Origin: an uncultured Eubacteriales bacterium
Lineage (GTDB): Bacteria; Bacillota; Clostridia; Oscillospirales; Oscillospiraceae
DNA length: 34,117 nucleotides
Direction of reading: 5' to 3'
Assembly: GCA_949283375.1 (NCBI GenBank)
Contig: CASDSM010000037.1
Location: forward strand, 1 to 34,117
The notes under the pieces were generated by a model, which was not told where the DNA came from, made no database searches, and saw nothing but the letters and a program-made list of their open reading frames with translations. Each line of letters starts with the position of its first letter. The stretch's first letter is position 1. The translations under genes were made by a program, and so were the position numbers. Below, one piece after another: positions 1 through 34,117 of this stretch.

Positions 1-9
1 ACAAAAACT

Positions 10-76
10 ACCTCCTTTGATTTCTGGTAATGCGGTCGCCAAACCTTTACCATCTTATCATTGGAGGTCGTTTTTT
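10..76 (+). other. Possible 3' end of a structured RNA or leader with U-run
   Basis: ACCTCC at 10-15 can pair with GGAGGT at 63-68, and GGTAA at 27-31 with TTACC at 46-50. A run of six T follows at 71-76. This looks like the closing stem of a structured transcript ending in a terminator. The window starts inside it, so the rest is not visible. I do not recognise an RNA family. No convincing protein is encoded here; the overlapping reading frames lack a ribosome binding site. Confidence 0.25.
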
Positions 77-97
77 CATATACTGAAGTTTTTATTT

Positions 98-122
98 CCC
101 CCGGTAGAACCGGGGGTTTATT
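98..122 (+). terminator. Intrinsic terminator
   Basis: CCCCCGGT at 98-105 pairs with ACCGGGGG at 109-116 around a three-base loop and is followed by a T-rich stretch. It would stop transcription entering from the left of the window. Confidence 0.6.
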
Positions 123-140
123 TGGCTTCAAGCCGCCAAC

Positions 141-188
141 AAAAGCAGTCCGTGCCCTGGAGACCGCTCCAGGGCGCGGACTGCTTTT
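141..188. terminator. Long bidirectional terminator hairpin
   Basis: A stem of about 22 bp is formed by 141-162 and 167-188 with a single T-G wobble and a four-base loop. The arms begin with AAAA and end with TTTT, so it can act on both strands. It is the second hairpin in a row insulating the following PTS gene from upstream transcription. Confidence 0.75.
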
Positions 189-271
189 TAGACTTTATAT
201 TATTTGCCATTTGTTTTATTTTCCCATAAAATGTCAGGCATATCATTCTTTTTTAATATTGTAAAATTACA

Positions 272-300
272 TTGACAAAAGTTTCTATTCGTGCTATAAT
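272..300 (+). promoter_or_regulatory. Consensus sigma-A promoter for the EIIA gene
   Basis: A perfect TTGACA at 272-277 and a perfect TATAAT at 295-300 are separated by 17 bp. The stretch in front is AT-rich, unlike the rest of the window. The downstream start codon lies about 45 bp past the predicted start site. Confidence 0.9.
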
Positions 301-351
301 GAGTCATACGCCACAAAGCGCGCTTCTGCGCCGCGAAAGGAGGCCATTCCC

Positions 352-840
352 ATGGGCCTGTTCGACCGCCTGTTTGGCCGCAGCTCTTCCAAGCTGCACG
401 TCGCCGCCCCGGTGGCGGGGCAGTGCGTCCCGCTCTCGGAGGTGCCCGACCCCACCTTCTCCGGGGAGATCCTCGGCCCCGGCGCCGCCATCCGCCCCAC
501 GGACGGGCGGGTCTGCGCCCCGGTGTCGGGGACAGTCACCACCCTCTTCCCCACCGGCCACGCCGTCGCCCTCACCGGGGAAAACGGCGCGGAGGTGCTC
601 GTCCATATCGGGCTGGACACCGTCACCCTCCAGGGCAGCGCGTTCACCATCCACGCCAGAGAGGGGCAGACGGTGCGGGAGGGAGACCTGCTGATCGAGG
701 CGGACCTGGAGGCCATCCGCACCGCAGGGCTTGACCCGGTCACGCCGGTGATCCTCTGCAATCCGGACCGCTTCCAGTCCGTCACAGCGCTCACCGGAAA
801 GCCGGTCTCGCCGGGAGATCCCATCCTGGCCCTGAAATAA
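352..840 (+). CDS. PTS EIIA component, glucose/GlcNAc family (Crr-like)
   Basis: A free-standing 162-residue EIIA of the glucose superfamily, a soluble phosphocarrier passing phosphate from HPr to the EIIB domain of a sugar transporter. Seen: the family core from about residue 30, the conserved His70 in PTGHAV and the phosphorylated His85 in VLVHIGLDTV, and a length close to E. coli Crr (169). An AAAGGAGG-type ribosome binding site precedes the ATG at 352. The EIICB transporter that follows has no EIIA domain of its own, so the two probably work as a pair, with GlcNAc as the likely substrate given nagB and nagA further on. Inference: in other bacteria this EIIA also serves several transporters and signals carbon status. 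The repeat element at 887-1150 separates it from nagE, so co-transcription is uncertain. Confidence 0.9.
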   Translation: MGLFDRLFGRSSSKLHVAAPVAGQCVPLSEVPDPTFSGEILGPGAAIRPTDGRVCAPVSGTVTTLFPTGHAVALTGENGAEVLVHIGLDTVTLQGSAFTIHAREGQTVREGDLLIEADLEAIRTAGLDPVTPVILCNPDRFQSVTALTGKPVSPGDPILALK

Positions 841-886
841 GGGCCAGGTGTTCAATGCCCATTCTTTTGGTCAGTGAGCAAAAGAA

Positions 887-1150
887 CCCCCAGTCCCACG
901 GGACTGGGGGCGAGGCTGTCAAAAAAGTGTTTTTGACAGCCTTTCCAAGCAAATGCAAGCATTTGCTTGGAGTTTGCAGTCCTCCCACGCGCACGGATTT
1001 TTGTTCCAAAAATCCGTACACTCGTCGGACTATCAGTATTTTTCGGCCGGTACATGCCCGTCCGAAAAATAATTTGCAATCTATTTGGCCCTTCGGGCCA
1101 AACTCGGTGAGACCTTTTTTGTCACTCTGCCACAGTTCTACGGAACTGGG
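887..1150 (+). repeat. Structured dispersed repeat, copy 1 (five stem-loops)
   Basis: This fills the 386-bp gap between the EIIA gene and nagE. The core contains five hairpins: 914-925/930-941, 945-955/960-970, 993-1003/1007-1017, 1038-1046/1062-1070 and 1084-1091/1095-1102. A second copy lies at 25671-25967; the right halves differ at only a few positions. Two similar hairpins flank the core, at 887-910 (loop CACG) and at about 1130-1150 (loop TACG); they match each other but not the flanks of copy 2. The core ends are weak inverted repeats with an A/T run (909-927 against the complement of 1113-1131). A further hairpin lies just left, 862-869/879-886. No ribosome binding site or plausible protein was seen. 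Mobile element or leader regulator cannot be decided from this window. Confidence 0.8.
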
Positions 1151-1226
1151 GGCGCACAGTAGATATCACACAGGAAGCATTTGCCCCGAAGGAGAGGCGG
1201 GGCGGAAAAGAAAGGAGATAACCCCT

Positions 1227-2726
1227 ATGATGAAACACCTGCAAAAGCTGGGCAAAGCGCTGATGCTGCCGGTGGCCTGCCTGCCGATCTGCGGCATTCT
1301 GATGGGCATCGGCTATGCGCTCGCCCCCGCAGCCATGGGCGCCGAAGGACCGACCTCCGGCGCGGCATATGTCATCGGCTTCTTCCTGATCAAGGCCGGC
1401 GGCGCCCTGATCGACAACATCGCCATTCTGTTCGCCATCGGTGTCGGCGTCGGCCTGTCCAACGGCAACGATGGCACCGGCGGACTGGCCGGACTGGTTT
1501 CCTGGCTGATGATCACCAAGCTGCTCAATACCAGCGTGGTGAGCGTCATCGCCCCCTGGATGTGTGTGGAGGGCACCGCCAACTTTGTGGCCTTCAGCAA
1601 GATTGAAAATCCCTTCATCGGCATCTTGGCCGGCATCATTGGCGCGCTGTGCTACAACAAGTTCAAGGGTACCAAGCTGCCCGACGTGCTCGCCTTCTTC
1701 TCTGGCAAGCGTTCGGTCGCCATTGTGACCGGCGTGGTCTCCATTGTGGTCTCCGCCGTGCTGCTGTTCGCCTGGCCCGTCATCTTCGGCGCGCTGGTGG
1801 CCGTGGGCAACGGCATTAAGGGGCTGGGCGCTCTGGGCGCCGGCATTTACGCCTTCCTCAACCGCCTGCTCATCCCCTTCGGCCTGCACCACGCGCTCAA
1901 CAACGTGTTCTGGTTTGACACGATCGGCATGGGCGACCTGACGGCCTACTGGAGCGCCCTGACAGAGGGCGGCACCATGGCCAACGGCACCGTGATCGAC
2001 TGGTCGGTGGGCATGTACATGTCCGGCTTCTTCCCCTGCATGATGTTCGGCGTCCCCGGCGCGGCGCTGGCGATGGTCGTGACCGCCAAGAGCACCAAGC
2101 GCAAGGTAGCCATCGGCCTGGTCGGCTCCGCCGCGCTCAGTGCGCTCATCTGCGGCGTCACTGAGCCGTTCGAGTTCGCATTCATGTTCCTGGCCTTCCC
2201 GCTCTATGTGGTCTACGCGCTGCTGTACGGCATCTTCACCGTCATCACTGTGGCCGTCGGATTCCGTGCCGGCTTCCAGTTCTCCGCCGGCCTGACCGAC
2301 CTGGTCTTCTCGGCCCCGCTGCCGGCGGCGAACAACACCTGGATGATCATCCCGCTCGGCGCGGCAGCGTTCGTCGTGTTCTTCCTGATATTCTATTTCG
2401 CCATCAAGACCTTTGACTTGAAGACGCCCGGCCGGGAGGACGATGACGACACCGAGGCGGAAAAGTCGGTCGTTCTGGCCAACAACGACTACACCCAGGT
2501 GGCCTCCATCGTGCTGGAGGGCCTGGGCGGCAGAGAGAACATCGTCTCCCTGGACAACTGCATCACCCGTCTGAGACTGGAGGTAAAGGATTACACGCAG
2601 GTGGATGAGAAGAAAATCAAATCTGCCGGTGTGGCCGGCGTCATCCGGCCCAGCAAGACCTCCGTCCAGGTCATCGTCGGCACAAAGGTACAGTTTGTCG
2701 CCGACGAGATGGCAAAGATGCTGTAA
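1227..2726 (+). CDS. nagE: PTS N-acetylglucosamine/glucose-type EIICB permease
   Basis: A membrane transporter that takes up and phosphorylates an amino sugar or hexose. The 499-residue protein has an N-terminal EIIC channel with about ten hydrophobic segments, the signature GVTEPFEF near residue 310, and a C-terminal EIIB domain with the phosphorylated Cys445 in NCITRLRLEV. There is no EIIA domain; that function is likely supplied by the gene at 352. The frame is open from 855, but that part is translated repeat DNA. The start chosen is ATG 1227 (or the next ATG, 1230) because AAAGGAG sits at 1211-1217. GlcNAc specificity is inferred from nagB and nagA downstream; glucose or maltose specificity cannot be excluded from sequence alone. 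A terminator follows at 2776, so nagB may be expressed separately or by partial readthrough. Confidence 0.87.
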   Translation: MMKHLQKLGKALMLPVACLPICGILMGIGYALAPAAMGAEGPTSGAAYVIGFFLIKAGGALIDNIAILFAIGVGVGLSNGNDGTGGLAGLVSWLMITKLLNTSVVSVIAPWMCVEGTANFVAFSKIENPFIGILAGIIGALCYNKFKGTKLPDVLAFFSGKRSVAIVTGVVSIVVSAVLLFAWPVIFGALVAVGNGIKGLGALGAGIYAFLNRLLIPFGLHHALNNVFWFDTIGMGDLTAYWSALTEGGTMANGTVIDWSVGMYMSGFFPCMMFGVPGAALAMVVTAKSTKRKVAIGLVGSAALSALICGVTEPFEFAFMFLAFPLYVVYALLYGIFTVITVAVGFRAGFQFSAGLTDLVFSAPLPAANNTWMIIPLGAAAFVVFFLIFYFAIKTFDLKTPGREDDDDTEAEKSVVLANNDYTQVASIVLEGLGGRENIVSLDNCITRLRLEVKDYTQVDEKKIKSAGVAGVIRPSKTSVQVIVGTKVQFVADEMAKML

Positions 2727-2775
2727 CTACAGTTTCCCGTCCAAAGGAGGGCGCGGTTTCCTCTGCGCCCTTCTC

Positions 2776-2809
2776 CGGCGGCCGACCTCTCCCGGCCGCC
2801 GTTTTCTTT
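2776..2809 (+). terminator. Intrinsic terminator after nagE
   Basis: CGGCGGCCG at 2776-2784 pairs with CGGCCGCCG at 2793-2801 and is followed by TTTTCTTTT. A second, weaker GC hairpin (GGGCGC...GCGCCC) lies just upstream. Together they would limit readthrough from nagE into nagB. Confidence 0.75.
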
Positions 2810-2905
2810 TCCCTTTGGCCCGGCGTGACAAACCAGACGAACTGGCTGTAACGCTCCGGGCAGACCGGCAGTCCGTCGGGATATCTAATCTGAGGAGTGA
2901 ACGGT

Positions 2906-3631
2906 ATGAACATCATACGGACGAAAGACTATCAGGACCTGAGCCGCAAGGCGGCCAATATCATCTCCGCGCAGGTCATTCTGAAACCAGACAGCGTACT
3001 CGGCCTGGCCACCGGGTCCAGCCCGGTGGGCACCTACCAGTATTTGGTGGACTGGTATCAGAAGGGCGACGTGGACTTCTCCCGCGTCACCACCGTCAAT
3101 CTGGACGAGTACAAGGGCCTGCCGCGCGAACACGAGCAAAGCTATTTTTACTTTATGCACCATCATCTGTTCCGCCATGTGAACCTGGACCCGGCGCGCA
3201 CCTTCCTGCCGGACGGGAGCGAGCTGGACAGCGAGCGTGCCTGCGCGGACTATGACGCGATTATCGAGCGCACCGGCGGGGTGGACCTCCAGCTCCTCGG
3301 TCTGGGCCGCAACGGGCACATCGGCTTCAACGAGCCGGCCGACGCCTTCGCCCCCCGGACCCACTGCGTCCGCCTGACAGCGAGCACGATCGAGGCGAAT
3401 CAGCGCTTCTTCGCCCGGCCGGAGGATGTGCCGCGCGAGGCGTATACGATGGGCATCGGGACCATCCTGCGCGCGAAGAAGATCCTCGTCGTCGTGAGCG
3501 GCGAGGACAAGGCGGAGGCCCTGCGCGCCGTCTGCTGCGGGCCGGTGACCCCCGCCATGCCCGGCTCCATTTTACAGTTCCACTCAGATGTGACCATCGT
3601 GGCCGACGAGGCCGCGCTTTCCCGGATGTGA
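2906..3631 (+). CDS. nagB: Glucosamine-6-phosphate deaminase
   Basis: Converts glucosamine-6-phosphate to fructose-6-phosphate and ammonia, the last step of GlcNAc use before glycolysis. The 241-residue length matches the family. Seen: the phosphate-binding LATGSSPVGTY near the N-terminus, Asp67 in VNLDEYKG (proton-transfer aspartate), and GRNGHIGFNEP with His138 and Glu143. The E. coli enzyme has Asp in DGH where this has Asn136; from memory, this Asn variant is common in Gram-positive NagB. Start: ATG 2906 is preceded by TGAGGAG at the right distance; an in-frame GTG at 2897 lies within that site and is rejected. nagA follows after 6 bp, so the two are very likely co-transcribed. A weak promoter-like pair (GTGACA 2825-2830, TGTAAC 2847-2852) lies between the nagE terminator and the gene. 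Confidence 0.93.
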   Translation: MNIIRTKDYQDLSRKAANIISAQVILKPDSVLGLATGSSPVGTYQYLVDWYQKGDVDFSRVTTVNLDEYKGLPREHEQSYFYFMHHHLFRHVNLDPARTFLPDGSELDSERACADYDAIIERTGGVDLQLLGLGRNGHIGFNEPADAFAPRTHCVRLTASTIEANQRFFARPEDVPREAYTMGIGTILRAKKILVVVSGEDKAEALRAVCCGPVTPAMPGSILQFHSDVTIVADEAALSRM

Positions 3632-3637
3632 TTTGAC

Positions 3638-4783
3638 ATGATTTTACAGAGTAAGCGGGTCTGGACCAGCGGGCTGTTCGCCCCCCTCCAGCTCGAGTTG
3701 GAGGGCGGGCGCATCGCCCGCGTCCTCCCCTATGGCGCGCGGACGCCAGACGTGGACTATGGCGCGCTGCGCGTCGTCCCCGGCCTGATCGACCTGCACA
3801 CCCACGGCTGCTACGGCTTTGACACGAACGACGCTGAGCCGGAGGGCCTGCGCCACTGGGTCCGCCATATCCCGGAGGAGGGGGTGACCGCCCTCCTCCC
3901 CACCACCGTCACCCAGATGCCGGACGTGCTGGAGGCCGCCGTGGCCAACGTCGCCCGCGTCGTCCGGGAGGGGTATGAGGGGGCGGAGATCCTCGGCATC
4001 CACTTCGAGGGCCCCTACCTCGACATGGACTACAAGGGCGCCCAGCCGCCGGAGGCGATCGCCGCGCCCTCGGTGGAGCAGTTCGAGCGCTATCAGGCGC
4101 GGGCGGAGGGGCTGATCCGCTATATCACCCTCGCCCCGGAGCACGACCCGGACCACGCCCTGACCCGCCACTGCGCCGCTCACGGGGTGGTGGTGAGCAT
4201 GGGCCACTCCTCCGCCGGATTTGATGAGGCCCTCCTCGCCGCCGCCGAGGGGGCGCGGAGCATGACCCACGTCTACAACGGCATGACCGGCCTGCATCAC
4301 CGCAAGCCCGGCCTGGTCGGCGCGGCGTACCGGCTGCGGGGGGTATACGGGGAGATCATCCCGGACGGCTGCCACTCCCACCCGGCAGCCCTCTACCAGT
4401 TCCTCACCGCGAAGGGGCCGGACTACTCCATCCTCGTCTCCGACTCGCTGCGGGTGAAGAGCTGCCCGCCGGGCGGGCACTACCAGCTCGGCGGACACGA
4501 CATTGAGGTGGGGCCGGACGGCCTCGCCCGGCTGAAGGGGACGGACACCATCGCCGGGAGCACCCTGCATCTGAATCAGGGCCTCCGCATCGCGGTGGAG
4601 GAGGCGGGCGTCCCCTTTGAGACGGCGCTGAATGCCTGCACCGTCAACCCCGCCCGCTGCCTCGGCGTGGACGGCCGCAAGGGCAGGCTCTGCGCAGGGC
4701 ATGACGCGGACATCGCCGTGCTGGAGGACGACTACCGCGTCCGCCAGACCTACTGCCGGGGCAGGGCCATGCTGCCCGGCTGA
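3638..4783 (+). CDS. nagA: N-acetylglucosamine-6-phosphate deacetylase
   Basis: Amidohydrolase removing acetate from GlcNAc-6-phosphate to give glucosamine-6-phosphate for NagB. Seen in the 381 residues: metal-binding HTH in GLIDLHTHGCYGFD, the metal-ligand glutamate in GIHFEGPYL, the histidines in VVSMGHSS and MTHVYNGM, GLVG after the substrate loop, and the catalytic aspartate in ILVSDSL. The length is typical. The ATG lies 6 bp after the nagB stop with only a weak ribosome binding site, which suggests translational coupling. With NagE and NagB this gives a complete route from extracellular GlcNAc to fructose-6-phosphate; the same enzymes also serve turnover of peptidoglycan amino sugars. 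No dedicated GntR-type nag regulator lies beside it. Confidence 0.93.
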   Translation: MILQSKRVWTSGLFAPLQLELEGGRIARVLPYGARTPDVDYGALRVVPGLIDLHTHGCYGFDTNDAEPEGLRHWVRHIPEEGVTALLPTTVTQMPDVLEAAVANVARVVREGYEGAEILGIHFEGPYLDMDYKGAQPPEAIAAPSVEQFERYQARAEGLIRYITLAPEHDPDHALTRHCAAHGVVVSMGHSSAGFDEALLAAAEGARSMTHVYNGMTGLHHRKPGLVGAAYRLRGVYGEIIPDGCHSHPAALYQFLTAKGPDYSILVSDSLRVKSCPPGGHYQLGGHDIEVGPDGLARLKGTDTIAGSTLHLNQGLRIAVEEAGVPFETALNACTVNPARCLGVDGRKGRLCAGHDADIAVLEDDYRVRQTYCRGRAMLPG

Positions 4784-4825
4784 TACGCCCGTTCTTTGTC
4801 TTTCAGACTGCCTCAAAACAGATTG

Positions 4826-4863
4826 TGCCCCGGCTGCACTCCCAATGCAGCCGGGGCATTTTT
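4826..4863 (+). terminator. Intrinsic terminator after nagA
   Basis: A perfect 13-bp GC-rich stem, 4826-4838 with 4846-4858, is followed by five T on the plus strand. It ends the nag transcripts ahead of the convergent BlaR1-like gene. Confidence 0.88.
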
Positions 4864-4881
4864 GTTGGTTGGCCGGGGCGC

Positions 4882-6642
4882 TCACCCCTCCAGCAGGGCG
4901 AGGAGGAGGCGGACCCCCTCGGCGCTCCGGCCGTACTCCTTGAGGGAGGGGATGCCGAGCGCTGTCTCCAGCTCCGCCGTGGTCCAGGTGCGGGCGGTGT
5001 AGACCTCCCCCTCCGGTCCGGTCTGGACGGTCTGGTAGTAGTAGTCCGCGTTGTCGGTCAGCGCGAGGAGGAGGGCGGCGTTGCGGCGGTTCTCCGCCTC
5101 AAAGCGCTCGCGCTCCGCCGCGTTCCCCGCCCAGCCGCTGTCGGTGGCGTGGAAGCAGAGGCCGTAGGGGGTCTTGGCGGTGAAGAACTCCATCGTCGTG
5201 TCCTGCCAGCGGCAGGGTTCGAACACCACGTCGCGCAGGGCGCCCACGTCGCTCGCCCCGCCGACGTACTCCACCCGGGCCTCGTAGAGCCGGGCGGCGT
5301 AGGCCCCGCCGTTCAGCCAGTCCTCCGCCTCCTCCCGGGTGCGGGCGGAGGGGTAGAGGTACCATTGCAGAGAGGCCGTCTCCCCGTTCGCGCCGGTGCG
5401 GTCATGCTGGCAGATCCAGGTGGGCTGGTCCAGGCTGAGCGAGACCTGCCCGGCAGGGTATCCGCCGCCGGTCCCACCGGTGGACGCGCCGCCCGCCGCC
5501 CAGAGCGCCGCTGACACCTCCCGGAACTGCTCAAGCCCGAGGGAGACGGTCCCCTCCCGTCCGTCAACATCGAGGGGGAAGACATTCCGCCCAATCACAG
5601 CGCCGTCTTCCACCAGCTCGGCGTAGACCAGCAGGCTCTCCGTCCCGCGCGGGAGGGAATAGGTGAAGGATTCCCCCTCCAACGTCCCCCCTTCACAGCG
5701 GACCCAGCCGCCGGTGACCGCCCCGGTGCAGCAGGTCAGGCAGGCGAGCAGGAGGACCAGCGCCGCCGCCCCGACCGCAAGCCGCCCGCCCCGGCGGAAG
5801 GTGAGCACATGGCGGATGCGACGCCCCACGTCGGGCGCGCTGAAGGTGAGGGTGGGCAGGAGGTCCCGCCGCCCGGAGGCGAGGGCGAGGAGGGTCTCGC
5901 TGTAGTCCGCCCGGCGCTCGTCGCCCAGGGCGCGGACCGCCGCCTCGTCGCAGGCGGTCTCCAAGTCGCGCGCCGCGGCGCGGCAGGCGAGCCAGACGAG
6001 GGGGTTATACCAGTGGACCGCCGTCAGGACGGTCCAGACCGCGAGGGTCCAGTGGTCCCGCCGGCGCAGGTGGGCGCGCTCGTGGGCGAGGACGCAGGCC
6101 CGCCCCGGCCCGGTCAGCCCGGCGGGCAGGTAGATGCGCGGCCGCCGCAGCCCCGCGAGGAAGGGCTCAGAGACGCGCGGGGACTCGTACACCCCCGGCT
6201 CCGCCTCCACCGCGTCCGCGAGGCTGCGCCGCAGGCGGAGGGCCTGGACGATGCGCCAGAGCAGGAGGGCGGCCACCCCCGCCGCCCAGAGCAGGCCGAG
6301 CAACGCCGTCAGCCCCAGCGTCGGCACCGGCGTCCCGGCCGCCTGTGTGGCGGCGGTGTCCATTCCAACGGAGGGGAGGCCGCGGCTCACCGCCATCTCG
6401 GTCAGGGCGGTAATCTGCCCGCCCTCACTCGAGGCGAGCGGGGCGAGATTGAAGAGGCTCCACGCCGAGGGGAGGGCGACGGGCGAGAGCAGGCGAAAGA
6501 CGGCAATCCACCACAGCGCGCAGGTATACCGCCGGGGCGCGTGCCGCAGCAAAAGCCGCAGCAGGAAGAGCACCAGCAGCACCGGCGCCGCCGTCCGGCT
6601 GAGGGAGAACACGGCGGCAAAGAGTTGACTGAGCAGCTCCAT
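4882..6642 (-). CDS. BlaR1/MecR1-family M56 sensor metallopeptidase
   Basis: A 586-residue membrane protein of the BlaR1/MecR1 antirepressor type. Seen: hydrophobic segments near residues 17-33, 40-58 and 108-130, and a zinc peptidase site HERAH at 187-191 with the supporting ETACDEA at 228-234. A fourth membrane segment at about 286-304 leads to a long outside domain (305-586). In the family, ligand binding outside activates the cytoplasmic peptidase, which leads to inactivation of the partner repressor. The outside domain is not a recognisable penicillin-binding domain: no SxxK plus KTG arrangement was noticed, so the signal is unknown. It starts 4 bp after the repressor gene and forms an operon with it. 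Cell-wall stress or a peptide antibiotic are possible signals, but this is inference. Confidence 0.85.
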   Translation of the reverse strand: MELLSQLFAAVFSLSRTAAPVLLVLFLLRLLLRHAPRRYTCALWWIAVFRLLSPVALPSAWSLFNLAPLASSEGGQITALTEMAVSRGLPSVGMDTAATQAAGTPVPTLGLTALLGLLWAAGVAALLLWRIVQALRLRRSLADAVEAEPGVYESPRVSEPFLAGLRRPRIYLPAGLTGPGRACVLAHERAHLRRRDHWTLAVWTVLTAVHWYNPLVWLACRAAARDLETACDEAAVRALGDERRADYSETLLALASGRRDLLPTLTFSAPDVGRRIRHVLTFRRGGRLAVGAAALVLLLACLTCCTGAVTGGWVRCEGGTLEGESFTYSLPRGTESLLVYAELVEDGAVIGRNVFPLDVDGREGTVSLGLEQFREVSAALWAAGGASTGGTGGGYPAGQVSLSLDQPTWICQHDRTGANGETASLQWYLYPSARTREEAEDWLNGGAYAARLYEARVEYVGGASDVGALRDVVFEPCRWQDTTMEFFTAKTPYGLCFHATDSGWAGNAAERERFEAENRRNAALLLALTDNADYYYQTVQTGPEGEVYTARTWTTAELETALGIPSLKEYGRSAEGVRLLLALLEG

Positions 6643-6646
6643 CTCC

Positions 6647-7009
6647 TCACCCCCTGTGCCGGTCGATCAGGCGCTTGAGCTCCTCCGCCTCCGCGTCGGT
6701 GAGCGGGCGGCTCCCGCCCAGAAAGGCGGCCACAAAGCCGGGCAGCGAGCCCTGAAAGCCCCGCTGGACGAAGCTCCGGCTCTCCCGGCCCTGCACCTCG
6801 GCCCGGGAGACGAGGGCGGTCACGGTGGCGTTCTCATTGCGCACCAGGCCTTTGCCCTCCAGGCGCTTGAGCTGGGTGTAGGTGGTGGACTTTTGCCAGC
6901 CATAGGCCGCGCGGCAGAGGCGGACCAGCTCCCCGGAGCCGACCGGCTCATGGTCCCAGACCGCCGAGAGCAGGCGGTAGTCGCTCTCCGAGAGCAGATC
7001 GTAAGACAT
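6647..7009 (-). CDS. BlaI/MecI-family transcriptional repressor
   Basis: A 120-residue winged-helix repressor. Seen: the N-terminal helix-turn-helix region (LLSAVWDHEPVGSGELVRL, then the recognition part around KSTTYTQLKRLEGKGLV) and a C-terminal dimerisation and cleavage region (SFVQRGFQGSLPGFVAAF). Family knowledge: dimers bind TACA-type palindromes and are destroyed when the BlaR1 partner is triggered. The ATG at 7009 has a strong AAGGAGG upstream. Two palindromes in its promoter (7045-7062 and 7072-7087) make autoregulation very likely. One contains TACACCTGTA, the exact cop-box form TACANNTGTA recognised by the related CopY branch. However, the linked BlaR1-like protein and the absence of a CopY cysteine tail favour a BlaI-type role. 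Confidence 0.88.
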   Translation of the reverse strand: MSYDLLSESDYRLLSAVWDHEPVGSGELVRLCRAAYGWQKSTTYTQLKRLEGKGLVRNENATVTALVSRAEVQGRESRSFVQRGFQGSLPGFVAAFLGGSRPLTDAEAEELKRLIDRHRG

Positions 7010-7044
7010 ATCGTTCCCTCCTTGCAGGCTGATTGTGATTTATT

Positions 7045-7099
7045 GGTCTACTCTTGTAGACCTCACAATAAGTCTACACCTGTAGACCCTCGCTGTCAA
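7045..7099 (-). promoter_or_regulatory. Promoter and twin operators of the BlaI/BlaR1-like operon
   Basis: On the minus strand the -35 is TTGACA (7094-7099), the spacer 17 bp and the -10 TAGACT (7071-7076). A perfect 16-bp palindrome GTCTACACCTGTAGAC (7072-7087) fills the spacer. A second one, GGTCTAC-TCTT-GTAGACC (7045-7062), lies just past the start site. Occupation of either would block transcription. TTGTGA (7033-7038) and TCACAA (7063-7068) form a further outer repeat. Confidence 0.85.
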
Positions 7100-7121
7100 G
7101 GGGGAATTTCGCCCGGACGCC

Positions 7122-7820
7122 TCAATCCTCCAGCGCCCAGCGGATGGGCTGCTGCCCGTGCGCGGTCAGGAAGGCGTTCACCTGACCAAACGGGCGGGAG
7201 CCGAAGAAGCCGCGCCGGGCGGAGAGCGGGCTGGGATGGGCCGCGCGCAGGACGAGGCGGGGATAGGGGCTCTCCTCGATCCGGGCAGTCTCCCCCTTGG
7301 TCTGGGCGTCCCTGCCCCAGAGGAGGAAGGCGATGGGCCGCGGCTCTGCCCGCAGGGCGAGCAGGAGGCCGGTGGTGAACCGCTCCCAGCCCCAGCCCTT
7401 GTGGCTGTTGGAGGCCCCGCCGTAGACGGTGAGCACGTTGTTGAGCAGCAGCACCCCCTGCCCCGCCCAGGGCAGGAGGCAGCCGGTGGCGGCGGGCGGG
7501 ATGCCGAGGTCGTCCTCCAGCTCGCGGTAGATGTTCCGGAGCGACCGGGGCAGGGGGACGCCCGGGCGGACGGAGAAGGACAGTCCGTGCGCCTGGCCGG
7601 GGTTCGGATAGGGGTCCTGCCCCAGGATGACGCAGCGCACCGCCTCCGGCGGCGTGGCATGGAGGGCGGCAAAGAGGTCCTCCCGGGGCGGATAGACCGG
7701 GCGCGGCCCGCCGTAGGCCGCCTCCACCCGGTCGAAGAGCTGACGGCACCACGGCTCGTCCAGCATGGGGGCGGCAACGGCGCGCCAGGGGCCGAGCTGG
7801 CGGATGATCTCTGACATCAT
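7122..7820 (-). CDS. ung: Uracil-DNA glycosylase, family 1
   Basis: Removes uracil from DNA as the first step of base excision repair. The 232 residues include the water-activating motif GQDPY with Asp69, the uracil pocket GQAHGLSFSV, LLWGRDAQ, and the minor-groove motif HPSPLSARRGFFG with His195. The usual GQDPYH reads GQDPYP here; the catalytic Asp is kept, so activity is expected. An AAGGAAG site precedes the start, which could be either of two adjacent ATG codons (7820 or 7817). It stands upstream of the BlaI-like gene on the same strand, with no clear terminator between, but the repressor has its own promoter. Confidence 0.95.
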   Translation of the reverse strand: MMSEIIRQLGPWRAVAAPMLDEPWCRQLFDRVEAAYGGPRPVYPPREDLFAALHATPPEAVRCVILGQDPYPNPGQAHGLSFSVRPGVPLPRSLRNIYRELEDDLGIPPAATGCLLPWAGQGVLLLNNVLTVYGGASNSHKGWGWERFTTGLLLALRAEPRPIAFLLWGRDAQTKGETARIEESPYPRLVLRAAHPSPLSARRGFFGSRPFGQVNAFLTAHGQQPIRWALED

Positions 7821-7950
7821 ATCACTTCCTTGTGTTTTTACCAGTGTACCACAGGACGGCTCCCTTTTCCAGAGGACCGCTTTGCGGGCGCTTTGTGGCA
7901 GTTGACCAAAAGCAACCGCGTTCTTTTTGCCAGAATCGCCGTTTCATGCA

Positions 7951-7979
7951 TTGCGATTTTGTTGAAATTACGGTATATT
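7951..7979 (+). promoter_or_regulatory. Likely sigma-A promoter of pckA
   Basis: TTGCGA at 7951-7956 and TATATT at 7974-7979 are spaced by 17 bp in an AT-rich patch, and the pckA ribosome binding site AAGGAGG follows at 8007-8013. Upstream, 7821-7950 shows nothing else recognisable. Confidence 0.6.
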
Positions 7980-8024
7980 ACAACTGCAATGGAAGCATTA
8001 TGACACAAGGAGGTATTTTCCCCA

Positions 8025-9629
8025 ATGATGCAGATTGATCTGAGCAAGTACGGGATCACCGGCACGACCGAGATCGTGTACAATCCCACCTATGAGATGC
8101 TGTTTGAGGAGGAGACCAAGCCCGGCCTGGAAGGCTATGACAAGGGCCAGGTCAGCGAGCTGGGCGCCGTCAACGTGATGACCGGCGTGTACACCGGCCG
8201 TTCCCCCAAGGATAAGTTCATCGTCATGGACGAGAACTCCAAGGACACGGTTTGGTGGACCTCCGATGAGTATAAGAACGACAACCACCCCGCCTCCATC
8301 GAGACCTGGAACGCGGTGAAGGCGATCGCCATCGACGAGCTGTCCAACAAGCGCCTGTTCGTGGTGGACGCCTTCTGCGGCACCAACAAGGACACCCGCA
8401 TGGCCATCCGCTTCATCATGGAGGTGGCCTGGCAGGCGCACTTCGTCAAGAATATGTTCATCCAGCCCACCGCGGAGGAGCTGGAGCACTTCGAGCCCGA
8501 CTTCGTGGTCTTCAACGCCTCCAAGGCGAAGGTGGAGAACTACAAGGAGCTCGGCCTGCACAGCGAGACCGCTGTCGTCTTCAACATCACCAGCCGCGAG
8601 CAGGTCATCCTGAACACCTGGTACGGCGGCGAGATGAAGAAGGGCATGTTCTCCATGATGAACTACTACCTGCCGCTCAAGGGCGTGGCCTCCATGCACT
8701 GCTCGGCCAACACCGACATGAACGGCGAGAACACCGCCATCTTCTTCGGCCTGTCCGGCACCGGCAAAACCACCCTCTCCACCGATCCGAAGCGCCTGCT
8801 GATCGGCGACGACGAGCACGGCTGGGACGACAACGGCGTGTTCAACTTCGAGGGCGGCTGCTATGCCAAGGTCATCAACCTGGACAGAGAGTCTGAGCCG
8901 GATATCTACAACGCCATCCGCCGCAACGCCCTGCTGGAGAACGTGACCCTGGACGAGAACGGCAAGATCGACTTTGACGACAAGAGCGTGACCGAGAACA
9001 CCCGCGTGAGCTATCCGATCGACCACATCGAGAAGATCGTGCGCCCCGTCTCCGCCGCCCCCGCCGCCAAGAACGTCATCTTCCTCTCCGCCGACGCCTT
9101 CGGCGTGCTGCCCCCGGTGTCCATCCTGACCCCGGAGCAGACGGAGTACTATTTCCTCTCCGGCTTCACCGCCAAGCTGGCCGGCACCGAGCGAGGCATC
9201 ACCGAGCCCACCCCCACCTTCTCCGCCTGCTTCGGCCAGGCCTTCCTCGAGCTGCATCCCACCAAGTATGCTGAGGAGCTGGTCAAGCGTATGCAGGCCA
9301 GCGGTGCGAAGGCCTATCTGGTGAACACCGGCTGGAACGGCACCGGTAAGCGCATCTCCATCAAGGACACCCGCGGCATCATCGACGCCATCCTGGACGG
9401 CTCCATCAAGAGCGCGCCCACCAAGAGCATCCCCTTCTTCAACTTTGAGGTCCCCACCGAGCTGCCCGGCGTCGACCCGAAGATCCTCGACCCGCGCGAC
9501 ACCTACGCCGACGCCTCCGTGTGGGAGGAGAAGGCGAAGGACCTCGCCTCCCGCTTCCAGAAGAACTTCGCCAAGTACGAGAGCAACGCCGCCGGTAAGG
9601 CCCTGGTCCCCGCCGGCCCGCAGCTCTGA
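8025..9629 (+). CDS. pckA: Phosphoenolpyruvate carboxykinase (ATP)
   Basis: Interconverts oxaloacetate plus ATP and PEP plus CO2 plus ADP. In gut anaerobes it often runs towards oxaloacetate, feeding fumarate and succinate; the direction here is inference. Seen in 534 residues: the P-loop [11 protein letters not shown] at about 242-252, TGRSPKDKF near the N-terminus, and the adenine-side motif [13 protein letters not shown]. Length and motifs are those of the ATP type, not the GTP type. The start is ATG 8025 (a second ATG follows at once), with AAGGAGG at 8007-8013. It is a single-gene unit between its own promoter and a strong terminator. Codon use is strongly biased to C-ending codons, consistent with high expression. 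Confidence 0.96.
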
Positions 9630-9677
9630 GACCTGCGCCCTCTGACGGAGCACAGGCAGAAGCCAAACGCATAAGTC

Positions 9678-9726
9678 ATCCCGCGCTGCGACAGGCAGAA
9701 ATGCCTGACCGCAGCGCGGGATTTTC
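9678..9726 (+). terminator. Strong intrinsic terminator of pckA
   Basis: A 13-bp outer stem (9678-9690 with 9710-9722) and a 6-bp inner stem (CAGGCA 9692-9697, TGCCTG 9702-9707) stack into one long hairpin. It is followed by TTTTCGTTTT. Confidence 0.88.
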
Positions 9727-9862
9727 GTTTTGCCGCCCCTGTCACATTTTGACAGACTTCTCCCACGTCAGGCTCTGGGCTTTTCCTGTCTTTTCCGATA
9801 TACTAATACTACCTATACCATTCGAACCCATGAGACTGAAAAACAGGACAGGAGAATATGCT

Positions 9863-12106
9863 ATGGTACAGATCATCTATGAGCCATCGACCCGGACCTT
9901 TCACCTGCGCAATGACTTTTTCAGCTACATCATGACCATCCTCCCGGAGGAGCGGCTGGGGCAGGTCTACTTTGGCCGGCGGCTGCACCACCGAAAGGAC
10001 TTCTCCCATCTGGTGGAGTACTCCGCCCTCGCCATGGCCCCCTTCCGCCAGGTGGACGAGGTGAGCTACTCCCAGGAGCATCAGCGGCAGGAGTACCCCG
10101 TCTACGGGGCGAGCGACATGCGTGACCCCGCCTGCGAGGTCCTCCACCCCAACGGCAGCCGCCTCTCCGACTTCCGCTATGCCGGGTACACGATCGCCGC
10201 CGGCAAGCCCACCCTCCCCGGCCTCCCCGCCACCTATGTGGAGGACGAGGGCGAGGCAATGACCCTCACCATCACCCTGCGCGACCCGCTGGACGGGCTG
10301 AAGCTCGAGCTGCTCTACACCGTCTTTGACCAGGGCGGCATCCTCGCCCGGAGCGTCCGCTTTGTCAACGAGGGGGCGGAGACCCTTCATCTCACCCGGG
10401 CGATGAGCCTGAGCCTCGACCTGCCGGGGGCGGACTATGCCTTCGTCCAATTCTCCGGCCAGTGGGGGCGCGAGCGGTACAAGAAGGTCCGCATGCTTGA
10501 GCAGGGCATCCAGTCGGTGGGGAGCCTGCGCGGCCAATCCTCCCACAACCACAACCCCTTCCTCATTCTCCAGCGGCCGGGCACGGATGAGCAGCAGGGG
10601 GAGTGCATCGGCCTCTCCCTCGTCTACAGCGGCAATTTCCTCGCCCAGGCGGAGGTCTCCACCCACGATGAGACCCGCGTGCTGCTGGGCATCCATCCCC
10701 ACTGGTTTGACTGGGCGCTCGCCCCGGGCGAGCGCTTCCAGACGCCGGAGGCGGTGATGGTCTACACCGACCGCGGCCTGAACCACATGAGCCAGACCTT
10801 CCACCGGCTCTACCTGCACCGGCTGGCCCGCGGCTACTGGCGGGACCGGCCGCGCCCCATCCTCCTGAACAACTGGGAGGCCACCTATTTTGACATCACG
10901 GAGGACAAGCTCCTCTCCATCGCCGCCAAGGCGAAGGAGTGCGGGGTGGAGCTCTTCGTCCTTGACGACGGCTGGTTCGGCGGCCGCCGCCACGACCACG
11001 CCGGCCTGGGCGACTGGGTGGCGAGCCCGGACGTCCTCCCGGACGGCATCACCGGCCTGGCCGAGCGCATCGAGGGGATGGGCCTGAAATTCGGCCTCTG
11101 GTTTGAGCCGGAGATGGTAAACGAGGACTCTGACCTCTACCGCGAGCACCCCGACTGGATCTTGCAGACCCCCGGCAGGCCGCGCACGGTGGGCCGCTTT
11201 CAGCATGTGCTCGACTTCTCCCGCCCGGAGGTGGTGGACCGCATCTATGAGATGATGGCGAAGATCCTCTCCGAGGCGAAGGTCTCCTATGTGAAGTGGG
11301 ACATGAACCGCTCCATCACCGAGTGCTACTCCGCCGCCCTCCCCCCGGAGCGGCAGGGGGAGGTCTTCCACCGGTACATCCTGGGCGTCTACGACCTCTA
11401 TGAGCGGCTCACCAACCGGTTCCCCGAGGTGCTCTTTGAGTCCTGCGCGAGCGGCGGCGGGCGGTTTGACCCCGGCCTGCTCTACTACGCCCCCCAGGCG
11501 TGGACGAGCGACGACTCAGACGCCATCGAGCGGCTGAAGATTCAGTACGGCACCTCCTACTGCTACCCCATCGTCTCCATGGGGACCCATGTCTCGGTCA
11601 GCCCGAACCATCAGGTCGGGCGGGAGACCCCGCTGGACACCCGGGCCAACGTGGCCTACTTCGGCACCTTTGGCTACGAGCTCGACCTGAATCGCCTCTC
11701 CGATGAGGAGCAGGAGCAGGTCAAGGAGCAGATCCGCTTCATGAAGACACACCGCGCCCTCTTCCAGTTCGGGACCTTCTACCGCCTGCTCAGCCCCTTT
11801 GAGGGGGACGGCAGGACCGCCTGGATGGTGGTCAGCGAGGACAGGCGGGAGGCGATCGTGGGCGTCTACAAGGTGCTCAACGGGGCGAACGTCCCCTACA
11901 GCCGGCTGGTCCTCCAGGGACTGGATCCCGACCTCTGCTATCACGACTCGGTGGACGGGCTGGACCGCTTCGGCGACGAGCTGATGTCCGCCGGCCTCAT
12001 CACCACCGACGGCTCCACCACCTTTATGGCGGCGGGACGGGCGTGCAGCGGAGACTTCACCTCCCTGCTCTATCATCTGACCGCCGTGGACGGGGGGAGG
12101 GACTGA
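9863..12106 (+). CDS. GH36 alpha-galactosidase
   Basis: Hydrolyses terminal alpha-galactosyl residues from melibiose, raffinose and stachyose. The 747-residue protein has no signal peptide and is expected in the cytoplasm. Seen: an N-terminal beta-sandwich, then a TIM barrel with FVLDDGWFGGRR, GLWFEPEMV, the nucleophile Asp480 in VKWDMNRS, CASGGGRFDPG, and the acid/base Asp550 in TSDDSDAIERL. The spacing of the two acids agrees with Geobacillus AgaA. The frame is open from 9701, but ATG 9863 is chosen because AGGACAGGAG lies 8 bp before it. The YczE-type gene starts one base after the stop. No sugar transporter lies beside it, so uptake must be encoded elsewhere. I saw no convincing promoter in 9727-9862. 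Confidence 0.93.
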   Translation: MVQIIYEPSTRTFHLRNDFFSYIMTILPEERLGQVYFGRRLHHRKDFSHLVEYSALAMAPFRQVDEVSYSQEHQRQEYPVYGASDMRDPACEVLHPNGSRLSDFRYAGYTIAAGKPTLPGLPATYVEDEGEAMTLTITLRDPLDGLKLELLYTVFDQGGILARSVRFVNEGAETLHLTRAMSLSLDLPGADYAFVQFSGQWGRERYKKVRMLEQGIQSVGSLRGQSSHNHNPFLILQRPGTDEQQGECIGLSLVYSGNFLAQAEVSTHDETRVLLGIHPHWFDWALAPGERFQTPEAVMVYTDRGLNHMSQTFHRLYLHRLARGYWRDRPRPILLNNWEATYFDITEDKLLSIAAKAKECGVELFVLDDGWFGGRRHDHAGLGDWVASPDVLPDGITGLAERIEGMGLKFGLWFEPEMVNEDSDLYREHPDWILQTPGRPRTVGRFQHVLDFSRPEVVDRIYEMMAKILSEAKVSYVKWDMNRSITECYSAALPPERQGEVFHRYILGVYDLYERLTNRFPEVLFESCASGGGRFDPGLLYYAPQAWTSDDSDAIERLKIQYGTSYCYPIVSMGTHVSVSPNHQVGRETPLDTRANVAYFGTFGYELDLNRLSDEEQEQVKEQIRFMKTHRALFQFGTFYRLLSPFEGDGRTAWMVVSEDRREAIVGVYKVLNGANVPYSRLVLQGLDPDLCYHDSVDGLDRFGDELMSAGLITTDGSTTFMAAGRACSGDFTSLLYHLTAVDGGRD

Positions 12107-12107
12107 G

Positions 12108-12764
12108 ATGGACACCTCAGAGTCCCCCCTATCCCTGCGGATGGGGATGATGGTGCTTGGCATCTTCCTCATCGGCGTCTGCGTGGGCAGCTTCCGCCTG
12201 AGCGCCTTCGGGGTGGACGCCTTCACCTGCATGAACCTGGGCATCAGCGGTTTTGTGGGCCTCAGCTTCGGCACCTGGCAGCTGATGGTGAACGCCGTCC
12301 TCCTGGTCATCATCTTCTTCCGCAAGCGGAGCTGCATCGGCCCGGGCACCATCGTGAACATGGTGGGCGTGGGCTACATGGCAGACTTCATCTGCTGGAT
12401 GGTCCAGGACGTGGCGAAGCTGGAGATGACCCTGCCGCTGCGTCTGGTTGCCCTGGCGCTGGGGATGGTCCTGGCCGGGCTGGGCGTGGCCTTCTACATG
12501 GTCGCCGACCTCGGCATCGCCCCCTATGATGCGGTGGGCGTCCTCATCGAGGAGGGGACCGGCGGCGCGCTGCACTACGACCGGGCGCGGGTGATCAGCG
12601 ATGTCACCGCCGTGCTGATCGGCGTTGTCTTCTGCCTCCTCGCCGGCGGGGAGCTCGGACTCATCATCGGCGTGGGTACCTTGCTCAACGCCCTGTTGAA
12701 CGGCCCGCTGATCCAGTTCTTCAAGGACCACGTCGCCGCTCCCCTGTTTCACAAGCTGTCATAA
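12108..12764 (+). CDS. YczE/YyaS/YitT-family membrane protein
   Basis: A 218-residue integral membrane protein with about five or six hydrophobic segments. Recognisable family traits are SAFGVDAFTCMNLGIS, GTIVNMVGVGYMADF and ADLGIAPYDAVGVLI, which occur in the YczE/YitT group. The biochemical role of this group is unknown. It starts one base after the alpha-galactosidase stop, using GGGAGGG at the end of that gene as ribosome binding site, so the two are co-transcribed. A terminator follows at 12781. A role in carbohydrate uptake is conceivable from context only. Confidence 0.75.
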   Translation: MDTSESPLSLRMGMMVLGIFLIGVCVGSFRLSAFGVDAFTCMNLGISGFVGLSFGTWQLMVNAVLLVIIFFRKRSCIGPGTIVNMVGVGYMADFICWMVQDVAKLEMTLPLRLVALALGMVLAGLGVAFYMVADLGIAPYDAVGVLIEEGTGGALHYDRARVISDVTAVLIGVVFCLLAGGELGLIIGVGTLLNALLNGPLIQFFKDHVAAPLFHKLS

Positions 12765-12780
12765 CAGACAAATCACTCAG

Positions 12781-12812
12781 CCTCCTCCCCTTAGCGGGAG
12801 GAGGTTTTCGTG
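12781..12812 (+). terminator. Intrinsic terminator after the YczE-type gene
   Basis: CCTCCTCCC (12781-12789) pairs with GGGAGGAGG (12796-12804) across a six-base loop and is followed by TTTTCGTGTTT. A second hairpin without a T-run (12822-12830 with 12840-12848) lies just beyond. Confidence 0.85.
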
Positions 12813-13015
12813 TTTACAGGGGTCTGCCGCGCGGCGGCAGCGGCAGACAGCGCCGCCGCTCCAAAAGCGGGCCGGGAGACGGCATCCTGTCAAAAGCTGG
12901 CATTCTCCCCCGCAAGAGGCGCTTATCTGCCGGAAAAAGTCACTTCTTCCCCCGCACGGGCGAAAACAGGCCGGCAAAACGCCCGTCTTTCCGCCGCCCC
13001 GAAACTTCCATAAAA

Positions 13016-13042
13016 AGGAATTTCTGGTGAACTCAGGAAAAT
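13016..13042 (+). promoter_or_regulatory. Possible sigma-H promoter upstream of spo0A
   Basis: AGGAATT at 13016-13022 fits the sigma-H -35 element, and 13 bp later GGAAAAT at 13036-13042 partly fits the -10 (usual core GAAT). It lies about 290 bp before spo0A, further than in Bacillus. Apart from this, the stretch 12850-13140 shows no gene I can support. Confidence 0.3.
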
Positions 13043-13145
13043 GAGCCCATTTTGCGGCAGAACCGGACAAAAAGCGGCTTTCCGGCGCAAAACCGAAAAA
13101 GTGGTCGGACGGACGGGAAGCGAGTCGTCTTTCCGCCCCGGAAGA

Positions 13146-13190
13146 TGTCGAATCGGCTCGAAAAGAGTCGAAAGGTTCTGCTTTGTCGAA
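13146..13190 (+). promoter_or_regulatory. Cluster of Spo0A boxes in front of spo0A
   Basis: Two exact 0A boxes TGTCGAA stand at 13146-13152 and 13184-13190. Between them are GCTCGAA (13156-13162) and AGTCGAA (13166-13172), each sharing the TCGAA core. The first three start exactly 10 bp apart, one helical turn, as expected for tandem binding by Spo0A dimers. This indicates autoregulation of spo0A. Confidence 0.8.
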
Positions 13191-13230
13191 AAAAAGAGAC
13201 AAAAAATCGGCAATTAATGGAAGAAAACAG

Positions 13231-13259
13231 TTGCGAACGGCGATTTGATATGCTACATT
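13231..13259 (+). promoter_or_regulatory. Likely sigma-A promoter of spo0A
   Basis: TTGCGA at 13231-13236 and TACATT at 13254-13259 are 17 bp apart, about 70 bp before the start codon. The 0A boxes lie just upstream of the -35, a position suited to activation or repression by Spo0A~P. Confidence 0.5.
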
Positions 13260-13331
13260 ATGGGTAGTGATTCAAGGGGCCGGACAGACGCCTCATTGGA
13301 AACTCAGAACAATACGGAGGGAGATCAAAAA

Positions 13332-14081
13332 ATGAACAAGATCAAGGTCTTGATCGCCGACGCGGACGAGGAATTTCGGAACAACCTGGCGTCTCATCTG
13401 TGTGCGGAGGAGGATTTTGAGGTGGCCGGCAGCACCGGCGAGAGCGCGCGGGTCGTTCCTCTGCTGCGGGAGACGGGCGCAGACGTGCTGGTGATGGATC
13501 TCGTGCTCTATGGGGCGGACGGGCTGGACCTGCTCCAGCAGATCAACACGCAGGAGCCGCGCAAGCCGGGCGTCCTGGTCTGCTCGGGCTTTGTGAACGG
13601 AGGGGTGCCGGCCCGCGCGGCCGCCCTGGGCGCGGACTATTTTCTGACCAAGCCGGCCCAGACCCATGCGGTGATCGAGCGCATCCGCCTGCTGCGCAAC
13701 AGCAGCACCGTCACCCCAAAGGCCTATCAGAACATGGAGACCCTGATCACCTCCATCATCCATGAGATCGGCGTGCCCGCCCACATCAAGGGCTATCAGT
13801 ATCTGCGCGAGGCGATCTTGATCGCGGTGGACGACATGGACGTCATCAACGCCGTCACCAAAGTGCTCTATCCTGAGGTGGCCAAGCGCTATGGCACCAC
13901 CGCCAGCCGGGTGGAGCGCGCCATCCGCCACGCGATCGAGGTGGCCTGGGACCGGGGCGACCTGGAGACCCTGCAAAAGTACTTCGGCTACACCGTCTCC
14001 AACGCCAAGGGAAAGCCCACCAACTCGGAGTTCATCGCCATGATCGCCGACCGCCTGCAATTGCAGCGCAGGGAGTGCTGA
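13332..14081 (+). CDS. spo0A: Sporulation master response regulator Spo0A
   Basis: A DNA-binding response regulator that starts endospore formation when phosphorylated. The 249-residue protein has an N-terminal receiver domain (about 1-125) with acidic residues near Asp10-Asp12, the phosphorylation site Asp56 in VLVMDLVL and Lys in FLTKPAQ. The Spo0A-specific C-terminal domain contains [15 protein letters not shown] and [16 protein letters not shown]. The frame runs open from 13245, but ATG 13332 has GGAGGGAG in front and aligns with the family start. The upstream region carries 0A boxes. The usual neighbour spoIVB is not present on either side: an alpha-galactosidase/YczE unit precedes it and an aldose epimerase follows. 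A strong terminator closes the gene. Confidence 0.97.
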
Positions 14082-14095
14082 GCGAAGTACACAGG

Positions 14096-14148
14096 AAGAG
14101 GCCGCTGAAAACCTCCGAGCGGGTGGTTTTCAGCGGCCTCTTTGTTTG
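14096..14148 (+). terminator. Strong terminator of spo0A
   Basis: A perfect stem of at least 16 bp is formed by 14098-14113 and 14125-14140, extended by AA/TT outside, and is followed by TTTGTTTG. Confidence 0.88.
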
Positions 14149-14207
14149 CCTCCATTGCCGGCGCCCCGAGGCGCGCAGGCTGCGAAGGACTATTTTGTGC
14201 CGGAACA

Positions 14208-14236
14208 TTTTCAGGCGGCGGGAACTGTGCTATACT
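14208..14236 (+). promoter_or_regulatory. Promoter of the aldose epimerase gene
   Basis: TTTTCA (14208-14213), a 17-bp spacer and TATACT (14231-14236). TGC directly before the -10 gives an extended -10 element. Confidence 0.6.
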
Positions 14237-14270
14237 TATTGCGAGATAACATCCATCGGGAGGGATTTCC

Positions 14271-15158
14271 ATGACTGTCACCATCGCATCCGCACAGCTC
14301 ACCGTATCCATCGACACGCTGGGCGCGCAGCTCACCAGTGTGAAGACCGCCGCCGGAACCGAGCTGCTCTGGCAGGCCGACCCGGCCATCTGGGGGCGGC
14401 ACGCTCCCATCCTGTTTCCCATCATCGGCCGCCTGCGCGATGGGCGCTATACCGTCCACGGGCGGGAATACGCCATCAGCCAGCACGGCTTTGCCCGCGA
14501 CAAGGCGTTCACCCTGCTGGAGCAGGGCGAGAGCTGGGCGGTCTTCCAGCTCGAGGAGGACGCGGAGACGCTGGCCAAGTATCCCTTCTCCTTCCAATTG
14601 CAGGTGCGCTACGACCTCGAGGGCGCCTCACTGACCAAGACGCACACCGTCGTCAACCGCAGCGGGGAGACGATGTACTACGAGCTGGGCGCACACGACG
14701 GCTTCCGCACCACCCTCTTTGCGGGGGAGCGGATGGAGGACTACTATATTCAGTTCCCCGGTCAGGGGGAGATCCACCCCTATGGCATGAACGAGAAGGG
14801 CCACTTCACCCTGCCGAAGCTCACCTATCCCCTCGAGGGGGACCGGATGCCCATGCCGCCGCGGGTCTTTGGTCTGGACACGGTGACGCTGGACGACCTC
14901 GCAGTGCGTGAGGTCACGCTGGCCAACGGCCGCAACCCCATCCGTCTGACGGTGGCATTCGAGCAGTTCCCCTACCTCGGCATCTGGACCCAGACCAGCC
15001 CGGAATACACCCACTACGTCTGCATCGAGCCGTGGAGCACCCTGCCGGAGGCGGAGTTCACCTCCTCCGCTCTGGAGGAGAAGCCCGGCATCCGCGCCCT
15101 GGCCCCCGGCCAGAGCGAGGCGCTCGCCTACACGGTGACGGTAGACGGCATCGGCTGA
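14271..15158 (+). CDS. Aldose 1-epimerase family protein (LacX-like)
   Basis: A 295-residue galactose-mutarotase-like beta-sandwich protein. Seen: the N-terminal LGAQLTSVK, WGRHAPILFPIIGRLRDGRY, the catalytic-type histidine in SQHGFARDK, LGAHDGFRTTLF with another conserved His, and the C-terminal VCIEPW motif that carries the family's general-base glutamate. This arrangement is that of the LacX/YeaD-like branch rather than classical GalM. The likely job is alpha/beta interconversion of a sugar or sugar phosphate; the substrate cannot be read from sequence. It stands alone with its own extended -10 promoter. No galactose pathway genes are adjacent, although the alpha-galactosidase lies about 2 kb upstream. 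Confidence 0.87.
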   Translation: MTVTIASAQLTVSIDTLGAQLTSVKTAAGTELLWQADPAIWGRHAPILFPIIGRLRDGRYTVHGREYAISQHGFARDKAFTLLEQGESWAVFQLEEDAETLAKYPFSFQLQVRYDLEGASLTKTHTVVNRSGETMYYELGAHDGFRTTLFAGERMEDYYIQFPGQGEIHPYGMNEKGHFTLPKLTYPLEGDRMPMPPRVFGLDTVTLDDLAVREVTLANGRNPIRLTVAFEQFPYLGIWTQTSPEYTHYVCIEPWSTLPEAEFTSSALEEKPGIRALAPGQSEALAYTVTVDGIG

Positions 15159-15199
15159 GGCGGTCTTCCCGTCTTCCGGCGGGGCATGCGAAACACACG

Positions 15200-15233
15200 A
15201 ACCCCCCAGCCCGTTCCAACAGGCTGGGGGGTT
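15200..15233. terminator. Hairpin between convergent genes
   Basis: A perfect 12-bp GC-rich stem, AACCCCCCAGCC (15200-15211) with GGCTGGGGGGTT (15222-15233), lies between the epimerase and the convergent fumarase gene. The T-runs are poor on both sides, so it may act weakly on either strand. Confidence 0.6.
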
Positions 15234-15252
15234 GATACTTTACAAGGCGCAT

Positions 15253-15810
15253 TCAGCGTTGCTCGTATTGGGCGCGGCCGGTCTCGTAGAGACTGCTGCC
15301 GGAGGCGTCCATGGCAACGGCGAGGGGGAGCGCCTCGATCTCCATCCGCTTGATGGACTCACACCCGAGGTCGTCAAAGGCGATCACCTCCGCAGAGCGA
15401 ATGCACCGGGCGATCAGCGCGCCCGCGCCGCCGACTGCGGCGAAATAGCATGCGTGATTGCGCACCAGGGCGTCGCGCACCGCGCTGTCCATCTGGCCCT
15501 TGCCGATGATCGCCGTCAGGCCGAGGTCGAGCAGGCGCGGGGCAAAGCCGTTCATCCGGCTGGAGGTGGTCGGCCCGCAGGCGCCCACCGCCATGCCCTG
15601 CTGGCCGGGCGTCGGCCCGGCGTAGTAGATCACCGCGCCCCGCAACGGCAGGGGGAGGGGCTTCCCCTCGTCCAGGAGCTGAAACAGCCGCTTGTGGGCT
15701 GCATCACGGGCGGTGTAGATGGTCCCGGAGAGCAGGACACGGTCTCCAGTCCGCAGGCGTCCCGCCAACTCAGGCAGCTGTTCGGTCCCGATCCGCCAGG
15801 TCTCAGGCAT
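15253..15810 (-). CDS. Class I fumarate hydratase, beta subunit
   Basis: Small subunit of an oxygen-sensitive [4Fe-4S] fumarase (malate to fumarate) or of the related L(+)-tartrate dehydratase. The 185 residues match the beta-subunit length and show LSGTIYTARDAAHKRL, YYAGPTPG, ACGPTTSSRMN, IIGKGQM and FDDLGCESI. The start is ATG 15810, preceded by GGAGGAGG; the frame is open further up to 15846 but overlaps that site. The alpha subunit, which carries the iron-sulphur cysteines and normally lies directly upstream, is absent; the upstream gene is a DivIVA-like protein 17 bp away. The partner must be elsewhere in the genome for this to work. Fumarase fits the PEPCK-driven fumarate branch inferred for this window. 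Confidence 0.9.
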   Translation of the reverse strand: MPETWRIGTEQLPELAGRLRTGDRVLLSGTIYTARDAAHKRLFQLLDEGKPLPLPLRGAVIYYAGPTPGQQGMAVGACGPTTSSRMNGFAPRLLDLGLTAIIGKGQMDSAVRDALVRNHACYFAAVGGAGALIARCIRSAEVIAFDDLGCESIKRMEIEALPLAVAMDASGSSLYETGRAQYEQR

Positions 15811-15827
15811 CTGCGCTTCCTCCTCCC

Positions 15828-16592
15828 TCATCTGGGCTCCCCGCACAGCTCCTCCACTGCGCGGGCGTTCTCCTCAAAGACAGCGGCAAGGTCGGCGAGG
15901 TCCTGCCGGAGCTGCTCTATCTCCCGCTGCGCCTGCGTCACCCCGGCGGTGAGGTCGGCGCTGCCGGTGTAAAAGTCCCGGCTGGTGCGCTCCAGCTGCT
16001 GGCGCAGGGCCTCCCTCGTCCGGTGGGCCTCCGCCTGCGCATCGAGGACGGTCCGGTCCGCCTCCGCGCGGGCCTCGGCCAGCTGCGCCTCGCACGCCGC
16101 GCGCGTCTGCTCGGAGAGGGCCTCCGCCTCGCTGTGGGCGGCGGCCAGCAGCGCATCCGCCTCGGCACGGGCGTTAGACACCCGGGCCGCCGCATCCATC
16201 TCCGCGCGGGAGATCAGGAGGCTGGAGCGGCGGCGGGCCTCCACCTCGATCTCGGCATAATCGCTCTTCATCTGGGCATACAGCCCGGCCTGCTCCCGCA
16301 GCGTGTTCCACTCCTCCAGCAGCTTCTCCACCGTCATCCCCTCAGGGAGCTGCCAGCTCTCCCGCTCCCGGGCCACCTGGGCGAGCTGATCGCGCGCCTG
16401 GTCGCGCTCGGTCCGGAGATCTGTGTTGGACGCAGTGAGGGCGGCGATCCTGGCCTCCGCCTCCTGAAGTTCCTTTTTCAGCGTCTCCCGCTGCTCGCTC
16501 TGCTCCTTTGCCGTGCGCTGGATGTAATCCAGGACATCCTGCCGGTGAAATCCGCCAAATCCGGCGGTGCGAAACTGCTTGCTCTGCTCCAC
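15828..16592 (-). CDS. DivIVA-like coiled-coil protein
   Basis: A 254-residue protein with a DivIVA/GpsB-type N-terminal membrane-binding motif (FRTAGFGGFHRQDVLDYIQ) followed by long heptad-rich coiled coil, from about residue 30 to 80 and from about 110 to the end, full of Ala, Glu, Arg and Gln. Family proteins sit at curved membrane at the septum or poles and recruit division, cell-wall or sporulation proteins. A specific partner cannot be named. The GTG start at 16592 has GGGAGG in front. It shares a transcript with the fumarase beta gene; the functional link is unclear. The N-terminal motif is the strongest evidence. Confidence 0.8.
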   Translation of the reverse strand: MEQSKQFRTAGFGGFHRQDVLDYIQRTAKEQSEQRETLKKELQEAEARIAALTASNTDLRTERDQARDQLAQVARERESWQLPEGMTVEKLLEEWNTLREQAGLYAQMKSDYAEIEVEARRRSSLLISRAEMDAAARVSNARAEADALLAAAHSEAEALSEQTRAACEAQLAEARAEADRTVLDAQAEAHRTREALRQQLERTSRDFYTGSADLTAGVTQAQREIEQLRQDLADLAAVFEENARAVEELCGEPR

Positions 16593-16640
16593 AGGAGTTC
16601 CTCCCTTGCTCTGTCGGTGGGCATCTGCCCAACTGAAGAA

Positions 16641-16669
16641 AGTATAGCATGAACCGGGCAGATTGACAA
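16641..16669 (-). promoter_or_regulatory. Promoter of the divIVA-like/fumarase operon
   Basis: On the minus strand TTGTCA (16664-16669), 17 bp, TATACT (16641-16646), with TGC directly before the -10. A good extended -10 sigma-A promoter. Confidence 0.8.
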
Positions 16670-16682
16670 GTTTCCGCCCGTT

Positions 16683-17432
16683 TTACCCGCCCTGCCGCAG
16701 CAGCCAGACGGCGGCACAGGCGGCCGCCACAGCCACAGGCTGATGGACCATATAGATCGCAAGGCTGTGCCGCCCCACCCAGTCGAGGACGCCGACGCGC
16801 AGGGAGAGGGCGCGCGGAGGCTCGCGCAGCAACAGCCGCCCGGCAAACCACCCCGTCAGGTAGAGGAAGAACCACGGCAGGAGGGGGAAATAGTCGCTGG
16901 AGGTGAAGCCGGGGCCGGGAAGGCCCAGGATGGTGAGCCAGCCGGAATAGAGCCCCTCCGGCAGCTCCGCGAGCACCACGCCGCCGAGCGAGAGCACCCC
17001 GCGCGCGGTCTCCCGCGTGAGCAGGAAGAGGAAAAAGCTCCCGATCAGCCCCGCGACTGCCGGGACCCTCTGCAGCAGCGGGGCGAGCAGCGTCGCCAGC
17101 AGCAGGCTGCACCCGAGCAGATTGAGCACGCCGAACCAGATGGCCTGTTCCGGCGTGGCGAGCAGGGTGACTGCCGTGACTGCCAGGCCGCAGGCGTTGA
17201 CGATCAGCCCATTTCGGACCCTGTGGCGGCTGAGATGCCAGCTCAGGCCGGAGACCAGGAGGAAGGTCCAGCAGATGCTCTGCTGCCAGATGTGGACCGC
17301 GCCGATCTCCCGCCAGCCGGGAAGGAGGCCGTAGAGGATGTAGACGTCAAAGAGAAAGTGATAGGCCACCATGTTCACCACCGCCAGCCCGCGCAGGCTG
17401 TCGATGAGCGGATATCGCCCGGATGCGTTCAT
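16683..17432 (-). CDS. Membrane acyltransferase, HGSNAT catalytic-domain-like (DUF1624)
   Basis: A 249-residue polytopic membrane protein with about seven hydrophobic segments. The N-terminal DSLRGLAVVNMVAYHFLFD is the signature of the heparan-alpha-glucosaminide N-acetyltransferase catalytic-like family, with the conserved Asp and His. Later features include SGLSWHLSR, SSDYFPLLPWFFLYLTG and GRHSLAIYMVHQP, the last typical of membrane acyltransferases. Related enzymes pass acyl groups across the membrane to a sugar; the bacterial acceptor is generally unknown and could be a cell-wall or surface glycan. A G-rich site (AAGGGGGGGAG) precedes the ATG. It is divergent from the YlbJ-like gene. Confidence 0.75.
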   Translation of the reverse strand: MNASGRYPLIDSLRGLAVVNMVAYHFLFDVYILYGLLPGWREIGAVHIWQQSICWTFLLVSGLSWHLSRHRVRNGLIVNACGLAVTAVTLLATPEQAIWFGVLNLLGCSLLLATLLAPLLQRVPAVAGLIGSFFLFLLTRETARGVLSLGGVVLAELPEGLYSGWLTILGLPGPGFTSSDYFPLLPWFFLYLTGWFAGRLLLREPPRALSLRVGVLDWVGRHSLAIYMVHQPVAVAAACAAVWLLRQGG

Positions 17433-17497
17433 AGGCTCCCCCCCTTCGCCGCCCTCCGCGCCGGGAGGCGGCGACTTCTGTTTTTCATTGCATATCA

Positions 17498-17506
17498 GTA
17501 TAGCAC
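17498..17506 (-). promoter_or_regulatory. Extended -10 promoter of the acyltransferase gene
   Basis: On the minus strand TGC-TATACT (17498-17506). No clear -35 hexamer is present 17 bp upstream, so the call rests on the extended -10. Confidence 0.45.
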
Positions 17507-17579
17507 AGCATTGCCGGCTGGTCTATCCCCCCGCCGCGCGTCATAGGATGGGACAGCCCATCGAGAGGAGGATGTGGAC

Positions 17580-18656
17580 ATGCGGCGTTTCTGGCCCTGG
17601 GCGGCGGCGGTCTACGGGGCGGCCCTGCTTCTCTTTCCGCAGGCGGGGGCGCAGGCGGCGCGGGCGGGCCTGCGGCTGTGCGCGGAGGTGATCGTCCCCT
17701 CTCTCTTTCCCTTTTTTGTTCTCTCACAGATGGCGCTCCGTCTGGGGCTGGGCCGGCGGCTGGGCGCGCTGCTCGCGCCGGTGATGGGGCCCCTCTTTCG
17801 CACCGGCGGCGCGGGCGGCGCCGCCCTCGCCCTCGGGATGGTCGGGGGCTACCCCGCCGGGGCGGAGGCGGTGCGCGACCTGCTCGACCGGGGCGACTGC
17901 TCCCCGGAGGAGGCGGAGCGGCTGCTCTGCTTCTGCAACAATGCCGGCCCGTCCTTTGTCCTCTCCGTCGCGGGGGTCTCCGTCTTCGGGAGCCTGGCGG
18001 CAGGCGGGCTGCTACTGGCAGCCCACCTGCTCTCCGCCCTGCTCGTGGGCGTCCTCCTGCGCAGCAGGGCAATTCCCCTTCCACTCACGCATCATACTCC
18101 CATCTGCACCCCGGCGCGGACGGACGGCGCGCCCCTGCCGCACAGCGTCCGCCGGGCGCTGGAGGCCACCCTGCAGGTCTGCGCCTATATCGTGCTCTTT
18201 GCCGTCCTGCTCGGGCTGGCGGAGGAGGCGGGGCATCTCCTCCCCCTCTGTCCGCCGGACTGGCTCTCCGCCCTGCTGCGCGGCGCGCTGGAGCTCTCCA
18301 ACGGCGTCTGCGCGCTGGAGGGGATGGCGGACCGGGGGCTGGCGATGGAGCTCACCGCCTTCCTGCTCGGCTGGGGTGGGCTGTGCGTCCACTGCCAGAC
18401 CGCCGCCCTGCTGGAGGGGAGCGGTCTGCCCCTCCTCCCCTACCTGCGCGCCAAGGCGGCGCAGGGCCTCCTCTCCGCCGCTCTGGTCCACCTGGCGCTC
18501 AGGCTCCTGCCCGGCCTCGCGGCCTCCCTGTCCGGACAGAGCGCCGCATCGGCGCGCCCCCTCCCCCTTCTCGTCCCCGCCGTTGGAGCGCTGGCCCTCC
18601 TCGCGGTGGTCATACTGACAAAAAGAGCTGGAAAAAAACAGTCCAAGCCGGTATAA
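17580..18656 (+). CDS. YlbJ-like sporulation integral membrane protein (Gate domain)
   Basis: A 358-residue membrane protein with about eight hydrophobic segments. The N-terminal half holds a nucleoside-recognition/Gate-type domain with VPSLFPFFVLS, MVGGYPAGAEAV, the SPEEAERLL helix and CFCNNAGPSFVLSVAG, an arrangement seen in YlbJ, a Bacillus protein needed for spore cortex formation. The second half repeats a similar pattern (TLQVCAYIVLFAVLL, ELSNGVCALEG, LLGWGGLCVHCQTAALL), giving an internal duplication. An in-frame GTG at 17574 is too close to GAGGAGG (17565-17571); ATG 17580 is at the right distance. Spore genes elsewhere in the window support the assignment, but a transporter outside sporulation is possible. 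Confidence 0.68.
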   Translation: MRRFWPWAAAVYGAALLLFPQAGAQAARAGLRLCAEVIVPSLFPFFVLSQMALRLGLGRRLGALLAPVMGPLFRTGGAGGAALALGMVGGYPAGAEAVRDLLDRGDCSPEEAERLLCFCNNAGPSFVLSVAGVSVFGSLAAGGLLLAAHLLSALLVGVLLRSRAIPLPLTHHTPICTPARTDGAPLPHSVRRALEATLQVCAYIVLFAVLLGLAEEAGHLLPLCPPDWLSALLRGALELSNGVCALEGMADRGLAMELTAFLLGWGGLCVHCQTAALLEGSGLPLLPYLRAKAAQGLLSAALVHLALRLLPGLAASLSGQSAASARPLPLLVPAVGALALLAVVILTKRAGKKQSKPV

Positions 18657-18704
18657 TAATATCTAATGAAAAAAACGCCCGGCCATCCGGCCGGAGGGAA
18701 GGAC

Positions 18705-19019
18705 GTGGATGCCGTCATGCTGTTTCGAGAGGAGATCGAGCCCCGCTGTGCCTACTGCCGCCACGGCGAGCCGCTGAGCGAGGAGAGCGTGCTCTGCCCG
18801 AAAAAAGGGGTCGTGGACGCGGGAGGACACTGCCGCAGCTTTGTCTATGACCCGTTCCGGCGCACGCCGCCGGTACAGGCCGCGCCCGACTTCAGCCATT
18901 TGAAGGACGAGGATTTCTCCCTGGAGATCGGGGAGGACGCCCCGCCGGAGGACGGAGAGCCGGAACACGCAGCTCCAGAGGACACAGCGGCAGAGAACGC
19001 CGCGTCAGAGGGCGACTGA
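18705..19019 (+). CDS. Small conserved protein with four cysteines
   Basis: Function not recognised. The protein of about 104 residues contains FREEIEPRCAYCRHGEP, then LCPKKGVVDAGGHCRSF: four cysteines (CxxC, C, C) that could bind zinc in a knuckle. The motif DEDFSLE follows, and then a low-complexity acidic tail rich in Glu, Ala and Pro. From memory, proteins with this EPRCAYC...CPKKG pattern recur as uncharacterised genes in related Clostridia. The start is uncertain: GTG 18705 has GGAGGG 7 bp upstream; ATG 18717 and ATG 18666 are alternatives. It lies directly after the YlbJ-like gene on the same strand and may be co-transcribed. Confidence 0.65.
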   Translation: MDAVMLFREEIEPRCAYCRHGEPLSEESVLCPKKGVVDAGGHCRSFVYDPFRRTPPVQAAPDFSHLKDEDFSLEIGEDAPPEDGEPEHAAPEDTAAENAASEGD

Positions 19020-19099
19020 AGGCCGCGCATAATTCTCCCCCGCCCGGGCCATAGTAAGGGCGTGACGGCCACTGCGCCGGCACGGAGGAGGGAGAAACC

Positions 19100-19315
19100 A
19101 TGCTCGACAGAATTACCCTGATCCTGACCATCATCGGCGGACTCAACTGGGGCCTGATCGGCCTGTTCCGCTTCGATCTGGTCGCATTCCTGTTCGGCGG
19201 CTCGGGCAGCCTGTTCAGCCGGATCGTCTATGCCGTCGTCGGCCTGTGCGCGATCTGGTGCATCTCGCTGCTGTTTCGGGACACCGATCCGGCGCGCACA
19301 GAGGCGGCGCGGTAA
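19100..19315 (+). CDS. DUF378 small membrane protein
   Basis: A 71-residue protein with two hydrophobic segments (residues about 5-22 and 41-60) and the DUF378 hallmark IGGLNWGLIGLFRFDLV near the N-terminus. The family (Bacillus YuzA-like) has no established function. GAGGAGGGAGA precedes the ATG. It is followed by its own terminator; the neighbouring gene ends 80 bp upstream. Confidence 0.85.
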   Translation: MLDRITLILTIIGGLNWGLIGLFRFDLVAFLFGGSGSLFSRIVYAVVGLCAIWCISLLFRDTDPARTEAAR

Positions 19316-19329
19316 GCCGCAGCCCCCGC

Positions 19330-19368
19330 GCGGCCAGGGCGTGAACAGCGTCCCTGGCCGCTTTTTTC
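19330..19368 (+). terminator. Intrinsic terminator after the DUF378 gene
   Basis: GCGGCCAGGG (19330-19339) pairs with CCCTGGCCGC (19352-19361) and six T follow. Confidence 0.9.
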
Positions 19369-19422
19369 GTCCAAATTTTCGCCGCTAAGCGGATTTTTCA
19401 CCTGATCCCGACAAATTATCTC

Positions 19423-19451
19423 TTGCATCCCGGTCACGCGAACTATATAAT
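19423..19451 (+). promoter_or_regulatory. Promoter of the GntR-family gene
   Basis: TTGCAT (19423-19428), 17 bp, then a perfect TATAAT (19446-19451). The gene's ATG lies about 85 bp downstream, so there is a substantial 5' leader in which I see no clear operator. Confidence 0.75.
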
Positions 19452-19539
19452 ATTTTTACGAAACGATCGCAGTGCAATGCATTCGCGCGGCGCCGCCGTC
19501 CTTCCCCCGCGGACAGACGCCGTCAGAGAGGAGATTCGT

Positions 19540-20262
19540 ATGGCCAGTGCAAGCAACGTGACCAAACAGATTATTGCCTACCTGTCCGAAAATATTCGAA
19601 ACGGCTCCTGGCCGGTCGGCAGCAAGCTGCCCTCTGAGCACCAGCTCTGCCAGATGCTGGGCGTGAGCCGCATCAGCGTGCGCAGCGCCATGCAGCACTT
19701 GGCCGCCATCGGCGCGGTCCAGACCATACGCGGAAAGGGGAGCTTTTTGCTCTCTGCCGACCTCTCCGCGCTGGGGGAGGACCTCTCCATCCGCTCCACC
19801 GAGCGGCTGCGGGAGATCTTTGAGTTTGCCCGCCTGGCTTGGCCGCCGATGTGCCGTCAGCTCGCCGGGCAGATCGACCCGCCCGGTCTGCATCGACTGG
19901 AGGTGATCGCCCTGCGCCTGCGCCAGCTCCCCGAGGGGGAATGGCGGCAGCTGGTCCATCTGGTGATGGAGTTTCACTACGCCCTCAGCCTCGCCTTTCG
20001 CAACTCCCTGATCACCGAGATGACGGAGAGCGTCCTGCGCGAGCTGGCCACCTATCACTGCGTGGACAACTGGAATCTGGTCTATCACGGGCTGGTCTAC
20101 TATTTCGACCTCCTGCTCACCGCCCTGCGCATGGGCGACGGGGAGCGGGCCGCCGTCGCCATGGGGGACTACCTGCGCCACTCGGTCGAGTTCTGCTATC
20201 CACTCACAGAGCCGCAGCAGGCCGGCCAGCCGGAGGGCGGCGAGGCGCTGCCGGAGGCGTGA
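19540..20262 (+). CDS. GntR-family regulator, FadR-type
   Basis: A 240-residue transcription factor. The N-terminal winged helix (about 8-70) shows GSKLPSEHQLCQMLGVSR and IRGKGSFLL, typical of GntR. The C-terminal all-helical part has HLVMEFHYAL and YLRHSVEF, consistent with an FCD ligand-binding domain that uses Asp/His metal ligands. Members usually sense a sugar acid or other small carboxylate; the ligand here is unknown. The longer open frame from 19423 begins inside the promoter, so ATG 19540 with GAGAGGAG upstream is chosen. No obvious target operon is adjacent: the DUF378 gene is terminated upstream, and the copper operon has its own regulator. Confidence 0.85.
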   Translation: MASASNVTKQIIAYLSENIRNGSWPVGSKLPSEHQLCQMLGVSRISVRSAMQHLAAIGAVQTIRGKGSFLLSADLSALGEDLSIRSTERLREIFEFARLAWPPMCRQLAGQIDPPGLHRLEVIALRLRQLPEGEWRQLVHLVMEFHYALSLAFRNSLITEMTESVLRELATYHCVDNWNLVYHGLVYYFDLLLTALRMGDGERAAVAMGDYLRHSVEFCYPLTEPQQAGQPEGGEALPEA

Positions 20263-20280
20263 GCGCCCACACAAAGCCGC

Positions 20281-20341
20281 TTGACAACCCTTTCGCAGGG
20301 TGTTATACTGCTCTCAAAGACACCCCCCTGGGGTGGGGTAA
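20281..20341 (+). promoter_or_regulatory. Copper operon promoter with CsoR-type operator
   Basis: TTGACA (20281-20286), 17 bp, TATACT (20304-20309). Just past the start site lies a C-run/G-run pseudo-palindrome (about 20321-20340, core ACCCCCCTGGGGT then GGGGTA), the typical form of CsoR operators. CsoR is encoded at the end of this operon, so repression lifted by Cu(I) is expected. Confidence 0.85.
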
Positions 20342-20392
20342 TCTCCACTCCGGGTCCCAGGCTGCCGGAACGCAATGGAGGTCAAACGCACC

Positions 20393-22957
20393 ATGAAGCA
20401 GTCCTTTACCATCACGGGCATGAGCTGCGCCGCGTGCAGCGCTCACGTCGAGCGCGCGGTGAACGCCCTGCCCGGCATCCAGTCCGCCAGCGTCAATCTG
20501 CTGGCCAACAGCATGACGGCAGAGTTTGACGAGTCCGCCCTCTCCGTCGAGCAGATCTGTCAGGCGGTGGAGCAGGCTGGCTACGGCGCAGTCCCCGCCG
20601 GGGGCGGCGCGCAGCGTCAGGCCGCCCGGCCCGACCCGCAGGCGGCCGTGGAACAGGAGATCCGCGCGATGCGACACCGCCTCGTCTGGTCCATCGTCTT
20701 CCTTCTCCCCCTGTTCTACCTCGGGATGGGGCACATGATGGGCCTGCCGCTGCCCGGATTTCTGACCGGGGCGGAAAACGCGATGGTCTATGCCCTCGCA
20801 CAGCTCATCCTGGTCCTCCCCATCCTCTATCTGAACGACAAGTACTTCATCAACGGTTTCCGCTCCCTCGCGCGGCGCGCGCCCAACATGGACTCGCTGA
20901 TCGCCATCGGCGCGGCGGCCGGCATGATCTACTCCGTCTACGCCCTCTTTGTCATCGCCGCCGCCCTCGGCCGGGGCGATCTGGAGACGGCGCACGAGTT
21001 TCAGATGAACCATCTCTATCTCGAGTCCGCCGGCATGATCCTCACCCTGATCGACGTGGGCAAGTATCTCGAGACGCGCAGCAAGGGCAAGACCTCGGAC
21101 GCCATCCGCCACCTGATCGGCCTGCAGCCCAAGACGGCGCGCGTCCTGCGCGGCGGCGCGGAGACGGAGGTGCCCATCGAAGAGGTGCAGGTGGGCGACC
21201 GCATCGTCGTCCGGCCGGGCCAGTCCATCCCGGTGGACGGCGTCGTGGAGGAGGGCTCCACCTCCGTCGACGAGTCCGCCCTGACCGGCGAGCCCATCCC
21301 GGCGGAGAAACACCCGGGCGACAAGGTCTCCGGCGGCACGATCAACGGCAACGGCGCCTTTACCTTCACCGCCTCCCGCGTCGGGGAGGACACGACCCTC
21401 GCGCAGATCATCCGTCTGGTGGAGGAGGCCTCTGCCTCCAAGGCGCCCATCGCCAAGCTGGCCGACCGGGTGGCGGGCGTCTTTGTCCCCGTCGTGCTCG
21501 GTATCGCGCTGGTGACCGGCATCGTCTGGATGGCGGTCACCGGGTCGGTCACCGCCTCGCTGACGGCGGCGATGTCGGTGGTGGTGATCTCCTGCCCCTG
21601 CGCGCTCGGACTGGCCACGCCGGTGGCCATCATGGTGGGTACCGGCAAGGGCGCGGAGCTGGGCATCCTCTTCAAGTCCGCCGAGAGCCTGGAGACGCTG
21701 CACAAGGTGAACACCATCGTGCTGGACAAGACGGGCACCATCACCCGCGGCAAGCCCCAGGTGACCGACCTGCTGCCGGCCGCCGGGCGCGGCGAGGAGG
21801 AGCTGCTCGGCCTGGCCGCCTCGCTGGAGGCCGCCTCGGAGCACCCGCTGGCGGAGGCAATCGTCACCCTCGCCCAGGCGCGCGGGACTGAGACCCGGCC
21901 GGTGCGGGACTTCCAGGCCAGGCCCGGCCTCGGCCTCACCGCCCGCATCGGACAGCACGCCTATGCCGCCGGCAACCGCCGCCTGATGGCGGAGCTGGGC
22001 GTACAGATCGACGCGGCGCAGGCGGAGGCCCTCGCCGACAGCGGCAAGACCCCGCTCTACTTCAGCGAGGACGGGCGCTATCTCGGCGCCATCGCCGTGG
22101 CGGACCTGGCGAAGGAGACGAGCGCGCGCGCCATCCACGCCCTGCAGAGCGAGGGGATCGAGGTGGTCATGCTCACCGGAGACAACGCCCGTACCGCCCG
22201 CGCCGTCGCCGCCCCGCTCGGCATCCGCCAGGTGGTCGCCGAGGTGCTCCCGCAGGACAAGGAGCGGCAGATCGCCCGCCTGCAGGCCGAGGGCAAGACG
22301 GTCGCCATGGTGGGCGACGGCATCAACGACGCCCCCGCCCTCGCCCGGGCGGACGTGGGCATCGCCATCGGCGCGGGCACCGACGTGGCGATCGAGTCGG
22401 CGGACGTGGTGCTGGTCAAGTCCGACCTCACCGACGCGGCGGGCGCGGTGCAGCTCTCGCGCAAGGTGATCCGGAATATCCGGCAGAACCTGTTCTGGGC
22501 CTTCTGCTACAACTGCCTCGGCATCCCGCTGGCCGCCGGCGTGTTCTATCCCCTGCTCGGCTGGCAGCTCAGCCCGATGTTCGGCGCCGCGGCGATGAGC
22601 CTCAGCTCGGTCTGCGTGGTCTCCAACGCCCTGCGCCTGCGCCTCTTCCAGCCCAGGTACCCGGAGGGGGTCTCCGCGCCCGTCGAGCCGGAGGTCCTCA
22701 GCCAGACCTGTCCCATCCCAACCACACAAAAAGGAGAAGATGCTGCTATGACCAAGACCCTGACCATCAACGGCATGATGTGCCCCCACTGCAAGGCCAC
22801 CGTGGAGAAGGCCCTCTCCGCCCTCGAGGGCGTGAGCGCCTGCACCGTCGACCTGGACGCCAAGACCGCCACCTGCACCCTGTCCGCCCCTGTGGAGGAC
22901 CAGGTGCTCTCCGATGCCGTCACCGGCGCGGGCTACGAAGTGGTCTCCGTCCGGTGA
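20393..22957 (+). CDS. copA: Cu(I)-exporting P1B-type ATPase with C-terminal CopZ-like domain
   Basis: Pumps copper(I) out of the cell using ATP. The 854 residues hold, in order: an N-terminal heavy-metal domain with GMSCAAC (Cys12, Cys15), about eight membrane segments, the actuator loop with TGEP, the membrane metal site Cys401-Pro-Cys403, the phosphorylated Asp445 in DKTGT, the SEHPLAEAI nucleotide-site motif, and GDGIND with Asp642. Unusually, after the last membrane pair and a linker of about 30 residues, a second metal domain begins at Met786 (MMCPHC, Cys797 and Cys800), equivalent to a whole CopZ chaperone. The start is ATG 20393, since ATG 20375 lies in the ribosome binding site TGGAGGT. 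csoR overlaps the stop. Confidence 0.95.
22748..22957 (+). other. Embedded CopZ-like module with its own ribosome binding site
   Basis: Inside copA and in the same frame, AAAAAGGAG (ending 22736) precedes ATG 22748 by 11 bases. From it a complete 69-residue copper chaperone could be made ([10 protein letters not shown] at the metal site, then a ferredoxin-like fold ending GYEVVSVR). No stop codon separates it from CopA, so both a fused protein and a free CopZ are possible. This looks like a former separate copZ gene merged with copA, but alternative initiation has to be shown by experiment. Confidence 0.6.
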
Positions 22958-23226
22958 AGGCGGACCAGAGCAAAGTCACCCGCCTGCTCAAGACCGCGCG
23001 CGGACAGATCGACGGCATTCTGCGCATGGTGGAGGAGGACCGGTACTGTGTGGACATCTCCAACCAGCTGATGGCCACGCAGTCCATCCTCTCGCGGGTG
23101 AACGCCGAGGTGCTCAAAGCCCACATGTCCCACTGTGTACGCGAGGCGATGCAGGCCGGCGACGCCGAGGCAGAGGAGAAATTGCAGGAGATCACCGACC
23201 TGCTGGACAAGCTGGTGCGCAGGTGA
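22954..23226 (+). CDS. csoR: Copper-sensing repressor CsoR
   Basis: A 90-residue all-helical repressor that releases DNA when it binds Cu(I). Seen: [18 protein letters not shown] with the first copper cysteine, then [10 protein letters not shown] and the HMSHC pair that supplies the His and second Cys (x-Cys, His-x3-Cys), the full CsoR copper triad. The GTG start at 22954 overlaps the copA stop (GTGA), so translation is probably coupled. The frame is open further upstream only as an alternative reading of copA. It regulates the operon through the G/C-run operator at about 20321-20340. Confidence 0.94.
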
Positions 23227-23241
23227 TTCCCTCCCCCGAAC

Positions 23242-23292
23242 AGACAGGACGCATTTCCCGGGAAACGGCTCGGGAAATGCGTCCTGTCTTTC
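23242..23292. terminator. Long terminator between csoR and the convergent HAD gene
   Basis: A perfect 19-bp stem, 23242-23260 with 23271-23289, encloses a ten-base loop. TTTCC follows on the plus strand; the minus strand has a weaker run. It ends the copper operon and probably also the minus-strand transcript. Confidence 0.85.
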
Positions 23293-23295
23293 CTA

Positions 23296-23949
23296 TCAGT
23301 CCCTGTCAAAAACAGCCAGCAGCTCCTCCGGCCGGTCGAGGAGGAACTTCGGCCCCAGCGCGGCCAGCTGCGCCCGGTCCCGGAAGCCCCAGGTCACGCT
23401 GGCGCAGTCCAGTCCGGCGTTCCGGGCGGTGGCGAAGTCCACCTCGGAGTCCCCGACGTAGAGGCACTCCGCCGGGGTCTTCCCGAGCCGGCGCAGGACC
23501 TCCTGAACCATGTCGGGGTAGGGCTTGCGCCGCAGGCCGGCGTGCTCCCCCATGGAGAGGTCCATGTAGTCCCCGAAGAAGTGGCAGCTGAGCGGCCCCA
23601 CCGCCTCGTCCGGCTTGTTGGAGACCACCGCCATCGTGATCCCCCGCGCCCGGAGCGCGGCGAGCAGGTCAAGGATGCCGGGATAGGGCCTCGTCTCGAT
23701 CAGATCATGCGCGGCATAGTAGCGGCGGTACCAGGCGGTCACCTCCTGATAGCGCGCGTCCTCCCGCGGCCAGGGGAGCATCTGGTCCATCAGGACGAGG
23801 ACGCCGTTGCCGACGCTGGCGCGCACCTTCTCCAGCGTCACCGGCGGGAGGCCCGCGTGGGCCAGCGCGGCGTTCACCGCGGCGGCGAGGTCGTCGAGCG
23901 TGTTGAGGACGGTGCCGTCCATATCGAAGATCACGGTATTGTAGGCCAT
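23296..23949 (-). CDS. HAD-family phosphatase, phosphoglycolate-phosphatase-like
   Basis: A 217-residue haloacid dehalogenase enzyme. Seen: motif I FDMDGTVLNT with the nucleophile and acid aspartates, a helical cap (about 15-85), motif II VVSNKPDEAV, the lysine in LRRKPYPD and motif IV YVGDSEVDFATARNAG. This set matches phosphoglycolate phosphatase and the related pyrophosphatase PpaX; the substrate cannot be fixed from sequence. The ATG at 23949 has AAGGAGGG at good distance; the open frame further upstream includes a hairpin and is not used. It follows sigF on the same strand but has its own extended -10 element. Confidence 0.85.
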   Translation of the reverse strand: MAYNTVIFDMDGTVLNTLDDLAAAVNAALAHAGLPPVTLEKVRASVGNGVLVLMDQMLPWPREDARYQEVTAWYRRYYAAHDLIETRPYPGILDLLAALRARGITMAVVSNKPDEAVGPLSCHFFGDYMDLSMGEHAGLRRKPYPDMVQEVLRRLGKTPAECLYVGDSEVDFATARNAGLDCASVTWGFRDRAQLAALGPKFLLDRPEELLAVFDRD

Positions 23950-23965
23950 GATATCACCCTCCTTC

Positions 23966-23993
23966 GCCCCGTTTCGGGGCAAGGAGTATTGTA
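23966..23993 (-). promoter_or_regulatory. Extended -10 promoter and short hairpin before the HAD gene
   Basis: On the minus strand TGG-TACAAT (-10 at 23988-23993) overlaps the end of the sigF region. GCCCCG/CGGGGC (23966-23971 with 23975-23980) forms a small hairpin directly before the ribosome binding site. No clear -35 was found. Confidence 0.4.
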
Positions 23994-24008
23994 CCATGTC
24001 CGCCGCCG

Positions 24009-24713
24009 CTATTCCAGCTTTTTCCGCAGGTGTTCCACCGCGCGGCGCTCGATGCGGGAGATCTGCACCTGGCTGACGCCGACGATGCGCGCGGTCTTCT
24101 CCTGGGTCAGGCCGCGAAAGTAGCGCAGGGCGATCACGGTGCGCTCCCGCTCAGGGAGCTCTGCAACCGCCTGGCGCAGGGCGAGGGACTCGACGATCTC
24201 CCCCTCGATGCCCTCATCCCCCAGGGCGGACTCCAGCGTGAGGCCGTCCGACGTCTCGCCCTGGAGGGAGGAGACCGCGCCGGCGGCCAGCTCTGCCGCT
24301 GCGATCTCCTCAGGCGAGAGCCCGGTCTCATCAGAGATCGCCGAGAGGCCCGGCTCCTGGCCGAGGGCGGCGCGCAGCCGCTCGCGCGCGGCGCGGACCA
24401 GGGCGGCGTGCTCCTTGAGGGTGCGGCTGACCTTCACCGGCCCGTCGTCGCGCAGGAAGCGGCGCATCTCCCCGGCAATCTTGGGGACAGCGTAGGTGGA
24501 AAACTGGGTGCCAAAGCGCTCGTCAAAGCTGTCGAGCGCCTTGAGAAAGCCGATGCAGCCGAGCTGAAACAGGTCCTCCATCTCCACCCCGCGTCCGGCG
24601 TAGCGGCGCACGATGGACCAGATCAGCTTGTCATTCTCCGCCAGCAGGGTCTCGCGCGCCGCCTTGTCCCCCCGTTGGGCGGCCGCGAGGAGCTGGCCCT
24701 GGCGCAGCGTCAT
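24009..24713 (-). CDS. sigF: Forespore sigma factor F
   Basis: The first compartment-specific sigma factor of sporulation, active in the forespore. The 234 residues contain sigma-70 region 2 (DLFQLGCIGFLKALDSFDERF then FSTYAVPKIAGEMRRFLRDDG), region 3 and the region 4 helix-turn-helix (LTQEKTARIVGVSQVQISRIE). Its start codon overlaps the spoIIAB stop (ATGA), as in other spoIIA operons. The gene order spoIIAA-spoIIAB-sigF separates it from sigG, which has a very similar sequence but a different context. Activity is held by SpoIIAB and released by SpoIIAA. Confidence 0.95.
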   Translation of the reverse strand: MTLRQGQLLAAAQRGDKAARETLLAENDKLIWSIVRRYAGRGVEMEDLFQLGCIGFLKALDSFDERFGTQFSTYAVPKIAGEMRRFLRDDGPVKVSRTLKEHAALVRAARERLRAALGQEPGLSAISDETGLSPEEIAAAELAAGAVSSLQGETSDGLTLESALGDEGIEGEIVESLALRQAVAELPERERTVIALRYFRGLTQEKTARIVGVSQVQISRIERRAVEHLRKKLE

Positions 24714-25147
24714 CGCTGCGCGCGCACCGAGATCTTCTTGCGCATCGAGACGGTGGTCCCCCGGCCGGGCGTGGAGCGGACCCTGACGGTGTCCATAAAG
24801 CTCTCCATGATGGTAAAGCCCATCCCGCTGCGCTCCGCCCCGCCGGTGGTGAACATCGGCTGGCGGGCCTTTTCAATATCCGGGATCCCCGCCCCCCAGT
24901 CCTGGACCACCACCTCCAGGCAGTTGTCCGGATAGATGCGCAGCTTGAGCGCCACCCGGCCCAGCTGGTCCGGGTAGCCGTGGACGATGGCGTTGGTCAC
25001 CGCCTCGGAGACCGCCGTCTTGATATCCCCCAGCTCCTCCAGGGTGGGGTCGAGCTGGGCGGCAAAGCAGGCCGCGCTGGCGCGGGCAAACGCCTCGTTC
25101 GCGCTACGGCTGAGAAACTCCAGCTTCGCGCTGTTGATCGCCTTCAT
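24710..25147 (-). CDS. spoIIAB: Anti-sigma F factor / serine kinase
   Basis: Binds and silences SigF, and phosphorylates SpoIIAA with ATP. The 145-residue GHKL-type fold shows the N-box EAVTNAIVHGY, the G1 box DWGAGIPD and the G2 box SGMGFTIM, all expected of SpoIIAB. It begins 19 bp after spoIIAA with AAAGGGGAG upstream and ends in a 4-bp overlap with sigF. Length and order agree with other spore formers. Confidence 0.96.
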   Translation of the reverse strand: MKAINSAKLEFLSRSANEAFARASAACFAAQLDPTLEELGDIKTAVSEAVTNAIVHGYPDQLGRVALKLRIYPDNCLEVVVQDWGAGIPDIEKARQPMFTTGGAERSGMGFTIMESFMDTVRVRSTPGRGTTVSMRKKISVRAQR

Positions 25148-25166
25148 CGGTATGTATTCTCCCCTT

Positions 25167-25481
25167 TCACGCTCGGGTCTGTATGGTGACCAGGCGGTGG
25201 ATCCCCGCCGCGCGCAGGACGCGGGCCGCCTGCTCCGGTACCCCGGTGATGCACATCGTCCCGCCCAGGGCGCTCACCGTCCGCCACGCGCGCAGGACGA
25301 GCGCGATGCCGGAGGAGTCGAGGAAGCTCACCCCGGAGCAGTCCAGCTCCAGCTCCTGCGGCAGGCGGAGGCTGAGCGCCTCCTCCAGCTGACGGGTCAG
25401 CGTCCCGGCGGTGTGGTGGTCGATCTCGCCGCAAAGGCTCCAGCGCATCCTGCGCCCCTCCATCTGGCAGGCCGGCGGCAT
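25167..25481 (-). CDS. spoIIAA: Anti-anti-sigma F factor
   Basis: A STAS-domain protein that, when unphosphorylated, displaces SigF from SpoIIAB. The 104 residues include LDCSGVSFLDSSGIALVL with the phosphorylated serine (Ser57 of DSSG). The frame is open to 25625, but the upstream part is hairpin-rich leader. ATG 25481 lies 7 bases after AGGAGG; ATG 25487 is too close to it. First gene of the spoIIA operon. In Bacillus this operon uses sigma-H and Spo0A~P; I found no convincing sigma-H promoter or 0A box in 25482-25670. The leader holds a terminator-like hairpin on the coding strand. Confidence 0.92.
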   Translation of the reverse strand: MPPACQMEGRRMRWSLCGEIDHHTAGTLTRQLEEALSLRLPQELELDCSGVSFLDSSGIALVLRAWRTVSALGGTMCITGVPEQAARVLRAAGIHRLVTIQTRA

Positions 25482-25497
25482 GTCCATCCCTCCTGAC

Positions 25498-25561
25498 CGT
25501 CCGGGCAGTCCGGACGAAAAAATCACCCTGCACCGCCAAACCGGCAGGGTACAGGGTGATT
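25498..25561 (-). terminator. Terminator-like hairpins in the spoIIAA leader
   Basis: Read on the minus strand, AATCACCCTG (25552-25561) pairs with CAGGGTGATT (25521-25530) and is followed by six T, the form of an intrinsic terminator. Next comes a second hairpin, CGTCCGG-CCGGACG (25498-25504 with 25510-25516), ending right before the spoIIAA ribosome binding site. It could stop stray transcription from the right or act as an attenuator. Confidence 0.55.
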
Positions 25562-25670
25562 GTATCGCATGCCACAGGAAAATCCCGGCGAATCCGGGAG
25601 AAGGGGGAAATTCTTTTCTTTCCACCTGCGGCGGTGTATAATATCCTCAGAAGGCCCCAACCGAACCATC

Positions 25671-25967
25671 CGCCGGAGACCTGCCGGCGCGAGGCTGTCA
25701 AAAAAGTATTTTTGACAGCCTTTCGAGCAAATGCAAGCATTTGCTCGAGTTTGCAGTCCTCCCATACCCCAAGGGCACTTTGTCGCCGCCGCTGGCAGCT
25801 CGGGCGCGCGCACGGATTTTTGTTCCAAAAATCCGCACACTCGTCGGACTATCAGTATTTTTCGGCCGGTACACGCCCGTCCGAAAAATAAATTGCACTC
25901 TATTTGGCCCTGCGGGCCAAACTCAGTGAGACTTTTTTAACACTCTGCCGCCGGACCTCTGCCGGCG
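25671..25967 (+). repeat. Structured dispersed repeat, copy 2
   Basis: Second copy of the element at 887-1150, in the same orientation, between the divergent spoIIAA and fbp. It has the same five stem-loops; the second one is CGAGC...GCTCG where copy 1 has CCAAGC...GCTTGG, so both arms changed together. The fifth differs only in its loop. It carries about 38 extra bases (around 25766-25804) not in copy 1. Its flanks are CGCCGG/CCGGCG hairpins at 25671-25689 and 25949-25967, nearly identical to each other and unrelated to the flanks of copy 1. It ends 20 bp before the fbp start codon, so fbp mRNA starting upstream would carry it. A TATAAT at 25637-25642 with a poor -35 is the only promoter-like signal in front. 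Confidence 0.8.
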
Positions 25968-25987
25968 CTTTCCAGAAAGGAGCCGCC

Positions 25988-27958
25988 ATGCATCAGAACA
26001 GTCAGCCGCCGCGCCATCTGCAGCTGCTCTCCGAGCGGTATCCCACCGCTGCTGCCGCCGCGAGCGAGATCATCCGCATCGAGGCCCTGCTGCGCCTGCC
26101 CAAGGGGACGGAGCACTTTATGAGCGACCTCCACGGCGAGCACGAGGCGTTCGTGCACATCCTCAACAGCGCCTCCGGCGTGATCCGGGAGAAGATCGAC
26201 ATCGTCTTCCCCGCCCTGCCGGAGCGCGAGCGGGCGGAGCTGGCCACCCTGGTCTACTACCCCGCCGAGAAGCTCCCCACCCTCAAGGCAGGGCAGGCAG
26301 ACCTCCCCGCCTGGTACCGTGAGACGCTGCTGCGGCTCATCGAGCTGTGCCGCTTTGTCTCGAGCAAGCACACCCGCGCGCATGTGCGCCGCTGGCTGCC
26401 GGAGGACTGCGGGTATATCCTCGATGAGCTGCTGCACGCCCACTTCGAGGACCACGACAAGAACCTCTACTACGGCCAGATCATCGAGAGCATCCTCCGC
26501 TGCGGCCGGGCGGACGCCTATATCCTCCGCCTGTGCGCGCTCATCAAGCGTCTGGCGGTGGACTGGCTGCACATCGTCGGGGACATCTTTGACCGGGGCG
26601 CGCGGCCTGACCTCATTCTGGACGGGCTGATGGCCCACCACCACGCTGACCTCCAGTGGGGCAACCACGACGTGGTCTGGATGGGCGCGGCGGCAGGCAG
26701 TCCGCTGTGCGTGATGACGGTGCTCAAGACCACCCTCGCCTACGGCAACCTCGACCTGCTCGAGCGCGGCTACGGCATCAGCCTGCGGCCGCTGGAGCAC
26801 TTCGCCCGGGCGGTCTACGGCGCGGACGACGTGACGCGCTGGCTGCCGCGCGGCGACGTGGCAGAGGACTTCACCGGCGACCGGACCGCCGTGGGCCAAA
26901 TGCACAAGGCGGTCTCCATCCTCATGTTCAAGCTGGAGACGGAGGTGATGGACCGCAACCCCGACTTCCGCCTCGAAGGGCGGGACTATCTGCGCCAAAT
27001 CGACTATGCGCGCGGGACGGTGCGCTGCGGCGGGCGGGAACATCCCCTGCTCGACTGCGCCTTCCCTACCGTGGACCCGGCGGACCCCGCCGCCCTCACC
27101 GAGGGGGAGCGGCAGGTGCTCGAGGCGCTCGTGCGCTCCTTCCGGGAAAGCGAGCGGTTGCAGCGGCATGCGCGCTTCCTCTACTCACACGGGGCGTTTT
27201 ACAAGATCTGCAACGGCAACCTCCTCTATCACGGGGCGGTGCCGATGACGGAGGCGGGCGAGCTGGCGGAGATCACCTTCCAGGGCAAAGCCCGGTCGGG
27301 CAAGGCCCTCTTTGACTACTGCGACCGCCGTGCCCGGCAGGGCTACTTCGCCCCGGAGGGCAGTCCGGAGCGTCAGGCGGGGCAGGACTTCCTCTGGTAT
27401 CTGTGGTGCGGGGCGCTCTCCCCCCTCTTCGGGCGCAGCGCGATGACCACCTTTGAGCGGCTCTATCTCGCAGACCCCGCCACCCACACCGAGCGCAAGG
27501 ACCCCTATTACCGCCACATCGCCCGCCCGGAGACCGCGCTCGCCATCCTGCACGCCTTCGGCCTGGAGGGTGAGGGCTGCCACATCGTGAACGGACATGT
27601 CCCCGTCCGCGCCGTGGAGGGGGAGAGCCCGGTCAAGGGCGGCGGGCGGCTGATCGTGATCGACGGCGGCTTCTGCCGCGCCTACCACAGCAAGACCGGC
27701 ATCGCAGGCTATACGCTGGTGTACAACTCGCGCGGGCTGGTCCTGCGCACCCATCAGCCGTTCGAGGGGCTGGAGCAGGCGATTTGGCAGGACGGGGACA
27801 TCGCCAGCCAGAGCGACTATATCTACACCGCCCCGCGCCGCCTGCTGGTCGGAGACACCGACGAGGGCGCAGAGCGCCGGAGGCTGATCGAAGACCTCTC
27901 CGCGCTGGCCGAGGCCTACCGGAGCGGGCAGCTGCCGGAGCGCGGCATCTCCCTCTGA
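25988..27958 (+). CDS. fbp: Fructose-1,6-bisphosphatase, class III
   Basis: Dephosphorylates fructose-1,6-bisphosphate to fructose-6-phosphate in gluconeogenesis. The 656 residues match the large Firmicute-type FBPase (Bacillus Fbp about 670). Metallophosphatase motifs are visible: SDLHGE (Asp47, His49), VGDIFDRG, QWGNHDVVWMGA and, near the C-terminus, VNGHVPVR. The ATG at 25988 has AAAGGAG just upstream; the longer frame from 25904 is repeat DNA. With PEPCK in the same window it covers two control points of gluconeogenesis. The structured repeat in its leader may affect expression. Confidence 0.95.
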   Translation: MHQNSQPPRHLQLLSERYPTAAAAASEIIRIEALLRLPKGTEHFMSDLHGEHEAFVHILNSASGVIREKIDIVFPALPERERAELATLVYYPAEKLPTLKAGQADLPAWYRETLLRLIELCRFVSSKHTRAHVRRWLPEDCGYILDELLHAHFEDHDKNLYYGQIIESILRCGRADAYILRLCALIKRLAVDWLHIVGDIFDRGARPDLILDGLMAHHHADLQWGNHDVVWMGAAAGSPLCVMTVLKTTLAYGNLDLLERGYGISLRPLEHFARAVYGADDVTRWLPRGDVAEDFTGDRTAVGQMHKAVSILMFKLETEVMDRNPDFRLEGRDYLRQIDYARGTVRCGGREHPLLDCAFPTVDPADPAALTEGERQVLEALVRSFRESERLQRHARFLYSHGAFYKICNGNLLYHGAVPMTEAGELAEITFQGKARSGKALFDYCDRRARQGYFAPEGSPERQAGQDFLWYLWCGALSPLFGRSAMTTFERLYLADPATHTERKDPYYRHIARPETALAILHAFGLEGEGCHIVNGHVPVRAVEGESPVKGGGRLIVIDGGFCRAYHSKTGIAGYTLVYNSRGLVLRTHQPFEGLEQAIWQDGDIASQSDYIYTAPRRLLVGDTDEGAERRRLIEDLSALAEAYRSGQLPERGISL

Positions 27959-27996
27959 GCCCGCCCCACCCGGCGCGATGACATCCCAAGACCGGC

Positions 27997-28044
27997 AATG
28001 TGCGGCGCCCCGGCTGTTTCCAGGCAGTCGGGTCGCCGCACATT
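27997..28044. terminator. Hairpin between fbp and the convergent TetR gene
   Basis: AATGTGCGGCG (27997-28007) pairs with CGCCGCACATT (28034-28044), and the inner arms CCCGGCTG/CAGTCGGG extend the stem with one wobble. Neither side has a real T-run, so termination is plausible but not proven. Confidence 0.4.
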
Positions 28045-28070
28045 TGGGCGCGCCGTCATGGGGCTGCTCC

Positions 28071-28670
28071 TCAGCCCTCCTCCTTCTCCTCCCGGAAGGG
28101 GTGGGCGATGGCGTACTGGGTGATCAGGGCGCTGAAGGTGACCGACATCCGGGCCACCGTCTCCGGCTCCAGGTCGAACTTGTTCCGGATCCACTGAATG
28201 ATCAGGGCGTTGCCCCCCATGTAGCAGTAATTCATCACATAGTCGCGGTATTCCGGGGCCACATTCTCATACAGGCGGGAGATATTGCCGAGGGTGAGCT
28301 GGGTGATCCTGGCCTGAATGGGGTTCTGCCGCCCGGTCAGCCAGCCGCCGTAGAGCAGCCGGGAGCACAGCCGCTCCCGGCTGCGGATGTATTCCAGCAT
28401 GTGGGCGATGGTCTGGTGCCCCTCCTCTTTGGCGGAGGCCTGGACATACTGCTCCAGGTCCTCGGTCAGCTCGTCGCACATCTCCTGATAGAGCTGATAG
28501 ATGTCGCTGTAGTTGGCATAGAAGGTGGAGCGGTTGAGCTCGGAGTGCTCGCACAGTTCCCGGACGCTGATTTTCTCCAGGGGCTTCTCCTCCAGCAGGT
28601 CCAGCAGGCTCTCCTTGAGGAGCCGCTTGGTCAGGCGGACACGCTGGTTTTCTTTTCGTCTCTGTTCCAT
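28071..28670 (-). CDS. TetR-family transcriptional regulator
   Basis: A 199-residue repressor-type protein. The N-terminal helix-turn-helix (about 12-60) reads LLKESLLDLLEEKPLEKIS, VRELCEHSELNRSTFYANY and continues into YSDIYQLYQEM, typical of TetR proteins with a DhaS-like C-terminal helix bundle. The ligand is unknown. It is divergent from the GH3 beta-glucosidase, and the shared 206-bp region carries nested palindromes (28702-28740), so it most likely controls that gene and itself. GGGAG precedes the ATG. A beta-glucoside-derived sugar as inducer would be a reasonable guess but is inference. Confidence 0.85.
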   Translation of the reverse strand: MEQRRKENQRVRLTKRLLKESLLDLLEEKPLEKISVRELCEHSELNRSTFYANYSDIYQLYQEMCDELTEDLEQYVQASAKEEGHQTIAHMLEYIRSRERLCSRLLYGGWLTGRQNPIQARITQLTLGNISRLYENVAPEYRDYVMNYCYMGGNALIIQWIRNKFDLEPETVARMSVTFSALITQYAIAHPFREEKEEG

Positions 28671-28701
28671 AGAATCAACTCCCAGATTAATTTAAGCCAG
28701 T

Positions 28702-28740
28702 TTGGATATAAATCCAACAGATCGTCTGTTATTTGTTGGA
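28702..28740. promoter_or_regulatory. Nested palindromes: probable TetR operator
   Basis: Overlapping inverted repeats: TTGGAT-ATAA-ATCCAA (28702-28717), AACAGA-TCG-TCTGTT (28716-28730), and TCCAACA (28713-28719) with TGTTGGA (28734-28740). TTGGA/TCCAA thus occurs three times. The position between the divergent TetR and GH3 genes fits an operator controlling both. Confidence 0.65.
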
Positions 28741-28768
28741 AAATAGTCAAATCAAATGATTTTGCCTG

Positions 28769-28795
28769 TTGTCAGTCACTTTGTCCTCTTATAAA
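28769..28795 (+). promoter_or_regulatory. Possible promoter of the GH3 gene
   Basis: TTGTCA (28769-28774) and TATAAA (28790-28795) in AT-rich DNA, with a spacer of 15 bp, shorter than ideal. It lies downstream of the palindromes. Confidence 0.35.
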
Positions 28796-28876
28796 ATACA
28801 AAACAGGAGGAGAGAAGTCAAGACCTTTGGGACTTTCTCCAAAAATCCAACACCAGAAAAAATGGGAGGAGAACTG

Positions 28877-31612
28877 ATGAACGGGAAAAAAATGAAGAGG
28901 CCAGGGAAGATCTCCCTGGTGCTGATGTGCCTGCTGCTGGTGGTATTGATCGCGGCAAACTGCCTGCTCTATGCCAATTCCAGCCTGGTGACCACCTTCC
29001 TCTCCGGCCTGGAGACCAGCCAGGCTGGCGCGGAGGCGGCGGCGGTCTCCGCCGAGATGACCCAGCGCGTCGCCTCGGAGGGCATGGTCCTGCTGGAGAA
29101 CAACGGGTCTCTCCCGCTGGCCTCCGGCAGCAAGGTGAACCTCTTTGGCTATGCGAGCAACGAGGTGATCTACGGCGGCTCCGGCTCGGGCGCGGGCAAC
29201 ACGGCGGACAACGTCACCCTGCCCCAGGGCCTCACGAACGCCGGGTTTGAGGTGAATCAGGAGCTGGTGGACTTCTACGCCGAGCGCGCTGTGGCCCGCG
29301 ACTCCTCCGGCTTCTCCGGCAATGACTACAGCGTGAACGAGGTCGCGGTCAGCGAGTATTCTGACGAGCTGATGACCAATGCCAAGGAGTTCTCCGACGT
29401 GGCGATCGTGGCCATCTCCCGCGCCGGCGGCGAGGGCGGCGACCTGCCCCTGGATATGGCCGGCTACAACGGCGGCGACGCCGGCCGGCACTATCTGGAG
29501 CTCCAGCAGGTGGAGCAGGACCTGCTGGCGATGGTGGAGGAGCAGTTTGAGACGGTGATCGTGCTCATCAACTCCTCCAACGCAATGGAGCTGGGCTTCC
29601 TGGAGGACGGAAACATCGACGCCGCCCTCTGGGTGGGCGGCCCCGGCGAGACCGGCTGCACCGCGATCGGCCAGCTCCTCTCCGGCGAGGTGAACCCCTC
29701 CGGGCGTCTGCCGGACACCTACGCCTATGACGCCACCTCCGCCCCCTCCTACTGCAACTTCGGGGCCTATGACTACACGAACACCACCTTCGGCGACGGG
29801 ATGACCTATCACTATGTGGATTACGCCGAGGGCATCTATGTGGGCTACCGCTATTACGAGACCCGCTGGGTGGACAACGCCACCGGCGCCTGCGACGAGG
29901 CCGCCTATGCCGCCGCCGTCCAGTACCCCTTCGGCTACGGCCTCTCCTACACCACCTTTGACAAGCAGATCGCGAACTTCTCCGACGACGGTGAGACGGT
30001 CACCATGGAGGTCAGCGTGACCAACACCGGCTCCGTGCCGGGCAAGGAGGTCGTCCAGGTCTACTACACCGCCCCCTACACCGTGGGCGGCATCGAGAAG
30101 TCCCATGTGGTCCTGGCCGGCTTCGGCAAGACCGGCCTGCTGGAGGCGGGCGCCTCTGAGACGGTGACCGTCACCTTCACCTATGAGGACATGGCCTCCT
30201 ACGACTACGCCGGGGCCAAGGCCGAGGGTGGCGCCTATGTGCTCGAGGCGGGCGACTATCAGATCAAGCTGATGGACAACGCCCACACCCTGCTCGACAG
30301 CCGCACCGTCACCGTGGAGAGCGACGTGATCTACAACGACGCCGGAGCGGGCGCGCGGAGCTCCGACCTGACCGCCGCCGTCAACCGCTTTGACGAGGCG
30401 ACCTACACCGAGCCCATCACCTACGTCTCCCGCGCCGACTGGGAGGGCACCCTGCCCACCGGGCGCGCCGCCGCCAGCCGCGAGGCCTCGGACGAGGTGA
30501 TCGCCCTGCTGACCGACCTCCACCACGAGGTGGATGAGAGCGATGAGCCCATCGTGGTGGCCGACCACGGCCTCTCCCTCACCGACATGGAGGGGCTGGC
30601 CTATGACGATCCCCAGTGGGACCTGCTGCTCGAGCAGCTCTCGGTGGAGGACATGGTAAACCTGATCGCCAACGGCGGCTGGTCTACCCCGGCCATCGCC
30701 TCTGTGGGCAAGCCCGGCACCTCCGAGATCGACGGCCCTGCCGGCATGAACAACCTGATGAACGGCGCCACCGGCAACCAGTTCACCAGCGAGGTGCTGA
30801 TGGGCGCCACCTGGGACGTCGCCCTGGTGGAGGAGATGGGCCAGATCTTCGGCGCGGAGCTGGCGGCCAACAACGTCTCCGGCGTCTACGCCCCTGCGAT
30901 GAACACCCACCGCACCCCCTTCGGCGGGCGCAACTTTGAGTACGTCTCCGAGGACAGCCTGCTGGCGGGCAAGCTGATGGCCGCCGAGGTGCGCGGCATC
31001 CAGTCCAACGGCGTCTACTGCTACTGCAAGCACTTTGCCCTCAACGACCAGGAGACCTACCGCGATGTGGGCGGCCCGGCCACCTGGAGCAATGAGCAGG
31101 CGATCCGTGAGATCTACCTCCGCCCGTTTGAGCTGGCGGTCAAGGAGGGCGGCAGCCAGGGCATCATGACCAGCTACAACCGCATCGGCGGCACCTGGAC
31201 CGGCGCGAGCACCGCCCTGCTCCAGGACGTCCTCCGGGGCGAGTGGGGCTTCGTGGGCACCGTGGTCACCGACGCCGCGACCACCGCGACCGGCATGCTC
31301 TACATGGACCTGAACGCCGCCGTTCGGGCGGGCAACGACCTGATGCTCTCCCTGCTCTGGTTCAACCCCAGCGTCGACCTCACCCCCACCACCGGGAATA
31401 ACACCGGCAACCAGGCCCTCCGCCAGGCGTGCAAGAACATCCTCTACACCGAGGCGAACAGCCGGGTGATGGAGCTTGCGCAGGAAGCGGACCAGCTCCC
31501 CGGCTGGGTCTACCTGCTGGTGGTCATCGACCTGGCTGTGGTCGGTCTGGAAGTCCTCTACTTCGTCAAGCGGTCCAAAAAGGCCAAGGCCTGGAAGGCC
31601 GCGCAGGGCTGA
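28877..31612 (+). CDS. Membrane-anchored GH3 beta-glucosidase with permuted domains
   Basis: Cleaves terminal beta-linked glucose or a related sugar outside the membrane. The 911-residue protein has an N-terminal membrane anchor (about 12-36) and a C-terminal one (about 875-900, followed by KRSKKAKAWK). The domain order is reversed from the common GH3 plan. First comes the alpha/beta sandwich (GMVLLENNGSLPL, RAGGEGGDLPL with probable acid/base Glu186), then a fibronectin-III-like part around 370-480, and last the TIM-barrel domain (DGPAGMNNL, KHFALNDQE, nucleophile Asp799 in VTDAATT). Reversed GH3 enzymes are known from Ruminococcus and Butyrivibrio. The start at ATG 28877 follows GGGAGGAG; the open frame further upstream is promoter DNA. 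Likely under control of the divergent TetR protein. Confidence 0.9.
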   Translation: MNGKKMKRPGKISLVLMCLLLVVLIAANCLLYANSSLVTTFLSGLETSQAGAEAAAVSAEMTQRVASEGMVLLENNGSLPLASGSKVNLFGYASNEVIYGGSGSGAGNTADNVTLPQGLTNAGFEVNQELVDFYAERAVARDSSGFSGNDYSVNEVAVSEYSDELMTNAKEFSDVAIVAISRAGGEGGDLPLDMAGYNGGDAGRHYLELQQVEQDLLAMVEEQFETVIVLINSSNAMELGFLEDGNIDAALWVGGPGETGCTAIGQLLSGEVNPSGRLPDTYAYDATSAPSYCNFGAYDYTNTTFGDGMTYHYVDYAEGIYVGYRYYETRWVDNATGACDEAAYAAAVQYPFGYGLSYTTFDKQIANFSDDGETVTMEVSVTNTGSVPGKEVVQVYYTAPYTVGGIEKSHVVLAGFGKTGLLEAGASETVTVTFTYEDMASYDYAGAKAEGGAYVLEAGDYQIKLMDNAHTLLDSRTVTVESDVIYNDAGAGARSSDLTAAVNRFDEATYTEPITYVSRADWEGTLPTGRAAASREASDEVIALLTDLHHEVDESDEPIVVADHGLSLTDMEGLAYDDPQWDLLLEQLSVEDMVNLIANGGWSTPAIASVGKPGTSEIDGPAGMNNLMNGATGNQFTSEVLMGATWDVALVEEMGQIFGAELAANNVSGVYAPAMNTHRTPFGGRNFEYVSEDSLLAGKLMAAEVRGIQSNGVYCYCKHFALNDQETYRDVGGPATWSNEQAIREIYLRPFELAVKEGGSQGIMTSYNRIGGTWTGASTALLQDVLRGEWGFVGTVVTDAATTATGMLYMDLNAAVRAGNDLMLSLLWFNPSVDLTPTTGNNTGNQALRQACKNILYTEANSRVMELAQEADQLPGWVYLLVVIDLAVVGLEVLYFVKRSKKAKAWKAAQG

Positions 31613-32018
31613 GCCTCCCCTTTCACCGATCTCCGCCGCGGCAGAGACGCTGCGATGCCGCGGTGGATGGCCTCCCTGTTCCAGCGCGTCGCTTCCTAGG
31701 CCGCCGCATCTGAGGCAGGGCACATGGGAAGCGCCGGGACCTCCTCCGGCGCTTCTCCCAGGGCGGGCAGATGTGTGGATTCGTCTGCCGGTCCCTCTCC
31801 TCCAGGACCTGTCTGCCGGACTCCGGCGGGCAGGTCTTGGCGCGTTTTGGGCCGCTCTCCGGCATTTGCAGGCAGCGTAGGCAGGGGGCGGCGGAGCTCG
31901 TCCGCAAATGCATCGGATTGTTTCAAAAGGAGCTCTATTCTCCCGTATTTATCATCTTTTGTCATTTTGACGTGGCAAGTCCCCCCTCTTTTTCCGTTCT
32001 TTTTGTGAAAGAATGCCT
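31613..32018. other. Intergenic stretch without a supported gene
   Basis: About 400 bp after the GH3 gene. It contains a 10-bp hairpin (31728-31737 with 31746-31755) and another stem of about 14 bp with wobble pairs around 31807-31838, neither followed by a T-run. A minus-strand frame at 31696-31965 and fragments in the other two frames, with scattered Cys-x-x-Cys pieces, look like a decayed gene at best; no ribosome binding site is present. The last 100 bases are T-rich. Confidence 0.4.
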
Positions 32019-32047
32019 TTGCGCCGCCGGGCGGGGTATGGTATCAT
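32019..32047 (+). promoter_or_regulatory. Promoter of the 79-residue protein gene
   Basis: TTGCGC (32019-32024), 17 bp, TATCAT (32042-32047) with TGG directly before the -10. Transcription would start near 32054, just before a strong hairpin. Confidence 0.6.
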
Positions 32048-32058
32048 AAGGTTACAAC

Positions 32059-32105
32059 GTGTGGCATTCTGACTGCGTAAATCCAGTTGGAATGCCACAC
32101 ATTTT
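32059..32105 (+). promoter_or_regulatory. 5'-terminal leader hairpin (attenuator-like)
   Basis: GTGTGGCATTC (32059-32069) pairs perfectly with GAATGCCACAC (32090-32100), with an inner ACTG/CAGT stem (32072-32075 with 32084-32087), and ATTTT follows. It would sit almost at the very 5' end of the transcript. It could end transcription early or protect the mRNA end. Confidence 0.6.
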
Positions 32106-32144
32106 CATCCGGCAGCGACGGAGATCAAAGGAGGAACCAGTGTC

Positions 32145-32384
32145 ATGAAACGAGTGAAAGCGGCCTGCATCTGCCAGACCCTCCATTTTCAGCTCAAGGA
32201 TGGCATCGCACACGAGGAGGCCGTCCGTCAGGTGCGGGAGGAGGTGGTCCACTACCGCCAGGGCCTCGACCGCAGCAGAACGCAGTACCGCATTCTGGAC
32301 GAGCAGTCTCTGGAGGACGGCTCCATCCTGCTCAAGGTCATCAAGCAGTACAATCAGACCCCGGTGGGGGACTATCTGAGCTGA
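32145..32384 (+). CDS. Small conserved protein of unknown function
   Basis: Function not recognised. 79 residues, soluble, with a pattern of alternating helix and strand: VKAACICQTLHFQLKDGIA, then EEAVRQVREEVVHYRQGL, and a C-terminal strand-rich ILDEQSLEDGSILLKVIKQY ending GDYLS. From memory, similar short proteins recur unannotated in related Clostridia. AAAGGAGG lies at ideal distance before ATG 32145, and the gene has its own promoter, leader hairpin and terminator, all of which support it being real. No functional link to the neighbouring arabinose genes is evident. Confidence 0.8.
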   Translation: MKRVKAACICQTLHFQLKDGIAHEEAVRQVREEVVHYRQGLDRSRTQYRILDEQSLEDGSILLKVIKQYNQTPVGDYLS

Positions 32385-32394
32385 CGGCGCAAAA

Positions 32395-32437
32395 ACCGGA
32401 GGCCCGCTGCAAATGTAGCGGGCCTCCGGTCTGTTTT
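32395..32437 (+). terminator. Intrinsic terminator after the 79-residue gene
   Basis: A perfect 14-bp stem, ACCGGAGGCCCGCT (32395-32408) with AGCGGGCCTCCGGT (32417-32430), is followed by CTGTTTT. Confidence 0.88.
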
Positions 32438-32462
32438 GCAATCCACAGCGCTGTGGATTGCA
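32437..32462. repeat. Uninterrupted 26-bp perfect palindrome
   Basis: TGCAATCCACAGC is followed directly by its exact complement with no spacer, in the gap between two convergent genes and touching the T-run of the preceding terminator. No T-run follows on either strand. It may be a second terminator stem for araA or a protein-binding site. Confidence 0.7.
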
Positions 32463-32470
32463 GGCGTTGT

Positions 32471-33937
32471 TTACTTCAGCTTCCAGGCCAGGTCGTTCAG
32501 GAAGAGCTCGTGCTCCAGCTTCTCCGGGGTGGTGTCCTTTGTGATGTGGACGAACTCGATGTCCATGATCCGCGCCCAGTCGCGCATCTGCTCCGCCGTG
32601 ACGTCGTAGCTCAGCACGGTGTGATGCGCGCCGCCGGCGGTGATCCAGCACTCCACGCCGGTGGTGAGGTCGGGCATCGCCTTCCACATCACGCGGGCGA
32701 CCGGCAGGTTGGGCATGGGCAGGATGGGCTTGACCGCCTCGATATCCTGGCAGATCAGGCGCAGGCGACCGCCCATGTCGATCAGGCTGACGACGATCGC
32801 GGGACCGGCCTTGCCCTCGAAGACCAGACGGGCCGGGTCCTCGCGGTCGCCGATGCCGAGGGGGTGGACCTCAATGCGCGGGCGGTCCGCCGCCACGCTG
32901 GGGCAGACCTCCAGCATGTGCGCGCCCAGGCTGTACTCCTGGCCCTCGACGAGGTGATAGGTGTAGTCCTCCATGAAGGCGGAGGCGCCGTTGCCGCCCT
33001 CGCCCATCGCCTTCATGATGGCGGTCATGGCGGACACCTTCCAGTCGCCCTCGCCGCCGTAGCCGTAACCCTGGGCCATGAGGTGCTGGCTGGCGAGGCC
33101 GGGGAGCTGCTTCATGCCATAGAGATCCTGGAAGGTGTTGGAGAAGGCCATGCAGCCCTCGGCGTCCATCATCTTCTTCATCGCGATCTCCTCGCGGGCC
33201 TGATAGCGGACGGTCTCGATGTCATCGGTGGCAAAGTCATAGACCGCCCGGTAGACCTCCATCAGCGCATCGATCTCCGCGTCGGTGACGGCGTTCATCG
33301 TGTCCACCAGCTTGCCCACCGGCCAGGTGTTCACCTGCCAGCCGAGCTTGGTCTGCACCTCGACCTTGTCGCCCTCGGTGACAGCGACCTCGCGCATGTT
33401 GTCGCCAAAGCGCATCACCTTGAGCTCCCTGGAGAAGGCCACGCCAACGGCCACCTTCATCCAGTCGCCCAGGCGCTTCTGCACGCTCTCGTCCTGCCAG
33501 TAACCGGCGATGATCTTGCGCGGCAGGCGCAGGCGGGCCCCGATGAAGCCGTGCTCCCGGTCGCCGTGGGCGGCCTGGTTCAGGTTCATGAAGTCCATGT
33601 CGATCTCGTCGTTCGGAATCTCGCGGTTGTACTGGGTGGCAAGGTGGCAGTAGGGCTTCTGGAGCAGGTTCAGGCCGTTGATCCACATCTTGCTCGGGCT
33701 GAAGGTGTGGCACCAGGTGATGATACCGGCGCACTTGTCGTCATAGTTGGCCTCCTTCACCACGCTGGTGATCTCGGCGTTGGTCTTGGCGGTCACCTTG
33801 TAGACGATGGGATAGGGGAGCACAGCGCTCAGCTTCTCCGCCATCTCCGCCGCCCGCGCGGCCACCGTCTCCAGCACCTCCGGGCCGTACAGGAACTGAC
33901 TGCCGACCACAAACCAGAATTCATACTTCTTGCTCAT
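32471..33937 (-). CDS. araA: L-arabinose isomerase
   Basis: Converts L-arabinose to L-ribulose, the first cytoplasmic step of arabinose use. The 488 residues match the family and contain FVVGSQFLYGPEVL at the N-terminus, TWCHTFSPSKMWI, YNREIPN, GYGYGGEGDWK, MEDYTYH, LGAHMLEVCPS and GGAHHTVLSY, which together provide the Glu and His manganese ligands. The start is ATG 33937 with GAGGTGA upstream; an in-frame GTG at 33946 lies within that site. It follows a sugar kinase gene by about 30 bp on the same strand, forming an arabinose operon that extends past the window edge. The next operon members (araD, transporter, regulator) are not visible. Confidence 0.96.
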   Translation of the reverse strand: MSKKYEFWFVVGSQFLYGPEVLETVAARAAEMAEKLSAVLPYPIVYKVTAKTNAEITSVVKEANYDDKCAGIITWCHTFSPSKMWINGLNLLQKPYCHLATQYNREIPNDEIDMDFMNLNQAAHGDREHGFIGARLRLPRKIIAGYWQDESVQKRLGDWMKVAVGVAFSRELKVMRFGDNMREVAVTEGDKVEVQTKLGWQVNTWPVGKLVDTMNAVTDAEIDALMEVYRAVYDFATDDIETVRYQAREEIAMKKMMDAEGCMAFSNTFQDLYGMKQLPGLASQHLMAQGYGYGGEGDWKVSAMTAIMKAMGEGGNGASAFMEDYTYHLVEGQEYSLGAHMLEVCPSVAADRPRIEVHPLGIGDREDPARLVFEGKAGPAIVVSLIDMGGRLRLICQDIEAVKPILPMPNLPVARVMWKAMPDLTTGVECWITAGGAHHTVLSYDVTAEQMRDWARIMDIEFVHITKDTTPEKLEHELFLNDLAWKLK

Positions 33938-33968
33938 TGCAATCACCTCATCAGAAATTTTTCCTTTT

Positions 33969-34117
33969 TCAGAGCTGCCCGGCCGCCGCGCGCTCGGCCT
34001 CCAGGCCGCGCTTGTAGGCGTCCAGCCAGGCGTTGAAGCCCGCCACGTCCGCCGCCTCCGGCTGGAGGGTGGTCCCCGCCGTCCCGGCGAAGATGCGGCT
34101 GTTCAGGTAGTCCTCCA
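33969..34117 (-). CDS. FGGY-family sugar kinase, C-terminal end (probable L-ribulokinase)
   Basis: Only the last 49 codons are in the window; the 5' part is cut off at the edge. The readable end includes YLNSRIFAGTAGTTLQPEA, then DVAGFNAWLDAYKRGLEAE and a stop. The pattern of an aromatic residue, then TLxPxxxDVAGFxxxLxxYKxGL, is the C-terminal tail of FGGY carbohydrate kinases. The position directly before araA makes L-ribulokinase the best guess; a xylulokinase-like paralogue is possible. Confidence 0.7.
   Translation of the reverse strand, partial: EDYLNSRIFAGTAGTTLQPEAADVAGFNAWLDAYKRGLEAERAAAGQL

Follow-up and report, generated by a model that had tools for sequence, protein, structure and literature searches.

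A five-hairpin non-coding MITE lies between whole duplicated stem-loops and is very probably moved by an IS1182-family transposase

The five-hairpin repeat found in the window (the whole stretch of DNA analysed, 34,117 nucleotides) is a non-coding miniature inverted-repeat transposable element (MITE), here called MITE-1, and not a named RNA. The repeat family, its ends, the duplication of whole hairpins around its copies, and one insertion nested inside another were all observed, as were IS1182-family elements whose ends and duplications are similar. Very probably, MITE-1 is non-autonomous and depends on an IS1182-family DDE transposase, acting in trans, that duplicates the whole target stem-loop.

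Results

MITE-1 in the window and in its own genome

The two copies in the window, a short form of 218 nt and a long form of 257 nt, and their flanking duplications are listed below.

888..911, + strand: left target-site duplication of copy 1, stem-loop CAGTCC/GGGACTG, a 24-nt match to 1130-1153
912..1129, + strand: MITE-1 copy 1, between PTS EIIA (352-840) and PTS EIIBC (1227-2726), neighbours assigned by Pfam
914..941, + strand: stem 1, left terminal repeat with its own inverted copy; 12 pairs, 98.7% of cells paired
945..970, + strand: stem 2, variants CCAAGC.. / CGAGC.. / CGCGC.. / CGCACA..; both-side changes in 3/12 pairs
978..1031, + strand: stem 3, outer arms AGTCC/GGACT around an inner hairpin (995-1015); both-side changes in 5/8 outer and 5/9 inner pairs
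1038..1070, + strand: stem 4, ATTTTTCGGCCGG/CCGTCCGAAAAAT, in other copies GGCCCGG/CCGTGCC; both-side changes in 4/13 pairs
1084..1102, + strand: stem 5, TTTGGCCC/GGGCCAAA; 100% of cells paired, both-side changes in 4/8 pairs
1130..1153, + strand: right target-site duplication of copy 1, match to 888-911
25670..25690, + strand: left target-site duplication (stem-loop) of copy 2, a 21-nt match to 25948-25968
25691..25947, + strand: MITE-1 copy 2, upstream of the Firmicute-type fructose-1,6-bisphosphatase (fbp) gene (25988-27958; Pfam PF06874)
25948..25968, + strand: right target-site duplication (stem-loop) of copy 2, match to 25670-25690

Folded as single-stranded DNA, both copies were far more stable than dinucleotide shuffles (copy 1, z = -11.25, 0/200 shuffles equal; copy 2, z = -9.36, 0/100 equal). 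The initial annotation had reported two structured repeats at these places, with differences between the copies in stems 2 and 5, and all of this was borne out. The bounds that it gave, 887-1150 and 25671-25967, located the repeats correctly and took in the outermost stem-loops, which are target-site duplications specific to each locus; the element proper is confined to 912-1129 and 25691-25947. Its count of two has to be revised, as the own genome (2.4 Mb, 43 contigs) holds 15 MITE-1 copies that cover at least 200 of the 220 query positions, together with fragments.

The length of MITE-1 ranged from 203 to 305 nt among 39 measured copies. The surplus of about 40 nt in copy 2 relative to copy 1 sits ahead of stem 3, and other long copies (L016, L020, and L021) have a further insert within the loop of stem 4, differences that would reflect the gain or loss of modules. 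The family ends read GAGGCTGTCAAAAAA and CAG(A/C)(G/C)TGTCAAAAAA; copy 1 begins with GAGGCTGTCAAAAAA and its right end, read inward, is CAGAGTGACAAAAAA. MITE-1 is thus short, multicopy, and gene-free and carries terminal inverted repeats, as MITEs do.

Two side observations concern single places. A TATAAT-like box was seen by eye at 25637-25642, just upstream of copy 2, so this copy may be in the fbp leader. Furthermore, solo hairpins of about 31-34 nt consist of two terminal repeats back to back with no interior (L066:1910-1940, L067:1763-1794, L070 from 2031, and, on the reverse complement, L151:2424-2454). By eye, the flanks matched in none of these four, which may be minimal elements or excision scars.

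Whole stem-loops are duplicated around MITE copies

A second family, MITE-2, is about 160 nt long and has an interior unlike that of MITE-1, with the same kind of ends and the same hairpin duplications. Searches with nhmmer returned 117 MITE-1 and 18 MITE-2 matches in the collected loci, many of them one place found twice. Filtering for copies in which both ends could be recognised and each flank measured 60 nt or more, and removing identical places, left 52 copies (39 MITE-1 and 13 MITE-2); this set is part of all copies in the genomes, and its MITE-2 loci come from among the end-pattern matches listed.

Near-full copies have a hairpin on either side; as a rule the two are the same, and their sequence changes from locus to locus. 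A duplication scoring at least 10 was found around 41 of the 52 copies, versus 2 of 655 mispaired left and right flanks. The duplicated stem-loops of these 41 copies were 21-41 nt long, and the edges of the duplication fell 0-2 nt from the foot of the hairpin in 40 of them, judged on the better-paired of the two hairpin copies; the exception was L088. The extent of the duplication therefore follows the hairpin, and the outermost hairpins are host DNA duplicated as a target site, not part of the element. At copy 1, the duplicated hairpins differ at 4 of 24 positions, two of which are both sides of one pair (C-G to T-A). Four further copies (L129, L139, L057, and L061) were flanked by short exact duplications of 6-9 nt that form no hairpin, possibly a fallback mode of the same transposase, and comparison of the flanks revealed no duplication at the remaining 7 of 52.

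A nested case was found at locus L087 (G000:C31), where a MITE-2 interrupts stem 5 of MITE-1 and the same 21-nt hairpin, unchanged, flanks it on both sides. Removal of MITE-2 and one copy of the hairpin restores an uninterrupted MITE-1. The terminal repeats at C38:8571 and C38:11542 were considered as bounds of an autonomous element and rejected, the first being part of a MITE-2 copy and the second giving a match to neither MITE.

IS1182-family elements share the ends and the duplications

The partner insertion sequence (IS) was traced through the end pattern, a remnant, and a protein search. The own genome contains this IS remnant, shortened by deletion, which has ends of the MITE type; its left end, CAGCCTGTCAAAAAACC, stands directly after a hairpin, and a Pfam search of the remnant fragment gave no match. 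Searches of the own draft assembly with PF13751 and NF033551 turned up no intact IS1182 transposase, and we infer the mobilising enzyme from relatives. One such relative is L099, from genome G030 of the own genus, which encodes an intact transposase of 476 aa. This protein scored 381 bits against NF033551 (IS1182 family; cut-off 270) and exceeded the cut-offs of PF13751, PF05598, and PF01609, and it thereby combines NF033551 with the DUF772 and DDE domains that mark the family. The left end of L099, CAGCCTGTCAAAAAAGTCC, adjoins a hairpin, the element starting with CAGCCTGTCAAAAAAG immediately after it, and its right end falls at a contig end. MITE-1 and L099 gave no match to each other by nhmmer. 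As a side observation, a hairpin, CCCCGGTTTTC/GAAAACCGGGG, lies just inside the right end of the IS (L099; L076, ~2405-2450), to be compared with stem 1 just inside the left end of MITE-1.

NF033551 was matched at E ≤ 1e-20 in 5 of 32 genomes of the genus, three of them above the cut-off. Relatives of the transposase occurred at E ≤ 1e-60 in 12 of 295 genomes of the order and at E ≤ 1e-80 in 16 of 398 genomes of a phylum sample. Intact elements with MITE-like ends, candidate partners of the MITEs, are present in the own genus (L099) and in other genera.

Hairpin duplications were found at 30 of 48 IS1182-family loci with MITE-like ends, in the order and across the phylum. The genus and order set of 20 IS loci showed the pair of end motifs in 14 and a hairpin duplication of 20-35 nt in 10, identical on both sides in 9. 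Four of the 28 loci in a second set were too short; among the other 24, identical hairpin duplications of 17-35 nt flanked 20, including L181 and L190, whose transposase reading frames are interrupted by stops. The ends in the second set were picked for the best duplication among candidate end pairs, and a control that repeated this choice for the 24 evaluable loci with right flanks from other loci gave 0 of 120 at a score of at least 15 (maximum 9). One genome carries five equal IS copies (1526 bp, equal match score), four of which have perfect hairpin duplications that differ among the copies; the fifth has unlike hairpins at its two ends.

Hairpin duplications were missing at 18 of the 48 loci, nine of which are partial or near a contig end (at L159, the interval searched did not fit). 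At L147, L158, L179, and L196, a different hairpin was seen by eye to abut each end of the IS, as if two inserted copies had recombined. The other five fall outside both groups; among them is L148, a more distant IS beside which a duplication of about 6 bp was read by eye.

MITE-1 matches in the searched genomes fall within one genus

Of 59 genomes searched (the own genome, 31 others of the genus, 4 of the family, and 23 of the order), 11 gave a MITE-1 match at E ≤ 0.01, every one within the own genus (1 of 28 genera). Near-full matches at an identity of at least 86% were confined to the own genome and G010, which has many at 86-91%. Diverged copies with 67-74% identity occur in G003 and G019, and in several of the seven remaining matching genomes the similarity spans just 30-50 nt. 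Moreover, the exact stem-4 pattern was present in 33 stretches of a named collection, possibly one without the own genome: 30 from Candidatus Onthomonas avicola and one each from three further MAG assemblies. The initial annotation had named a lack of copies elsewhere as the outcome that would count against it; copies were found both in the own genome and in relatives of the genus.

Covariation of the internal stems is best explained at the DNA level

Covariation was assessed in 26 full-length short-form copies (62 pairs in six helices, 1509 cells), where 93.8% of cells held standard pairs. Both sides had changed in 23 of the 62 pairs, with all six helices represented, compared with 9.1 ± 1.7 after shuffling (0/500 as high) and 1-5 for structures slid along the alignment; kinship alone can let sequences beat such shuffles, and the slid-structure control is clear. 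One of five covariation measures, the number of further pair types, did not exceed the shuffles (31 versus 29.7; 146/500). The initial annotation's view of the repeat as non-coding and structured, with changes that respect pairing, is upheld by these counts, which are the opposite of the stem-ignoring substitutions that it had set as a test.

Host hairpins outside the element offered a comparison. The two hairpins of a duplication, which presumably started out identical, were compared base by base for 36 of the 41 duplications, the five with a length difference being omitted. They differed at 35 of 858 paired versus 28 of 224 unpaired positions, and among 29 differing pairs, 4 (in three copies) were Watson-Crick double changes and 23 were one-sided. 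Palindromes outside the element thus also tend to stay matched, though most changes are uncompensated, and selection on terminators could explain part of this result. For the internal hairpins, the preferred reading is that they are palindromes whose arms are held matched at the DNA level, either by template-switch correction during replication or by selection on DNA. RNA function is not needed for their covariation, because G-U pairs are nearly absent and host hairpins also show some compensated changes.

Between these two routes, purifying selection on the DNA hairpin, for example as a transposase substrate or landing site, rather than mutational correction of palindromes, is a tentative possibility that would be compatible with MITE-1 being a MITE. 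Stem 5 did serve as a landing site in the nested insertion, and the structure is maintained in two G003 copies that are 67-74% identical (L032 and L051). Against such selection, transposition is expected to need the ends only, and MITE-2 makes the same insertions with another interior. The concerted multi-base change that lengthened stem 5 in L018 is also what template switching would produce.

Far less probable is a structured regulatory or small RNA that spread over the genome with its fold under selection. Covariation in six of six helices and the very stable fold would suit such an RNA, as would the position of copy 2 between the TATAAT-like box, noted by eye, and the fbp gene. However, RNA helices are expected to show wobble pairs, and these were nearly absent from both strands: among 1509 cells on the + strand there were 6 G-T and 17 A-C, the latter corresponding to G-U in the opposite strand, beside 76 other mismatches. 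The 52 copies had no consistent orientation relative to neighbouring genes as called by a crude ORF caller; they act as insertions with duplicated targets, and the adjoining host hairpins have some compensated changes of their own. No Rfam family matched the window at gathering thresholds, and a relaxed search of 850-1200 alone gave one chance-level match (E = 0.81). The selection on a folded RNA or single-stranded DNA suggested by the initial annotation is accordingly unsupported for RNA, while matching at the DNA level is among the favoured readings; as for its remark that it knew no named family, the terminal repeats, target duplications, and partner transposase point to an IS1182-type MITE. 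Palindromes of REP/BIME type, assembled as a mosaic and mobilised by a RAYT (IS200-type) transposase, would also yield intergenic arrays. This reading is hardly credible, however, because the ends resemble DDE IS1182 ends and the target duplications are long; HUH/RAYT transposition is not known to leave any.

Discussion

Proposed mechanism of insertion

In the model that we favour for MITE-1 as an IS1182-type MITE, the particular transposase that moved it, the extruded intermediate, and the strand chemistry are inferred. The transposase would bind ends of about 12-16 bp, CAGNSTGTCRAAAAA by eye. Its target would be a pre-existing stem-loop, such as a gene-end terminator, probably extruded as a hairpin or cruciform. 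Strand transfer by the DDE transposase would attach the element's 3′ ends to a target phosphate at each of the two 5′ feet of the stem-loop, and gap repair would then copy the entire stem-loop, giving an element flanked by two copies of the target hairpin. Having a hairpin on both flanks may keep the host terminator in place and protect the element from read-through.

A fixed duplication length is typical of most DDE transposases. A clade of the IS1182 family, in contrast, likely sets this length by the secondary structure of the target: where a hairpin is extruded, it would act at the two feet and duplicate the whole (17-41 nt here), and where none is present, it would fall back on 6-9 nt. 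The hairpins carried by MITEs of such elements could themselves become landing sites, and every insertion would leave a hairpin at both sides, so that the host terminator need not be lost. Because the duplication length tracks the target hairpin over dozens of insertions, structure-guided DNA integration becomes directly testable. Terminator-like hairpins beside IS1182-type transposases gain another reading, and covariation within a repeat does not necessarily indicate a functional RNA.

Comparison with known systems

ISfinder gives direct repeats of 0-60 for IS1182, so its curators may know of repeats such as these. Targeting of stem-loops by the IS1182 family is already published, and Siguier et al. 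are cited for the targeting of palindromes by some members (PMC5678879, PMC4923244). In the portion of the literature covered, which did not extend to the Siguier et al. reviews of 2014 and 2015, duplication of a whole stem-loop was not found as an observed outcome and appeared only as hypothetical pathway b of a model (PMC5678879).

According to the available text of a summary of the family, IS1182-type transposases can duplicate the target, delete it, or do neither, and are able to recognise the structure of target DNA; that text does not describe the duplicated target as a whole hairpin (PMC12056078). Other members are listed, in the parts consulted, with 4-nt repeats (PMC3281130, PMC3196728), so hairpin duplication is not family-wide. 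Like the present elements, ISCbo5 of the IS1182 family inserts into gene-end hairpins (PMC3098183). The excerpts on ISCbo5 and ISBma2 mention a "surrounding hairpin" without describing it as a duplication (PMC3098183, PMC2965389), and terminators upstream of transposases such as that of ISBma2 were taken there as intrinsic to the IS (PMC2965389).

Set beside them by their descriptions, MITEPye1 (PMC11578231) and the ISMac2 MITEs (PMC3852290) resemble MITE-1 in being short, with IS1182-type ends and no transposase. They differ in their repeats: a table for the ISMac2 MITEs gives 26/4 and 25/0, which we read as inverted and direct repeat lengths (PMC3852290), and the passages on MITEPye1 report direct repeats with no mention of a hairpin (PMC11578231).

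A further parallel is with IS1272 and TnSha1 of staphylococci, likewise IS1182-family elements whose transposase targets stem-loops, often terminators, without sequence consensus (PMC5678879, PMC4923244). As described in the sections available, these elements replace or partly delete the stem-loop and leave no target duplication (PMC5678879, PMC4923244). The IS1272-type outcome, a stem-loop lost and no duplication made, was not the pattern here, where a stem-loop stands at both sides of 41 of 52 MITE copies and 30 of 48 IS loci: the stem-loop that is replaced or partly lost in those systems is duplicated in its entirety.
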